Positions 1 through 64,000 of a stretch of DNA of 64,000 nt are shown here, in pieces. A model generated the notes under the pieces. It saw only the letters and a list, made by a program, of their open reading frames with translations, was not told the DNA's origin and did no database searches. The stretch lies in NCBI RefSeq assembly GCF_000496755.2, contig NZ_AYKS02000047.1, forward strand, positions 248,001-312,000, read 5' to 3'. Position 1 is the stretch's first letter; each line of letters begins with the position of its first letter. Position numbers and translations under genes: made by a program. The stretch comes from Serratia sp. DD3 (GTDB lineage: Bacteria > Pseudomonadota > Gammaproteobacteria > Enterobacterales > Enterobacteriaceae).

Positions 1-335
1 ATTTTGGCGAACAACTGCAGGGTGAGTTACGCTGGAAAGGGATTGTGATCGAAGCTCGAGAAGGCAGCGAAGTAAAAGCCATTGCCGATGGCCGGGTTCT
101 GCTGGCTGACTGGCTGCAAGGTTACGGCCTGGTGATCGTCGTTGACCACGGCCAGGGTGATATGAGTCTGTACGGTTACAATCAGAGTGCGTTGGTTAAC
201 GTCGATGCACAAGTGCGTGCTGGCCAACCCATTGCCTTGGTGGGTACCAGTGGTGGGCAGGGTACACCGTCGCTGTACTTTGAAATTCGTCGCCAAGGCC
301 GAGCGGTCAACCCGGTGCCATGGTTAGGAAGGTAG
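1..335 (+). CDS. envC: EnvC, murein hydrolase activator (3' part only)
   Basis: Only the C-terminal part is present; the reading frame is open from base 3 to the stop at 335. The residues form the end of a LytM (peptidase M23-like) domain, with FGEQLQGELRW, VKAIADGRV, DHGQGDMSLYGYN and GGQGTPSLYFEIRRQG in the order seen in enterobacterial EnvC. In this family the LytM domain is degenerate: the periplasmic protein does not cut peptidoglycan itself but activates the amidases AmiA and AmiB at the septum under FtsEX control. yibQ follows directly, as in E. coli. The upstream coiled-coil part lies outside the window. Identification by protein similarity is secure. Confidence 0.95.
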   Translation, partial: FGEQLQGELRWKGIVIEAREGSEVKAIADGRVLLADWLQGYGLVIVVDHGQGDMSLYGYNQSALVNVDAQVRAGQPIALVGTSGGQGTPSLYFEIRRQGRAVNPVPWLGR

Positions 336-343
336 CTTTGTAC

Positions 344-474
344 TATACCCGTTATACTTCAAGTTTCTTGGGTGTTAGCTGCGCTCAATCACCCCAGTCA
401 CATAGTTTTCTATGCTCCTGGGGATTCCATCGCTGCCATGCCTACAAGCAACTCGAATTATTTTGTGTATATAC
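344..474. repeat. Dispersed ~130-bp imperfect palindrome at the yibQ start
   Basis: An imperfect inverted repeat starts with TATACCCGTTATACTTCAAG and ends with CAACTCGAATTATTTTGTGT; the inner part has CACCCCAGTCACATAG opposite CTATGCTCCTGGGG. A diverged copy in the opposite orientation lies at 58581-58710, so this is a dispersed family and not a local structure. Similar short palindromic elements are common between genes in Yersinia and Serratia; I do not assign a family name. It fills the envC-yibQ junction and reaches to within 17 bases of the chosen yibQ start. Confidence 0.7.
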
Positions 475-490
475 CAAAACAGGTATCGCC

Positions 491-1426
491 ATGTTGCTGG
501 GGGCGCTACTGCTCGCTAGCACTGTGCAGGCAGGAAAGTTGTCGATTGTAATCGATGATATGGGTTATCTGCCACGTGAAGACCATGCCATACTGCAAAT
601 GCCGGTAGCCATTTCTGTGGCCATCCTGCCTAATTCCCCTCATGCCCACCAAATCGCCACCCAAGCGCACAATCAGGGCCGCGAAATACTCATCCATATA
701 CCCATGGCTCCGCTCAGCAAACAGTCGCTAGAGCGTGATACGCTGCAACCCTCCATGAGCAGTGAAGAGGTTCAGCGCATTATTCGTGATGCCGTCAATA
801 ATGTGCCCTATGCGGTAGGGATAAATAACCATATGGGCAGCGCCATGACCTCCAGCCTACCGGGGATGCAAAAGGTGATGCAGGCGCTGGCCGGCTACCA
901 GCTCTATTTTCTGGACAGCATGACCATTGGAAATAGTCAGGCCACACGCGCTGCCACGGGCACCGGGATAACGGTGATCAAACGCAAGGTGTTCCTTGAT
1001 GATAGCGCCAACCCGAATGATATCCGCCAGCAGTTTAATCGGGCCGTTGATGTAGCACGCCGTCATGGTTCGGCTATCGCCATCGGCCATCCTCGCCCCG
1101 CCACAATAAAAGTGCTGCAACAGATGTTGCCGACCTTGCCCGGTGATATCGTCCTGGTGAAACCCAGCGCACTGCTTAATGAACCACAGCAAAGTCATGG
1201 CAGCGATACACCGCAACGGCAACCACACATCCTAACGCCGAAGTCACCATTTAGCGGCACCATCAAGCAGTGCAAGGTTAAGCTGCCGAAACAGGGGGTC
1301 AACACAGGTGACGCCTTGAAGGTGATTGGGGAAGGAGTGGCGCAATCACCCATCGTGGTATTAATTAAACGCCATTGGCAGAACTGGGCCGGTTCAACGC
1401 AAAACCTACAAAACCAACAAGATTAG
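491..1426 (+). CDS. yibQ: YibQ, divergent polysaccharide deacetylase family protein
   Basis: 311 residues from the ATG at 491, close to the ~319 of E. coli YibQ. A very short signal-like N-terminus (MLLGALLLASTVQA) precedes the mature start GKLSIVIDD. Conserved blocks of the divergent polysaccharide deacetylase family follow: VIDDMGY, ILIHIPMAPLSK, GINNHMGSAMTS, FLDSMTIGNSQA, KRKVFLDD and IAIGHPRPATI. Probably periplasmic; its substrate is not established. The frame stays open upstream to 320, but that extension is encoded by the palindromic repeat and overlaps the end of envC, so I chose the ATG with AGG eight bases before it. The signal peptide lacks the usual basic N-terminus, which may mean the repeat replaced the original start. 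Confidence 0.85.
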   Translation: MLLGALLLASTVQAGKLSIVIDDMGYLPREDHAILQMPVAISVAILPNSPHAHQIATQAHNQGREILIHIPMAPLSKQSLERDTLQPSMSSEEVQRIIRDAVNNVPYAVGINNHMGSAMTSSLPGMQKVMQALAGYQLYFLDSMTIGNSQATRAATGTGITVIKRKVFLDDSANPNDIRQQFNRAVDVARRHGSAIAIGHPRPATIKVLQQMLPTLPGDIVLVKPSALLNEPQQSHGSDTPQRQPHILTPKSPFSGTIKQCKVKLPKQGVNTGDALKVIGEGVAQSPIVVLIKRHWQNWAGSTQNLQNQQD

Positions 1427-1427
1427 C

Positions 1428-1452
1428 GGAGGAGCACGCCGTGGGCTCCTCC
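1428..1452. terminator. Hairpin between convergent yibQ and tdh
   Basis: GGAGGAGC (1428-1435) pairs with GCTCCTCC (1445-1452) around a 9-base loop, two bases after the yibQ stop and eight before the tdh stop on the other strand. There is no clear T-run on either side, so this is a likely shared transcription end and not a textbook intrinsic terminator. Confidence 0.5.
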
Positions 1453-1459
1453 TGGCCGC

Positions 1460-2485
1460 TTAATCCCAGCTCAAGACGACTTTCCCGGATTGCCCGGAAC
1501 ACATGACATCAAACCCCTGCTGAAACTCGTCGATCGAGAAACGGTGGGTGATAATCGGTGTCAGATCAAGACCTGATTGAATCAATGCCGCCATCTTGTA
1601 CCAGGTTTCAAACATTTCACGGCCATAAATCCCTTTGATAAACAGCCCTTTGAAAATGACTTGATTCCAATCGATAGACATATCCGAAGGTGGGATCCCC
1701 AGTAGCGCAATGCGCCCACCATGATTCATCGCATTGAGTAACGAACGGAATGCCGGTGGTGCGCCGGACATCTCGAGCCCCACATCAAAGCCCTCCGTCA
1801 TGCCCAACTCGGCCATCACCGCCGTCAGGTCCTCTTTAGCCACGTTCACCGCACGGGTGACACCCATTTTGCGCGCCAGGTCGAGACGATACTCATTGAC
1901 GTCGGTAATCACCACATGACGAGCGCCGACATGCTTACATACCGCAGCAGCCATAATGCCAATTGGGCCAGCACCGGAGACCAGCACATCCTCACCCACC
2001 AGATCGAAAGAGAGAGCGGTGTGTACAGCATTGCCGAAGGGGTCAAAAATAGCGGCCAGCTCATCGGAAATATTATCCGGAATTTTGAAGGCATTAAACG
2101 CTGGGATCACCAGATATTCAGCAAAAGCACCAGGGCGATTAACCCCCACTCCGGTGGTGTTACGACACAGATGAGTACGGCCACCCCGGCAGTTACGGCA
2201 ATGCCCACAGGTAATGTGCCCTTCACCAGAAACACGATCCCCGATATTGAATCCTTTGACCTCTTGGCCAATAGCCACCACTTCCCCCACATACTCATGG
2301 CCAACCACCATGGGTACCGGGATGGTTTTCTGCGACCATTCATCCCACTTGTAGATATGAACATCAGTACCGCAGATGGCCGTTTTGCGGATTTTAATCA
2401 TCACATCATTGTGACCCAGCTCTGGCTGAGGCACATCAGTCATCCAAATACCGGGTTCCGCTTTTAGTTTTGATAATGCTTTCAT
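1460..2485 (-). CDS. tdh: L-threonine 3-dehydrogenase
   Basis: 341 residues, identical in length to E. coli Tdh. This zinc-dependent medium-chain dehydrogenase oxidises L-threonine to 2-amino-3-ketobutyrate with NAD+. Visible features are the catalytic-zinc region [10 protein letters not shown] and GHEYVGEV, the four-cysteine structural zinc loop [18 protein letters not shown], and the nucleotide-binding turn VSGAGPIG. It is the second gene of the kbl-tdh operon with a 9-base gap, so the unstable product passes straight to Kbl and is cleaved to glycine and acetyl-CoA. The minus-strand operon converges on yibQ. Confidence 0.97.
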
Positions 2486-2494
2486 AGAAGTACC

Positions 2495-3691
2495 TTATGC
2501 AATAACACCCAGTGTCTTACCGATACGGATAAATGCCTCAACCGCATGTTCGATCTGCTCTGGTGTGTGATCAGCAGACATCTGGGTACGGATACGTGCC
2601 TGGCCTTGTGGTACCACCGGATAGAAGAAACCGGTGACGTAGATACCTTCTTTCAGCAAAGCGTTGGCAAAATCCTGCGCCAATTTGGCCTCACCTAGCA
2701 TCACCGGAATAATCGCATGGTCAGCCCCGGCAAGCGTAAAACCGGCAGCGGTCATTTTTTCACGGAACAGCCGGGCATTACTCCACAAGCGTTCACGCAG
2801 TGCATCCCCTTGTTCCAATAGCTCCAGCACTTTGATCGACGCAGCCACAATCGCCGGGGCCAGCGAATTGGAGAACAGATAAGGGCGTGAGCGCTGGCGT
2901 AACCACTCCACCACCTCTTTTTTCCCTGCGGTATAGCCACCGGAAGCACCACCCAACGCCTTACCCAAGGTGCCGGTAATAATATCAACCCGGCCCATCA
3001 CTTCGCAGTATTCATGTGTCCCGCGCCCATGGGCACCGACAAAACCCACCGCGTGGGAATCATCCACCATCACCAGTGCGTTGTATTGATCTGCCAGGTC
3101 ACACACCCCTTTCAGATTGGCAATCACCCCATCCATCGAGAACACACCGTCGGTGGCGATCATGATGTGACGCGCACCATCCGCCTTGGCCTGCTTGAGT
3201 TGCTCCGCTAATTGATTCATATCGTTATTGGCATAGCGGTAGCGTTTAGCCTTGCACAAACGCACGCCATCGATGATGGAAGCATGATTCAAGGCATCAG
3301 AAATAATGGCATCTTCCGGGCCAAGCAAGGTTTCAAACAAACCGCCATTGGCATCAAAACAGGAGGAGTAGAGGATGGCATCTTCCATCCCCAGGAAACC
3401 CGCCAGTTTCTGCTCCAATTGTTTATGGCTATCTTGCGTACCACAGATAAAACGTACTGAAGCCATACCAAAACCATGGCTATCCATGCCCGCCTTGGCA
3501 GCAGCGATCAATGCCGGGTGGTTAGCTAGCCCAAGATAGTTATTGGCACAAAAATTGATAACATGGCGGCCATCGGCAACGGCGATATCTGCCTGCTGGG
3601 CGGAAGTGATGATACGTTCTTCCTTGAATAGCCCTTCGGCACGAGTGGTAGCAAGTTGTTGTTCTAACTGCTGATAAAAGGATGCGGACAT
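2495..3691 (-). CDS. kbl: 2-amino-3-ketobutyrate CoA ligase (glycine C-acetyltransferase)
   Basis: 398 residues, the same as E. coli Kbl. A pyridoxal-phosphate enzyme of the alpha-oxoamine synthase family; it cleaves 2-amino-3-ketobutyrate with CoA to glycine and acetyl-CoA. Motifs: [11 protein letters not shown] near the N-terminus, VDDSHAVGF for the cofactor pocket, and [14 protein letters not shown] containing the PLP lysine. The start has a good Shine-Dalgarno (GGAGAT) seven bases upstream. It is the first gene of the operon, divergent from hldD across 239 bases that must hold both promoters. Confidence 0.97.
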
Positions 3692-3930
3692 TTAGTCATC
3701 TCCAAAATAGGGATATTTTGGGATATTTTACTGATTTATAACTAAGCTGACGACAATACACGACAGAGAAAATTAAAATTGCAGCAGATATCACGGCAAA
3801 TGGCAGCGTCAATTAAGCGAATAGGATATTAACCATACCGCCGATGCTCCTGATGCAATGAAATGCTATTATAGGCGGCATATCAGAGTGAGCATGGTGC
3901 ATCACCAAACAGAATATAGGGGTAAACCCA

Positions 3931-4863
3931 ATGATTATCGTCACTGGCGGCGCTGGCATGATTGGCAGCAACATCATTAAGGCACTGAATGATCAAGGAT
4001 ATCGTGACATTCTGGTCGTCGACAACCTAAAAGATGGCACCAAATTCGTCAACCTGGTAGACCTTGATATCGCTGACTATATGGATAAAGAAGAGTTTCT
4101 CGTCAGCATTATGGCGGGTGACGATCTGGGTGATATCGAGGCTGTTTTCCACCAAGGTGCCTGCTCTTCCACCACCGAGTGGGATGGCAAATACATGATG
4201 GATAACAACTATCAGTATTCCAAGGATCTCCTGCATTTCTGTCTGGACCGCCAAATCCCCTTCCTGTATGCCTCTTCTGCTGCCACTTACGGTGGTCGCA
4301 CCGATAACTTTATTGAAGAACGGCAGTATGAGCAGCCGCTGAATGTCTACGGTTACTCAAAATTCCTGTTCGACCAATACGTGCGTGAAATCTTGCCAGA
4401 GGCGGATTCGCAGGTATGCGCTTTCCGTTATTTTAATGTGTATGGCCCCCGTGAAGGGCACAAAGGCAGTATGGCCAGTGTGGCATTCCACCTGAACAAC
4501 CAGATCCAGCGCGGTGAAAACCCCAAATTGTTCGCCGGTAGTGAAAACTTCAAGCGTGACTTTATTTATGTCGGCGACGTGGCGGCAGTGAATCTGTGGT
4601 TCTGGCAAAACGGCGTATCCGGTATTTTTAACTGCGGTACTGGCCGGGCGGAAACCTTCCAGGCGGTGGCGGATGCCGTGGTGGATTATCATCAATCAGG
4701 TGCCGTGGAATATATTGAGTTCCCGGAAAAACTGAAAGGCCGCTATCAGGCCTACACGCAAGCGGATCAAACCAAATTGCGCGCAGCCGGTTATAGCGCA
4801 CCATTCAAAACCGTCGCCGAAGGCGTTAAAGAGTACATGGCCTGGTTGGATCGTACCGCTTAA
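3931..4863 (+). CDS. hldD: ADP-L-glycero-D-manno-heptose 6-epimerase
   Basis: 310 residues, the standard length. Short-chain dehydrogenase/epimerase fold: NAD(P)-binding [11 protein letters not shown] at the N-terminus and the catalytic YGYSK motif near residues 140-144. It converts ADP-D,D-heptose to ADP-L,D-heptose, the donor used by WaaC, WaaF and WaaQ for the LPS inner core. RBS AGGGG lies just before the ATG. First gene of the LPS core cluster, 22 bases ahead of waaF. In Serratia-type cores that also contain D,D-heptose, the level of this epimerase would influence the ratio of the two donors (inference). Confidence 0.97.
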
Positions 4864-4885
4864 GCTGAAGGAACGAATTTACGGT

Positions 4886-5932
4886 ATGAAAATTCTGGTT
4901 ATCGGCCCTTCGTGGGTTGGCGATATGATGATGTCGCAAAGCCTCTATCGCACCTTGAAGGCCGAGTATCCCTCAGCAGAAATCGACGTGATGGCCCCTG
5001 CCTGGTGCCGTCCTCTGCTGGCTCGTATGCCAGAAGTGAATCAGGCATTAGCCATGCCACTGGGCCATGGCGCCCTGGGGCTGGGTGAGCGCCGTCGTCT
5101 TGGTCATGCTCTGCGCTCGCAGGGTTATCAGCGTGCCTATGTGCTACCCAACTCGTTCAAATCTGCCCTGGTTCCCTTCTTTGCCAAGGTACCTTTGCGT
5201 ATCGGTTGGCGCGGTGAGATGCGTTACGGTTTACTCAATGACCTGCGTGTGTTGGATAAAGCGGCGTTCCCCTTGATGGTGCAGCGCTATGTCGCCTTGG
5301 CTTACGATAAACAACGTATACACCGGGCGGAAGATCTGCCCCAGCCGCTACTCTGCCCACAATTGCAGGTCAGCGCCGGGGAAATCGCCGAAACCACAGC
5401 GGCATTTAACCTCACCGAGCAGCGGCCGATTATCGGTTTTTGCCCAGGTGCCGAGTTTGGCCCAGCCAAGCGTTGGCCGCACTATCATTACGCCACCTTG
5501 GCACAAGCGCTGATCAATCAAGGTTATCAAATTGTCCTGTTTGGTTCGGCCAAAGACAGTGAAGCGGGGGAACAGATCCGTGCCGCACTGGAAGAAAACA
5601 GCCGTGATTTCTGCCTTAATCTGGCCGGGAAAACACAGCTCGAACAAGCCGTCGTGCTGCTGGCTTCCTGCCAGGCAGTTGTCAGCAATGATTCCGGTTT
5701 GATGCATATTGCCGCGGCCCTGAATAAACCACTCATCGCACTGTATGGCCCAAGTAGCCCGGACTTCACTCCTCCGTTATCTCAGCAGGCCAGGGTGATC
5801 CGTTTGATTGATGGGTATCACAAAATCCGTAAAGGCGATGCTGATCAGGGTTATCACCAAAGCCTGATCGACATACAGCCCCAGCAGGTGTTAGACACGC
5901 TGATGCCACTACTTGCCGCCAGCGAGGAATAA
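4886..5932 (+). CDS. waaF: ADP-heptose:LPS heptosyltransferase II
   Basis: 348 residues, a GT9 glycosyltransferase with the family start MKILVIGPSWVGDMMMSQSL and the donor-site region FCPGAEFGPAKRWP and VSNDSGLMHIAAAL. It transfers the second L,D-heptose (HepII) to HepI of the inner core at the cytoplasmic face of the inner membrane. It sits between hldD and waaC with two bases to waaC, so translation is probably coupled. Length and residues match the enterobacterial family throughout; no anomalies. Confidence 0.96.
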   Translation: MKILVIGPSWVGDMMMSQSLYRTLKAEYPSAEIDVMAPAWCRPLLARMPEVNQALAMPLGHGALGLGERRRLGHALRSQGYQRAYVLPNSFKSALVPFFAKVPLRIGWRGEMRYGLLNDLRVLDKAAFPLMVQRYVALAYDKQRIHRAEDLPQPLLCPQLQVSAGEIAETTAAFNLTEQRPIIGFCPGAEFGPAKRWPHYHYATLAQALINQGYQIVLFGSAKDSEAGEQIRAALEENSRDFCLNLAGKTQLEQAVVLLASCQAVVSNDSGLMHIAAALNKPLIALYGPSSPDFTPPLSQQARVIRLIDGYHKIRKGDADQGYHQSLIDIQPQQVLDTLMPLLAASEE

Positions 5933-5934
5933 CC

Positions 5935-6897
5935 ATGCAGGTACTGATCGTTAAAACCTCCTCAATGGGGGATGTACTTCATACCCTGCCTGCACTGACC
6001 GATGCCGTGCAGGCTATCCCTGGTATTGGTTTCGATTGGGTGGTGGAGGAAGGATTCAGCCAAATCCCCAGTTGGCACCCGGCGGTGGACCGCGTGATCC
6101 CGGTGGCACTTCGCCGTTGGCGTAAAAATTGGTTTGCTAAAGAGACCCGGCAGCAGCGCAACGATTTCAAACAGCAGGTACAACAACGCCAGTATGATAT
6201 TGTCATTGATGCGCAGGGGTTAATTAAGAGCGCTGCGTTGGTGACGCGCCTTGCTCGCGGCAGCAAACATGGTCTGGATTGGCACAGCGCACGGGAACCA
6301 CTAGCCAGTTGCTTTTATCAGCATCGTCATCCTGTGGATAAACAGCAACACGCAGTAGAACGTATACGCGAACTATTTGCCAAAAGCTTGGGTTATGAAA
6401 AACCGCATAATACCGGGGATTACGCCATTGCCGCGCGTTTTCTTAGCCATCCCCTTGCAGATGGCGGGAAATATCTGGTTTTCCTGCACGCAACCACGCG
6501 TGATGAAAAACATTGGCCAGAGCAGCATTGGCGTCAACTGATTGAATTACTTGCCCCTAGCGGGTTAAAGATCAAGCTCCCCTGGGGGGCCGAGCATGAA
6601 CACCAGCGAGCTTTACGCTTGGCAGACGGGTTTGGGCATGTTGAAGTGTTACCCAAGCTGACTCTTGAGCAGGTAGCCGCCGTGTTGGCAGGCGCTAAAG
6701 CGGTGGTTTCAGTCGATACCGGGCTGAGTCATCTGGCTGCCGCCCTGGACCGCCCGAATATCACCCTGTATGGTCCAACAGACCCGGGGTTGATTGGGGG
6801 GTATGGGTTGAATCAGAATTCATTGATTGCGCCGAGAAAAAATATGCTAGAAATCACCGCTAACGCTGTCCGGACAGAACTACAAAAGGCCATCTAA
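5935..6897 (+). CDS. waaC: ADP-heptose:LPS heptosyltransferase I
   Basis: 320 residues, GT9 family, start MQVLIVKTSSMGDVLHTLPA as in enterobacterial WaaC and later VSVDTGLSHLAAAL in the C-terminal donor domain. It adds the first L,D-heptose to Kdo. The TAA stop shares its last base with the ATG of the following glycosyltransferase (TAATG), a one-base overlap that implies translational coupling. Loss of this step gives a deep-rough phenotype in E. coli. Confidence 0.96.
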   Translation: MQVLIVKTSSMGDVLHTLPALTDAVQAIPGIGFDWVVEEGFSQIPSWHPAVDRVIPVALRRWRKNWFAKETRQQRNDFKQQVQQRQYDIVIDAQGLIKSAALVTRLARGSKHGLDWHSAREPLASCFYQHRHPVDKQQHAVERIRELFAKSLGYEKPHNTGDYAIAARFLSHPLADGGKYLVFLHATTRDEKHWPEQHWRQLIELLAPSGLKIKLPWGAEHEHQRALRLADGFGHVEVLPKLTLEQVAAVLAGAKAVVSVDTGLSHLAAALDRPNITLYGPTDPGLIGGYGLNQNSLIAPRKNMLEITANAVRTELQKAI

Positions 6898-8066
6898 TGA
6901 AGAAACTGCATATTATTAATTTAGGGAAAATGGGTGGTGTTGAACGCCTGTTTTTGCAGTATATCAACGATACCACTGATAACAGTAACGAAGTAATTTG
7001 CATCAGCAGTGAGGTCGCTAAAGAAATTCGCCAACAGATGCCAAACCAGGCCGTGACGTTTGCCAATCGATTAATCAATTCACTCTCGCTGCGCTGCCCG
7101 CAATTTTTACGAAAATACCTGCTAACAAGAAAAATAGAAAGGGCCAATGCCGATGTGATCATCGTATGGGATCTGATTCCCGGTCTAGCAGCAAAACCTA
7201 AACGCGGCAAATTGATTTATTACGATCATGGCTGCTCCTGGCGTTATCCCAAAAATCATAAGACTCTGGGTTTCTTCGCTATGCTGGATGGTGTTATTTC
7301 TGCATCCCATGCGTCGAAACGCGTGATGGAATTACGTTTTAATTTACCCTGCCCAAACCCAGTAGTAATCAACCGTATCAAAACGCCAACAGGGCTTAAC
7401 GATACCCCCAAGTTACTATCGCAACCAGTCAAGATCGGTACTGCTTCTCGACTAGTAAGTCTTAAAGGAATCAGCGTTTCCCTGCTGATGATGCAAGAGT
7501 TATTGCGTCGTGGACATCATGTTTCTTTAGAAATTGCAGGCAAAGGTCTAGACAGAGCAGCCTTTGAAGCTCTGGCTGAACGGCTACAACTCGGTGATCA
7601 CGTCATATTCAGCGGTTTTCAAGATAATGTCGCAGACTTCTTTAACCGTATCGATATTTATATGAGTACACCGATTACCGAACCGTTCGGTTTGTCCTGT
7701 ATGGAATCACTCTATTTTGGTGTGCCTGTAATATTCCCACTAATCGATGGTCAACCAGAGGCAGTGAAGGATGGTTATTGTGGTATTGGGCTAACACCGT
7801 CTATCACTATTGAACAGCATCAACATCTAACCGGCATAAAAGTTGATTTCCCGCATGATGTTTACGATCCACTCAGTGATTCACTCGTTAAGCCAAAATT
7901 ATTGTCACATATCGATTGCGCAGATGCTGTGGAGAAACTGTTGGTGACAGATACTTACCAATTTCTCAGCAAAAATGCCCGTAATTACCCAATGACACAT
8001 TTCAATTATGCAATGTTCAAGACTGATTTTGACCAGACTCTACTATCCTTGGCCACCCAGAATTAA
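6897..8066 (+). CDS. Glycosyltransferase family 4, LPS outer core
   Basis: 389 residues. The second half has the GT4 donor-site pattern PITEPFGLSCMESLYFGVPV (EX7E motif) followed by DGQPEAVKDG, and an N-terminal block IINLGKMGGVERLF resembling the acceptor-side glycine-rich loop. It probably adds a hexose or hexosamine to the outer core using a nucleotide sugar; donor and linkage cannot be read from sequence. Translationally coupled to waaC and 21 bases ahead of waaL. Codon use is visibly more AT-rich than waaC, suggesting that this part of the cluster was exchanged horizontally. Confidence 0.75.
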   Translation: MKKLHIINLGKMGGVERLFLQYINDTTDNSNEVICISSEVAKEIRQQMPNQAVTFANRLINSLSLRCPQFLRKYLLTRKIERANADVIIVWDLIPGLAAKPKRGKLIYYDHGCSWRYPKNHKTLGFFAMLDGVISASHASKRVMELRFNLPCPNPVVINRIKTPTGLNDTPKLLSQPVKIGTASRLVSLKGISVSLLMMQELLRRGHHVSLEIAGKGLDRAAFEALAERLQLGDHVIFSGFQDNVADFFNRIDIYMSTPITEPFGLSCMESLYFGVPVIFPLIDGQPEAVKDGYCGIGLTPSITIEQHQHLTGIKVDFPHDVYDPLSDSLVKPKLLSHIDCADAVEKLLVTDTYQFLSKNARNYPMTHFNYAMFKTDFDQTLLSLATQN

Positions 8067-8087
8067 CCTAGTTGGAAAAACAGAACC

Positions 8088-9320
8088 ATGCTGACAGAAA
8101 AGGCCCCCCATCCAGCATTTAGCTATCTTATTTATTTAGGGTGTGCTGTTGCTTTTTTTACCATTCCTTTCGGTTCCAACATTGGGCGTGATTTTTTTTA
8201 TATCTCCAGTTACCTCTCATTGATTGTTATTTTCCTGCACGCAAAGTACTTCTTCAGAAACAAGATGAACCTAATTTTACCTATGCTTTTTTTCTGCGTA
8301 GGGATAGGATCCATTCTCTGGATGAGCGATTTTAAGCAACCAGGTGACTATATCAATATTTACCGCTCATACTTATCAACCGGAAAGTTACAAATAGCTA
8401 CCGCATTTCTTTTACTGTTCGCACTGAATGAACGCCTTTGTATGCAGCGTGCATTTATTGTCGTGGCTTTAAGTTGCGGTTTGGCTGTCAATGGCTACGC
8501 ACTTTATCAGGGATTGATATTAAATATTCCACGTATTGAACTCAACTTTGATCGCGCCACTGTCGTTGCCTATATTATGACCGCCATCAGTCTGGTCATG
8601 ATGCAAGCCATTCTGATGTTACAAACTCGTTACCGCCTGATTTTATATGTTTTGGCTTTCTTGCTCACGTTCTCCAGTATCATCCTAACCGGAACAAGAG
8701 CTGCCATGTTGGTCTATCCTCTTGCGTCCATCTTATCGCTACTAGCAACAACAGAGTTAATATCTAGAAAACGCAAAATCCAGTTGGTAATCTCAATCCC
8801 TTTATTACTGCTAGTGAGTGGTGTTGTCTTCAAAACACAGATAGAAAAACGTATTAGTGATTTTAAAACCGACATACAAAGGATTGACCAACCCAAAGTG
8901 GAGAATTCAATTATTTCCAGGCTAAGTATGCAGGTCGTGGCTATACATGCTGGATCAGATGCACTATGGGGCCAATCCGCAGAGTTACGTGGCGAAAAAA
9001 TCCGTACCATTGTCGCGCAAGAGCCCCAGCTATATGGAGCCATGCCCTATATCAATGTCCATCTACATAACGAATTACTGGAAACCTTTTCTCTTAAAGG
9101 TCTCTGGGGGGCGCTATGTTTACTGGCACTCTATATTGGTCTGTTTGTCTCGTCGCTGAGACCTCACCGCAATGCATTACTGCTAGGAATAAGTTTCAGT
9201 CTATTTGCTTACGGACTCAGCGATGTCGTTTTCTTCAGTAAGGAAGGCACCGTTATATTCTGTCTAGCGATTATTGCCAGTGTACTTTCCGTGAAAAAAA
9301 GTCGGGAGCCAACAGCATGA
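8088..9320 (+). CDS. waaL: O-antigen ligase WaaL family membrane protein
   Basis: 410 residues with about ten to twelve hydrophobic segments. A large periplasmic loop contains LHNELLETFSLKGLWG, which fits the ligase signature H[NSQ]X9GXXG with the key histidine at about residue 327. The cytoplasmic-side LTGTRAA motif near residues 200-206 is also typical. The family transfers O antigen from undecaprenyl pyrophosphate to the lipid A-core on the periplasmic side. It overlaps the next gene by four bases (ATGA). Like other WaaL proteins it is identified mainly by topology and this motif; AT-rich relative to flanking genes. Confidence 0.85.
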   Translation: MLTEKAPHPAFSYLIYLGCAVAFFTIPFGSNIGRDFFYISSYLSLIVIFLHAKYFFRNKMNLILPMLFFCVGIGSILWMSDFKQPGDYINIYRSYLSTGKLQIATAFLLLFALNERLCMQRAFIVVALSCGLAVNGYALYQGLILNIPRIELNFDRATVVAYIMTAISLVMMQAILMLQTRYRLILYVLAFLLTFSSIILTGTRAAMLVYPLASILSLLATTELISRKRKIQLVISIPLLLLVSGVVFKTQIEKRISDFKTDIQRIDQPKVENSIISRLSMQVVAIHAGSDALWGQSAELRGEKIRTIVAQEPQLYGAMPYINVHLHNELLETFSLKGLWGALCLLALYIGLFVSSLRPHRNALLLGISFSLFAYGLSDVVFFSKEGTVIFCLAIIASVLSVKKSREPTA

Positions 9321-10315
9321 ACCTGACATCACCTCTGCTTAGTATTATTGTTCCATTCTACAATAATGAGGATTTTATCATCGATAGTTTGGGGTCATTA
9401 TTTGATCAAATTCGTGATGATATTGAAGTAGTAATTATTGATGATGGCTCGACAGATTCATCCTTTGTATTGGTCAACGAGTTTCTACTAAAAAAACAAC
9501 ATCCCTTAGTAAAATTTATTTCTCAGACAAACGGTGGTATTGCCAATGCCCGCAACGTCGGGTTACAAAATGCCGGTGGGCGCTATGTCACTTTTCTGGA
9601 CGGAGATGACATGCTATGTACTGATTATCTGGCAGTTTTATACCCATTACTGCTCGAAGACCACGAGGATTTGATTGATTTCAACTATCAGAAATTCACC
9701 GTTTCTCCCTCTGTTTTACCCACAAATCAGCAGGTCAAACACATCGTGTACGACTTTCAACATCAAGGGCTGGATTGTCTAAAACCGCTATTTGCCAACT
9801 CGATGTGGCATCTTTGGAGTCGGGTTTATCGGCGTACATTGCTAGCAGGAGATACTTTTGAAAATGGGCGGCGCTATGAAGATGTTATCTTCACACCTTT
9901 CCAATATTTCAAAACCCGAAAAATTGCCCATATTGACCATGCGCTCTATCTATATCGCGATAATAACCAAGGGATCACCCGCAATATCAAGGCTAAAGAT
10001 ATTGAAGACATGCTGTTTGCGATGAAAAAAATGCTGCAATTTGTGGCACAACACCAAGGTGATGAACCGCTACGACAATTGGCTGCATTGATGCTCGCCA
10101 ACTGTTTCTCCGAGGTGAAGTCCATGTCAAAAATAGTTTACGGCTATTATCACTATGAACCAGAGACCCTAAATACTCTTCGTCAGGCGGCCATGATATG
10201 CCAAGATAGTGACGTCCCGGGAAAAAAAGTCCGCCAAATGCGTTATGCACGAGTGGATACTTTTCTATCGAAAATGCGTTGGTGGCTACGCACCATCATA
10301 CCAAGACGTTTCTAG
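9317..10315 (+). CDS. Glycosyltransferase family 2, LPS core
   Basis: 332 residues. GT-A fold: LLSIIVPFYNNEDFI, VVIIDDGSTDSS, NGGIANARNVGL and the metal-binding DGDD of TFLDGDDMLC, with ED of the catalytic base region in NGRRYEDVIF. Inverting family 2 transferase, probably adding an outer-core residue such as the terminal beta-glucose known from Serratia cores; the exact sugar is an inference. Starts inside the waaL stop (ATGA overlap), so it belongs to the same operon, and converges with the minus-strand GT9 gene only seven bases away. Confidence 0.78.
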   Translation: MNLTSPLLSIIVPFYNNEDFIIDSLGSLFDQIRDDIEVVIIDDGSTDSSFVLVNEFLLKKQHPLVKFISQTNGGIANARNVGLQNAGGRYVTFLDGDDMLCTDYLAVLYPLLLEDHEDLIDFNYQKFTVSPSVLPTNQQVKHIVYDFQHQGLDCLKPLFANSMWHLWSRVYRRTLLAGDTFENGRRYEDVIFTPFQYFKTRKIAHIDHALYLYRDNNQGITRNIKAKDIEDMLFAMKKMLQFVAQHQGDEPLRQLAALMLANCFSEVKSMSKIVYGYYHYEPETLNTLRQAAMICQDSDVPGKKVRQMRYARVDTFLSKMRWWLRTIIPRRF

Positions 10316-10322
10316 CTTCTTA

Positions 10323-11420
10323 TCAAGAGTTCAAAGACATATGAGCCACAATCTCATCATAAACACGCTGTGGCTGAATAACCCCCACCGGTCCATCAAC
10401 CTCCAATGGCATGGTATAACCCGTTCGAGAAAGATGAATAATTCGGTGCAACTCTACATCCTGAATTGGTCCGGTAGACCGAGGATCAGCCGTCACAAAT
10501 AAACTTATCGTCTTGGTTTTCAATGCAATCGCCAAATGCAAAGGCCCCGTGTCCCCAGATACCAGTAGATCGAGGCTATCAATTAATGTCAACGTTCCCT
10601 GTAGCCCAGTCTTACCTATCTTATTATCAACACAAGTCCGAGTATCAGGATGAATAAGCTGCAGGAACTCTTGTGCTTTCTTTTCATCTTTTTGCCCTGC
10701 ACCAATCAACACAAAGCGCACATTTTGATATTGGACAGCCAACATATCCGCCAACTTGGCAAAGTGACCAACCGGCCAACAACGAGACTCTGTAGAAGCC
10801 CCAAGTTGAAATCCAATTGAGCAAAATTCGATGTTTCTAATGCCTGGCTTATAGGGGACAGGAATTTCCATAGTCGGATCGTCACAACGACACCCTAAAA
10901 TGGAAATCAACTCCAGTTTTCGGCGGATAAAGTGCCCATAATAATGAAATACATAGTTGGTCAACCAAGGTTCCAACCCACATATCCCTGAACTATAGTT
11001 ATCTCTGATGACATATTTTGCACCGGCCATAATGGCACTGATAACGTCATAAGGTAGGTGTGAATGCAGGATCAGAGCCAGGTCCGGCTGATGTTGCCGC
11101 AATGATTTCAACAGAGGGCCGATGGTCTTTATTTTACTGTTCCAGTAAATCACCCGATCATAATAGCGACCATTTTCTACTAACTCGCTATTTTTTTCAT
11201 GTACTACCAGTGTGATATGTGCGGCAGGATAACGTTCACGCATCGCTCTCAACACCGGGGTATTGAACATGAAATCCCCTAAAGCTGTCGTGGAATAAAT
11301 AACGATATTCTCGAACTGCATTTTGCTGTCAAAGGTCGCTTTATCCTGGAAACGACCATACTTCGCGGTATAACGTCGCAAGAACCAATCAGCAGCCTTG
11401 ATTTTCCACTTTTTCGACAT
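10323..11420 (-). CDS. GT9 heptosyltransferase-like protein, LPS core
   Basis: 365 residues, related to WaaC/WaaF/WaaQ: IVIYSTTALGDFMFNTPVLR in the acceptor domain, IGFQLGASTESRCWP and VSGDTGPLHLAIAL in the donor domain. It carries a ~30-residue N-terminal extension (MSKKWKIKAADWFLRRYTAK). Serratia marcescens N28b core contains two heptoses branching from GalA, one of them D,D-heptose (known chemistry), so this enzyme and the GT9 at 15933-16949 are the obvious candidates for those additions (inference). Lies one base downstream of wabN on the minus strand, so the two form an operon. Confidence 0.75.
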   Translation of the reverse strand: MSKKWKIKAADWFLRRYTAKYGRFQDKATFDSKMQFENIVIYSTTALGDFMFNTPVLRAMRERYPAAHITLVVHEKNSELVENGRYYDRVIYWNSKIKTIGPLLKSLRQHQPDLALILHSHLPYDVISAIMAGAKYVIRDNYSSGICGLEPWLTNYVFHYYGHFIRRKLELISILGCRCDDPTMEIPVPYKPGIRNIEFCSIGFQLGASTESRCWPVGHFAKLADMLAVQYQNVRFVLIGAGQKDEKKAQEFLQLIHPDTRTCVDNKIGKTGLQGTLTLIDSLDLLVSGDTGPLHLAIALKTKTISLFVTADPRSTGPIQDVELHRIIHLSRTGYTMPLEVDGPVGVIQPQRVYDEIVAHMSLNS

Positions 11421-11421
11421 G

Positions 11422-12378
11422 TTAATTCACTTTAACCTGATAATATTCAGCCAACGTCATACCCACCGTGCGTTGCTGTAGCCAATCAAATAACTGTTCT
11501 AAATCCCGATACAAGGCTTCAATATCCTGCTCGTTTTTAAAGGTCGGGCTACCACCGGGCATAAACTCGGAAGAGTGAAGCATAAACTCAACATAATCAT
11601 GCCCTTGTGCCAGCGAATTTTCCGCCACTCGCTTCATTTTTGCCAGATTATGACCGGATGGCCGCAGCCAATCTACTGATGGTGAGCGTTTTTTACCGCG
11701 AAAACGATCATAACCTTGCTTGAGCAAATTCATCAACGCAGAGTGTTTATACTGAATACTCATAGGAACTTCCAGCAACATCGAGTTACCGGGTTTGGCA
11801 ATATTGGCTGGGTCAATAAAATAAGCCTGAGAGGGAAAATGGCGATAATCAGTTCCGCCGTTACCTTGGGGATTGCCCGGTGAATACTGCCAGTTAACCC
11901 GTGGAGTGACCGAACAATCTACCTGATAGCCATATTCCAGCAAAAGTGACGCATAAAACTCATTAAACGCCCAGCGCCCGGCACGGTGGCTGCGCATCTT
12001 GGTTTGAAAGGTATCTTCCAGCAACTTAGTCATATGATCGACTTTGGCACGGATCTGATTAGCGGGATATTCAATCAGATAAGGCTTATGGCGCCAGTCA
12101 TTGTCAGTCAGTGGCTCAAGTGGGGGGCTGTTCCAGGCATGCAGATGCATACCCACTTCGGCGGTGCCGCGGGCAATCACATCACGGGCAAATTCGATAT
12201 AGTGCGCATCCACTGCCATCTCATAATTGGTTAGATAAACTGGCTTGAACCCATATTTTTCACACAGCGCTTGAAATCGCGGCAAAAAACGGCTGTTCTC
12301 GGTCAAAATACGATCATGATTTTGCCAAAGGTTATCGCCTTCAGTATCAATGGTAATAAGAAACGCTGGTACGCTCAT
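11422..12378 (-). CDS. wabN: WabN-like LPS core N-acetylglucosamine deacetylase
   Basis: 318 residues from the ATG at 12378 (AGG about nine bases upstream; the frame is open further but gives an unlikely cysteine-rich extension). Polysaccharide-deacetylase-like fold: FLITIDTEGDNLW near the start with the catalytic Asp-Glu region, VGMHLHAWNSPPL with the metal-binding His-x-His, and SHRAGRWAFN. In Klebsiella and Serratia WabN removes the acetyl group from the GlcNAc added by WabH, giving GlcN in the core. Here it is on the opposite strand from wabG-wabH, divergent from waaQ across 214 bases, which is an unusual separation from its pathway partners. Confidence 0.75.
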   Translation of the reverse strand: MSVPAFLITIDTEGDNLWQNHDRILTENSRFLPRFQALCEKYGFKPVYLTNYEMAVDAHYIEFARDVIARGTAEVGMHLHAWNSPPLEPLTDNDWRHKPYLIEYPANQIRAKVDHMTKLLEDTFQTKMRSHRAGRWAFNEFYASLLLEYGYQVDCSVTPRVNWQYSPGNPQGNGGTDYRHFPSQAYFIDPANIAKPGNSMLLEVPMSIQYKHSALMNLLKQGYDRFRGKKRSPSVDWLRPSGHNLAKMKRVAENSLAQGHDYVEFMLHSSEFMPGGSPTFKNEQDIEALYRDLEQLFDWLQQRTVGMTLAEYYQVKVN

Positions 12379-12592
12379 AAAGATACCTGTTGTTGTGCAA
12401 GCAGCGGGCTGATACTCATAAGGCATACATGTTACGCAGCTGATTTCTTCAGGGCAAACAACTTTGTCATCAGACTGTCCGAGGCTTTGATCGTCAGGGG
12501 AGATTTTCGTTATCGGTAAGAAAACTTGGCAATAGTAGCAACATACGATTAGGTCATTTAGAATCACACTTTGGTTTCACTGAAAGCGACTT

Positions 12593-13675
12593 ATGATGAA
12601 CGACGCGTTAGCCTCGGCTTCTGCCACGCCAATACAGCATATTCTGATCATTAAACTGCGCCATCACGGCGATATGCTGCTGACTACCCCAGTCATCAAT
12701 ACTTTGCGACAGAACTACCCCCAAGCCCAGATAGACATATTACTATATCAAGAAACGCAAGATATGCTGGCCAGCAACCCGGCACTATCACAGATATTTG
12801 TTATCGATCGCCAATGGAAAAAGCAGGGCCTCAAAGCTCATCTCAGCCATGAGTGGCGTTTGATCCGTCAGCTCCGAGCCCAACGATACGATCTGGTGAT
12901 CAATCTTGCCGATCAGTGGCGCAGCGCGCTACTTTCACGTTTAACGGGGGCGCGCATCCGCCTGGGGTTCGATTTTCCCAAACGCCGAGGTTTTCTGTGG
13001 CGCCATTGCCATAGTCGATTGGTCTCGGTGGCTGAACATCAGCATCTGCACACTGTTGAGCAGAACCTTTCATTGCTGCAACCGCTCGGTTTACCGAATC
13101 TCAGCCAGCAAGTCACCATGAGTTACAGCGCGCAAGACTGGCAAGCCAGCCAACAACTTTTACGCCAGCATGGCATCAAGGATAGCTATATTGTGGTACA
13201 ACCCACGTCACGCTGGTTCTTTAAATGTTGGAGTGAAGAAAAAATGGCCGCTACCATCAGCGCACTACAGGCTGATGGACACCAATTAGTGATAACCTCC
13301 GGGCCCGATACCAAAGAGCAGCAGATGGTCAAGCAAATACTGGAGCTGTGCCCACAGCCAGGTATCGTTTCCCTGGCAGGGCAACTGACGCTGCGGCAGT
13401 TGGCTGCACTGATTGATCACGCCAAACTGTTTATGGGTGTCGACTCTGTCCCTATGCATATGGCAGCAGCATTACAGACGCCTTGCGTGGCGCTTTTCGG
13501 GCCATCAAAATTGACATTCTGGCGCCCTTGGCAAGTCATCGGCCAGGTAATTTGGGCGGGGAACTATGGCGAACTGCCAGACCCTGATGCGGTTAATACC
13601 CGCACTGATGAGCGTTACCTCAACATTATTCCTACAGACGTGGTGATTGCAGCCGCGCGGAGCACCCTGGCATGA
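12593..13675 (+). CDS. waaQ: LPS heptosyltransferase III
   Basis: 360 residues, GT9 family. HILIIKLRHHGDMLLTTPVI matches the N-terminal acceptor motif of WaaQ; FMGVDSVPMHMAAAL and ALFGPSKLTFWRPW lie in the C-terminal donor domain. It adds the branching HepIII to HepII of the inner core. First gene of waaQ-wabG-wabH; the next gene starts within its stop codon (ATGA). Two adjacent ATG codons (12593, 12596) could both serve; I give the first. I saw no JUMPstart/ops element upstream. Confidence 0.88.
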   Translation: MMNDALASASATPIQHILIIKLRHHGDMLLTTPVINTLRQNYPQAQIDILLYQETQDMLASNPALSQIFVIDRQWKKQGLKAHLSHEWRLIRQLRAQRYDLVINLADQWRSALLSRLTGARIRLGFDFPKRRGFLWRHCHSRLVSVAEHQHLHTVEQNLSLLQPLGLPNLSQQVTMSYSAQDWQASQQLLRQHGIKDSYIVVQPTSRWFFKCWSEEKMAATISALQADGHQLVITSGPDTKEQQMVKQILELCPQPGIVSLAGQLTLRQLAALIDHAKLFMGVDSVPMHMAAALQTPCVALFGPSKLTFWRPWQVIGQVIWAGNYGELPDPDAVNTRTDERYLNIIPTDVVIAAARSTLA

Positions 13676-14799
13676 AAGCATTTCGTTTGGCGATTGTTCG
13701 CCAAAAATACCGCCCAGATGGCGGGGCAGAACGTTTTGTTTCCCGGGCACTGGAGGCTCTCGAGCAACAGGATCTGGATCTGAACGTTATCACCCGAGAA
13801 TGGCAAGGTGATGCCAATCCGCAATGGCATATCCATCTGTGCAATCCGATGAAATTTGGCCGTATCAGCCGCGAGCGTGGTTTTGCGCAGGCCGCTAGAG
13901 CCTTGTGGCAAAAAGAGCATTTCGATCTGGTACAAAGTCATGAGCGCATCCCTGGCTGCGATATTTATCGTGCGGGTGATGGTGTACACCGCCGCTGGCT
14001 GTTGCAGCGAGCACGCCTGCTGCCGGAATGGCGGCGCAAATGGTTATTCTCTAACCGTTACCATCGTTATGTCATGTGCGCTGAACGCGCCATGTATGCC
14101 GCACCTGAGTTAAAAGCGGTGATTTGTAATGCCGAAATGATCAAGCAAGAAATTATCGACGACTTTAGCGTCCCTGCGGATAAAATCAGCGTGATCTACA
14201 ACGCTATTGATAACCAGAAATTTTTACCTGCGGGTGAACAGCAACGGCAACAACTGCGCGCGCAATTTCAACTTCCCCAACAAGCACACTGCCTGGTCTT
14301 TGTCGGTTCCGGTTTTGAACGTAAAGGTCTGGCAGCAGCCATCCGTGCGGTAGCCGCAACAGAGAGTTATCTATTGGTCGTGGGTAAAGACAAAGCCGAG
14401 CAACGTTACCGAGCACTGGCGCAGTCACTGGGTTGTGGCCACCGAGTGCGCTTTATGGGCGTGCAGCAACAAACCCTGCCGTTCTACCAAGCTGCAGATG
14501 CTCTGCTGCTGCCAACCTTATACGACCCCTTCCCCAATGTAATCCTGGAAGCGATGTCATGTGGATTACCGGTGATCACCAGTACCACCTGCGGTGGAGC
14601 CGAGTTTATCACCCCAGGTGCAAATGGATTTGTCAGCGATGCACTGGATATTCGCGCGCTGACCGAAGCAATTGATGCATTACCTCGGCAAGCGTTGGGG
14701 TCCGCCATGGGAGAAACGGCAAGGCAGCGTATTATGTCGGCAACACCGACACAACTCTCAGAACAACTTATTGCACTCTATAACCGACTGCTGGATTAA
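13672..14799 (+). CDS. wabG: WabG-type UDP-GalA:HepII glycosyltransferase
   Basis: 375 residues, GT4 family and similar to WaaG-type core enzymes: LAIVRQKYRPDGGAERFVSR, IPGCDIYRAGDGVHRRWL, VFVGSGFERKGL and the EX7E region YDPFPNVILEAMSCGLPVI. In Klebsiella and Serratia, WabG adds galacturonic acid to HepII, which bridges neighbouring LPS molecules through cations where phosphates are lacking. Overlaps waaQ by four bases and precedes wabH by two. Assignment to WabG and not the glucosyltransferase WaaG rests on the neighbours wabH and wabN. Confidence 0.82.
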   Translation: MKAFRLAIVRQKYRPDGGAERFVSRALEALEQQDLDLNVITREWQGDANPQWHIHLCNPMKFGRISRERGFAQAARALWQKEHFDLVQSHERIPGCDIYRAGDGVHRRWLLQRARLLPEWRRKWLFSNRYHRYVMCAERAMYAAPELKAVICNAEMIKQEIIDDFSVPADKISVIYNAIDNQKFLPAGEQQRQQLRAQFQLPQQAHCLVFVGSGFERKGLAAAIRAVAATESYLLVVGKDKAEQRYRALAQSLGCGHRVRFMGVQQQTLPFYQAADALLLPTLYDPFPNVILEAMSCGLPVITSTTCGGAEFITPGANGFVSDALDIRALTEAIDALPRQALGSAMGETARQRIMSATPTQLSEQLIALYNRLLD

Positions 14800-14801
14800 C
14801 T

Positions 14802-15899
14802 ATGCGTATTCTGATGATTATCGACGGTCTGCCTGGTGGCGGGGCAGAAAAGGTAGTACTGACGTTATGCCAAGGCATGCAGCAAGCAGGGCATGACATC
14901 AGCCTGATTTCACTGCGTGATATCTGTAACTATCCCATCCCTGCTGGGATTAATTATCAAGTGATTCCCGACACCTGCAGGACACCCTGGCGCAAATTGA
15001 CTGAGCTGTCACGTCGTGCTGCCATGCTGGACCGAACAATTAGTACCAATGAACAGCAAAAGGGCCGTTATGACCTGGTGTTCTCTAACCTGCATAAGAC
15101 GGATCGTATTGTCAGCCGTAGTAAAGTGATTGATCAGCAACGTCTCTGGTTCTGCATACACGGTATTCTTTCCACTTCCTATCTGGGCCACCGAGCTGGG
15201 CTGGATCGCTGGTTAAAGCGCCGCAAGATAGCAAGTATCTATCAGCACAAAAATATTGTTGCCGTCTCACAGGCGGTAGGCCATGACCTGCATCAAAATT
15301 TAAGAATTGAGCCCAATCGATTGGAAATAATCAACAATCCTTTCGATATCAAAGCAATAGAACAAGAAGCCGCCGAGCCCTGCATGTTAGCAGGCAAAGA
15401 TTATCTGATACATGTAGGCCGTTTCCATCCACACAAGCGCCATGACCGCTTGCTGAAAGCCTATGCGCTCTCCGGTATTAAAGCCCCTTTGGTATTACTG
15501 GGTGGCGGAGAAGAAAAAATAGTCGAAGAGACAAAACAGTTAGCGCAAGAGTTGGGGATCCATGAACAAGTACAATTTCTTGGTTTTCAGGCCAACCCCT
15601 TCCCATTTATCAAACACGCGCGCATGTTGGTGCTTAGTTCAGACAATGAAGGTTTCGGCAACGTACTGGTTGAGGCATTGCTGTGTGCGACTCCAGTGGT
15701 TAGCACGCGTTGTCCCGGTGGGCCGCAGGAAATCCTGGAAAAAGCAGGTATGAGCAATGCACTGGCCGAATTAAATGAAAAATCTCTAGCGGAAAAGATG
15801 GCAAACATTTATGCCAACCCTCCCGAAATTAATCATCAACAATTATTAAGTTATGGTCTAAAACCTATTTGTGAACAATATATTGCATTAAAAAAATAA
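14802..15899 (+). CDS. wabH: WabH-type GlcNAc glycosyltransferase
   Basis: 365 residues, GT4 family: MRILMIIDGLPGGGAEKVVL, HVGRFHPHKRHDRLLKAY and the donor region SDNEGFGNVLVEALLCATPV. In Klebsiella and Serratia WabH transfers GlcNAc onto the GalA placed by WabG; WabN then deacetylates it. Two bases after wabG. An alternative reading is a general outer-core GT4, but position and resemblance favour wabH. Followed by a hairpin terminator, then a convergent gene. Confidence 0.78.
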   Translation: MRILMIIDGLPGGGAEKVVLTLCQGMQQAGHDISLISLRDICNYPIPAGINYQVIPDTCRTPWRKLTELSRRAAMLDRTISTNEQQKGRYDLVFSNLHKTDRIVSRSKVIDQQRLWFCIHGILSTSYLGHRAGLDRWLKRRKIASIYQHKNIVAVSQAVGHDLHQNLRIEPNRLEIINNPFDIKAIEQEAAEPCMLAGKDYLIHVGRFHPHKRHDRLLKAYALSGIKAPLVLLGGGEEKIVEETKQLAQELGIHEQVQFLGFQANPFPFIKHARMLVLSSDNEGFGNVLVEALLCATPVVSTRCPGGPQEILEKAGMSNALAELNEKSLAEKMANIYANPPEINHQQLLSYGLKPICEQYIALKK

Positions 15900-15903
15900 A
15901 CAT

Positions 15904-15922
15904 AGGCAGGGTTGGCCTGCCT
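15904..15922 (+). terminator. Terminator hairpin after wabH
   Basis: AGGCAGG (15904-15910), five-base loop, CCTGCCT (15916-15922), followed by TTTGC. Five bases after the wabH stop and eleven before the stop of the opposing GT9 gene, so it probably ends transcription from both sides. Confidence 0.65.
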
Positions 15923-15932
15923 TTGCTTAAAA

Positions 15933-16949
15933 CTATTTTAACTGTTGCATTTTTTGCCAAACCTCTTCAACCGGAATATCAGCACAGTTACCACTCGTAG
16001 CCTGTATTATCTGATAATCATCCGACCAAGGATGCCATTCTTCCGGTTTGGTCTCACCAAAAAATACCACCTGCTTTTTATTCAATGCCGCAGCCAAGTG
16101 CATTTGACCACCATCACTGCACAACACCAGATCGCACAAATCAAATGCGGCTAGCAACTCACGTACCGAGGCGGTGGGATACAGCGCCACTCGCGGATTT
16201 TGACACTGCATCAACAACTGTTCAGCGCGTTTATCATCACCAATATCATCTGGAGCCAACGTACCCGGCGGTGACCAAAAAATCAGTACCGAGGCATGAT
16301 GATCCGTCGTTAAGTGACGAATAATCTCAGCATAGCGCTCCAGTGGCCAACTACTCTTTACTCTGCGGTTACTGAAATGCACAGCATAGAGATGCCCACT
16401 GCTGGCAGGTAACAATGCCTTTAAACGTTGCCTGGCGATATGACGCTCTTCATCGGTTAGATAGACACGCACAGGTGGAATCGGAATAACCTTATCCGTT
16501 ATTGCCGACAAATAGCTAAAGGTACGTTCTACCTGATGTTTACCATGAAAATTAGCTGATTTAAAAGGATGATGAATGTCGCTGGTGCCTAAATCAGCAC
16601 CGATAATCTTTTTAGCCCCAATCATTTTTGCCATGCGTAAGCTATACTTGCAAGGCTCTGGATTAGCGAGGATCACTGCATCAAATTTTATTTTTCTTAA
16701 CTGCCAGAGCATCATTAACCGTTGAAAATAGACACCCAGTGTTGTCTCATTCTTGGCTTTATGTTTCGCCTTTTTATACACGAATACCTTTTCAAGGTGG
16801 GGGTTATGCTTCACCACGTCTTGGCTGACTTTATTGATCAACAGATACAGTTTTGCATCAGGGTAGGCAATTTTCACTCCTTCAATCAATGGAGTGGTAC
16901 AAACCAAATCACCAATATTGTCACGGCGTATAATTAAAATATTCTTCAT
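15933..16949 (-). CDS. GT9 heptosyltransferase-like protein, LPS core
   Basis: 338 residues from the ATG at 16949. GT9 signatures: MKNILIIRRDNIGDLVCTTP at the N-terminus, VHFSNRRVKSSWP at the donor loop and VLCSDGGQMHLAAAL near the C-terminus. The open frame continues 22 codons further upstream, but the family's usual start is at MKNILIIRR. Second unplaced GT9 in this core cluster; likely transfers an additional heptose to the outer core (inference from the D,D-heptose branch known in Serratia). Divergent from waaA, with 123 bases between the starts. Confidence 0.75.
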   Translation of the reverse strand: MKNILIIRRDNIGDLVCTTPLIEGVKIAYPDAKLYLLINKVSQDVVKHNPHLEKVFVYKKAKHKAKNETTLGVYFQRLMMLWQLRKIKFDAVILANPEPCKYSLRMAKMIGAKKIIGADLGTSDIHHPFKSANFHGKHQVERTFSYLSAITDKVIPIPPVRVYLTDEERHIARQRLKALLPASSGHLYAVHFSNRRVKSSWPLERYAEIIRHLTTDHHASVLIFWSPPGTLAPDDIGDDKRAEQLLMQCQNPRVALYPTASVRELLAAFDLCDLVLCSDGGQMHLAAALNKKQVVFFGETKPEEWHPWSDDYQIIQATSGNCADIPVEEVWQKMQQLK

Positions 16950-17072
16950 TCCAAACCTATCAGCCAAATCTTGTGTCAGTCGTCGCCAGCGCTCTTCAAA
17001 CCACCAAACTAGCACCTTTCCGTGCTGGATATGATACTATTCAGAATAACGCATATAAATGAAATTGATAGC

Positions 17073-18350
17073 ATGCTGCTTCGTGTATATCAGGTACTAC
17101 TCTACCTTATCCAACCTCTGATCTGGCTCCGTTTGCTATGGCGTAGCCGCAAAGCGCCTGCCTATCGTAAACGCTGGGCTGAACGCTACGGTTTCTGCGC
17201 CGGAAAAGTGGTGCCGGGCGGTATTATGTTGCATTCAGTTTCCGTTGGCGAAACCCTGGCCGCAATCCCGTTAGTTCGAGCGCTGCGTCACCGTTATCCC
17301 TACCTGCCGATTACCGTCACCACCATGACACCAACCGGCTCTGAGCGTGTGCAATCCGCCTTTGGTAAAGATGTTCACCACGTCTATCTCCCTTATGACT
17401 TGCCGGGTTCCATACGCCGTTTTCTCAAGCAGGTTGAGCCTAAGCTGGTGATCATCATGGAGACCGAACTTTGGCCAAACCTAATCAATGGGCTGTATCA
17501 ACGCCAAATCCCGTTGGTCATCGCCAATGCTCGCCTTTCTGCACGCTCCGCAGCAGGCTATAAAAAAATTGGCGGATTTATTCAAGATATCCTGCAGCAT
17601 ATTACCTTGATTGCCGCTCAAAATCATGAGGATGGTGAGCGCTTTCTTGCCCTTGGCTTAAAACGCTCTCAACTGGCTATCACCGGTAGCCTTAAGTTCG
17701 ATATCTCGGTGACACCAGAACTTGCCGCGCGGGCCATTACGCTACGCCGCCAATGGGCACCACGCCGTCCGGTGTGGATCGCCACCAGCACGCATGAGGG
17801 TGAAGAAACCTTGTTGCTCGAGGCTCACCGCAGGTTATTGATCACCTACCCGAACTTATTACTGATTTTGGTACCACGCCATCCAGAACGCTTCCCTACC
17901 GCTAAGGCACTGGCACAAAAAGCGGGTTTTAGCTATATCACTCGTAGCAGTGGTGAGATCCCCTCCGGTAGTACGCAGGTGGTGATTGGCGATACCATGG
18001 GGGAGTTGATGCTGCTGTATGGCATTGCCGATTTGGCTTTTGTTGGTGGCAGCCTGGTGGAACGTGGGGGGCATAATCCCTTGGAGGCTGCTGCGCATGC
18101 CATTCCGGTCCTGATGGGGCCGCATACCTTCAACTTCAAAGATATCTGTGCCAAGCTCACCGAAGCGGGGGGACTTATCACGGTCAATGATGTCGATGCT
18201 CTGGTAAAAGAAGTAGCGACATTACTGACTGATGAAGATTACCGCCATTACTATGGCCGTCATGCCGTTGAGGTGTTGTATCAGAATCAGGGAGCACTGC
18301 AGCATCTGCTACAATTGCTGCAACCCTATCTGCCGCCACGGAGTCACTAA
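17073..18350 (+). CDS. waaA: Kdo transferase
   Basis: 425 residues from the ATG at 17073, exactly the E. coli length; an upstream in-frame ATG at 17022 would add 17 residues not found in the family. N-terminal hydrophobic anchor (LLYLIQPLIWLRLLW), then HSVSVGETLAAIPLVRALRHRYP, VTTMTPTGSERV, METELWPN, and ATSTHEGEE and GGSLVERGGHNPLEAAAHA in the C-terminal CMP-Kdo domain. Bifunctional enzyme that adds two Kdo residues to lipid IVA; essential in most enterobacteria. waaE starts on the base after its stop. Confidence 0.97.
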   Translation: MLLRVYQVLLYLIQPLIWLRLLWRSRKAPAYRKRWAERYGFCAGKVVPGGIMLHSVSVGETLAAIPLVRALRHRYPYLPITVTTMTPTGSERVQSAFGKDVHHVYLPYDLPGSIRRFLKQVEPKLVIIMETELWPNLINGLYQRQIPLVIANARLSARSAAGYKKIGGFIQDILQHITLIAAQNHEDGERFLALGLKRSQLAITGSLKFDISVTPELAARAITLRRQWAPRRPVWIATSTHEGEETLLLEAHRRLLITYPNLLLILVPRHPERFPTAKALAQKAGFSYITRSSGEIPSGSTQVVIGDTMGELMLLYGIADLAFVGGSLVERGGHNPLEAAAHAIPVLMGPHTFNFKDICAKLTEAGGLITVNDVDALVKEVATLLTDEDYRHYYGRHAVEVLYQNQGALQHLLQLLQPYLPPRSH

Positions 18351-19121
18351 ATGAGCGACCGTAAACGTCTTTCGGTTGTGATGATCGCTAAAAACGAAGC
18401 CGAGCTGTTGCCTGAGTGTCTGCAATCGGTCTCTTGGGCTGATGAAATCATCGTTCTCGATTCCGGCAGTACAGACGGTTCTGTCGCCTTGGCGGAAAGC
18501 CTCGGTGCTAAAGTATTTATGCATACCGAGTGGCAAGGTTTTGGCAAGCAACGCCAAAAAGCGCAAAGCTACGCCACCCATGATTACATTCTGATGATCG
18601 ACGCCGATGAGCGTGTCACGCCAGAACTACGCCAATCGATTGAACAAGCGCTGGTAACTGCAGAAGACAACGTGGTCTACAGCCTTGGGCGCCGCAACCT
18701 GTTCCTTGGCCGCTTTATGCGCCATAGTGGTTGGTACCCAGATCGGGTCAATCGGTTGTATGCCAACGCCCATTATCGTTACAACGATGATTTAGTTCAC
18801 GAGTCACTCAATACGGCGGGCGCCAAAATTGTGCCATTAAAAGGTGATTTGCTACACCTGACCTGCCGCGACTTTTTTGCTTTTCAGCGCAAACAACTGC
18901 ATTACGCCGAACAGTGGGCTGCCCAGCGCCATCAGGCAGGTAAACGCTGTGGTTACTTGTCGATCCTTACCCACACCTTGGGAGCCTTCTGCAAAACCTG
19001 GTTGCTACGGGCTGGTTTTCTTGACGGTAAACAAGGCTTGCTGTTAGCCATGGTCAACGCGCAATATACTTTCAATAAATATGCCGCACTGTGGGCATTG
19101 GGACGTAACGTTACCCAATAA
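18351..19121 (+). CDS. waaE: WaaE, LPS core beta-1,4-glucosyltransferase
   Basis: 256 residues, GT2 family: [48 protein letters not shown] (metal-binding Asp region) and [13 protein letters not shown]. In Klebsiella and Serratia WaaE (also called KdtX) adds beta-glucose to O-4 of HepI. It begins immediately after the waaA stop with GGAG inside the end of waaA, giving a tight waaA-waaE-coaD block as in related species. E. coli K-12 lacks this gene between waaA and coaD, one of the arguments for a Serratia-like host. Confidence 0.9.
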
Positions 19122-19180
19122 CCCTCAAGATACAGCCATGCTGCTTCTTGAAGGTCGTTAGGTCTATTCAGAGAATATGA

Positions 19181-19669
<489 letters not shown>

Positions 19670-20479
19670 TCAATGCTGGCAGTTGCGGCAGAAAAAGGTG
19701 CTGCGCTGCCCGTGTTTTGTGCTATCAATCAAGGTACCACAGACGCGGCAGGGCTCTCCTGCTCGGCCGTAAACCTGCAGTTGTTGCGCAAAATACCCAG
19801 GTTTGCCATCTGATTGCAGAAAATCACGCAATGTCGTGCCGCCTTGTTTAATGGATTGTAGTAAAACCGCCTTGATGGTTGCTGCCAACAACTCTGCCTC
19901 TGCTTGGCTTAATGACCCTGCTTGACGACCCGGCAAGATCCCCGCACTGAACAGTGATTCACTGGCATAGATATTACCCACCCCAACCACCAGTTTGTTA
20001 TCCATCAACCAAGGCTTAATCAATGTGCGTTTGTCGCGGGATTTCTGGTAGAGATAAGTACCATTGAAAGTTTCGCTCAACGGCTCCGGGCCAAGATGAG
20101 CTAACACCGAGCTCTGCGCAAGATCTGCACACCACAGCCAGGCACCAAAACGGCGCGGATCGGTATAACGCAGGATCATGCCATTGCTCATCACCAGATC
20201 AACATGATCATGCTTACCGGCTTCAGTCTCCTCTGTCAGCATGCGCAAACTGCCAGACATGCCTAAGTGAACAATAATCCAGCCATCATCTAACTCAATC
20301 AGCAAGTATTTAGCACGGCGTTGCACACTACGTACCAACCGATCACTCAATGACAGGATCTGTTCTGAAACCGGCCAACGCAGGCGAGAATTACGTACCA
20401 CCGCATACTGAATGTGGTGACCAACAAGATAAGGCTCAATGCCACGGCGGCTGGTTTCGACTTCAGGTAATTCAGGCAT
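19670..20479 (-). CDS. mutM: Formamidopyrimidine-DNA glycosylase
   Basis: 269 residues, the E. coli length. N-terminus [13 protein letters not shown] provides the catalytic Pro2 and Glu3; the C-terminal zinc finger reads CRVCGT then, after the usual spacing, FFCRNC. Removes 8-oxoguanine and other oxidised purines from DNA with AP-lyase activity. It follows rpmB-rpmG on the minus strand but is separated from them by an intrinsic terminator, so it may be read only by read-through or from its own promoter. Confidence 0.97.
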
Positions 20480-20561
20480 ACCAGGCTCCTTCTCTGCTTT
20501 TGTTACTCCAAGCTACAAGGGATATCGGCGACAACAACTTGGCTTACTGAGTGATACAACG

Positions 20562-20590
20562 AAAAAAACCCGGCCTAGACCGGGTTTTTA
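20562..20590 (-). terminator. Intrinsic terminator after rpmG
   Basis: AAACCCGG and CCGGGTTT form a stem around a short loop, with A- and T-tracts on both sides. On the minus strand it lies 17 bases after the rpmG stop and before mutM, so it would end or attenuate the rpmB-rpmG transcript. The symmetrical A/T flanks would also permit function on the plus strand. Confidence 0.85.
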
Positions 20591-20606
20591 TTATAATCCA
20601 CTAAAA

Positions 20607-20777
<171 letters not shown>

Positions 20778-20785
20778 TCAGTTCC

Positions 20786-21043
<258 letters not shown>

Positions 21044-21082
21044 TCAGCTCGAGCTCAAAGGGGTATGGCCGCCTCGTCAGGC

Positions 21083-21180
21083 TTTTAGAGCCCATCTCAG
21101 CAAACTTCATACTGAGGAGACTCTCGTCATCAGGTCAGAAACCACACATCAGGTCAGAAACCTGCTGAGATAGGCTCTTA
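21083..21180. repeat. Inverted-repeat element with internal tandem direct repeat
   Basis: Ends are near-perfect inverted repeats: TTTTAGAGCCCATCTCAGCA (21083-21102) against TGCTGAGATAGGCTCTTA (21163-21180). Between them the 16-base motif CATCAGGTCAGAAACC occurs twice (21128-21143 and 21148-21163), separated by ACAC. No coding capacity. It looks like a miniature mobile or structural repeat inserted between rpmB and radC; family unknown to me. Confidence 0.6.
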
Positions 21181-21284
21181 ACGCCAAACCCAAGATTCTC
21201 AAAGGTGGCGTAGTATACGCTCTGAAGCGTAAGTGCTCAAGTCCCGAACAAATAAAGATCCCACAAGGATCGCGAAAAAGTGAC

Positions 21285-21968
21285 TTAAAGCCATCCACGC
21301 TCAGCAAAAGAGACGCATTCTCCCCGGCCAATCACCACATGATCGAGCACTCGGATCTCCAATAATCGGCAGGCATTGACCACTTGCTCGGTTATTGAAC
21401 GGTCAGCGTGGCTAGGTTCCGCCTTACCCGATGGGTGATTATGCGCCAAAATGATGGCCGCTGCATTAGCCTTCAACGCTTCACGCACAATTTCTCTTGG
21501 GTGCACGACGACACTATTAATGGTACCAGCAAACATCTCCTGATGGCGAATCACCCGGTGTTGATTATCCAAAAAAAGCACTAAAAAAACCTCCCGTTCG
21601 TGATGAGCCAGCAAACTATGCAAATAATGCTGGGTAATTTTCGGATTGAGTAGAGCATTCTCCAACAGATGGGGGCCAGAAAATAACCGGAAAGCCAATT
21701 CAGAAATCGCCTGTAGCTGTGTATACGTCGCTATCCCTAACCCTTTCTGGCTGCAAAATTGTTGGTAATCAGCCGAAATAAGGTGATACAGCGAGCCAAA
21801 ATGTGCCAATAACTGTTCAGCACGTTGTGAAACATGCACGCCTGGTGAACCTGTTCGTAAAAAAATTGCCAACAACTCGATGTCAGACAGCGCCGCCGCA
21901 CCATCACGCATCAGTTTCTCTCTGGGCGCCAGAGCCCCTGGCCATATAGACATATCTTGACTACTCAT
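21285..21968 (-). CDS. radC: RadC family JAMM/MPN domain protein
   Basis: 227 residues from the ATG at 21968, which has a strong GGAGGAGG Shine-Dalgarno; a longer frame exists but lacks support. N-terminal helix-hairpin-helix region, then a JAMM metalloprotease-like motif: [20 protein letters not shown] and [16 protein letters not shown], with His-x-His and Asp as predicted zinc ligands. Despite its name the family has no proven role in DNA repair. Divergent from coaBC, 181 bases between starts. Confidence 0.93.
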
Positions 21969-22149
21969 CGCCTCCTCCCTGCAAGCCACAGAGTATGCCT
22001 CGAGGGATTTTGGACTGCGACAGGTGCTTGATAACATTGCGATGCATAGCGAAAACCACCATGCAACTGGCTGCATACACAGCAGAATCGCGCTCCCTGG
22101 CAGTGGTTATGCTAATATGCTGCATCTTTAGATTTTCAATCGGACAATC

Positions 22150-23367
22150 ATGATGACGGGACTTTCCGGTAAACATATTGTGCTGGGTATCAGTGGCGGT
22201 ATCGCTGCTTACAAATGCCCAGAGTTGGTACGGCGACTGCGCGACAGGGGGGCAGAGGTACGGGTGGTAATGACCACCGCCGCCAAAGCATTTATTACCC
22301 CACTGACACTGCAAGCGGTTTCCGGCCACCCGGTTTCCGACGATCTCCTCGACCCTGCGGCGGAAGCTGCCATGGGACATATCGAATTAGGTAAATGGGC
22401 TGATTTGGTGATCCTGGCTCCCGCCACCGCTGATCTGCTGGCTCGTATCACCGCCGGTATGGCTAACGATTTGTTAACCACCGTCTGCTTGGCAACCGAT
22501 GCCCCCATCGCCGCAGCCCCGGCCATGAACCAGCAAATGTATCGCGCAACCGCCACCCAAGCGAATCTGCAAACCTTGCAAGCCCGTGGTTTGCTATTAT
22601 GGGGGCCAGATTGTGGCAGCCAGGCTTGTGGCGACGTTGGGCCTGGGCGCATGTTGGACCCTCTGCAGATCATTGAACTGGCAGAGAGCTATTTTTCTGC
22701 GCCACAAGATCTGAAACAATTAAAAATTATGATTACCGCGGGTCCTACTCGCGAGGCGCTGGACCCAGTGCGCTTTATCAGCAACCACAGCTCCGGCAAA
22801 ATGGGCTTTGCCATCGCCCATGCTGCTGCTGCTCGTGGTGCACAAGTGACGTTAGTGGCCGGGCCGGTAAACCTGCCAACGCCCCCTGGCGTAACTCGTG
22901 TGGATGTCATCAGTGCACTGGAAATGGAACAAGCAGTAAAGCAACAGGTCGAACAACAAGATATTTTTATTGCCTGTGCCGCCGTCGCTGACTATCGGGC
23001 AGAGCAGGTTGCCAATGAAAAAATCAAAAAACAGGGTGATACCATCACCCTTAAAATGGTAAAAAATCCCGACATCGTTGCGGGTGTTGCCCTGATGAAC
23101 AAAAATCGACCTTTTGTCGTCGGGTTTGCGGCAGAAACCCAGAATGTGGAAGAATACGCCCGGCAAAAACTGGCGCGTAAAAAACTGGATTTAATCTGCG
23201 CTAACAATGTATCGCTTGCAGAGCATGGTTTTAATAGTGATACCAATGCACTGCATCTTTTTTGGCAAGATGGAGAAAAACGCCTCGCCCATAGTGACAA
23301 GGCATCCCTTGGCCAACGTTTAATAGACGAGATAATCAGCCGTTATGATGAAAAAAATCGACGTTAA
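22150..23367 (+). CDS. coaBC: Bifunctional PPC decarboxylase / phosphopantothenate-cysteine ligase
   Basis: 405 residues (E. coli 406). CoaC half, residues 1 to ~190: [10 protein letters not shown], the catalytic-histidine region [21 protein letters not shown] with the substrate Asn and the [12 protein letters not shown] flap with the active Cys. CoaB half, ~190 to the end: [30 protein letters not shown] and VGFAAET. Makes 4'-phosphopantetheine from 4'-phosphopantothenate, cysteine and CTP, FMN-dependent. Starts with two adjacent ATG codons. Overlaps dut by 23 bases; together with coaD, two parts of the CoA pathway lie within 4 kb. Confidence 0.97.
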
Positions 23368-23803
23368 GATCCTCGACCCACGTATCGGTCAAGATTTCCC
23401 ATTACCGACCTATGCTACCCCAGGCTCTGCTGGTCTTGATCTGCGCGCCTGTCTGGACAGTGCTGTCGAGTTGGCACCCGGCGAAACCACTTTACTCCCC
23501 ACCGGTCTGGCGATTCATATTGCCGATACCGGTCTTGCCGCAGTGATCCTGCCGCGCTCGGGTCTGGGCCATAAGCATGGGGTGGTACTCGGCAATCTGG
23601 TTGGCTTGATCGATTCCGATTACCAAGGCCAATTAATGGTGTCGGTATGGAACCGTGGCCAGAAATCTTTCACCATTGAACCCGGTGAACGCATCGCACA
23701 AATGGTGTTTGTGCCAGTTGTACAAGCGGAGTTCAATCTGGTGACTGAGTTTGATAGTAGCGAGCGTGGAGCCGGTGGTTTCGGCCATTCGGGACGCCAA
23801 TAG
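23345..23803 (+). CDS. dut: dUTP diphosphatase
   Basis: 152 residues, trimeric dUTPase family: DLRACLD (motif 1), [11 protein letters not shown] (2), [13 protein letters not shown] (3), [20 protein letters not shown] (4) and the C-terminal glycine-rich [10 protein letters not shown] (5). Hydrolyses dUTP to dUMP and PPi, keeping uracil out of DNA and supplying thymidylate synthesis. The start lies inside the end of coaBC in another frame, a conserved enterobacterial overlap. A second ATG directly follows the first; either could be used. Confidence 0.97.
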
Positions 23804-24022
23804 GGTTGCTCTATCTTAAGATGATCACTGAAAACCTTGCTGCCCAAAAGAGGAAGACATCTCTATGGCAAGGTTTACCCGACAATAAAATACCGAATAC
23901 CAGGTCACACGCAGAATCATTGTCGGAGAAACTTTTGGCTTATATCCAGGTTGATTCAAATTGCCCGACAGCAGTTTGAAAGACGGTGGGTGTCGGCTGT
24001 TTTAGCAAGGGTCTTATTACAC

Positions 24023-24619
24023 ATGGCAGAAAAAGAAAATACCAAAAGGAATCGGCGCGAGGACATACTGCAGGCGTTAGCCCAGATGCTGGAATCCAGC
24101 GATGGCAGCCAGCGTATCACCACAGCCAAGCTTGCCGCGAACGTAGGTGTCTCTGAGGCAGCCCTTTACCGGCACTTCCCTAGCAAGACACGAATGTTTG
24201 ATAGCCTGATCGAGTTTATTGAAGACACCCTGATAACGCGCATCAATTTGATCCTGCAGGATGAAAAAGAGACACTCAACCGTCTGCGCCTAATTATGCT
24301 ACTCCTACTTGGGTTTGCTGAGCGCAATCCAGGCCTGACACGTATCATCACCGGGCATGCACTGATGTTTGAGCAAGATCGCCTGCAGGGTAGGATCAAC
24401 CAGTTGTTTGAACGTATTGAAGCACAGCTGCGTCAGGTGCTGAAGGAACGTAAACTGCGTGAAGGGAAAGGCTTTAACGTTGATGAAACGTTGCTGGCCA
24501 GCCAATTATTGGCATTTTGCGAAGGGCTATTTTCACGCTATATCCGGTCTGAATTCCGCTACAGTCCAACACAGGATTTCGATGCCCGCTGGCCACTCCT
24601 GGCAGCACAGTTGCAATAA
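24023..24619 (+). CDS. slmA: SlmA, nucleoid occlusion factor
   Basis: 198 residues from the ATG at 24023, the exact E. coli length, starting [20 protein letters not shown]. TetR-like helix-turn-helix at about residues 28-60 ([20 protein letters not shown]) and conserved C-terminal dimer domain. Binds chromosomal SBS sites and disassembles FtsZ over unsegregated DNA. The reading frame extends 62 codons upstream but this is not conserved. The 219 bases between dut and slmA show nothing I can name. Converges with pyrE. Confidence 0.95.
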
Positions 24620-24658
24620 TCTTTTGAAGTAGCGCTACTTAAATAGTGATGAATGAGG

Positions 24659-24677
24659 TGCCGGGGTTAACCCGGCA
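24659..24677. terminator. Hairpin between slmA and pyrE
   Basis: TGCCGGG (24659-24665), five-base loop, CCCGGCA (24671-24677), then TCACTCTTTAT on the plus strand. Placed between two convergent stops, it is a probable bidirectional terminator. Confidence 0.6.
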
Positions 24678-24684
24678 TCACTCT

Positions 24685-25326
24685 TTATACTCCGTACTGT
24701 TCGCGATACGCCCGCACCGCTGCCAAATGTTCAGCCATCTCCGGTTTCTCTTCCAGATAAGCAATCAGCTCCTTGAGCGTAATAATTGAGATCACTTTAC
24801 AGTGATAATCGCGCTCTACTTCCTGAATTGCCGAAACATCAGCACGGCCGCGCTCTTGGCGATCAAGGGAGATCAGCACCCCAGCCAAAGTGGCATGATG
24901 AGCCTGGATAATCTCCATTGACTCACGAATCGCCGTCCCTGCGGTGATCACATCATCCACCAGCATCACCCGCCCTTGCAGTGGACTCCCCACCAAAGTG
25001 CCACCTTCGCCATGATCCTTGGCCTCTTTACGGTTAAAGCAATAAGGCATATCTCGGTCATGATGTTCCGCCAGTGCGACCGCGGTGGTCGTAGCAATGG
25101 GAATGCCCTTATAGGCTGGGCCAAACAGCAGATCAAAATCAATACCAGAATCCACCAAGGCTTCAGCATAGAAACGCCCTAATAACGCCAGATCGCGCCC
25201 GGTATTAAACAGGCCAGCATTAAAAAAATAAGGGCTGGTACGTCCCGATTTCAAGGTGAACTCACCGAATTTCAGTACCTGTTTGCTAAGCGCGAATTCA
25301 ATAAACTGGCGCTGATAGGCTTTCAT
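24685..25326 (-). CDS. pyrE: Orotate phosphoribosyltransferase
   Basis: 213 residues, the E. coli length. The PRPP-binding signature [16 protein letters not shown] and the flexible catalytic loop around [12 protein letters not shown] are intact. Forms OMP from orotate and PRPP in pyrimidine synthesis. Lies downstream of rph with a pyrimidine-responsive attenuator between them, as in E. coli. Unlike E. coli K-12, where rph carries a frameshift that weakens pyrE expression, rph here is full length. Confidence 0.97.
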
Positions 25327-25387
25327 GACTCACTTTCCTCGTCTGAACTGTAATGTTTATGCTGTGGTTGCAAATTTAAGTTGTAAA

Positions 25388-25408
25388 AAAGGCGACTTCG
25401 TCGCCTTT
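25388..25408 (-). promoter_or_regulatory. rph-pyrE attenuator (intrinsic terminator in leader)
   Basis: On the minus strand, right after the rph stop, AAAGGCGAC and GTCGCCTTT form a 9-bp stem with a 3-base loop, followed by a T-run and then about 60 bases to the pyrE ATG. In E. coli the corresponding terminator is controlled by UTP: low UTP slows polymerase, letting ribosomes translating the end of rph block the hairpin. Position and sequence match that arrangement. Confidence 0.85.
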
Positions 25409-25414
25409 GAAAAA

Positions 25415-26131
25415 TTATTCTGCCAACGCCGCTTTCTGCGCTTGAAAGATGGTTTCGATACCCCCACGGGCCAATGCCAGCAAGGCCAGCAACTCATCAT
25501 GGTTGAACGGCTCACCTTCAGCGGTCCCCTGCACCTCGATCATGCGGCCATCTTCCATCATCACCACATTCATGTCGGTTTCTGCTGCAGAATCTTCAAC
25601 ATATTCCAGGTCGCATAACGCTTCACCATTAACGATGCCCACCGAAACTGCCGCCACCAAGCCTTTCATCGGGTTGGTTTTCAATTTCCCTGCAGCAACC
25701 AACGCATTCAGCGCATCGGCCAGGGCCACACAGGCACCTGAAATTGAAGCGGTACGGGTGCCACCATCGGCTTGCAATACGTCGCAGTCCAAAGTAATGG
25801 TGAATTCACCGAGTTTTTTCAGATCGACAGCAGCCCGTAGTGAACGTGCAATCAGGCGCTGAATTTCCAACGTGCGCCCACCTTGTTTTCCTTTCGCTGC
25901 TTCGCGCGCATTACGGCTATGGGTAGAACGCGGTAACATACCGTATTCAGCGGTCACCCACCCTTGCCCCTGACCTTTCAGGAAGCGTGGAACGCCCTCT
26001 TCGACGGTGGCGGTGCACAAAACTTTGGTATCGCCAAACTCGACCAGCACTGAACCTTCAGCGTGTTTGGTGTAGTGACGGGTCATTGTCAGGGGGCGAA
26101 TTTGTTGTGGTGCTCTGCCTGCAGGACGCAT
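25415..26131 (-). CDS. rph: Ribonuclease PH
   Basis: 238 residues from the ATG at 26131 ([20 protein letters not shown]). Phosphorolytic 3'-5' exoribonuclease that trims tRNA 3' ends. Conserved blocks: [36 protein letters not shown] and [18 protein letters not shown]. Full length, without the frameshift present in E. coli K-12. First gene of the rph-pyrE operon; divergent from yicC over 130 bases. Confidence 0.97.
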
Positions 26132-26261
26132 GGGCTGTTTTCTCCGGCTTCTTATCAACAATTTGAGGCGTATTATACGAGCTTCGTGACGTTATGCCTA
26201 TCCTGCCCTCAGGTGCAACGCTATAATCAACGCATCTTTAGCTATTACAGGGTAAGCAACA

Positions 26262-27125
26262 ATGATCCGCAGTATGACCGCCTATGCCCGGCGTGAAATC
26301 AAGGGCGAATGGGGTAGTGCAGCCTGGGAGCTACGCTCTGTTAACCAGCGCTACCTTGAAACCTATATCCGCTTGCCGGAACAATTCCGTAGCCTTGAGC
26401 CGGTGATCCGCGATCGTATCCGTGGCCGCCTGACTCGTGGCAAAGTGGAATGTAACCTACGTTTCGAACTCGACCCAAGTGCACAGAGCTCGATGATCCT
26501 GAACGAAAAGCTGGCAAAACAACTGGTTGAAGCCGCCAACTGGGTGAAAATGCAAAGCGATGAAGGGGAGATAGACCCCATCGATGTATTGCGTTGGCCT
26601 GGTGTCATGTCCGCAGAAGAACAGGATCTGGATGTCATCAGTGAAGAGCTGATGCAGTTACTGGAAAATACGCTCGACGATTTTATTACGGCACGCGAAA
26701 GCGAAGGTAGTGCACTGAAAGGCATGATCGAACAGCGGCTGGAGGGCGTAAACACTGAAGTGGCAAAAGTACGCACCCAGATGCCCAATATCCTGCAATG
26801 GCAACGTGAACGGCTGGTCAGTAAGCTGGAAGAAGCGCAAGTGCAATTAGAAAACACACGTCTTGAGCAAGAACTGGTGCTAATGGCACAACGCATTGAC
26901 GTTGCAGAAGAGCTGGACCGTCTGGAAGCGCACGTCAAAGAGACGTTCAATATCCTGAAGAAAAAAGAAGCGGTGGGCCGCCGTCTCGACTTTATGATGC
27001 AAGAATTCAATCGTGAAGCGAATACCTTGGCCTCAAAATCAATCAATGCGGAGGTCACAGCCTCAGCCATTGAACTAAAGGTATTGATTGAGCAAATGCG
27101 TGAGCAAATCCAGAATATCGAGTAA
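26262..27125 (+). CDS. yicC: YicC family endoribonuclease-like protein
   Basis: 287 residues, same as E. coli. N-terminal YicC domain (MIRSMTAYARREIKGEWGSA, WELRSVNQRYLE) and C-terminal DUF1732 (LKKKEAVGRRLDFMMQEFNREANTLASKS). The family is reported to act as an RNA-targeting nuclease or adaptor; mechanism is not fully settled. Its last codons plus terminator are duplicated 2,968 bases downstream, marking the gene's 3' end as the insertion site of an accessory island; the protein itself is intact. Confidence 0.95.
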   Translation: MIRSMTAYARREIKGEWGSAAWELRSVNQRYLETYIRLPEQFRSLEPVIRDRIRGRLTRGKVECNLRFELDPSAQSSMILNEKLAKQLVEAANWVKMQSDEGEIDPIDVLRWPGVMSAEEQDLDVISEELMQLLENTLDDFITARESEGSALKGMIEQRLEGVNTEVAKVRTQMPNILQWQRERLVSKLEEAQVQLENTRLEQELVLMAQRIDVAEELDRLEAHVKETFNILKKKEAVGRRLDFMMQEFNREANTLASKSINAEVTASAIELKVLIEQMREQIQNIE

Positions 27126-27187
27126 TCATTCAGGAAGCATCAACAAGCCGCATAAATCCAGAATGCCCGCATAACAGCGGGCTTTTT
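27114..27187. repeat. Left direct repeat of the yicC island (att-like)
   Basis: 74 bases covering the last four yicC codons, the stop, spacer and terminator. They recur at 30082-30155 with three substitutions and no gaps. Weaker similarity continues for about 40 more bases past both copies. Repeats of a gene's 3' end at the borders of a block of foreign genes are typical of site-specific integration that restores the target gene. Confidence 0.8.
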
Positions 27188-27188
27188 T
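27165..27188 (+). terminator. Terminator of yicC
   Basis: GCCCGC, six-base loop ATAACA, GCGGGC, then six T residues (27183-27188), 39 bases after the yicC stop. The duplicated right copy at 30134-30155 keeps the stem except for the outermost base pair (T and A replace G and C, still complementary). Confidence 0.85.
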
Positions 27189-27703
27189 GTTATCATGAGC
27201 TAGCATAAAGAAGCAAGAAAGCACACTATTGCCATGTACCTCGCTTTGCCCCTCAAAAATTGGTCGAGATCGCCTTAAAATGAGTTTGGCCTGATGACTT
27301 GAACCAGCCTTGGCAAGATGTATCAATTTACCAGGCAATTCGTGACGGTATGGATCTTGCCCCATATCGGAGTTTTATTCTGTAAAATGACCATGGCCAC
27401 GGCGAGTCGATAACAAAAAACTCTGAGAGGTGGTATCGATGCGAAAGAATCGGCGTGAAAAGGCTGCGCAGCACACGGCAACGATTACCGGCACAATCGC
27501 CAACACACCCAGGCGCATAAAGACACGAATGGGCCGAGTTATGGCCGCCGCCACAGTGCTGGTGGAGTCGGACAAGCCCAACCCGTACCCGATGCAGGTA
27601 ATCGGCTTTGTCTGTTGGCGCTGGGATTGATGATCCACCGGCGGAGTTAACGGTTATCAGATAACGGTGCATACAGCTTCTCCGTCAAGAGTTTCCTACT
27701 CTA
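27189..27703. other. Island left part, no recognisable intact gene
   Basis: About 515 bases between the yicC terminator and the iterated-motif region. Overlapping open frames exist on both strands; the minus-strand frame 27375-27638 (87 codons) contains one plausible membrane segment (RLGVLAIVPVIVAVCCAAF), but I recognise no family, see no convincing ribosome binding site and would not call a gene. Likely debris of the element. Confidence 0.4.
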
Positions 27704-27847
27704 ATGAACTCCACCAATCTCATAACGGATAAGGAACAATTGATCACGGATAGGCTTAACGTCATAACGGATTGTAGATCACTCGCCTTCTTACCACACA
27801 AGGCTACCCACTTAAAAAACTGTTCAAACATACAGTTATATTTTTAA
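27704..27847 (+). pseudogene. 47-codon remnant with LITD heptad repeat
   Basis: An ATG-initiated frame reads NLITDKEQLITDRLNVITD and ends after about 47 codons. The repeat LITDKEQ-LITDRLN-VITDCRS is the same 7-residue unit found at residues 524-551 of the large gene that follows, so this may be the remaining tail of a second, decayed copy of such a gene. The alternative is that it is not coding and the underlying 21-bp DNA repeat is an operator (see next entry). Confidence 0.4.
27721..27772. repeat. Three 21-bp-spaced iterons upstream of the AlbA_2 gene
   Basis: CATAACGGAT at 27721, GATCACGGAT at 27742 and CATAACGGAT at 27763, exactly 21 bases apart (two helical turns). Consensus TVATMACGGAT. 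The same motif with the same period occurs four times within the coding sequence of the following gene at 29514, 29535, 29556 and 29577. The constant period suits either protein heptads or phased protein binding on one DNA face. Confidence 0.75.
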
Positions 27848-27942
27848 TTTGGCGTTTTAATGATCCTTCCTGGACTTTCTTATCACTTAAACTAGGGTAA
27901 GATACGACCAATTTATACCCACAATACTCACATGGAGGTACA

Positions 27943-29976
27943 GTGTTCCGGATATCTGATCTGACAGATCTGCGTGCACTATCTGAATCCTCAGAGCTGG
28001 AGTTTAAATTGGCTCAAGGGAAAGATGGTAGAGGCAAGTTGCCGGATGACTTCTGGCCAACTTATAGCGCCATGGCAAATTGTCGCGGTGGATATGTTGT
28101 TTTAGGTATTCGTGAAAAGAAAGGTGAGTTCACTGTTGCGGGTATTCCGGATGTTAATACCGTCAAAAAGCAGCTCTTTGACCTTGCAGGCAGCAAGAAA
28201 AAGGTAAACGTTAATCTTCTTACTGATCAGCTTGTTCAAACTGTCAAATTAGACGGCAAAGAGATACTTGTCATTGAGGTACCGATTGCAAGACGTGAGC
28301 AAAAACCAGTCTATTTAAACAATCAACCAATAACAGAAACATGGTTCAGAATGCATGAAGGTGACCATCGTTGTTCTGAAGAACAAGTTCGCAGGATGAT
28401 GGCTGAACAAGTTGAAGAAAGCCGTGATAACCGCATTGTCCAGAACTTCGATATGAACGATATAAACCTAGAGAGTCTTCTGGCCTATCGAAACCTTCTT
28501 TCAGCCTCTAATCCAGTCCATCCCGCGTTAGAGCTAGACAATTTTGCATTCTTACGCAGCATCGGCGGATATAGAAAAGATCGCCAAACAGGTACTGAAG
28601 GTATGACTTTGGCAGGCATCCTCATGTTTGGAACATGGGAGGCCATACAAGACGTAGCTCCAAACTATTTCGTAGATTACCAAGAACGACCAGAAGCGAG
28701 AACAGAGAGAAGGTGGGTTGATAGACTCTGCCCTGATGGAACGTGGTCGGGTAACGTATTCGATTTCTACAGGCGTACATACCGAAAACTAATAGCCGAC
28801 TTGAAAGTGCCTTTTGAACTAAAAGAAGGTATCAGGCAAGACGATACACAAATACATACCGCTCTGCGTGAAGCGCTGGTAAACACCTTGGTACATGCGG
28901 ACTATACAGGCCGGATTTCAATCATGGTCGTAAAAAGACCTGATTTATTCGGCTTTCGCAATCCTGGGCTCATGCGTGTACCTCTTGAACAAGCGATAAA
29001 AGGTTACGAGAGCGATTGCCGTAATCGTCTTATGCACCAGATGTTTTTGATTATCGGTGCTGGGGAGCGCTCAGGCTCAGGGATTCCCAAAATATTTAGT
29101 GGTTGGAAGTTGGCCAACTGGCGTCTCCCCCGGTTGTATGAAAAAACAGAACCGGAACAAACACTGCTTGAACTCTCTATTGGTAACCTTGTCTCGGAAG
29201 AAACAGCGGCTCTTCTGCATTCCAAATTCGGAGACAAAGTTGATCACCTAAGCGAGCTTGAACGCAGTATCGTAATTACAGCAGCGGTAGAAAAATGGAT
29301 AGATCATGAACGGGCTTGCCAACTCACCAGCTTGCATTCTCGTGAAGTTACTCTTACGCTTCCTCGCCTCGTAACTGGCGGTTTTTTGATTCCACACGGT
29401 GAAAAAAGAAACAAATCATACACATTACCAGGGCAAGAGCTCCCCTCTCCTGAAGATGTTTTTGGTGTTAATCCGTTATCAACAAGCACACCCGATTCCC
29501 TACACGGCCAAATCATCACGGATAATACCTCTTTGATCACGGATAGCAGCTACTTGATCACGGATAACGACGAGATAATAACGGATAACGAGCAAGAACG
29601 AGACGATCTGGGCCGTTTTGTTACAGACAAACTTCCTTATCCTTATATCGACAACCTCGATCACCTTTCTTTGTCGCTAAGGCAGCAACTAGAAGCAGCA
29701 TCAGCATTAGCAAGAGAGAAAAAAAGACTCTCAAATGAAGTTATGGATGAAATTATCCTTGCGCTTTGCGCAGGCCATTACATGCCGCTTAGTATTATTT
29801 CTAAACTGATGTCCCGCACCCCACAAAACTTGCGAGAGAAACAACTAGTTCCTTTAGTAAGGATGGGAAAAATTCGTTTAGCCTTTCCTCATGCAAGAAG
29901 ACATAAACGGCAGGGCTACATAGCTTGTGAAGTGGTGAATACCAGCATGTGTACAAAAAACAGCCCGAAAAGGTGA
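27943..29976 (+). CDS. AlbA_2 (Schlafen-type) and GHKL ATPase domain protein
   Basis: 677 residues from a GTG at 27943 with GGAGG four bases upstream. N-terminal AlbA_2 putative nucleic-acid-binding domain, ~residues 15-155 (ESSELEFKLA, MANCRGGYVVLGI, WFRMHEGDH). Central GHKL ATPase-like domain, ~295-390: REALVNTLVHADY carries the Glu and Asn of the N box, and GAGERSGSGIPKIF the glycine-rich lid. Residues 524-551 are four heptads (IITDNTS, LITDSSY, LITDNDE, IITDNEQ), then a probable winged-helix C-terminus (SKLMSRTPQNLREKQLVPLVRMG as part). This architecture is common in accessory islands and often near defence genes, but its function is unknown. It is the only intact gene of the yicC island; lower GC than neighbours. 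Confidence 0.8.
   Translation: MFRISDLTDLRALSESSELEFKLAQGKDGRGKLPDDFWPTYSAMANCRGGYVVLGIREKKGEFTVAGIPDVNTVKKQLFDLAGSKKKVNVNLLTDQLVQTVKLDGKEILVIEVPIARREQKPVYLNNQPITETWFRMHEGDHRCSEEQVRRMMAEQVEESRDNRIVQNFDMNDINLESLLAYRNLLSASNPVHPALELDNFAFLRSIGGYRKDRQTGTEGMTLAGILMFGTWEAIQDVAPNYFVDYQERPEARTERRWVDRLCPDGTWSGNVFDFYRRTYRKLIADLKVPFELKEGIRQDDTQIHTALREALVNTLVHADYTGRISIMVVKRPDLFGFRNPGLMRVPLEQAIKGYESDCRNRLMHQMFLIIGAGERSGSGIPKIFSGWKLANWRLPRLYEKTEPEQTLLELSIGNLVSEETAALLHSKFGDKVDHLSELERSIVITAAVEKWIDHERACQLTSLHSREVTLTLPRLVTGGFLIPHGEKRNKSYTLPGQELPSPEDVFGVNPLSTSTPDSLHGQIITDNTSLITDSSYLITDNDEIITDNEQERDDLGRFVTDKLPYPYIDNLDHLSLSLRQQLEAASALAREKKRLSNEVMDEIILALCAGHYMPLSIISKLMSRTPQNLREKQLVPLVRMGKIRLAFPHARRHKRQGYIACEVVNTSMCTKNSPKR
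29514..29586. repeat. Four 21-bp repeats inside the AlbA_2 gene
   Basis: CATCACGGAT, GATCACGGAT, GATCACGGAT and AATAACGGAT begin at 29514, 29535, 29556 and 29577. They encode the LITD heptads between the GHKL domain and the C-terminal winged helix. Conservation extends into third codon positions, so the DNA itself is repeated, not only the peptide. Confidence 0.8.
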
Positions 29977-30354
29977 GCATTCCTTTTTACCGTGTACACA
30001 AGGGTGTACACAATAGAAAAGCGCATTATAAGAAATCCAGTAATCAAAAGGATTTTAAGCCGACACTCAATGTATAAATCCAATATCGAGTAACCATTCA
30101 GGAAGCATCAACAAGCCGCATAAATCCAGAATTCCCGCATAACAGCGGGATTTTTGCTTGTTATGGAGCAGTATAAGGCAGCAATAAAACGCAACGTTTA
30201 CATGAGATTGTCGGATGAGTGCGCATTTACCTGATGGCAGCCACGAAGCAAAACCGGAATGTATCGGATCATTTCGTTGAAGCCACCTAAAAGGTCACTC
30301 TTGGTTCTGGGGCTCAACGCGAATTAGATGATATTCATCTATCTCGGTATGCTA
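29977..30354. other. Right end of the yicC island and junction to mtlR
   Basis: No gene. Two perfect GTGTACAC octamers start at 29992 and 30004, twelve bases apart, just after the AlbA_2 stop; a related TGTGTACA lies in the end of that gene. The right border repeat is at 30082-30155. From 30156 to 30354 the sequence shows only short frames; a 21-codon one from 30215 (MSAHLPDGSHEAKP) has no recognisable product. Confidence 0.5.
30082..30155. repeat. Right direct repeat of the yicC island (att-like)
   Basis: Duplicate of 27114-27187: begins AATATCGAGTAA (the yicC 3' end) and includes the terminator stem CCCGC-ATAACA-GCGGG plus T-run. Three differences from the left copy. With the left copy it delimits a 2,968-bp unit. 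No integrase gene is present between the repeats. Confidence 0.8.
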
Positions 30355-30912
30355 CTACGATTTTTGCTCACCCAGTGGCGAGAGCCTGGACGGTTGTTTA
30401 GCACCAATGCCAGCCAGTAGTTCGGTAAGCGATAACACCATGGTGGAACGTACCATCTGTTGATAGCGCTGGTGTTGCATGGCAATCAACGACTCATCCG
30501 CTTCACTCGGCTGTAAAAAGGTGGGTACTGGGGGGAGTTCACTCACACAGTGCAGTTCACCAAAGGGCCCCAGGATTTCATCATCAATAAAGCGATATTC
30601 AGTGCCATCATGATTCAACTCTTCGCGCATTGCCATCAGCAACTCGGCATCTTCATATTCATGCCGTGAAATAACCCCCAGGCCATACATCAGTTTAAGG
30701 CGAACTGAGAGTTCACCAAGCGGGCCAGCACCAGACAATAGGGGTTCGACGGCATACTTCACCGCATAATCGTCTTTACGAAATACCTGCACCACTAATA
30801 CGTTCAGTGCTTCGGCTAACAACTCGACCGCTGCGATCAGAAAGCTACGTACCGTTTTGCCAGCATTCAGTTTTTCCAATACTTTGTTTTCAAATGCCTT
30901 TGTGTCAATCAT
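30355..30912 (-). CDS. mtlR: Mannitol operon repressor
   Basis: 185 residues from the ATG at 30912 (a GTG two codons upstream is the alternative). Conserved MtlR blocks: AFENKVLEKLNAGKTVRSFLIAAVELL, FRKDDYAVKYAVEPLL, REELNHDGTEYRFIDDEILGPFGELHC and RSTMVLSLTELL. Represses the mannitol operon in E. coli, though the fold lacks an obvious DNA-binding motif and probably acts through a partner. Last gene of mtlA-mtlD-mtlR; 143 bases after mtlD. Confidence 0.93.
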   Translation of the reverse strand: MIDTKAFENKVLEKLNAGKTVRSFLIAAVELLAEALNVLVVQVFRKDDYAVKYAVEPLLSGAGPLGELSVRLKLMYGLGVISRHEYEDAELLMAMREELNHDGTEYRFIDDEILGPFGELHCVSELPPVPTFLQPSEADESLIAMQHQRYQQMVRSTMVLSLTELLAGIGAKQPSRLSPLGEQKS

Positions 30913-31055
30913 CGTCACTTTTCGAACAGCATTAGGGGTGCCCTTTCTTAGCGGAAATCAATATAGGCCAGGGCAAAAAAATTTGCCCTGCATCCTAACC
31001 GTTATCCGTGAAGTAAGGGAGTGTTTATTGACACCGATTTATTGCGCCATGGAAT

Positions 31056-32210
31056 TTACTGCGACTGCATGGTGTTATACGCAGCCACCGCCTCTTCCAC
31101 CACCTTGCTGTCAGCCGGTAAGCCAGAAATTTGTATCAGTGCCGCTTTTGGCCCCAGTTTTTCCAGCAATTCTACCAACTCTTTGGCCTGCGGGTCTTGT
31201 TCACTGCGGTAACTCATGGCGGCCGCAATCCCTTTTATCAGGTTGCCATGTGGCAAATCGTATTCCAATGTTCCCAACAATGGCTTAATCAAGCGGTCGC
31301 CTGCACTGAGTTTACGCAGTGGCTGGCGCCCAACACGCTCAACATCATCATGCAGATAGGGGTTTTCAAAGCGAGAGAGGATTTTGTTGATATAAGCGGC
31401 ATGTTTATCCGCATCAAAGCCATAACGCTTGATCAACACCGCACCACTCTCTTCCATCGCCCCTCGTACCACCTGACGAACTTGTGGGTCGAGAATAGCA
31501 TCACGAATCGTCAGTAAGTTGGCGCGCTGCCCCAGATAAGCCGTGATTGCATGGCCAGTATTAAGAGTGAACAACTTGCGTTCAACGAACGCCATCAGGT
31601 TGTCAGTCAACTCCATACCCGCAATAGCAGGCGGGGGCCCCTTGAACTGAGTCTGATCCACAATCCATTCGCTGAACGTTTCCACGGTAACTTCCAGCGG
31701 ATCGCTGCTGTTGGCTTCCGCGGGTGGCACGATACGGTCTACGGCAGAATCCACAAACCCGACATGCTGCTCAACCCAAGCCTGCTCATCCTGCGGCAAT
31801 ACGTCGAAAACAGAGTGCTTGAGCTGGCTGGTGCCGCGCACCATATTTTCACAAGCAATGATATTGAGTGGCTGGGTGTTTCCTTGTTGATGGCGTTTAA
31901 TCAACCCCTTGGCAATAGTCCCGGCGATTTTAGCCAAGACCTGTGGGCCAACTGCTGTTGTCACAATATCCGCCTCAGCAATCAAATCCACCGCCTGCTC
32001 ACTGCCGCTGTTAACCGCACTGACATTATTCACTTGTTCAATACGTGATTCATCACCTACCACGTGTACCTGGTAGCTTTTACGTTGGTTCAGTTCATCC
32101 AACAACGTCTGGTTAACGTCAGCAAAAGTCAGTTCGGCATGAGCATCAGCCAGTAACTTGCCGATGAACCCACGGCCGATATTACCCGCGCCGAAGTGTA
32201 ATGCTTTCAT
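31056..32210 (-). CDS. mtlD: Mannitol-1-phosphate 5-dehydrogenase
   Basis: 384 residues (E. coli 382). N-terminal NAD-binding [20 protein letters not shown]; catalytic C-terminal domain around [16 protein letters not shown], which carries the family lysine and histidine (LNTGHA). Oxidises mannitol 1-phosphate from the PTS to fructose 6-phosphate. Sits between mtlA (65 bases upstream) and mtlR. Confidence 0.97.
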
Positions 32211-32275
32211 AGTTCTACCTTTGTTAATATCGAAGGGTGCACACCCGGTGCACCCTTTAAAACAGTGCTGTGATA

Positions 32276-34192
32276 TTAGCTCTTCTTACTACCAAGTAGT
32301 TCCAAAACTTCTTGGACGCTTGCCGTATTAGCTAACCGCTCAATAACCGTTTCATCATCCAATGCATTGGTTAGACAAGTAATCACCTGAATATGCTCAT
32401 TATTACGGGCTGCAATACCAATCACCAGACGGGCAACCTCATCCTCACCGTCACCAAAACGCACGCCTTGCGGATATTGACAGAACACCACGCCAGTACG
32501 CAGTACGCGATCTTTCGCTTCGATGGTGCCATGTGGTACGGCAATCGACTCTCCCAAGTAGGTAGAAGTGAGCTTTTCACGCTCCAGCATCGCCTCTACG
32601 TATTCAGGTTCCACATAGCCGCCCTTCACCAATTGCTCACCAGCAAAGCGAATTGCCTGCTGTTTGTCGCTAGCCTGTAGACCGAGGAACACATTATTTT
32701 CACTCAATTTAAACAGGTTCTTTTCGCTAGCTTCAAAGCTGTCATCCAACGTTGAAATCACTTTCTGTTCTGTTTCGCTGGTTTTGTGAGCGGCTAGCAG
32801 GCGTGCGGTCAAATCACTGTATAACTGACTGTCCAGGAAATTGGTTAATGAAATATGCTGTGCTTGTGGTGCATGACGCATGGCACGTTCCGTCAAATCA
32901 CGGTGGGTAATCACCAGATCGACATCTTCCGGCAAACTGTTGATCGCGCAATTGGTAACAGAGATATTTTTCAGTCCTGCATCTGTCACTTTCTTACGCA
33001 GAACACCCGCCCCCATCGCACTGGAACCCATACCCGCATCACAAGCCACAATAATTTTACGCACGGTACTCAGATCACCATCTACCGCTCCATTAGGCGC
33101 TTTAGCTCCTTTGGATTGCGCCTTCATCTCCTGCATACGACGGGTGGCTTGTTCCAGACCCTCTTCCTCTTTAACTTTCGACGTTTTCAGCAGGAAAGAA
33201 GAAACCAGGAAGGAGACCAGGAAAGCAGCGAAGATGGCAGCCAAATTGGCGAAATAGGCCCCTTTTGGCGTCATTGCCAATACGGCCAGAATCGACCCTG
33301 GGGAAGCCGGCGATACCAGACCCCCATTCAACACCGTCAGCGTGAATACGCCTGTCATACCACCCAGAATCACCGCCAGCAGCAGGCGTGGATTCATCAG
33401 TACATAAGGGAAGTAAATTTCATGGATACCACCCAGGAAGTGGATGATAGCGGCACCACCAGCAGACTGTTTGGCACTACCACGGCCAAAGAACATATAA
33501 GCCATCAAGACTCCCATACCTGGGCCCGGGTTGGCTTCAATCAGGAAGAAGATAGACTTGCCAGCCTCTGAGGCTTGCTGAATACCCAGCGGCGAGAAGA
33601 TACCGTGGTTGATGGCGTTGTTCAGGAACAGAATTTTTGCTGGTTCAACAAAGATCGAGGTCAATGGCAGCAGGTTATTAACCACCATGACATGTACACC
33701 CGCCGCCAGAATTTTGGAGAGCGCTTCGACCAATGGCCCAATCCCCATAAAGGAGATAAGTGCCAGCAGCATACCGATGATACCGGCGGAGAAGTTGTTC
33801 ACCAACATCTCAAAACCACTTTTGATCTTGCCATCTACCCAGCGGTCAAAATGCTTAATCGCCCAACCACCCAGCGGACCCGCGATCATGGCACCGAGGA
33901 ACATCGGGATATCAGCACCCACCACGACACCCATGGTGGTAATTGCACCAACCACACCACCACGATCGCCACCCACCAATTTACCGCCGGTATAACCGAT
34001 CAACAGTGGCAACAGATAGGTGATCATTGGCCCAACCAGCTTGGCCAATGTCTCATTTGGCACCCAACCGGTAGGGATAAATAATGCGGTGATAATACCC
34101 CAGGCGATAAATGCGCCGATGTTGGGCATAACCATATTGCTTAGGAAACGGCCAAAGTTTTGCACTTTAACCTTGATATCTGGTGAAAACAT
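32276..34192 (-). CDS. mtlA: PTS mannitol transporter subunit IICBA
   Basis: 638 residues from the ATG at 34192 (E. coli 637), with AGGGGGG upstream. Domain order IIC (~1-340, eight or so membrane segments, [15 protein letters not shown] motif), IIB (~375-470, [13 protein letters not shown] with the phosphorylated Cys) and IIA (~495-638, [14 protein letters not shown] with the phosphorylated His). Takes up mannitol and delivers mannitol 1-phosphate. First gene of the operon, behind a 424-base leader with three CRP-like sites. Confidence 0.97.
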
Positions 34193-34324
34193 AAAACACC
34201 CCCCTATTGCTACGCGCTGACAATAAGAGCGCGCATTCATTGTTGTCATATCCAGCCGTGTTGCTGCTGTTTGCGAAATGGACTCTACCACGCTCCTCTG
34301 ACTACGCGAACCTCACCCAAGAAA

Positions 34325-34340
34325 CGTGATTAAAATCACA
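34325..34340. promoter_or_regulatory. CRP-like site 1 upstream of mtlA
   Basis: CGTGATTAAAATCACA matches TGTGA-N6-TCACA in nine of ten positions. About 133 bases upstream of the mtlA start. Mannitol operons are CRP-activated in enterobacteria with several sites, which fits. Confidence 0.7.
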
Positions 34341-34368
34341 CAACAGAGGGGGTTAACCCAGTGGATTT

Positions 34369-34384
34369 AGTGATTGAAATCACA
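34369..34384. promoter_or_regulatory. CRP-like site 2 upstream of mtlA
   Basis: AGTGATTGAAATCACA matches the CRP consensus in nine of ten positions. Centre is 44 bases from site 1, about four helical turns, so both could face the same side of the DNA. Confidence 0.7.
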
Positions 34385-34433
34385 ATTACTTTCGATATTA
34401 GAAATAATAGACACCAATAAAGCGTCACCGCCA

Positions 34434-34465
34434 GCCAATAACGTGATTAAAATCACGTTATTGGC
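34434..34465. promoter_or_regulatory. Perfect 15-bp-arm palindrome with central CRP-like site 3
   Basis: Left arm GCCAATAACGTGATT (34434-34448) and right arm AATCACGTTATTGGC (34451-34465) are perfectly complementary around AA. The centre CGTGATTAAAATCACG is a symmetric CRP-like site, but perfect symmetry continues five to six bases beyond what CRP needs. No T-run, so a terminator for the upstream efflux gene is unlikely. Confidence 0.7.
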
Positions 34466-34616
34466 CGAAGGGTTTGTTCTTAAATTGATACATTGATCAC
34501 GATTTATTTTACGCACCACAAGCGAACCGCGCTCTTGAATGGGATCTTCCCTGCGGCACCCACTCTGCCAGAGAGCTGACCAGGCAAACTCAGCGACCCA
34601 CATCTCTGGCTGACAC

Positions 34617-35540
34617 TCAAAGCCATTTTTCATGCCGGCAAAAAGAAACACTGATCCACAAATCCAATTCTGGATCCTTTATAACCTGGACAATACGCTC
34701 ACGAATCAAATCCAACTGGCTGATGCCGATATGTTCCATGCTTTCTGGCAGAACGACATAGATCTCCAAGAATAATCCGCGACCTATACGTGTTTCATAG
34801 TGGGAATATTTGATGAAGCCGTATTCACGGCTAAGTTGTTGCATTAACTCTTCCACCTTTTTATCCAATGCTGCAGGTGTCATCATCAGAACTTCTTTTA
34901 TGGCATTAAAGATTATTTTGGCCGGCATTGGCATGACAAACAGGATCAGGACTGCCAGTATCATCGAATCCACATAGGGGACCAGATAGGCAAAGCGCGT
35001 GTCTTGTAAAAACCAGGCGAGGATAAAAGCGACAAAGATCGCGGCACTGATCGCTGTGGAGATCATCCAGCCCCGCACGTCCAACTCGACCAGTGGGGAA
35101 GATATCCCTTTGTTAGCGTTTTTTTGTTTCAAAAATATCGCAAAACAAATGACGGTGATACTAAAGGCATAGGCTATCGCCCACCCTAACTCAAAATGAT
35201 TTCCCCCTCCCAAAAGACTTTGAATCGCGTTAATAAAAGCATACAGACAGAGTAACAACAGTAGGCTGCCGTTAAATACCAGAACCAAGGGTTCTACGTG
35301 CCAAAAACCGTATTGAAAACGGCGACTGCTCGGGTTTTGCCCGATTAGCCGTAATACGAATAACGCCAAGCCGGATAGGGTCGCATCCAATATGGCGTAC
35401 ATACCATCAAACATGATCGATCTTGAGCCGGTAATAAAACCGAAGGTGATACTCAAACAAGATATCCCAAGAGCACCATAAATTGAGCGCCTTAAAAGCT
35501 GTTGTTCACGTTGAGTACTGGGCACGATAATGACCTCCAA
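34617..35540 (-). CDS. Cation diffusion facilitator family transporter
   Basis: 307 residues with six predicted membrane segments in the first ~215 residues and a cytoplasmic C-terminal domain. CDF features: SRSIMFDGMYAILDATLSG in TM2, VELDVRGWMISTAISA around TM5 and the C-terminal ferredoxin-like part IKYSHYETRIGRGLFLEIYV. The membrane metal site appears to use Asp residues without the usual His, so the metal may not be zinc. Stands alone on the minus strand ahead of mtlA. The ATG at 35540 gives the longest frame; a GTG at residue 6 or 7 is possible. Confidence 0.78.
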   Translation of the reverse strand: MEVIIVPSTQREQQLLRRSIYGALGISCLSITFGFITGSRSIMFDGMYAILDATLSGLALFVLRLIGQNPSSRRFQYGFWHVEPLVLVFNGSLLLLLCLYAFINAIQSLLGGGNHFELGWAIAYAFSITVICFAIFLKQKNANKGISSPLVELDVRGWMISTAISAAIFVAFILAWFLQDTRFAYLVPYVDSMILAVLILFVMPMPAKIIFNAIKEVLMMTPAALDKKVEELMQQLSREYGFIKYSHYETRIGRGLFLEIYVVLPESMEHIGISQLDLIRERIVQVIKDPELDLWISVSFCRHEKWL

Positions 35541-35765
35541 CTGACCGAATGGCTCTGTTCCCGTATTTTACGGCGCTGTTGAATATACCCATCGTCAAAC
35601 AAGTCGCCGGGGTATTCAAAAAGCCAGATGTTTTATCCTGCAAGTTAATTGAACTTGGCCATAGTTATGCTTCGACCACGCGTTTTCGGCCCGATAACTG
35701 AAGTGTAGTATAGAGATCAGGGTACGGAAGGATGACAAGGCGTTGAAAAAAGGGGAACCCATACT

Positions 35766-35810
35766 CAGGTACATTCAAACTACAGCCTGAAAGCCGCTCG
35801 AATGTACCTG
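35766..35810. repeat. Inverted repeat downstream of yiaF
   Basis: CAGGTACATTC (35766-35776) and GAATGTACCTG (35800-35810) are perfect 11-bp complements around a 23-base loop containing TACAGCCTGAAAGC. Starts 11 bases after the yiaF stop on the minus strand. No T-run. Could stabilise the mRNA end or be a dispersed repeat. The rest of 35541-35821 shows nothing I can name. Confidence 0.55.
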
Positions 35811-35821
35811 GATAGTTTTGC

Positions 35822-36541
35822 TTACTGCATCACTGCCTGCACCGTTTTCTGTGCATTGAGCCAATCCTGCTGCTTAGCCACCAGATTGGACATCATGGTG
35901 TTGTACTGCGCCACCTGCTGCTGAGTACGGAACTGTACACCGCCATTATTGAAACTCACCTGATTACCCTGAGCCTGCAAGAAATCCCCAACTAGCACCA
36001 GTTCCTGAACAAAACTGCTGGTGGTTGGGATCACTGGCATCAAGCTATTGCTTGGTGTGGTAACAATCTTGTCATACACCTGGCTATACACCGCTTTCAA
36101 ATCATCAGGTTGCTTCAACGCGGCACGGGCGCTATCCGCCTGTAACTTCGCTGACTGTATCTGTTGACCCAACAGGTTCAATGCACCCAACGATTGCTGC
36201 AAGGTATCGCGCTTAGCGATATAGTCTTGTGCGGTGCGAATTTGATTAATCTGTTCCAGTGCTGGTGTCAGACTTGCCTCAACCGATTTCGACAATTGCT
36301 GAGAAAAACCCACCAGAATGGCGTAATCACTCACATAAGTGCCAAATTTCTGTTTTTGGTCTTCACTCAACGTTGGAATGTGTACACCGCTACGCATCAC
36401 CGTATTATGTAAATAATCAATAAACGCTTTACGCTGTTCTGGCTCTTTATCGCCGCAGGCGGTCAGTTGCATCACGACCAACAATGCAAATACCGGTGCC
36501 AACCAACGCGAAAAGCCTCTGCTTTGGATCCCTACCGCCAT
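35822..36541 (-). CDS. yiaF: DUF3053 family lipoprotein YiaF
   Basis: 239 residues. Basic N-terminus and hydrophobic signal (SRWLAPVFALLVVMQ) end in the lipobox LTAC, so a lipoprotein with Cys near residue 29 is expected; the next residues GDKEPEQ place no Asp at +2, consistent with outer-membrane sorting. The rest is an alpha-helical DUF3053 domain (QRKAFIDYLHNTVMRSG, KLQADSARAALKQPDDLK). Function unknown. Located beside glyQS as yiaF is near glyS in E. coli. Confidence 0.85.
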   Translation of the reverse strand: MAVGIQSRGFSRWLAPVFALLVVMQLTACGDKEPEQRKAFIDYLHNTVMRSGVHIPTLSEDQKQKFGTYVSDYAILVGFSQQLSKSVEASLTPALEQINQIRTAQDYIAKRDTLQQSLGALNLLGQQIQSAKLQADSARAALKQPDDLKAVYSQVYDKIVTTPSNSLMPVIPTTSSFVQELVLVGDFLQAQGNQVSFNNGGVQFRTQQQVAQYNTMMSNLVAKQQDWLNAQKTVQAVMQ

Positions 36542-36690
36542 GTGACATAACTCCCGTTATTAATGTCTCTTTTATCTGGCTCCATGCCTTATGTTGCACT
36601 CCGTTGCAGATAAGAATAGATCAACTCCCTGCTATAGGATACGTGATTCAACGTTCAGCCCAGAATAACCGACGGATTCTCATGATGATG

Positions 36691-36714
36691 AAAAAGCGCC
36701 CTCAGGCGCCTTTT
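36691..36714 (-). terminator. Intrinsic terminator of glyQS
   Basis: On the minus strand AAAAGGCGCC-TGAG-GGCGCTTTTT forms a stem with one bulge followed by T residues, 16 bases after the glyS stop. The flanking A-run means it could also work on the plus strand. Confidence 0.75.
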
Positions 36715-36730
36715 CATTAATACTTTACCC

Positions 36731-38800
36731 TTACTGCAACACCGAAATATCCGCTACTTGCAGGAACAGCTCACGCAACTTACTCAGCAACGTCAAGCGA
36801 TTCACCCGCACCGCATCATCTTCAGCCATCACCATCACACTGTCGAAGAACGCATCAACCGTCTCACGCAACGCCGCCAGTTCAACCAATGCTTCCTGAT
36901 AACGACCTGCAGCAAACAAAGGTTCCAGCTTGTCACGCAACACCACCAGATGAGTGGCTAATTTCAGCTCTGTCGGCTCTTTCAATACCGAGGCTTGAAC
37001 CTGATCCAGCAATACATCGTTGGATTTGGCTAAGATATTGGAAACACGCTTGTTAGCCGCAGCCAACGCGGTGGCCTCAGCCAAGGTACGGAAATGTGTT
37101 ACCGCCTTCACCCGTGCATCAAAGTCTGCCGGCCGGGTTGGGCGACGCGCCAATACCGCCTGGATAGTATCCACTGCATGGCCTGCTTCCTGATACCAGG
37201 TACGGAAACGCCCCAACATAAAGTCGATGACATCATCCACCACCTTGGCATTGGTCAGCTTGCTGCCATACAGGCGCGCAGCCTCTTCGGTCAGGGTTTG
37301 CAAATCCAGTGACAGGTTTTTCTCAACGATGATACGCAGCACGCCCAACGCAGCACGGCGTAAAGCAAACGGGTCTTTATCACCTTTTGGATGCTGGCCA
37401 ATACCAAAAATACCGACCAGCGTGTCCATTTTGTCAGCGATTGCCAACGAGCAAGCCACCAGCGATTGAGGCAGTTCATCACCCGCAAAGCGTGGCTGAT
37501 ACTGCTCGTTAAGCGCAACAGCTACGTCCTCGGCTTCACCATCATGGCGTGCGTAGTGCATCCCCATCACACCCTGAGTATCGGTGAATTCGAACACCAT
37601 ATTGGTCATCAGGTCGCACTTCGACAGCAGCCCGGCACGCGTTGCGTGATTAACATCAGCACCAATCTGGCCCGCAATCCAGCCGGCCATGGCTTGAATA
37701 CGGTCAGTCTTATCACGCAGGGTACCCAACTGCTGCTGAAACAGTACCGTTTCCAGGCGCGGTAAATGATCTTCCAGACGCTTCTTGCGGTCAGTATTAA
37801 AGAAGAATTCAGCATCCGCCAAACGAGGACGCACCACTTTCTCATTACCAGAGATGATTTGCTGCGGGTCTCGGGACTCAATATTGGCGACGAAGATAAA
37901 ATTCGGTAACAGTTTGCCAGCGGCATCGTAGACCGGAAAATATTTCTGGTCACCCTTCATGGTATAAACCAACGCTTCAGCAGGCACTGCCAGGAATTTC
38001 TCTTCAAATTTTGCCGTCAGCACCACCGGCCACTCAACCAATGAAGTCACTTCCTCCAGCAGGCTCTCACTCAGATCGGCTTTTCCACCAATCTTCTGTG
38101 CTGCCAGTTCAGCATCACGTTTAATCAACGCCTTGCGGGTTGCGTAATCGGCGATCACTTTACCGCGCTCCTGCAGGATTTGCGGATACTGATCGGCGTT
38201 CTCAATAGTAAACTCTGGCTCACCCATAAAACGGTGACCACGAATGGTGCGAGCCGAATCGATGCCCAGCACGGTGCCTGGGATCAGTTCTGCCCCTAGC
38301 AGCATGGTCACCGTATGTACCGGACGCACGAACTGGGTTTCTTTATCACCCCAACGCATCAATTTGGGAATCGGCAGCTTTGACAGTGCCGTGCTCACCA
38401 TACCGGCCAACAGTTGCTGTGCGGATTGGCCTTTAACATGGGCGCGATACAGTAACCATTCACCTTTATCGGTCACCAGGCGTTCAGCTTGATCAACGGT
38501 AATGCCGCAACCACGCGCCCAGCCCTCAGCGGCCTTACTGGGCTGACCGCTGGCATCGAATGCCTGAGCGATGGCCGGGCCACGTTTTTCAATTTCACGG
38601 TCAGCCTGTGCCGCGCTGAGTTTAGCCACTTTTAATGCTAGGCGACGCGGAGCAGCAAACCAGCTCACTTCGCCATGTGCCAAGCCGGCATTATCAAGTT
38701 CAGCCGTAAAATCTGCAGCAAAAGCTTCTGCCAGTGAGCGAAGAGCCTTCGGCGGCAGCTCTTCGGTGCCGATTTCCACCAGGAAAGTCTGTTGAGTCAT
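36731..38800 (-). CDS. glyS: Glycyl-tRNA synthetase beta subunit
   Basis: 689 residues (as in E. coli). N-terminus [20 protein letters not shown], central HD-like segment [11 protein letters not shown], and a C-terminal anticodon-binding domain. Forms the alpha2beta2 bacterial-type GlyRS with GlyQ; the beta subunit supplies tRNA binding. Nine bases downstream of glyQ. Confidence 0.97.
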
Positions 38801-38809
38801 AGCTGCCTC

Positions 38810-39718
38810 TTACTTCTTATTACACATCGGGAAGCCTAACGCTTCGCGGGAAGCGTAGTAGGCCTCGGCAACGGCTTTGGTCAGCGTGCGGATACGCAAA
38901 ATATAACGTTGACGTTCGGTGACCGAGATCGCCTTACGCGCATCCAGCAAATTGAAGGTATGGGCCGCTTTGAGAATACGTTCATACGCAGGTAATGGCA
39001 GGGGGTTTTCCAACGCCAATAGGGTTTGCGCTTCCTTTTCGTATTGCTCAAAACAGGAAAACAGGAAATCTACATCCGCATACTCAAAGTTGTAGGTGGA
39101 TTGCTCCACTTCGTTTTGATGGAACACATCGCCATAGGTGGTGATACCCAATGGCCCGTTGCTCCAAATCAAATCGTAGACGCTATCCACACCCTGGATA
39201 TACATCGCCAGGCGTTCCAGACCGTAAGTGATCTCGCCGGTGACCGGTTTACATTCCAAACCACCAACCTGTTGAAAATAGGTGAACTGGGTCACTTCCA
39301 TCCCGTTCAACCACACTTCCCAACCTAATCCCCAGGCCCCTAGTGTCGGGTTTTCCCAGTTATCTTCAACAAAACGGATATCGTGAATAGCAGGATCCAA
39401 CCCCAGTTCTTTCAATGAACCCAGGTACAGTTCCTGAATATTTTCCGGTGAGGGTTTAATCACTACCTGGAATTGATAATAGTGTTGCAGGCGGTTGGGG
39501 TTTTCCCCATAACGGCCATCGGTCGGGCGACGTGAAGGTTGCACATAGGCCGCAGCCATTGGCTCCGGGCCAAGAGCACGCAAGCAGGTCATCGGGTGAG
39601 ATGTTCCTGCGCCAACTTCCATGTCCAAAGGTTGAACAATAGTGCAACCCTGGCGCGCCCAATAGTCCTGCAGTGTCAGGATCAGACCCTGAAAGGTCTT
39701 GGTATCAAACTTTTGCAT
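38810..39718 (-). CDS. glyQ: Glycyl-tRNA synthetase alpha subunit
   Basis: 302 residues. Class II aminoacyl-tRNA synthetase core with [53 protein letters not shown] and [13 protein letters not shown] (motif 3). Activates glycine. First gene of glyQ-glyS. Its promoter lies in the 366-base gap to the luxR-type gene. Confidence 0.97.
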
Positions 39719-40084
39719 GTTGAATTCGCACGCGATACAAGTGGATTTAATAGAGGGGCTCAGTATACCTGTTGACCGTAAGATATACAGCCAGAATCCA
39801 GCAACAAGTCACAATCCCCCGATAAAAACCGTGGTGTGATATGCAAAAAGCCGGTTCAGCACGATACCCTAGTTCATTCAGCTTACCCCATGAGGCCCGA
39901 ATAGCGACAGCAACAGGTTCAAGGTTGACGAGGCATCAAGGGAGTTTGCAAAATGCGGCACTTTAAACTCAGCGTTTTTGGGAGCATAGCCCACGCTATA
40001 AGTGAAGTGATATAGCGTAGCCAACACAAGTAACTTCAAGGATAATGTGTCAAACATTTTAAAATTCATTATGGACAGCTAAGT
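39719..40084. other. Divergent intergenic region glyQ / luxR-type gene
   Basis: 366 bases that must hold the glyQ promoter (minus) and that of the LuxR-type gene (plus). A 63-codon minus-strand frame at 39878-40069 starts MNFKMFDTLSLKLLVLATLY with one hydrophobic stretch, but I find no family and no good Shine-Dalgarno, so I do not call it a gene. No convincing lux box was seen. Confidence 0.45.
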
Positions 40085-40846
40085 ATGATAGAAGGCCTTG
40101 ATAAAGATTGTCATTTATTATCAGAGAGTAAACCTAACGAACTCATTAATTCATCTATCAAAAGCTATCTAGAAAAAAAACTAAAAGAGTTTAATAATAT
40201 AAAGTACGCTTATGCCATAATGAATAAAAAGAACCCTGCTGATTTTTCAGTGATTTCAAATAGAACTGAATGGTTTGATTTTTATGTCAATAACAACTTT
40301 CAGTATATCGACCCGGTTTTAGTGACTGCATCACATCGAGTTACCCCATTTTTTTGGGATAAAAACATCATGATTAACTCGGGAATTAAACTGCCAAAAA
40401 TATTTAATATGGCGAAAAGTTATGATGTTACTCATGGTTATACCTTCGTGTTGCATGACCATCTTCATCATCTGGCGGTTTTATCTATTATCATAGATAG
40501 CCATTGTGATAATAGTGTTGAACCGCTGATTAGAGATAAGCAAGATAGTTTACAGCTATTGTTGATGAAAACGCATGAAAAACTCATTAACACTTCTCAA
40601 GAACTGAATAATGCTAACTACTTTGAGAAAATAAACCAGAGAAATTTCTTTTCCCCTCGCGAGAATGAAATTATTTATTGGGCAAGCATGGGGAAATCCT
40701 ATCAGGAAATTGCACTTATCTTAGGAATTAAACTCACCACAGTAAAATTTCATATTGGAAATGCAGTTAAAAAGTTAGGCGTTAACAATGCCAAGCATGC
40801 CATAAGGCTCAGTGTTGAATTGCAGCTAATCAGGTCGGTTCGCTAA
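40085..40846 (+). CDS. LuxR-type regulator with autoinducer-binding domain (solo)
   Basis: 253 residues. N-terminal autoinducer-binding domain, ~20-165: EWFDFYVNNNFQYIDPVL contains the Trp, Tyr and Asp-Pro that contact acyl-homoserine lactones in TraR/LasR, and TPFFWDKN a further conserved Trp. C-terminal LuxR helix-turn-helix, ~188-245: FSPRENEIIYWASMGKSYQE and KLTTVKFHIGNAVKKLGVNN. Resembles the YenR/SmaR group of enterobacterial receptors. No luxI-type synthase lies within the window, so it is a solo here. Notably AT-rich compared with glyQS, suggesting transfer. Followed by a hairpin terminator. Confidence 0.85.
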   Translation: MIEGLDKDCHLLSESKPNELINSSIKSYLEKKLKEFNNIKYAYAIMNKKNPADFSVISNRTEWFDFYVNNNFQYIDPVLVTASHRVTPFFWDKNIMINSGIKLPKIFNMAKSYDVTHGYTFVLHDHLHHLAVLSIIIDSHCDNSVEPLIRDKQDSLQLLLMKTHEKLINTSQELNNANYFEKINQRNFFSPRENEIIYWASMGKSYQEIALILGIKLTTVKFHIGNAVKKLGVNNAKHAIRLSVELQLIRSVR

Positions 40847-40917
40847 TGTAGCCAAACTTTCAGATAAAATTGCTCAAAAACCATTTGACTAAAAAAAATA
40901 AAAAGGAAGAGGGTAAA

Positions 40918-40950
40918 ATGCATAAAAATATACTCTCACCCCTTCTTTGA
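40918..40950 (+). CDS. Possible 10-residue mini-ORF before the sRNA-like unit
   Basis: ATG at 40918 with GGAAGAGG eight bases upstream encodes MHKNILSPLL then TGA. Its last codons form the left arm of the hairpin at 40933-40961. The combination of a strong RBS, short peptide and overlapping hairpin is leader-like, but no biosynthetic gene follows and there is no codon run that would suggest attenuation. Low confidence. Confidence 0.2.
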   Translation: MHKNILSPLL

Positions 40951-40961
40951 TTGGGTGAGAG
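40933..40961 (+). terminator. Hairpin after the luxR-type gene
   Basis: CTCTCACCC (40933-40941) and GGGTGAGAG (40953-40961) are perfect 9-bp complements around an 11-base loop. No T-run follows; the next bases AAACTGTTGACA carry the -35 box of the sRNA-like unit, so the hairpin may insulate it. Confidence 0.55.
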
Positions 40962-40967
40962 AAACTG

Positions 40968-40996
40968 TTGACAGGCACTCTATGATTTACAATAAT
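40968..40996 (+). promoter_or_regulatory. Sigma-70 promoter of sRNA-like unit 1
   Basis: Consensus -35 TTGACA (40968-40973), 17-base spacer, -10 AATAAT (40991-40996). Predicted start near 41003. The spacing and -10 region are conserved in unit 2 although the -35 differs. Confidence 0.65.
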
Positions 40997-41002
40997 GTTT
41001 AA

Positions 41003-41063
41003 GAATTTTCCCTGGTGTTGGCCAATTTGGCACCTGATCCTTTAATCGGGATCAGTTTTTTTT
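41003..41063 (+). ncRNA. sRNA-like unit 1 (predicted ~60-nt transcript)
   Basis: Short transcription unit: promoter at 40968-40996, a 5' single-stranded part ending TTTTCCCTGG, a short hairpin region (GGT, GCC / GGC, ACC at 41014-41034) and an intrinsic terminator CTGATCC-8-GGATCAG (41034-41055) followed by eight T. It contains no ORF. 58 bases (41005-41062) are identical to unit 2 at 42610-42667, and alignment without gaps continues upstream into the promoter with fewer matches. I know no named sRNA with this sequence. Alternatives: a mobile terminator-bearing repeat, or terminator of a longer transcript. Confidence 0.55.
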
Positions 41064-41344
41064 GCTTAAAATTCTTGTTATTGTTGTTACGCACTAACGA
41101 TAAAGTTTTTTGTTACTGAATGATAGTTATACTAAAGTACAGTCACCCACTATACTTTTTCGGTAACAGGCCCGCATCAGGCACCGTACCAGCGTTTGTG
41201 GCACCCTATGCCGACTTCAAACTACCAGGTAGTCCTTATCTATGGTGCCTTCCCGCTAAGCCAATCATCAGAAATGGTGCACTAACGCTATATACTCGGG
41301 TCACTGCGTCAGTAAAAAACGAAATAAGAATAAGGAGTATCGGC
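41064..41344. other. Intergenic region before tag
   Basis: About 280 bases between sRNA-like unit 1 and tag. No gene; the frame of tag is open upstream to 41120 but without a conserved product. Promoter for tag expected here; nothing further I can support. Confidence 0.4.
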
Positions 41345-41944
41345 ATGGATAATCAACGTTGCGGTTGGGTTACCGCTGACCCATTATATCTTGAGTACCA
41401 CGATAAAGAATGGGGCACCCCAACCACGGATGCACGCGAACTGTTCGAAATGTTGTGTCTGGAAGGGCAACAGGCTGGCCTCTCTTGGATCACGGTGCTG
41501 AAAAAACGTGAAAACTACCGCCGTGCTTTCCACAATTTTGACCCAACACGTATCGCTGCCATGAACGAACAAGATGTGGCGTTATTGCTGCAAGACAGCG
41601 GGATTATCCGCCATCGCGGCAAGATTGAAGCCATCATTGCCAATGCCAAAGCTTATCAAGCCATGGAACTAGCGGGGGAAAATTTTTCTACCTTTATCTG
41701 GCAATTTGTCGGAGGTAAACCGCAACTGAACCACTGGCAAGCCCTAAACGAAGTGCCCGCTCAAACAGAGATTTCTGTTGCCATGTCCAAGGCATTGAAA
41801 AAGCGCGGCTTCAAATTTATCGGTTCAACCATCTGCTATGCCTTTATGCAGGCCTGCGGCTTGGTAAACGACCATGTTACTGGTTGTTTTTGCCACCCGG
41901 AGAATACCAAAGATGATACGCACCGCAACGTCCGCCGACCTTGA
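41345..41944 (+). CDS. tag: DNA-3-methyladenine glycosylase I
   Basis: 199 residues from the ATG at 41345, which has AAGGAG ten bases upstream (E. coli 187). CGWVTADPLYLEYHDKEWG at the start supplies the zinc Cys and His; DHVTGCFCHPEN near the end supplies the other two. GLSWITVLKKRENYRRAF and IIRHRGKIEAIIANAKAY are the helix-hairpin-helix core. Removes 3-methyladenine from alkylated DNA. Overlaps yiaC by 32 bases. Confidence 0.95.
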   Translation: MDNQRCGWVTADPLYLEYHDKEWGTPTTDARELFEMLCLEGQQAGLSWITVLKKRENYRRAFHNFDPTRIAAMNEQDVALLLQDSGIIRHRGKIEAIIANAKAYQAMELAGENFSTFIWQFVGGKPQLNHWQALNEVPAQTEISVAMSKALKKRGFKFIGSTICYAFMQACGLVNDHVTGCFCHPENTKDDTHRNVRRP

Positions 41945-42344
41945 CGTGCTGATGGTGCTCTGGCTAGAAAGCACCACCCGTGCTCATCCCTTTGTGCCAT
42001 CTGACTATTGGCAGCAAAGTGCTCAACTGGTACGGGATAACTATTTGCCCCGGGCTAAAACTTGGGTGTATCTGCATAACCAGCAAATTGTCGCTTTTAT
42101 CAGCATATTGGATGAGCGCTTTATTGGCGCTCTGTTTGTTGACCATCACTTTCATGGCAAAGGGGTGGGGGCAGCATTAATGGCCTGCGTACAACATCAT
42201 TATCGTTGGCTTAGCCTGGAAGTGTATGAGGATAACCAACGAGCTTGCGCCTTCTACTACAAACAAGGGTTCCGCGAAATGCAGCGTCTGTTTAACCAAG
42301 AAACTCAAGCCCATACGCTGATCATGAATTGGCCTGCTACTTAA
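41913..42344 (+). CDS. yiaC: GNAT acetyltransferase YiaC
   Basis: 143 residues from the ATG at 41913 inside the end of tag. GNAT fold with the acetyl-CoA loop HFHGKGVGAALMAC and C-terminal NQRACAFYYKQGFREM. Resembles E. coli YiaC (146 residues), reported to acetylate protein lysines. The tag-yiaC order and overlap are the same as in E. coli. Confidence 0.88.
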   Translation: MIRTATSADLDVLMVLWLESTTRAHPFVPSDYWQQSAQLVRDNYLPRAKTWVYLHNQQIVAFISILDERFIGALFVDHHFHGKGVGAALMACVQHHYRWLSLEVYEDNQRACAFYYKQGFREMQRLFNQETQAHTLIMNWPAT

Positions 42345-42502
42345 TTTCAATAAACTGGCATGGGTCGGTCCGTAGATTGATCGATTAGGATAGGATGAAC
42401 TTGAATGAACTGAGCTGGCAGAGGTTGATCACTCCCGTAAAACAACCCGCTATTCTTCCCGTTTTGTGATTGATATCATATTTTTCTCTTCTGTCACTTT
42501 TT

Positions 42503-42520
42503 AATGGGATCGGTTCCATT
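42503..42520. promoter_or_regulatory. LacI-family-like operator palindrome
   Basis: AATGGGATCGGTTCCATT: seven of nine positions pair around a central CG, the usual layout of LacI/GalR-type operators. Lies about 53 bases before the -10 of sRNA-like unit 2 (-35 region begins 42573). No LacI-type regulator is encoded in the window, so the partner is unknown. Confidence 0.4.
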
Positions 42521-42607
42521 TATGGTGGCGATACTGATAACAGTGGCAATATTTCCAGCTTAATCTCAAAAACTCACAGGCAATCTGTAAGTTACAACAG
42601 TGTTTAA

Positions 42608-42667
42608 TCATTTTCCCTGGTGTTGGCCAATTTGGCACCTGATCCTTTAATCGGGATCAGTTTTTTT
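42608..42667 (+). ncRNA. sRNA-like unit 2 (sibling of unit 1)
   Basis: Same structure as unit 1 at +1605: -35-like CTCACA (42573-42578), 17-base spacer, -10-like AACAGT (42596-42601), then 58 bases identical to unit 1 from 42610 to 42667, including the CTGATCC/GGATCAG terminator (42639-42660) and seven T. The promoter is weaker than unit 1 and may need an activator or be differently regulated. Upstream of 42573 the two loci differ, so this is not a large segmental duplication. Confidence 0.5.
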
Positions 42668-42760
42668 GCTCCTAAGCAATGATAGTAAAAGCTAAACTGA
42701 ATGATGTTATCAGTCGCCACTCCGCTCCCCCTATATATTCATCGCCATTCAAGTCGCAAC

Positions 42761-42774
42761 GGTACCCGGGTACC
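42761..42774. promoter_or_regulatory. Perfect 14-bp palindrome upstream of ghrB
   Basis: GGTACCCGGGTACC is fully self-complementary, 60 bases before the ghrB start and roughly 20-25 bases before a TTATAG -10-like element. Dimensions fit a sugar-acid repressor of the LacI/GntR type, in keeping with the ketoaldonate-reductase role of GhrB; the regulator is unknown. Confidence 0.45.
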
Positions 42775-42834
42775 CTGGTTCACACTAATTAATTGATTTA
42801 TTATAGCTATATCGTTCTCTCGTTGGAGTTTTTA

Positions 42835-43818
42835 ATGAAGCCTTCAGTCATATTGTATCGGAGTATTCCTGCCGACCTGCATCAGCGGCTGGACAAGCAC
42901 TTCACGGTACATGCTTTCGATGATTTACCCCCAGATAATACCCCTGCGTTTGAGACTGCATTACAACAAGCTGAAGGGATTATCGGTTCTGGCGGCAAAA
43001 TTGATGAAGCCTTTCTGCAACGGGCACCTAAACTACGTGCTGCTTCAACGATTACAGTAGGTTACGATAACTTTGACCTCGAAGCGCTTAATGCCCACCA
43101 AGTATTATTGATGCATACCCCGAGCGTATTAACAGAAACCGTGGCCGATACCATCATGGCCTTGATGTTGGCCACGGCACGTCGCGTGGTTGAAGTCGCC
43201 GAGCGAGTGAAAGCGGGTGAGTGGCAAAATAACATTGGGCCCGAGTGGTATGGTGTTGATGTTCATCATAAAACTATTGGCATCCTCGGTATGGGGCGCA
43301 TCGGGCTGGCATTGGCACAACGGGCACACTTAGGCTTTAACATGCCAGTGTTATATAACGCCCGCCGCACCCATCAACAGGCCGAACAAAATTTCAACGC
43401 CCGCCGTTGCGATCTTGATACTCTGCTGGCTGAGTCAGATTTTCTCTGCATCACACTCCCGTTAACTAGCGAAACCTTCCATATGATCGGCCATGAACAG
43501 TTGGCGAAAATGAAGAAAAGCAGCATTTTGATCAATGCAGGGCGAGGGCCGGTGGTTGATGAGCAAGCGCTTATCGAGGCCTTGCAGAACGGTACTATTC
43601 ACGCTGCCGGGTTGGATGTTTTTGAGCAAGAACCGTTATCGGTGAATTCACCACTACTGCAATTGCCCAATGTGGTTGCTGTGCCCCATATCGGTTCTGC
43701 CACTCATGAAACCCGCTATGGCATGGCTGAATGTGCTGTGGATAACCTGATTGCCGCACTCACAGGCCAGGTAACAAAAAATTGCGTTAATCCCCATTTA
43801 CTGATTAACCCCTATTAA
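42835..43818 (+). CDS. ghrB: Glyoxylate/hydroxypyruvate/2-ketogluconate reductase
   Basis: 327 residues from the ATG at 42835 (GGAG ten bases upstream); E. coli 324. D-2-hydroxyacid dehydrogenase family: NAD(P) loop [14 protein letters not shown], catalytic Arg in [10 protein letters not shown], Glu in DVFEQEPL and His in [10 protein letters not shown]. Reduces 2-ketogluconate, glyoxylate or hydroxypyruvate with NADPH. Monocistronic; the next 200 bases to avtA hold its own promoter region and a T/A-rich stretch. Confidence 0.92.
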
Positions 43819-44018
43819 CGACTTGACCTCTATTCACTACAAAGGTGATAGATACCCGTGTTACTCTTTTAGCTGTAAAAATTAATTAGCGTTTTATGCT
43901 ATAAAAAGTACATATCATGATACTTCACGTCGCCAGATAAAATATCTGCTTAATTGCACCTGCTTTTATCTGGCGGTATGGTGGAGCCCTACTGACCAAT
44001 AACAATTCTGCGGCACCT

Positions 44019-45272
44019 ATGACTTTTTCTCTTTTCGGCGATAAATTTACCCGTTATGCCGGTATCACCCGCTTAATGGACGACCTGAATGATGGTCTGC
44101 GCACCCCAGGCGCCATCATGCTCGGCGGTGGAAACCCTGCAAAAATTCCAGAAATGGAAAGTTACTTCAAGCAACTGTGCCAAGATATGCTCGAAAATGG
44201 CAAATTGACTGAAGCACTATGTAACTACGATGGCCCACAAGGCAAAGACCTCTTACTGTCAGCACTGGCTAATCTGCTACAGAAAGAGTTTGATTGGCCC
44301 ATCGGGCCACAAAATATTGCGCTAACAAACGGCAGTCAAAGCGCATTTTTCTACTTATTCAATTTGTTCGCAGGCCGCTACGCAGAAGGGAAACGCCGCC
44401 GCGTGTTATTCCCACTGGCTCCCGAGTACATCGGTTATGCTGATGCCGGGTTGGATGAAGGGGTATTTGTCTCCGCCAAACCCAATATAGAGTTCCTGCC
44501 AGACGGCCAATTTAAATATCACATCGATTTTGAGCATTTAACGATCGGTGACGATATTGGCATGATCTGCGTTTCACGCCCGACCAACCCGACAGGTAAT
44601 GTGATCACCGACGAGGAACTGAACAAACTCGATCTATTGGCACAGCAGCACGATATACCTTTGGTGATTGATAACGCTTATGGCGTACCTTTCCCGGGCA
44701 TTATTTTCAGCGACGCAACGCCATTATGGAACCCCAATATCATTCTGTGCATGAGCCTGTCTAAACTCGGCCTGCCAGGTTCACGTTGTGGCATCGTTAT
44801 AGCCAATGAACGGGTAATTACCGCCCTGACCAATATGAATGGCATTATCAGCCTGTCGCCAGGAAGCATCGGCCCAGCGCTGGCGGCAGAAATGATTGAG
44901 CGTGGTGATCTGTTACGTCTGTCTAATGAAGTGATCGGCCCGTTCTACAAACAGCGTGTTGAACAGACCATTGGCATTATTCGCCGTTATCTGTCACCAG
45001 AACGTTGCCTGATCCACAAACCGGAAGGGGCTATTTTTCTCTGGTTATGGTTTAAGGATCTGCCCATCACCACAGAATTACTCTACCAACGCCTGAAGAA
45101 ACGTGGGGTCCTGATGGTGCCAGGCCACTATTTCTTCCCAGGACTGGAACAGGAATGGCCACATACCCACCAATGTATGCGTATGAACTATATCCCTGAC
45201 CCAGCAAGCATTGAACAGGGTGTGATGATCTTGGCAGAAGAGGTTGAACGAGCACATCAAGAAGCGGGTTAA
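44019..45272 (+). CDS. avtA: Valine-pyruvate aminotransferase
   Basis: 417 residues, the E. coli length. Class I/II PLP aminotransferase: GNPAKIPEM, NYDGPQGKDLLL, SRPTNPTGNVIT, DNAYGVPFPG (cofactor Asp/Tyr) and SLSKLGLPGSRCG with the Schiff-base lysine. Interconverts valine and alanine via the keto acids, an auxiliary route in branched-chain amino acid metabolism. Ends at a hairpin shared with convergent yidE. Confidence 0.95.
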   Translation: MTFSLFGDKFTRYAGITRLMDDLNDGLRTPGAIMLGGGNPAKIPEMESYFKQLCQDMLENGKLTEALCNYDGPQGKDLLLSALANLLQKEFDWPIGPQNIALTNGSQSAFFYLFNLFAGRYAEGKRRRVLFPLAPEYIGYADAGLDEGVFVSAKPNIEFLPDGQFKYHIDFEHLTIGDDIGMICVSRPTNPTGNVITDEELNKLDLLAQQHDIPLVIDNAYGVPFPGIIFSDATPLWNPNIILCMSLSKLGLPGSRCGIVIANERVITALTNMNGIISLSPGSIGPALAAEMIERGDLLRLSNEVIGPFYKQRVEQTIGIIRRYLSPERCLIHKPEGAIFLWLWFKDLPITTELLYQRLKKRGVLMVPGHYFFPGLEQEWPHTHQCMRMNYIPDPASIEQGVMILAEEVERAHQEAG

Positions 45273-45279
45273 AGAACCA

Positions 45280-45299
45280 AGGGGCTCTGAAGAGCCCCT
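45280..45299. terminator. Hairpin between avtA and yidE
   Basis: AGGGGCTC (45280-45287), loop TGAA, GAGCCCCT (45292-45299), seven bases after the avtA stop and 48 before that of yidE. No strong T-run; probable bidirectional end point. Confidence 0.6.
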
Positions 45300-45347
45300 G
45301 AATCTACCACCTTGAAAAACATCACTACATGATCTTGAAAAACACCA

Positions 45348-47006
45348 TTACATGGCCCAAAACAGCACGGCCAACAATTGCGGAGACATAATACGCAGGA
45401 ACATTGCCAACGGATAAACCGTGGCATAAGAGAGTGCCGCTGCACCACTGGTGGGATGCAGGCCATTGGCAAAGGCCAGGGCAGGTGGATCAGTCATCGA
45501 CCCTGCCAACATGCCAGATAGTGTCAGGTAGTTCATTTTGCCCATCACCCGGGCTAATATACCCACGGTGATTAAGGGAATGGCAGTGATCAACGCACCA
45601 TAGCCAATCCAGGCTAACCCTTCACCATGGATCAGGGTGTTAATAAAGTTACCGCCCGACTTCAACCCCACCACCGCCAGGAACAATACAATACCCAACT
45701 CACGCAACGCCAGGTTAGCACTGGGGGGCATAAACCAGTAAAGTTTGCCGATACTGCCAATACGCCCCAGGATCAAAGCCACCACCAGTGGCCCGCCAGC
45801 CAACCCCAACCGCAACGCCGCCGGGAAGCCAGGAATAAACAACGGAATAGAACCCAGCAGCACCCCTAACCCGATGCCAATAAACACTGGCAACATTTGT
45901 ACCTGTTGCAACTTCTGCTTGGCGTTACCAACAATCGCCGCCACGACCTCGATAGATTCTGGCCGCCCTACCAGGTTGAGAATATCCCCGAACTGCAGCG
46001 TGACATTACTGCCTGCCACCAGCTCAACACCAGCACGGTTAAGGCGCGAAATCACCACGTCATATTTCTGCTTAAAATTCAGATCGCGAACTTTTTTACC
46101 CAAGACCTTTTCGTTGGTCACCACGGCACGAACCACCTGCAGAGCAGTACCCTTGGTAGAAAGTGACACATCCACTTCCTCACCGATCACCAAGCGCGCG
46201 TTCTCCAACTCTTCACGCTTACCCACCAGGTGAAGAAAATCCCCTAACTCCAACATTTCTTGCGGTGATGGCACCATCAACAGGTCGCCCCGCTTCAGGC
46301 GCGAGCAGATGATGTCATCGCTGTTAAGTAATGGCACATTTTTGATGGCCAGACCTTGCAGGTTAGGGTTACGTACCGCCACATTCATGGTCTGCAGCAG
46401 TTCGCGATTGTTGCCCATGCTGTTTTCAAACTCTTTCGCTTCTTGTTCAATATTGATACGAAAGAACAGCCGGATAAGCCACATCACCAGTAGAATGCCA
46501 CAGATACCAAATGGATAGGCCATGGCATACCCCATCCCCATACGATCAACCAGTGCTGGATCCGACCCTAAATCGGTCAGTATCTGTTGCCCGGCACCCA
46601 GTGCTGGCGTATTGGTCACCGCACCCGAGAACACCCCAAGAATAATCGGTAATGGTACCGCAAACAGTTTGTGGACTGCCGCTGCGACCACCCCGCCCAT
46701 AAGCACCAGCAAAATGGCAAAGCCATTTAACCGGAGACCAGAGACGCGCAGGGAAGAGAAGAAACCAGGCCCAACCTGGATACCGATGGTGTAAACAAAC
46801 AGGATCAGCCCAAACTCCTGAATAAAGTGCAACATATCGCCGTTGAGGTCTATCTGATAAGTCTGTGCAAAGTGCCCGACAATGATACCGCCAAACAAGA
46901 CGCCACCTATCCCTAAACCCACGCCATACACTTTCCAGTTGCCAATCCATAACCCGAGAATAGCCACTAACGCCAGCATACTGACGGTCAGGGCGATATC
47001 ACTCAT
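45348..47006 (-). CDS. yidE: YidE, AspT/YidE/YbjL antiporter-type transport protein
   Basis: 552 residues (E. coli 553). Two aspartate-alanine-exchanger membrane halves (~1-170 and ~375-552, about five segments each) flank two tandem RCK_C domains (~185-360; [40 protein letters not shown]). Substrate unknown. Divergently spaced from nothing on this strand: the gene follows ibpB by 187 bases and has a CRP-like site just upstream. Order yidE-ibpB-ibpA is as in E. coli. Confidence 0.93.
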
Positions 47007-47041
47007 ACGTCACATCCTTAACAAAAGTTTAATAACCAATA

Positions 47042-47057
47042 TGTGGTAAAAATCACA
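47042..47057. promoter_or_regulatory. CRP-like site upstream of yidE
   Basis: TGTGGTAAAAATCACA matches TGTGA-N6-TCACA at nine of ten positions, 36-51 bases before the yidE start. Plausible carbon-source control of yidE, not tested. Confidence 0.45.
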
Positions 47058-47142
47058 ATTTAAAACGCAACCTAACTAGGTTAGAGGGATTCTGGCATAA
47101 ACTTTGAGGGGGTAATGTGGGGTATTCCACATTAATGTGACA

Positions 47143-47165
47143 GGGGAGGCCATTCAGACCTCCCC
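47143..47165 (-). terminator. Hairpin after ibpB
   Basis: GGGGAGG (47143-47149), 9-base loop, CCTCCCC (47159-47165), 27 bases downstream of the ibpB stop on the minus strand. A second smaller stem AATGTGG/CCACATT at 47114-47133 lies further along. Together they probably separate ibpAB from yidE. Confidence 0.55.
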
Positions 47166-47192
47166 ACCATGATTTTCTTTTTATTCAGCCAG

Positions 47193-47621
47193 TTACTTGA
47201 CTTCTAGCTCTGGAGTGCTACTGATGCTGATCCGTTGTGGCTGTAAGGCTTCCGATACATGGCGCACCAGCTCAATATGCAGCAGGCCATTTTCAAATTT
47301 GGCCTCGGAAACCTGCATGTGTTCCGCCAAGGTAAAAGTCAAAGTGAATTCTTTGCACTCCCATCCTTGATGCAGATATTCCACCTGTTTTTCTGGTGGC
47401 GTGGGTTTACCGCGTATCGATAAACGTGGACCTTCCACTTCAATATCCAACTCACTCTGTTTGAACCCGGCCAACGCCAGAGAAATGCGGTAGTGGTTAT
47501 CGTCACTCTTCTCTATGTTGTAGGGGGGAAACCCTTGGGGTTCCTGCCCACCCATTGAGCTGGCCAGCTTGTCAAAACCGATCCATTGACGCAAAAGTGG
47601 GGATAAATCGTAGTTACGCAT
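47193..47621 (-). CDS. ibpB: Small heat shock protein IbpB
   Basis: 142 residues from the ATG at 47621, the E. coli length, starting [20 protein letters not shown]. Alpha-crystallin domain ~33-120 ([32 protein letters not shown]) with C-terminal ISISSTPE, close to the I-x-I/V anchor. Cytoplasmic holdase that with IbpA keeps aggregated proteins accessible to DnaK-ClpB. Second gene of ibpA-ibpB, 92 bases after ibpA, with its own thermometer-like leader. Confidence 0.95.
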
Positions 47622-47650
47622 GGTATTAACTCCTTCCAAGAAGCGAGATA
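47622..47650 (-). promoter_or_regulatory. ROSE-like RNA thermometer before ibpB
   Basis: In the intercistronic RNA the UYGCU-type motif TCGCT (47642-47646) lies just 5' of the Shine-Dalgarno GGAAGGAG (47630-47637), allowing a short hairpin TCTCGCTTCTTGGAAGGAG that covers the RBS. The same motif pair occurs before ibpA, and E. coli ibpB is known to have its own thermosensor. Confidence 0.6.
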
Positions 47651-47713
47651 GGTATTAATTTGCCCCCGAACTATCAGCAGGCAAGGTGGTGTTTCACCCA
47701 CAGTGAAACGGAA

Positions 47714-48127
47714 TTATTTAATTTCGATCCGACGCGGTTTTAATGTTTCCGGCACGATGCGCTGCAGATCGATATACAGCAAACCGTTTTCCAGCTTAGC
47801 CCCTTTAATTTGAATATGTTCGGCCAACTGAAATTTACGTTCAAAATTACGCTCGGCAATACCTTGGTATAAATAGGTTTTTTCAACGGCCTGATTATGG
47901 CGAGCACCACGCACAATCAGCAGATTGTCCTGGGTGATAATCTCCAGTTCCGGCTCGGCAAACCCGGCCACCGCGATGGCGATACGATAATTATTCTCAT
48001 CAACCAGCTCAACGTTATACGGCGGATAGCCACCATTACCTTGATTTTGCCCGGTTTGCAGAGCATTAAACAGGCGATCAAAACCAATAGCAGAACGGTA
48101 TAGTGGGGAAAGATCAAAATTGCTCAT
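47714..48127 (-). CDS. ibpA: Small heat shock protein IbpA
   Basis: 137 residues, the E. coli length: [20 protein letters not shown], crystallin domain with [37 protein letters not shown], and the C-terminal RRIEIK anchor motif. Cytoplasmic holdase and first gene of ibpAB. Expression depends on a sigma-32 promoter at 48255-48282 and a thermometer-like leader, both visible. Confidence 0.96.
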
Positions 48128-48165
48128 AAAACTGCCTCCTAAAACACTTCAGCGAGGTGGGTAAT
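48128..48165 (-). promoter_or_regulatory. ROSE-like RNA thermometer of ibpA
   Basis: The leader ends CCTCGCTGAAGTGTTTTAGG and AGGAGG is the Shine-Dalgarno (48135-48140 on the complement). TCGCT (48151-48155) fits the ROSE UYGCU consensus and can pair imperfectly with AGGAGG, as in E. coli ibpA where heating opens the hairpin. Confidence 0.7.
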
Positions 48166-48254
48166 AACGTCTTCCATTATGGACAGACTCAAATGTGGAC
48201 AAGCTCAACGCCAGAGTCCCTTTTCAGCGAACTCTTAAATTGGCGTTACCAAGA

Positions 48255-48282
48255 AAATGGGGCTGGGTTCACTTATTTCAAC
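48255..48282 (-). promoter_or_regulatory. Sigma-32 heat-shock promoter of ibpAB
   Basis: On the minus strand: -35 GTTGAAA (48276-48282), 13-base spacer, -10 CCCCATTT (48255-48262), a close match to the sigma-32 consensus CTTGAAA-N13/14-CCCCATNT. Leaves a leader of about 120 nucleotides that contains the thermometer. The rest of 48128-48465 must also hold the yidQ promoter. Confidence 0.85.
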
Positions 48283-48465
48283 TCACCGGGTTAAAAAAAT
48301 CGTCAAACATAAAGACGATAATTTGCCCATCACATACAATAAAGTGAGATAACCGCCACAGAGCTAAATTTTATATCTTTCAATCTATTCGTGAGCTGGT
48401 AAAAATTGATTTAACTTAATCATAAATCAGCAAATTTCGGCAGAAATCCACCTCAGGATGAGTCA

Positions 48466-48825
48466 ATGAAATCAGTAAAGAGACTAACCACCAGCGGCCT
48501 GTGCTTACTCATCAGTGGCTGCTCCAGCGTGATGAGCCACACCGGTGGCGATCAGGGTTACTATCCTGGCACCCGTGCCAGCATAGATACGATGAAAAAA
48601 GAGGACACCAGTTGGGCCATGATGCCCCTGTTAGCCATCGATCTACCCTTCTCGGCAGTGATGGATACCATTTTGCTACCTTATGATTACCTCCGTTCGG
48701 ATGATGATAAAACCACCCTGTCCCCCAAAGCACGTATCGAACGTGACGAGGCAAAAAATCTGTCTGAGAGCGGTAATCTAGGGCAGGGGATGCCAACGCC
48801 ACCCCCCCCGAAGACCCAGAAATAG
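48466..48825 (+). CDS. yidQ: YceK/YidQ family lipoprotein
   Basis: 119 residues. Signal peptide MKSVKRLTTSGLCLLISGCS with lipobox LISGC (Cys at 19), then the DUF1375 core SVMSHTGGDQGYYPGTRAS and FSAVMDTILLPYDYLR. Function unknown; predicted cell-envelope lipoprotein. Divergent from ibpA as in E. coli. RBS AGGATGAG precedes the ATG. The proline-rich tail MPTPPPPK is longer than in E. coli YidQ. Confidence 0.9.
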   Translation: MKSVKRLTTSGLCLLISGCSSVMSHTGGDQGYYPGTRASIDTMKKEDTSWAMMPLLAIDLPFSAVMDTILLPYDYLRSDDDKTTLSPKARIERDEAKNLSESGNLGQGMPTPPPPKTQK

Positions 48826-48858
48826 TTCCATGCCATTTAAAATCCTAAAGAGAACAGT

Positions 48859-49824
48859 ATGAGCCTATTTGATGACATTGTTTCCGCCCATCAACAATTG
48901 CGCCCACAAGTCCGCGTCACCCCGTTGGAACACAGCGTGCTGCTTTCACAGCAATTAGGCTGCGAGCTCTATCTCAAGTGCGATCATTTACAACATACCG
49001 GCTCATTTAAGTTTCGTGGCGCCAGCAACAAACTACGGTTACTGAGTGAACAACAACGTCAACAAGGCGTGATTACCGCATCAACCGGTAACCATGGTCA
49101 AGCCGTTGCACTCGCGGGTAAATTAATGGGCGTCAATGTCACCGTCTATGCACCTGAAAGTGCCGCTACCATCAAGCTCGATACCATCCGTGCCTTAGGT
49201 GGCAAGGTGGAATTGGTCCCGGGTGACCCATTGAATGCCGAGTTGGCTGCGGAAAAGGCCGCACGCCAACAGCATAAAACCTATATTTCCCCTTATAACG
49301 ATGCCGACGTAATTGCAGGCCAAGGCACCTGTGGGATGGAAATCATCGAACAGCAGCCAGAACTGGATGCGGTATTTGTTGCGGTGGGTGGCGGCGGCTA
49401 TATTGCGGGAATGGGTACCGTTCTAAAAAAATTGTCGCCAAAAACACAACTTATTGCCTGCTGGCCAGAAAATGCCACCAGCATGTACAGCGCACTGGAG
49501 GCGGGGCATATCTACCCAGTGGAAGAACAAGAGACTCTCTCTGACGGTACTGCGGGGGGAGTGGAACCGGGTGCTATCACCTTCCCCCTGTGCCAACAGG
49601 TCATTGACCGTAAAGTATTGGTCAGCGAAGAGGAAATCAAACAGGCAATGCGCCTGGTTGCCAGTAGCGACCGTTGGATTATCGAAGGTGCTGCCGGCGT
49701 GGCCTTAGCCGCAGCCTGCAAATTGGCACCCGAGTTGCTAGGCAAAAAAGTGGCCGTGGTGTTATGTGGTAAAAATATTGTGCTGGAAAAATATTTGCAG
49801 GCAGTCAGCCATGAAAGTCATTAA
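48859..49824 (+). CDS. PLP-dependent threonine/hydroxy-amino-acid dehydratase family enzyme
   Basis: 321 residues, fold type II. The PLP lysine is Lys51 in GSFKFRGA, STGNHGQAVA binds the carboxylate and VAVGGGGYIAG is the phosphate loop. Length and the absence of a C-terminal ACT domain resemble catabolic threonine or serine dehydratases and hydroxyaspartate dehydratases. Overlaps the ornithine-cyclodeaminase-like gene by 14 bases. Paired genes of these two families occur as EutB-EutC in hydroxyectoine breakdown and as beta-hydroxyaspartate dehydratase plus iminosuccinate reductase, so a hydroxy-amino acid other than threonine is a real possibility (inference). Not part of the E. coli order yidQ-yidA. 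Confidence 0.75.
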   Translation: MSLFDDIVSAHQQLRPQVRVTPLEHSVLLSQQLGCELYLKCDHLQHTGSFKFRGASNKLRLLSEQQRQQGVITASTGNHGQAVALAGKLMGVNVTVYAPESAATIKLDTIRALGGKVELVPGDPLNAELAAEKAARQQHKTYISPYNDADVIAGQGTCGMEIIEQQPELDAVFVAVGGGGYIAGMGTVLKKLSPKTQLIACWPENATSMYSALEAGHIYPVEEQETLSDGTAGGVEPGAITFPLCQQVIDRKVLVSEEEIKQAMRLVASSDRWIIEGAAGVALAAACKLAPELLGKKVAVVLCGKNIVLEKYLQAVSHESH

Positions 49825-50752
49825 TAAAACACAAATTCTTGCTGCTTTTGATGCCGACAGCATCACCCAACTGCTAAAAACCGGTTTTATCGCCTACTCT
49901 GCGCGCCAGGTACAGATGCCACCAGTGCAACACTTTCGGTTTGAAGCTGCGGCAGGTGACTGTTGTATTAAATCCGCATGGCTGGAAAGGGAAGAATACT
50001 TTGTGGTGAAAGTGTCTTCTGGGTTTTACCACAATCCACAACAAGGGCTGCCTAGCAACCAAGGCTTAATGATGGCCTTTTCTGCGCAAACTGGCAAACC
50101 ACAGGTGCTACTGTTGGATGAAGGCTGGCTGACAGCATTACGTACTGCCCTGGCTGGGCGCATCGCTGCGGAATTATGCGCACCGCAAAACGTGCAGGCC
50201 ATTGGTATCGTGGGCACAGGAATGCAGGCATGGCTACAATTGCAACACCTTAAAACGGTCACCGACTGTCGCCAAGTGTGGCTTTGGGGTCGCAGCCCAC
50301 ATCACCTTGCTGACTATTGTCAACGGGCTGAAGCGGAAGGTTTTCAGGTAAATACCACCCAAAATGCCGCTGAACTGGCGGCACATTGCAATCTGATTGT
50401 GACCACCACGCCAAGCCGTGAACCCCTGCTGCAAGCAGAGGATATCCGCCCAGGAACACATATCACCGCCGTAGGGTCAGACGCTGAGGGAAAACAGGAG
50501 TTAGCAACGGCGTTGGTCGCCAAAGCTGACACCATCCTGGTGGATGCACTCAGTCAATGCAGTCAGTATGGTGAAATTGCTCGTGCCTATCAGCAAAATT
50601 TACTGGCGTCAGTAGCTGTGGTTGAGTTCGGAGAAATACTGGCTCGTGGCGAGCGGGTTAGAAAGAATGAACAACAGATCACCTTGGCCGACCTCACCGG
50701 GTTAGCCATTCAGGATGCTCAGATTGTGAAAGGAATTCTGGCAAAACTATAA
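49811..50752 (+). CDS. Ornithine cyclodeaminase / mu-crystallin family protein
   Basis: 313 residues from the ATG at 49811, inside the end of the dehydratase gene. Conserved blocks: CCIKSAWLEREEYFVVKVSSGFYHN, GLMMAFSAQTGKPQVLLLDEG, ALRTALAGRIAAELCAP, NAD(P) loop IGIVGTGMQAWLQL, and VGSDAEGKQEL with an Asp of the active site. The family includes ornithine cyclodeaminases, ketimine reductases and iminosuccinate reductase. Translational coupling to the dehydratase suggests that it uses the imine released by that enzyme (inference). Its stop overlaps that of convergent yidA by six bases. Confidence 0.78.
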   Translation: MKVINKTQILAAFDADSITQLLKTGFIAYSARQVQMPPVQHFRFEAAAGDCCIKSAWLEREEYFVVKVSSGFYHNPQQGLPSNQGLMMAFSAQTGKPQVLLLDEGWLTALRTALAGRIAAELCAPQNVQAIGIVGTGMQAWLQLQHLKTVTDCRQVWLWGRSPHHLADYCQRAEAEGFQVNTTQNAAELAAHCNLIVTTTPSREPLLQAEDIRPGTHITAVGSDAEGKQELATALVAKADTILVDALSQCSQYGEIARAYQQNLLASVAVVEFGEILARGERVRKNEQQITLADLTGLAIQDAQIVKGILAKL

Positions 50753-51556
50753 TACGAACTTCTCAATAGCGCGTGCCACGCCGTCTTCGGTGTTGGTACT
50801 CGTTACAAACTGGGCAATCTCTTTCAGTTCCGCGATCGCATTGCCCATCGCTACGCCAACACCAGCATATTCAATCATCGCAATATCGTTACCCTGATCC
50901 CCCAGCGCCATCACGTTTTGCTGTTTGATACCCAGATGATCCGCCAGCATTTTCACCCCAGCGCCTTTATCAACCCGCTGGTGCAAGATTTCCAGGTAAA
51001 AGGGGGCGCTTTTCATAATGGTGTAACGCTCGCCGGCTTCCGCTGGCAAATGAGCGATGGCATGCTCTAACAATTCAGGCTCATCAATCATCATCACTTT
51101 CGGGAAACGTAGGGTACGATCCATCTCCTCTACGCTACGGTATTTCAACGGAATACCGGTAATTCCCGCTTCACGAATGGTATATTTGCCAATGTTTTTA
51201 TTCGGGGTATACAGGGTATCGAAATCAAATGCGTGATAATGCACCCCAAGCTGCCGCGCTAACTGCTCAAAATAGAGATAATCGTCAAAACTGAGGGTTT
51301 CTTGCAGAATGCAGGTTCCATCGGCGGCTTTAAGCACCAATGCACCGTTATAGGTAATACAGAAATCATCAGCGCCTTGCATATCCAACTGACATAGATA
51401 ATCCTGCACCCCCACATAGGGCCGCCCTGTAGCCAGCACCACCTTCACCCCTTGAGCGCGCGCCGCACTAATCGCTTGCTTCACCGCTGGCGTGATCTGG
51501 TGTTGAGGGTTGAGTAACGTGCCATCCATATCAATTGCTATCAGTTCAATCGCCAT
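50747..51556 (-). CDS. yidA: YidA, HAD-superfamily sugar phosphatase
   Basis: 269 residues from the ATG at 51556 (E. coli 270). Cof-type HAD phosphatase: catalytic IDMDGTLL, ATGRPY, and GDQGNDIAMIEYAGVGVAMGNA. Hydrolyses phosphosugars such as erythrose 4-phosphate in vitro. The frame is open 16 codons further upstream but lacks family similarity. Downstream of gyrB on the minus strand but separated by the gyrB terminator. Confidence 0.93.
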   Translation of the reverse strand: MAIELIAIDMDGTLLNPQHQITPAVKQAISAARAQGVKVVLATGRPYVGVQDYLCQLDMQGADDFCITYNGALVLKAADGTCILQETLSFDDYLYFEQLARQLGVHYHAFDFDTLYTPNKNIGKYTIREAGITGIPLKYRSVEEMDRTLRFPKVMMIDEPELLEHAIAHLPAEAGERYTIMKSAPFYLEILHQRVDKGAGVKMLADHLGIKQQNVMALGDQGNDIAMIEYAGVGVAMGNAIAELKEIAQFVTSTNTEDGVARAIEKFVL

Positions 51557-51665
51557 ACGAATTTCTCTTGGTAAGTTTCCTTGGTAGGTATCAGGTTGGT
51601 GCAAGGTGTTGGTAGACGATAACCTAGCCTGGCTAGAATTCAGCGAGACTAAAACGCAGCGATAA

Positions 51666-51697
51666 AAAATCCGCGCGGGAGCACCGGCGCGGATTTT
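51666..51697 (-). terminator. Intrinsic terminator of gyrB
   Basis: AAAATCCGCGC (51666-51676) and GCGCGGATTTT (51687-51697) form an 11-bp stem with a 10-base loop and T-run on the minus strand, 18 bases after the gyrB stop. Confidence 0.9.
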
Positions 51698-51715
51698 CTG
51701 TTGCTGATTAACGCA

Positions 51716-54148
<2,433 letters not shown>

Positions 54149-55234
54149 TTAATCCTGTGGTTGAACTTCTATTTTACCCTGTTCCACACGGAACATCCTG
54201 CCCTTTTCACCGATCATGTCAGTAACTTGTTCAGCACTTACCGCGCTGACAAAAACCTGAGCCTGAGTGGCTTTCAGACGTTCAGCCAGCAACCGGCGAC
54301 GGCCAGTGTCCAGCTCGGAGGCAAAATCATCAATCAGATACAGGCAACGCCGCCCGCTCTGCCGGGTGAGAAACTCACCCTGCGCCAAGCGCAATGCACA
54401 CATCAGCAATTTAAGCTGACCGCGTGATAATAAATCTTCTACCGGTGTGCCTTCGGCACGAATACGGAAATCTGCTTTATGTGGCCCAACCGAGGTATAG
54501 GTTAATGCCCTGTCGCGCTCAAACTGCCGCTCCAACAGCTCTCCATAGTCACTCTCTTTATCCCAACCGCGCTGAAAAGAGAAATTTAACGCAAATTCAG
54601 GCAAAAATTGTGCACAGGTCGCAGTAATATCGGCGGCAATGGCCTCACTGTATGCCGCCCGCCACTCGCTGATGCGTTCAGCCAGTGGAACCAACTGCTG
54701 ATCCCAGGCGCGCAATTGCGCATAACGACTGACTTGGCGCAAGCCAGCATTACGTTGCTTCAGTAACCGTTTCAGGTTGCTCCAGGCGGTGAAAAAACCG
54801 GGTACATCATGGAAGCATCCCCAATCCACAAACGCGCGCCGATATTTTGGCCCGCCATTGAGCAGAGTAAAACCTTCGGGAGTAATCAACTGCATGGGCA
54901 ATAGTTGGGCGAGTTCCGCCACTTTATGACCATCGCTGCCATCAATACGTACTTTGCTGTCACCTTGCCGGCTTCGGCTTAGTCCTACTGATAACTCACG
55001 TTCCGCCCCTTCAATCCGGCCATGCAGTACAAATTCCGGCTGATCATGACGGATCACTCGGCCAGCCTGCAAGCTGCGAAAAGCACGCCCATGACCAAGG
55101 GTATAAACCGCCTCTAATACGCTGGTTTTACCACTGCCATTGGCCCCAACCAGGAAGTTAAACCCAGGTGCGGGAGCCAGATCCGCCGCTTCAATATTGC
55201 GGAAATCTTTAATCAGTAAACGCGTTAACGCCAT
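54149..55234 (-). CDS. recF: DNA replication and repair protein RecF
   Basis: 361 residues. SMC-like ABC ATPase: Walker [14 protein letters not shown], signature [20 protein letters not shown] and Walker [14 protein letters not shown]. Loads RecA at gaps with RecO and RecR. In E. coli recF follows dnaN almost without a gap; here 156 bases with a palindromic repeat separate them, so translational coupling to dnaN is lost. Confidence 0.97.
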
Positions 55235-55293
55235 GCGGCAGTTATCTTAATCATCGAACAACCCTGGGCGTTATCGTCGCAAGCCATTTGCGT

Positions 55294-55352
55294 GCCGTAA
55301 AACCCCCAGCAACCGATGCGTACACAGAGTACGTCAGGATTGCGAGTACGGC
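55294..55352. repeat. Palindromic repeat in the dnaN-recF gap
   Basis: Outer arms GCCGTA (55294-55299) and TACGGC (55347-55352), inner GCAA/TTGC and a central CGTAC-ACAGA-GTACG stem make a nested imperfect hairpin. Looks like a dispersed enterobacterial palindromic element (inference); it accounts for part of the unusual 156-base spacer. Confidence 0.5.
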
Positions 55353-55390
55353 CCAATCACAAAGGAGCAAGTAAGATAGCCCGATAATTT

Positions 55391-56491
55391 CTACAAACGC
55401 ATTGGCATAACAACATAGGCCGCCGCCTGACTGGCCGCGTCCTCAATCTGCACGCTGGAGACCGAATCAGTCAGCAGTAGACGCACATCCTCGCACTTGA
55501 GCGAGTTTAATACATCCAGCACGTAGCTGACGTTAAACCCAATTTCCATCTCGCTGCCATCATAGCTGACATCAAGGATCTCTTCTGCCTCTTCCTGCTC
55601 CGGATTATTGGCAGTGATCTTGAGTTGATTTTGACTGACGTACAGGCGGACACCGCGAAACTTCTCATTCGACAAAATGGCCGCACGGGCAAAGGCCTGC
55701 TTAAGCAAGTCACACCCGGCTTCTAAGGTCTTGTCAGGGTTCTTCGGCAATACACGACGATAATCAGGGAAACGGCCATCAACCAACTTGGAGGTAAAGA
55801 TAAAATCCCCCACATGGGCGCGAATATTATTGCTGCCGATCTGTACACGGAGTGGCGTATCACCAGCATCCAGCAGACGCACCAGCTCCATCACCCCTTT
55901 ACGTGGCACAATCACCGAATGTGTCGGTAAGGATTGACCAATCGGCATGGCGCATACCGCCAGACGGTGACCATCAGTCGCCACAGTGCGGAGCTCTTCC
56001 CCTTCGGTCTCAAACAACATGCCGTTGAGGTAATAGCGCACATCCTGATGCGCCATCGAGAACTGGGTCGCATCGATCAGGCGCTTTAAGGTCGCCTGCG
56101 GTAGCGTGAACTCCACTTCACTCTGCCAATCATCCAGATTCGGAAAGTCTACCGCCGGTAGCGTGGATAATGAAAAACGACTACGGCCAGAACGCACCAA
56201 CATGCGCTCACTTTCAAGCGTGACGGTAATCTCGGCACCTTCCGGTAAACCCCGGCAGATATCAAAAAATTTACGTGCAGGGACGGTGGTCGCCCCCACT
56301 TCATAGGGCTGGGAGAGAGAGACGCGTGCCACCATCTCCATTTCCAGATCGGTTCCCGTCAACAATAGAGAACCTTCCGTTACCTGCAATAACAGGTTAC
56401 CCAGAATTGGCAACGTTGGGCGGCCACCCAGTGGGCTACTCACCTGTTGCAGCGGTTTTAGCAGATGCTCACGTTCAACGATAAATTTCAT
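55391..56491 (-). CDS. dnaN: DNA polymerase III beta subunit (sliding clamp)
   Basis: 366 residues, the E. coli length, MKFIVEREHLLKPLQQVSSP to AAYVVMPMRL. Three clamp domains; the C-terminal YVVMPMRL tail forms part of the client-binding cleft. Second gene of the dnaA operon, five bases after the dnaA stop. Confidence 0.98.
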   Translation of the reverse strand: MKFIVEREHLLKPLQQVSSPLGGRPTLPILGNLLLQVTEGSLLLTGTDLEMEMVARVSLSQPYEVGATTVPARKFFDICRGLPEGAEITVTLESERMLVRSGRSRFSLSTLPAVDFPNLDDWQSEVEFTLPQATLKRLIDATQFSMAHQDVRYYLNGMLFETEGEELRTVATDGHRLAVCAMPIGQSLPTHSVIVPRKGVMELVRLLDAGDTPLRVQIGSNNIRAHVGDFIFTSKLVDGRFPDYRRVLPKNPDKTLEAGCDLLKQAFARAAILSNEKFRGVRLYVSQNQLKITANNPEQEEAEEILDVSYDGSEMEIGFNVSYVLDVLNSLKCEDVRLLLTDSVSSVQIEDAASQAAAYVVMPMRL

Positions 56492-56496
56492 ATGCG

Positions 56497-57891
56497 CTAT
56501 GACGACAATGTTCTGATTAAATTGGAAAAATCTTCTTTGATGTCGTGACTTTCTTCACGCAGCTGCTCAATTTTCCGGCAGGCGTGCAACACCGTGGTAT
56601 GGTCGCGGCCACCAAACGCATCGCCGATTTCTGGCAAGCTGTGGTTGGTGAGTTCCTTTGACAATGCCATCGCCATCTGGCGCGGGCGAGCAACGGAACG
56701 GGAACGCCGCTTCGACAGCAGATCCGCTACTTTTATTTTATAATACTCTGCCACCGTCTTTTGAATATTATCGATAGTGACCAGCTTTTCCTGCAACGCC
56801 AGTAGATCGCGCAACGCTTCACGCACGAAATCAATGGTAATGGCGCGGCCAGTAAAATTAGCATTGGCAATCACCCGGTTCAACGCCCCTTCCAGTTCAC
56901 GCACGTTGGAACGTAGACGTTTAGCGATAAAGAACGCCACTTCACCCGGCAAACGAATATTGTTTTCATCTGCCTTTTTCATCAGGATCGCCACGCGGGT
57001 TTCCAGCTCTGGTGGTTCAATTGCCACCGTCAGGCCCCAACCAAAGCGAGACTTCAAACGATCTTCCACCCCGTTAATCTCTTTAGGATAACGGTCAGAA
57101 GTGAGGATGATCTGTTGGTTGCCTTCCAACAACGCGTTAAAAGTATGGAAAAACTCTTCCTGCGAACGCTCTTTATTGGCAAAAAACTGAATGTCATCGA
57201 TCAGCAACGCATCCACCGAACGGTAGTAGCGCTTGAATTCTTCAATCGCGTTATTCTGCAACGCCTTAACCATATCCTGCACAAAACGTTCCGAGTGCAT
57301 ATAAACCACTTTGGCATTGGCTTTACGCGCCATGATGCCATTGCCCACCGCATGCAACAGGTGAGTTTTACCCAAGCCGGTTCCACCATACAGGAAGAGT
57401 GGGTTATAAGCCCCACCAGGGTTATCTGCCACTTGCCGAGCCGCAGCGCGCGCCAGTTGGTTCGACTTACCTTCAACGAAGTTATCGAAAGTATGTTTGG
57501 GGTTAACATTGGAACGGTAAGAAAGCTCGGGTGGCGGTGCGGCATTATCCCAACTGTGACGAGAAGGTGCCGCAGTACGGGCCACTGGGGCTGCCGGTGC
57601 ATTGTTGACGCTGGCCGTAGCCGCCTGACTTATCGTTCGTGTCAGAGGTTTACTGCCCACCTCAAAACGCAATAGTGGCACATCAGTCCCACAAAAATCA
57701 TTAAGCAGCCCATTGATATTGTTTAAGTACTTATCGCGCACCCAATCCAGCACAAAACGATTGGGCGCATACAGCGCCAGAGTATTGTCACTCAGTTCCG
57801 CCTGTAATGGGCGTATCCACATACTAAATTCTGTGGCTGGTAACTCATCCTGCAATCGGGCAAGGCACTGCTGCCAAAGCGAAAGTGACAC
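56497..57891 (-). CDS. dnaA: Chromosomal replication initiator DnaA
   Basis: 464 residues from the GTG at 57891 (E. coli 467, also GTG), with GGAG six bases before it; an ATG four codons upstream is possible but overlaps that Shine-Dalgarno. Domain [17 protein letters not shown]; variable linker ~85-130; AAA+ domain III with Walker [14 protein letters not shown] and Walker [11 protein letters not shown]; domain IV ending with the DnaA-box-binding signature [15 protein letters not shown]. Initiates replication at oriC; oriC itself is not in the window. First gene of the operon and probably autoregulated through the boxes upstream. Confidence 0.98.
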
Positions 57892-58400
57892 GGCGGACTC
57901 CACTCGAACAAGATCAAAAATAAAAAGAAAAGGATCAGGTTACTTTTTTATCACTCATGATGATGCCCACAGGCCTTCATCGGCTGAAAACCGCTAGAAG
58001 CATGTGGAACACCTTGGTAGCATAACCTGATGATCCCTGTTTAGGATCGGGATCCGAATGACGGATCATAGCGCAATCCGAGCAAGAGATCCTCTCCTTC
58101 ATCACAGATTAGATCCATTTTATCCACAGCCAAGAGCGTGTGGTGATATTTTAACCAACAGAAAGCAACCGCTGCAATCACGGTAGTCGATCGCCTTCTT
58201 TTTCACACCATAAGCCCGTTGTACTGGGTTATCCACCAGGATCCTGGCGAAAAATGCCGAGGATCGCACGGAGATCCTTGTGATTTACCCTTGAGTCCGT
58301 ATAATCTTCGCCCACGTGTGATACTTGGTTCTGATTGGTCGGGTTATTTACCAGACAGGATCCTGCGGTGATTATGGGCCAAGACCGTGCTTTACTTGGC
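57892..58400 (-). promoter_or_regulatory. dnaA promoter region with DnaA boxes and GATC cluster
   Basis: One perfect DnaA box TTATCCACA (58120-58128) and one near-match TTATCCACC (58229-58237), plus eleven GATC Dam sites between 58032 and 58362 (58032, 58045, 58051, 58064, 58088, 58112, 58189, 58240, 58262, 58273, 58359), several times the chance density. E. coli dnaA is likewise autorepressed through a box between its two promoters and is sensitive to Dam methylation and SeqA. Exact -35/-10 elements were not assigned. Confidence 0.8.
58120..58128 (+). promoter_or_regulatory. DnaA box (perfect)
   Basis: TTATCCACA, identical to the strong E. coli R1/R4-type box, about 230 bases upstream of the dnaA start. 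Confidence 0.85.
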
Positions 58401-58580
58401 TAACAACCAAGTAGACTACCCCCATCAATTTCAAATGACAGGCAGCAAAACTGCGGCCTGAAAGATGAAAGGGGCGCGATGTGAATTGACTCAGGGCTGT
58501 ACAATTATTACAATCCCGCCTCTTTATATTGCGATTGAGGCGTCGGTCATCTTCACGCCGAGTAGTCAAACGCATTTGAC

Positions 58581-58710
58581 TTATACTCTACATAATTCGA
58601 GTGGGATGTAGGCAGCAAGGTCGAGAGTCGCCAGAAGCATAGAAAATGATGCGACTGAGGCTAGTGGACACAAGCCAACACCCCGGTCACTTGAAGTATG
58701 ATGACTATAT
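58581..58710. repeat. Second copy of the dispersed ~130-bp palindrome
   Basis: Read on the minus strand it aligns with the element at 344-474: CATACTTCAAG, GGGTGTTGGCT, CAGTCGCAT, TTTTCTATGCT, then ACTCGAATTAT near the end. More diverged than the first copy. It sits between the dnaA promoter region and rpmH, so it may displace or carry part of the rpmH promoter. Confidence 0.65.
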
Positions 58711-58731
58711 TAGTAATTCATTTAAGTTTAG

Positions 58732-58884
<153 letters not shown>

Positions 58885-58902
58885 TAAAAGCTAACCCCCT
58901 GA

Positions 58903-59262
58903 GTGGTTAAGCTCGCTTTTCCCAGGGAGTTACGTTTGTTAACTCCCACTCATTTCACTTTCGTCTTCCAGCAGCCACAAAGAGCTGGCACGCCGCAAAT
59001 CACCATCCTCGGCCGCCAAAACCTGCTGGGGCATCCCCGCATCGGTCTTACTGTCGCCAAAAAACACGTCAAGCGTGCGCATGAACGTAACCGGATCAAA
59101 CGCCTGACACGCGAAAGTTTCCGTTTACGCCAGCACCAATTACCAGCGATGGATTTTGTCGTGGTTGCCAAAAAGGGGATAGCTGAGTTGGATAACCGTG
59201 CACTGACGGAAGTTTTGGAAAAATTATGGCGTCGCCATTGTCGCTTGGCTCCCGCATCTTGA
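58903..59262 (+). CDS. rnpA: Ribonuclease P protein component
   Basis: 119 residues from a GTG, the same start codon and length as in E. coli: [23 protein letters not shown]-type motif [18 protein letters not shown]. Binds the RNA subunit and the 5' leader of pre-tRNA. 18 bases after rpmH; yidD starts 37 bases before its end in another frame. Confidence 0.97.
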
Positions 59263-59483
59263 TTGGGGTGGTACGGGGTTATCAACTCGTATTGAGCCCA
59301 CTGCTTGGGCCACGCTGTCGCTTCCAGCCGACATGTTCTCATTACGCAATTGAGGCATTAAGCAGGTTTGGGATGTTAAAAGGCAGTTGGTTGACATTGA
59401 AACGCGTATTAAAATGCCATCCTTTGAACCCAGGTGGCGATGATCCCGTACCACCGAAAACCAACGATAACAGAGAACACTAA
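59226..59483 (+). CDS. yidD: Membrane protein insertion efficiency factor YidD
   Basis: 85 residues, the E. coli length: [25 protein letters not shown] and [19 protein letters not shown], with the three conserved Cys. Amphipathic protein at the inner membrane that assists YidC/Sec insertion. Overlaps rnpA and lies two bases before yidC. Confidence 0.96.
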
Positions 59484-59485
59484 CG

Positions 59486-61123
59486 ATGGATTCGCAACGC
59501 AATCTTCTTCTCATCGCTTTTCTGTTCGTGTCTTTTCTGATTTGGGATGCTTGGCAAAAGGATAACAGTCCGCAGCCAGCACCCCAGACCACGCAACAGA
59601 CAACGAACCCTACAAGCGGTGATACCGCAAGCCAGGCTGTGCCAGCCAGTGGCCAAGGTAAATTGATTACCGTTAATACAGATGTGCTGTCGTTGACCAT
59701 CAATACTCGTGGTGGTGACATTGAGCAGGCTAAACTGCTGGCCTACCCAGAGTCCCTGGGGTCAGTGACGCCATTCGAATTGCTGGAAACTACGCCAGGA
59801 TTTGTTTATCAGGCGCAAAGTGGCCTGACCGGCAGAGACGGGCCAGATAATCCTGCCAACGGTGAGCGTCCTCTCTTCACAGCCGCACAAGATACTTTCA
59901 CCTTAGCTGATGGTCAGGATGAGCTGCGGATCCCACTGACCTTTACCGGTAAAGACGGCTCGTTGTTCACCAAAACCTTTGTGCTCAAGCGTAACCATTA
60001 TGCCATTGGTGTGGATTACTCCATTGTTAACAAAAGTGCGTCTCCACTTGAATTGACGCTATTTGGTCAACTGAAGCAAACCACACAGTTGCCGCAACAC
60101 CGCGATACTGGCAGCAGTAATTTTGCACTGCACACCTTCCGTGGCGCGGCTTACTCTTCCAGTGACAACAAATACCAAAAGTATGCGTTTGATAAAGAAG
60201 AGAACCTGAATATCACCACCCAGGGTGGTTGGGTTGCCATGTTGCAGCAATATTTTGCTACAGCCTGGATACCTCAGACGGAAGGTCAAAATACCTTCTA
60301 TACCGCCAAACCAGGCGATAATCTGTCTACCATCGGCTTCAAAGCAACGCCGGTTGTGGTAGCGCCAGGTGCTGAGAAACAACTGAATGCCACCTTATGG
60401 GTAGGCCCGGAACTGCAAGATAAAATGGCCACGCTGGCACCCCATCTGGATTTGACGGTGGATTACGGCTGGTTGTGGTTTTTGTCTCAACCACTGTTCA
60501 AATTGCTGAAGTTCATCAACGGATTTATCGGCAACTGGGGTTTCTCAATCATCATCATCACCTTTATCGTACGTGGCATCATGTACCCGCTAACCAAAGC
60601 GCAGTACACATCGATGGCCAAAATGCGCATGCTGCAGCCAAAACTGCAGGCAATGCGTGAGCGTATTGGTGATGACAAGCAGCGTATGAGCCAAGAGATG
60701 ATGGCGCTGTACAAAGCGGAAAAAGTAAACCCTCTGGGGGGTTGCTTGCCGCTGCTCATCCAGATGCCAATCTTCCTGGCGCTGTACTACATGCTGATGA
60801 GCTCGGTTGAACTGCGCCATGCGCCGTTTATCTTGTGGATTCATGACTTATCAGCACAGGATCCGTACTACATCCTGCCGTTGCTGATGGGTGTGACGAT
60901 GTTCTTCATCCAGAAGATGTCGCCTACTACTGTGACTGACCCAATGCAGCAGAAAATCATGACCTTTATGCCGGTGATCTTCACAGTGTTCTTCCTGTGG
61001 TTCCCGTCTGGTCTGGTGCTGTACTATACCGTCAGTAACTTGGTGACCATCATCCAGCAGCAGTTGATTTATCGCGGGCTGGAAAAACGTGGCCTGCATA
61101 GCCGCGATAACAAAAAGGCATAA
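59486..61123 (+). CDS. yidC: Membrane protein insertase YidC
   Basis: 545 residues (E. coli 548). N-terminal membrane segment [17 protein letters not shown], large periplasmic beta-sandwich domain ~45-340, then the conserved five-segment insertase core ~345-535, including the [20 protein letters not shown] segment with its pore-facing Arg and [20 protein letters not shown]. Inserts membrane proteins alone or with SecYEG. Ends with an intrinsic terminator. Confidence 0.98.
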
Positions 61124-61207
61124 TACAGCTTTATCCCTGAGTTCATCCAAGCTGTAGCCAGTAACACCGCTGCAGCTTTATTGACGAAGGGCATAACAAG
61201 CCAATGT

Positions 61208-61233
61208 AAGGCGGTCATCTAGGCCGCCTTTTT
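61208..61233 (+). terminator. Intrinsic terminator of yidC
   Basis: AAGGCGG (61208-61214), 9-base loop, CCGCCTT (61224-61230), T-run, 84 bases after the yidC stop and before mnmE. Confidence 0.85.
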
Positions 61234-61262
61234 ACATGCATATTATTGAGAGATAACCGGCA

Positions 61263-62627
61263 ATGAACAACTCTGATACCATCACGGCCATTGCCACACC
61301 ACCTGGGCGTGGCGGTGTAGGCATTCTGCGCATCTCAGGCCATGACGCCAAAGAGGTGGCTCTGGCGCTGCTTGGCAAACTGCCCAAACCACGTCATGCC
61401 GATTATCTGCCATTCCGCGATGCCGATGGCAGTACCCTGGATCAGGGTATTGCGCTGTGGTTCCCGGCCCCCAATTCCTTTACCGGTGAAGATGTCCTGG
61501 AACTTCAGGGGCACGGTGGGCCGGTTATTCTCGATTTGTTGCTAAAACGTGTGCTGGCGTTACCCCGTGTACGCATTGCCCGCCCGGGTGAATTCTCAGA
61601 GCGCGCGTTCCTCAATGACAAACTGGATCTGGCCCAGGCCGAGGCCATTGCCGACTTGATCGATGCCAGCTCAGAGCAAGCGGCACGCTCGGCGATGAAC
61701 TCGTTACAAGGGGCGTTTTCTAGCCGTATCCACCAACTGGTGGAAGCACTCACTCACCTGCGTATCTACGTAGAAGCGGCAATCGACTTTCCTGATGAGG
61801 AAATTGACTTTCTTTCAGATGGCAAAATCGAAGCGCAGCTTAATCGTGTTATCGCCGACCTGGATAACGTGCGGGCAGAAGCACGCCAGGGCAGCTTATT
61901 GCGTGAAGGGATGAAAGTCGTGATTGCCGGGCGGCCCAATGCCGGGAAATCCAGCCTGTTGAATGCGTTAGCAGGGCGTGAAGCCGCCATTGTGACCGAT
62001 ATTGCCGGTACCACCCGTGATGTACTGCGTGAACATATTCATATCGACGGTATGCCACTACATATTATCGATACTGCAGGCCTGCGGGATGCCATGGACG
62101 AAGTGGAGCGTATTGGTATCGAACGTGCGTGGAATGAGATCGAGCAAGCAGACCGCGTGCTGTTTATGGTGGATGGCACCACCACCAGCGCGACCGAGCC
62201 TAGCGAGATTTGGCCTGAGTTTATGGCACGCCTGCCAACCCGCTTGCCGATCACCGTGGTGCGCAACAAAGCGGATATTACGGGTGAAGAACTGGGCATG
62301 AGTGAAGTGAATGGTCACTCACTTATACGTCTTTCCGCCCGTACCGGTGAAGGGCTCGAGCTGTTACGTAACCACCTCAAGCAGAGCATGGGCTTTACCA
62401 ACAATACCGAAGGTGGCTTCCTGGCCCGCCGCCGCCATTTGCAGGCATTGGAACAAGCAGACGAACATCTCGCTCAGGGGAAAGAACAGTTAGTGAGTGC
62501 TTACGCGGGGGAGTTACTTGCCGAAGAACTGCGCCTGGCACAACGAGCATTAAGCGAAATCACCGGTGAATTTACCTCTGATGACCTGCTCGGGCGTATC
62601 TTTTCCAGCTTTTGCATTGGTAAGTGA
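61263..62627 (+). CDS. mnmE: tRNA modification GTPase MnmE
   Basis: 454 residues, the E. coli length. N-terminal formyl-THF-binding domain ([20 protein letters not shown]), helical domain, and an inserted G domain: [13 protein letters not shown] (G1), DIAGTTRD (G2), DTAGLRD (G3), NKADI (G4). C-terminal CIGK supplies the conserved Cys. With MnmG it builds the 5-carboxymethylaminomethyl group on wobble U34. Confidence 0.98.
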
Positions 62628-62660
62628 TTACTTATCCATACTGCTCCATAAATGTTCACT

Positions 62661-62695
62661 AACCCGCATTAACTGCCTGTTAATGCGGGTTTTTA
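62661..62695 (+). terminator. Intrinsic terminator of mnmE
   Basis: AACCCGCATTAA (62661-62672), 7-base loop, TTAATGCGGGTT (62680-62691), then TTT: a 12-bp perfect stem 33 bases after the mnmE stop. Confidence 0.9.
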
Positions 62696-62960
62696 CTGCC
62701 TACTCACTTCCTAAATGGCCCCAACAACGGGAAAAGCGTTCGCCAAACGCTGGCAAAGTAAGCATGCCGGAATGGGCCTAATTTACGGGCTGATTACAGA
62801 TTCTCAATGCTTATCAGAAAACATAGGGTTTAGAACATCTGCAACTACACCCCATCAGTGCATACCAGGGGATTCAGCAGTTGAGCGGCAGATGAAGTAG
62901 AAAACACCGTACGAATGGTTGATCGAGTAACATCCCTGACTTGTGTTTTTTTTAAACTTG
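62696..62960. other. Unassigned spacer after mnmE
   Basis: About 265 bases without a recognisable gene. A 61-codon frame (62715-62900) ends HQCIPGDSAVERQMK and resembles no family I can name. It may be debris at the left end of the accessory region that starts with the AbiEi-like gene. Confidence 0.4.
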
Positions 62961-62962
62961 CG

Positions 62963-63020
62963 TTGCTTCCCTCCCCGATTGTTCATAATATTATCTTGTT
63001 CATGATTCATGAACAAGATA
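62963..63020 (+). promoter_or_regulatory. Promoter and 29-bp operator palindrome of the AbiEi-like gene
   Basis: -35 TTGCTT (62963-62968), 17-base spacer, -10 TAATAT (62986-62991), directly followed by a perfect palindrome of two 14-bp arms around one base: TATCTTGTTCATGA (62992-63005) and TCATGAACAAGATA (63007-63020). It covers the expected transcription start and ends 13 bases before the ATG. A partial extra copy TTGTTCATAA lies just upstream. This is the layout of an autoregulatory operator. Confidence 0.75.
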
Positions 63021-63033
63021 AAGGTCTGAACAA

Positions 63034-64000
63034 ATGAAAGAAGAACAGCTTCTGTCTGATGCTGTAGAAAACCTGCCAAAAGGCTTCCTATTGCAGTATG
63101 AAATTGGCAACAAACATGACATACATGACGGCTGGGGCAGGCTGATAGGGCTAGGAGGAGAGATGGCGAATTTTTCCCTGGAAGTAAAGCATATCCATCG
63201 CAAAGAGTCGCTGATCGCTATCCGTAAAATGTCCCCTCTCTTATCTGAGGGTTTTCCTATATTACTGGTGTGCAACCGGCTGACGTCCGCACTGGTGGAA
63301 TATTGCGTGGATAACCAGATTAATTTTATCGATACCGCCGGGAATGCCCGTATCCAGGTTCCGGGGTTATATCTGTTTATTGATGGTCGATATGAAAAGA
63401 AACCTGTAGCTGTCAGTAGTCATTTTGCTGAAGGAGTAATGAAGCTGCTTTTTGTGCTGTTATCCTGCCCGGAAAGCCTCAACGATACTTACCGCAGCTT
63501 GGCGCAGAAAGCGGGTATCTCTTTGGGAATGGTCAGCAAAGCTTTCAATTTCCTTGAGGCGCGTCGCTATTTCCGCAAATCACAGCAGGGGCGCCGCTTA
63601 ATGAATGAAGGCGAATTACAGGTTTTGTGGCTAAAAGACTATGCCACCGCCCTGCGCCCGAAGCTGGATTTTCTTTCCCTACCTACGCCTGCTTCATGGG
63701 ATAAGATAACACTTGCGGCCGATGAATACTGGAGCGGCGAGATTGCAGCCGCAGAACTGAGCGGTGGATACCTGCTACCAGAAAACGGCGTGATTTTTAC
63801 GCCTCACCCATTGTTACAAAGACGAAAGGAACTAGGACTAAAACCTGTTCCTGGTGGGAAACTGCAACTGATTTCCTGTTTCTGGGGGAACTTTACCCTG
63901 AACCATCAAGCAGAAGCGATGTTGTGTGTGGCCGAACTACTGGCAAGCGGCGATGATAGAAACCGGGAAGCAGCAAGGATAATCAATGACAAATATCTTC
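63034..64000 (+). CDS. AbiEi-like type IV antitoxin / transcriptional regulator (3' end outside window)
   Basis: Open from the ATG at 63034 to the window end (322 codons visible, no stop). N-terminal part FSLEVKHIHRKES and FPILLVCNRLTSALVEYCVD, then INFIDTAGNARIQVPGLYLFIDGR, a segment typical of AbiEi-family antitoxins; ~residues 145-190 form a winged-helix-like region (LAQKAGISLGMVSKAFNFLEAR). The family represses its own promoter and counters an AbiEii-type nucleotidyltransferase toxin in phage-exclusion systems. The partner would follow outside the window. Assignment rests on recognition of family features; a stand-alone regulator with this fold is the alternative. Confidence 0.65.
   Translation, partial: MKEEQLLSDAVENLPKGFLLQYEIGNKHDIHDGWGRLIGLGGEMANFSLEVKHIHRKESLIAIRKMSPLLSEGFPILLVCNRLTSALVEYCVDNQINFIDTAGNARIQVPGLYLFIDGRYEKKPVAVSSHFAEGVMKLLFVLLSCPESLNDTYRSLAQKAGISLGMVSKAFNFLEARRYFRKSQQGRRLMNEGELQVLWLKDYATALRPKLDFLSLPTPASWDKITLAADEYWSGEIAAAELSGGYLLPENGVIFTPHPLLQRRKELGLKPVPGGKLQLISCFWGNFTLNHQAEAMLCVAELLASGDDRNREAARIINDKYL

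Follow-up and report, generated by a model that had tools for sequence, protein, structure and literature searches.

ArcZ-like small RNA units, one with a probable antisense partner, at a luxR locus of Serratia sp. DD3

The 64,000-nucleotide stretch of Serratia sp. DD3 contig NZ_AYKS02000047.1 analysed here (hereafter, the window) carries on its plus strand a gene for a LuxR-family regulator (40085..40846; Autoind_bind PF03472 and GerE PF00196 domains), tag, encoding 3-methyladenine DNA glycosylase I (41345..41944; TIGR00624 above cut-off), and a gene for a YiaC-like N-acetyltransferase (41913..42344; NF007853 above cut-off) that we take to be yiaC. The regulator is akin to EsaR/ExpR/YenR-type proteins and matches a Serratia sp. 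S1B protein at 85% and a Yersinia enterocolitica protein at 72%; this similarity suggests that it may belong to the apo-active EsaR/YenR type. No convincing match to luxI was found within the window. Two short, closely similar units frame tag and yiaC: unit 1 (40971-41062) sits in the glyQ-luxR-tag locus and unit 2 (42576-42667) in the yiaC-ghrB junction (42345-42837).

Each unit is 92 nt long, and the two are 91% identical at an offset of 1,605 bases, with all 8 mismatches in the first 34 positions and the last 58 positions identical (58/58; Fisher p = 2e-4). An earlier note on this DNA had described such twins, identical over their last 58 bases, ending in terminators with 7-8 T and devoid of coding potential, and each of these points is borne out: the alignment reproduces the twin arrangement, both units end in an 8-pair stem followed by 7-8 T, and none of the open reading frames of at least 60 aa in the window overlaps unit 1 or unit 2. 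The observation of two units is thus confirmed as real and not due to chance, and the interpretation given to them then is partly supported. The putative unit 1 RNA (41001..41063, plus strand), a mini-ArcZ of about 60 nt with a predicted start near 41003, contains the 16-nt seed TTTCCCTGGTGTTGGC (41007..41022, plus strand) and an intrinsic terminator (41034..41063, plus strand) called by the terminator scan and backed by covariation, while the unit 2 RNA (42606..42667, plus strand) consists of the same 58 bases, with the seed at 42612-42627 and the terminator from 42639. The seed 16-mer has two exact matches in the window and five with up to 3 mismatches, 0.71 being expected. In the 2-kb region, 8 terminator-like sites are listed (some of them overlapping) against 2.0 expected, promoter-like sites show no enrichment (4 against 4.0 expected), and single-sequence folding of the units is unremarkable (z ~ -1.4).

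The promoter of unit 1, TTGACA-17-AATAAT (40968..40996, plus strand), scores 11/12 in the promoter scan, in agreement with the consensus TTGACA noticed before, and its ATTGACA and TAATAAT are mostly kept in aligned relatives. A promoter had been proposed for both units; at unit 2, however, the equivalent region (42573..42601, plus strand) is degraded to CTCACA-17-AACAGT and absent from the hits of the consensus promoter scan, and with such hexamers the promoter would therefore be weak or in need of help. The palindrome reported upstream of unit 2 is present, although imperfect: AATGGGATCGGTTCCATT (42503..42520; 7/9 pairs), a possible operator, ends 53 bases before the -35-like hexamer. The proposal of one RNA under two controls hence agrees with an identical RNA part behind a diverged promoter part, and is weakened by the poor promoter of unit 2; it also overlooked the lux box that lies downstream of unit 1, together with a probable promoter of opposite direction. 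Near unit 2, the matrix scan found no significant lux box. On the simplest reading, unit 2 is a duplicate that was kept for its RNA and shifted to another control, and an antisense RNA could act on its product in trans; it may also be silent or recently copied over.

At the glyQ-tag place, one unit each is present in eight relatives that share the surrounding tag, yiaC and glyQ genes. The DNA searched in them contained no further structured unit after yiaC, so unit 2 has so far been seen in this genome alone. In 5 of the 8 (L097, L102, L126, L155 and L160) luxR is oriented divergently to the unit, with luxI beyond luxR in 4 of these 5 (not found in L097); no luxR was found in the fetched DNA of the glyQ-tag locus for L157, L161 and L163. 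The window luxR points at the unit and no luxI was found in the window, the same locus of relatives holding convergent luxI-luxR pairs. Among the downstream stretches fetched from relatives, only L254 gave a ghrB match, and this match does not lie directly behind yiaC.

In a relaxed Rfam search both units match ArcZ (RyhA/SraH, RF00081), at positions 64-95 only and with 17.6 bits; the gathering threshold being 66 bits, they are therefore not members of RF00081 by Rfam's rule. Within this match the ArcZ seed UUUCCCUGGUGUUGGC is aligned to the units without any difference, the seed of unit 1 covering RF00081 positions 64-79 (16/16), which corrects the earlier statement that no named sRNA has this sequence. 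Besides the seed, the units share with ArcZ a short hairpin behind it, a U-tailed terminator, of the sort present in trans-acting Hfq sRNAs, and the size of the processed RNA. They differ from it in the absence of the long 5' part, in a promoter of their own near the cleavage point, in the sequences of hairpin and terminator (GGCCAA in the units, GGCGCA in ArcZ) and in their link to luxR. The arcZ gene lies near arcB, whereas the neighbours here are glyQ, luxR and tag or yiaC and ghrB; neither the arcB neighbourhood nor the long precursor is found at the units. The arcZ copies inspected read GGCGCA, with one exception (L113, GGCACA), and the units read GGCC, GGCT or GGCA.

ArcZ is reported to be cut by RNase E, at sites of the consensus RN-WUU, to a 56-nt 3' part that is the sole form active on targets, and 330 of 335 mapped ArcZ interactions are reported to go through the seed (PMC11331407). 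The bases AAGAATTTTCCC before the unit seed contain GA-ATT, which by comparison with this consensus is a putative cleavage site. The -10 of unit 1 ends 10 nt ahead of the seed; transcription from its promoter would begin close to where ArcZ is cleaved and yield some 60 nt of RNA, so the active half would be made directly. In an alignment of 46 distinct units, 90.1% of cells are paired and 8 of 11 pairs have changes on both sides; none of 500 shuffles reaches the observed covariation of the whole structure, and slid versions pair at no more than 44%. The first hairpin alone covaries weakly. As the seed was the search bait in collecting the units, its invariance in the alignment is partly by construction. 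Structure, covariation and conservation speak for the sibling small RNAs supposed earlier, which the units appear to be. Multicopy sibling sRNAs such as Qrr, OmrA/OmrB and GlmY/GlmZ are comparable in combining similar RNAs with diverged promoters; to our knowledge they are not ArcZ mimics, and we know of none coupled to an antisense RNA in the way considered below. The words "paralog" and "copies" do not occur in the 2024 review of ArcZ (PMC11331407).

The unit pattern TCCCTGGTGTTGGCH occurs in 73 of 392 genomes of the family, against 2 of 392 for the reversed control. A luxR gene lies within 1.5 kb of 49 of 66 terminator-bearing units and of 1 of 46 matches without a detected terminator, as counted on 112 refetched places of 113 with an automatic terminator rule that misses some longer terminators, and with copies from related genomes that are not all independent; 17 terminator-bearing units have no luxR inside 1.5 kb. 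One genome may hold arcZ and several units, as does G297 with arcZ and two.

Two copies within 1.6 kb, the existence of phage-borne units and a more distant genome (G692) with 10 matches of the pattern on several contigs of its 3.6 Mb would suit a mobile or dispersed terminator-bearing repeat. Such an origin is nevertheless very improbable. The seven genomes of the genus of G639 contain none to two structured units each (structure judged by eye) and not the dozens of dispersed copies by which, according to the earlier note, a repeat would be recognised; moreover, the unit keeps the same glyQ-tag place in the eight relatives, and promoter and RNA parts diverge unequally (8 mismatches against 0). 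One of the matches in G692 (L085-L094) is linked to luxR (L085), and several others are nearly identical to each other. In G553, two near-identical units (L143, L144) lie about 10 kb apart, each with its own luxR. Among viral contigs the 16-mer was found in 49 stretches; 36 of them show a run of six T no more than about 85 bases away, and the remainder seem to be truncated or to have arisen by chance. Phage or prophage contigs of IMG/VR (L204, L223, L232, L243, L247) carry units that combine the ArcZ seed with a T-run, and a lux-box-like site lies at +141 to +148 in 5 of 26 distinct viral units. Two viral units gave no match among named phages, and unit 1 gave none in plasmids or E. coli.

The lux box downstream of unit 1, AGTTATACTAAAGTACAGTC (41125..41144), lies 116 bp past the seed and scores 12.8 with a symmetric matrix built from five boxes of loci that have luxR downstream, a value equalled by no more than 1 of 200 mononucleotide shuffles. 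An identical box is found in G639 and G297 (L097, L102). Of the 18 glyQ-tag or luxR-upstream loci, which played no part in building the matrix, 11 contain a box with p <=0.05, in each case between +103 and +117 relative to the seed, one more has a box at p = 0.055, and six have none (L157, L161 and L163, without luxR, and L181-L183, where luxR is present); of 26 luxR-downstream loci, 11 have a significant box, five of these being the training sites, and 15 have none, loci from related genomes being non-independent in these counts. The significant boxes of luxR-linked loci are confined to +103 to +126. A search for lux boxes upstream of the units gave nothing consistent, and the box lies downstream. 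A significant lux-box-like site also accompanies three units with no luxR found nearby, L083, L189 (G001) and L135 (G019), and a borderline one (p = 0.06) accompanies L082, from the same genome as L083 (G448); LuxR control in trans is therefore possible.

To the left of the box, a -10-like TATYGT on the minus strand is mostly conserved in relatives, where AACRATAA is mostly kept at this place; the window has the putative leftward -10 TATCGT (41097..41102, minus strand), with a start expected near 41090. This -10 and the lux box point to an RNA antisense to unit 1; with an inverted repeat added, they delimit a putative transcript of about 150-170 nt (40925..41090, minus strand). This repeat, CTCTCACCC..GGGTGAGAG (40933..40961), just upstream of the unit 1 promoter, is terminator-like for a leftward RNA, with TATATTTTTATG next on the minus strand. 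The minus strand of 40920-41091 folds with z = -3.42. The -10/start region of unit 1 (40987-41010) is partly an inverted repeat of 41064-41090, behind the terminator, and would form a long stem in the antisense fold. The consensus promoter scan does not include the leftward promoter among its hits, nor does the terminator scan include the repeat at 40933..40961. By eye, equivalent inverted repeats of other sequence are seen in several relatives and are not seen in L157 and L163. As a general antisense terminator the repeat was rejected, its T-run being poor, by eye, outside the window and L160; we therefore call it terminator-like in the window only.

The box might instead serve tag or be the relic of a former luxR promoter, in which case there would be two ArcZ-mimic sRNAs and no antisense partner. 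Such an arrangement fits the position of the window box 200 bp upstream of tag, the boxes standing in front of luxR at luxR-downstream loci and the silence of the consensus scan about a leftward promoter, and we hold it to be unlikely but worth keeping in mind. It agrees poorly with L097 and L102, which share the window's box although the next long ORF to the right of it is convergent, so that the output best shared by the box positions is an RNA running leftward over the unit, and with the mostly conserved leftward -10 and the narrow range (+103 to +126) to which the significant boxes of luxR-linked loci keep. It is also conceivable that function resides in the minus strand alone; the conserved block would then be an RNA of the YenS/EsaS type and the plus-strand unit its by-product. 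Lux box and leftward -10 are conserved alongside the unit, YenS and a similar RNA of P. stewartii have been reported, and the antisense RNA folds well (z -3.42) compared with the units alone (z ~ -1.4). Yet the T-run, the -35/-10 and the ArcZ identity are all on the plus strand, 17 terminator-bearing units have no luxR inside 1.5 kb, G-T cells outnumber A-C cells only mildly (18 to 10) as a sign of wobble asymmetry and a sense RNA is reported in P. ananatis (PMC6749038). In the aligned L157 and L163, moreover, promoter, seed and terminator are kept while neither the lux box nor the upstream inverted repeat is present, and the plus-strand unit therefore stands alone. We regard a minus-strand-only function as improbable.

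Transcripts from both strands, as the preferred reading with sense and antisense RNAs would have it, are reported in P. ananatis, where two Hfq-dependent RNAs near eanIR, pPAR237 and pPAR238, overlap in part on opposite strands; both are plentiful at low density and drastically reduced at high density (PMC6749038). The published primers were mapped on locus L142, six without mismatch and two with one; pPAR237 has the same direction as the homologous unit and pPAR238 the opposite one, its 5' end lying past the seed on the lux-box side. The resemblance consists in a homologous unit near luxR-luxI genes with sense and antisense RNAs; on the other hand, pPAR237 is reported as 191 nt, longer than the unit, with its forward primer at -105 to -88 from the seed, and a likeness to ArcZ goes unmentioned in the available part of PMC6749038. 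YenS of Yersinia enterocolitica is reported as 165 and 105 nt, or as 169 nt, sizes close to the length proposed for the antisense RNA, an agreement that is suggestive and not proof. In the reports on YenS and EsaS a LuxR-type regulator activates an RNA or promoter adjoining luxR: in the absence of signal, EsaR turns on PesaS, the promoter opposed to PesaR (PMC13365800). A conserved lux box next to luxR, a trait of this type, is found at unit 1, and the RNA driven from it is putative. The reported target of YenS is yenI, a difference from the units, whose seed has no general pairing to luxI.

At luxI and luxR starts, the seed pairs hardly better than expected by chance (p <=0.05 at 4 of 35 luxI and 5 of 46 luxR starts), and cis-targeting of these genes was rejected as a general mechanism. 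The strongest pairing of the seed with a neighbouring luxI start is seen in L081 and L084 (-20.8 and -19.5; p 0.00 and 0.02), and the window luxR leader has one 8-nt match to the seed (p = 0.05). Pairing with the rpoS leader is significant in 1 of 5 relatives over 600 nt; when the search is limited to 160 nt, without shuffle control, the best site lies at -107 to -109 in 4 of 5, which we take to be the known ArcZ zone. As this pairing is mostly non-significant, rpoS is only a candidate target. flhD was found in 4 of 5 relatives searched, and the three tested have a site for seed pairing in the flhD leader (-108 to -91; p 0.03, 0.11 and 0.03); E. coli ArcZ is reported to bind flhD closer to the start codon (PMC11331407). 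The antisense RNA predicted for G297 would pair fully with the L102 unit of that genome; with G297 ArcZ it would reach -53.3, where shuffled sequences average -22.7 (0/200).

On balance, these data incline us towards an ArcZ mimic that is under LuxR control and is opposed by an antisense RNA of the YenS/EsaS type, unit 2 standing outside the cis control. Both units would encode short sRNAs that copy the seed, hairpin and terminator of the processed 3' part of ArcZ and would be made straight from a promoter set near the ArcZ cleavage point; as Hfq-bound RNAs they would regulate the targets of ArcZ in trans, the flhD and rpoS leaders being candidates. At 41125-41144 a LuxR-type regulator would control a leftward antisense RNA over unit 1, comparable to pPAR238, which by analogy with apo-active EsaR and YenR might be made in the absence of autoinducer. 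The antisense RNA would capture the mini-RNA and in part ArcZ, and accumulating signal would free ArcZ-type regulation; unit 2 would supply a second, identical RNA from a different or weak promoter, beyond the cis control and possibly within reach of the antisense in trans. The seed, the covarying structure, the recurrence, the luxR linkage and the lux box can be read from the sequences themselves, and they describe an ArcZ-mimic family tied to luxR genes, for which an antisense partner is probable.

Several observations run against this explanation. Both Pantoea RNAs drop together at high density, where a plain switch with antisense off and sense on predicts steady or rising sense RNA, so that the model rests on the ratio or on processing. 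The antisense terminator is poor in most relatives, the leftward promoter lies outside the consensus scan, and the window luxR is inverted and without luxI relative to its relatives. The Rfam score is far under threshold, and 15 of 26 luxR-downstream loci, as well as L181-L183, have no significant box.

A wider reading, which we put forward tentatively and consider rather doubtful, is that RNAs of the YenS/EsaS type antagonise a cis-encoded ArcZ mimic, and through the seed ArcZ itself, so that the quorum-sensing LuxR proteins in Enterobacterales would steer the ArcZ regulon, including motility and RpoS, by a sense/antisense sRNA switch, and that temperate phages have adopted the module, some with a lux box. 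EanR is reported to lower rpoS expression (PMC7883899), and yenS to stimulate swarming over and above its action on yenI (PMC4773443). Both effects would be in keeping with a sponge for ArcZ-type RNAs, which may offer a reason for them; this link is one that we draw ourselves. If the reading is true, one of the largest sRNA regulons of enterobacteria would have a direct link to quorum sensing, and the active half of a processed sRNA would have been copied many times under its own promoter. No report combining an ArcZ mimic, luxR linkage and an antisense RNA was found in the open-licence papers searched; the pieces are of known kinds. Elsewhere in the window, positions 57310-57390 match Rfam AsdA, the antisense RNA of dnaA mRNA, with 78 bits.
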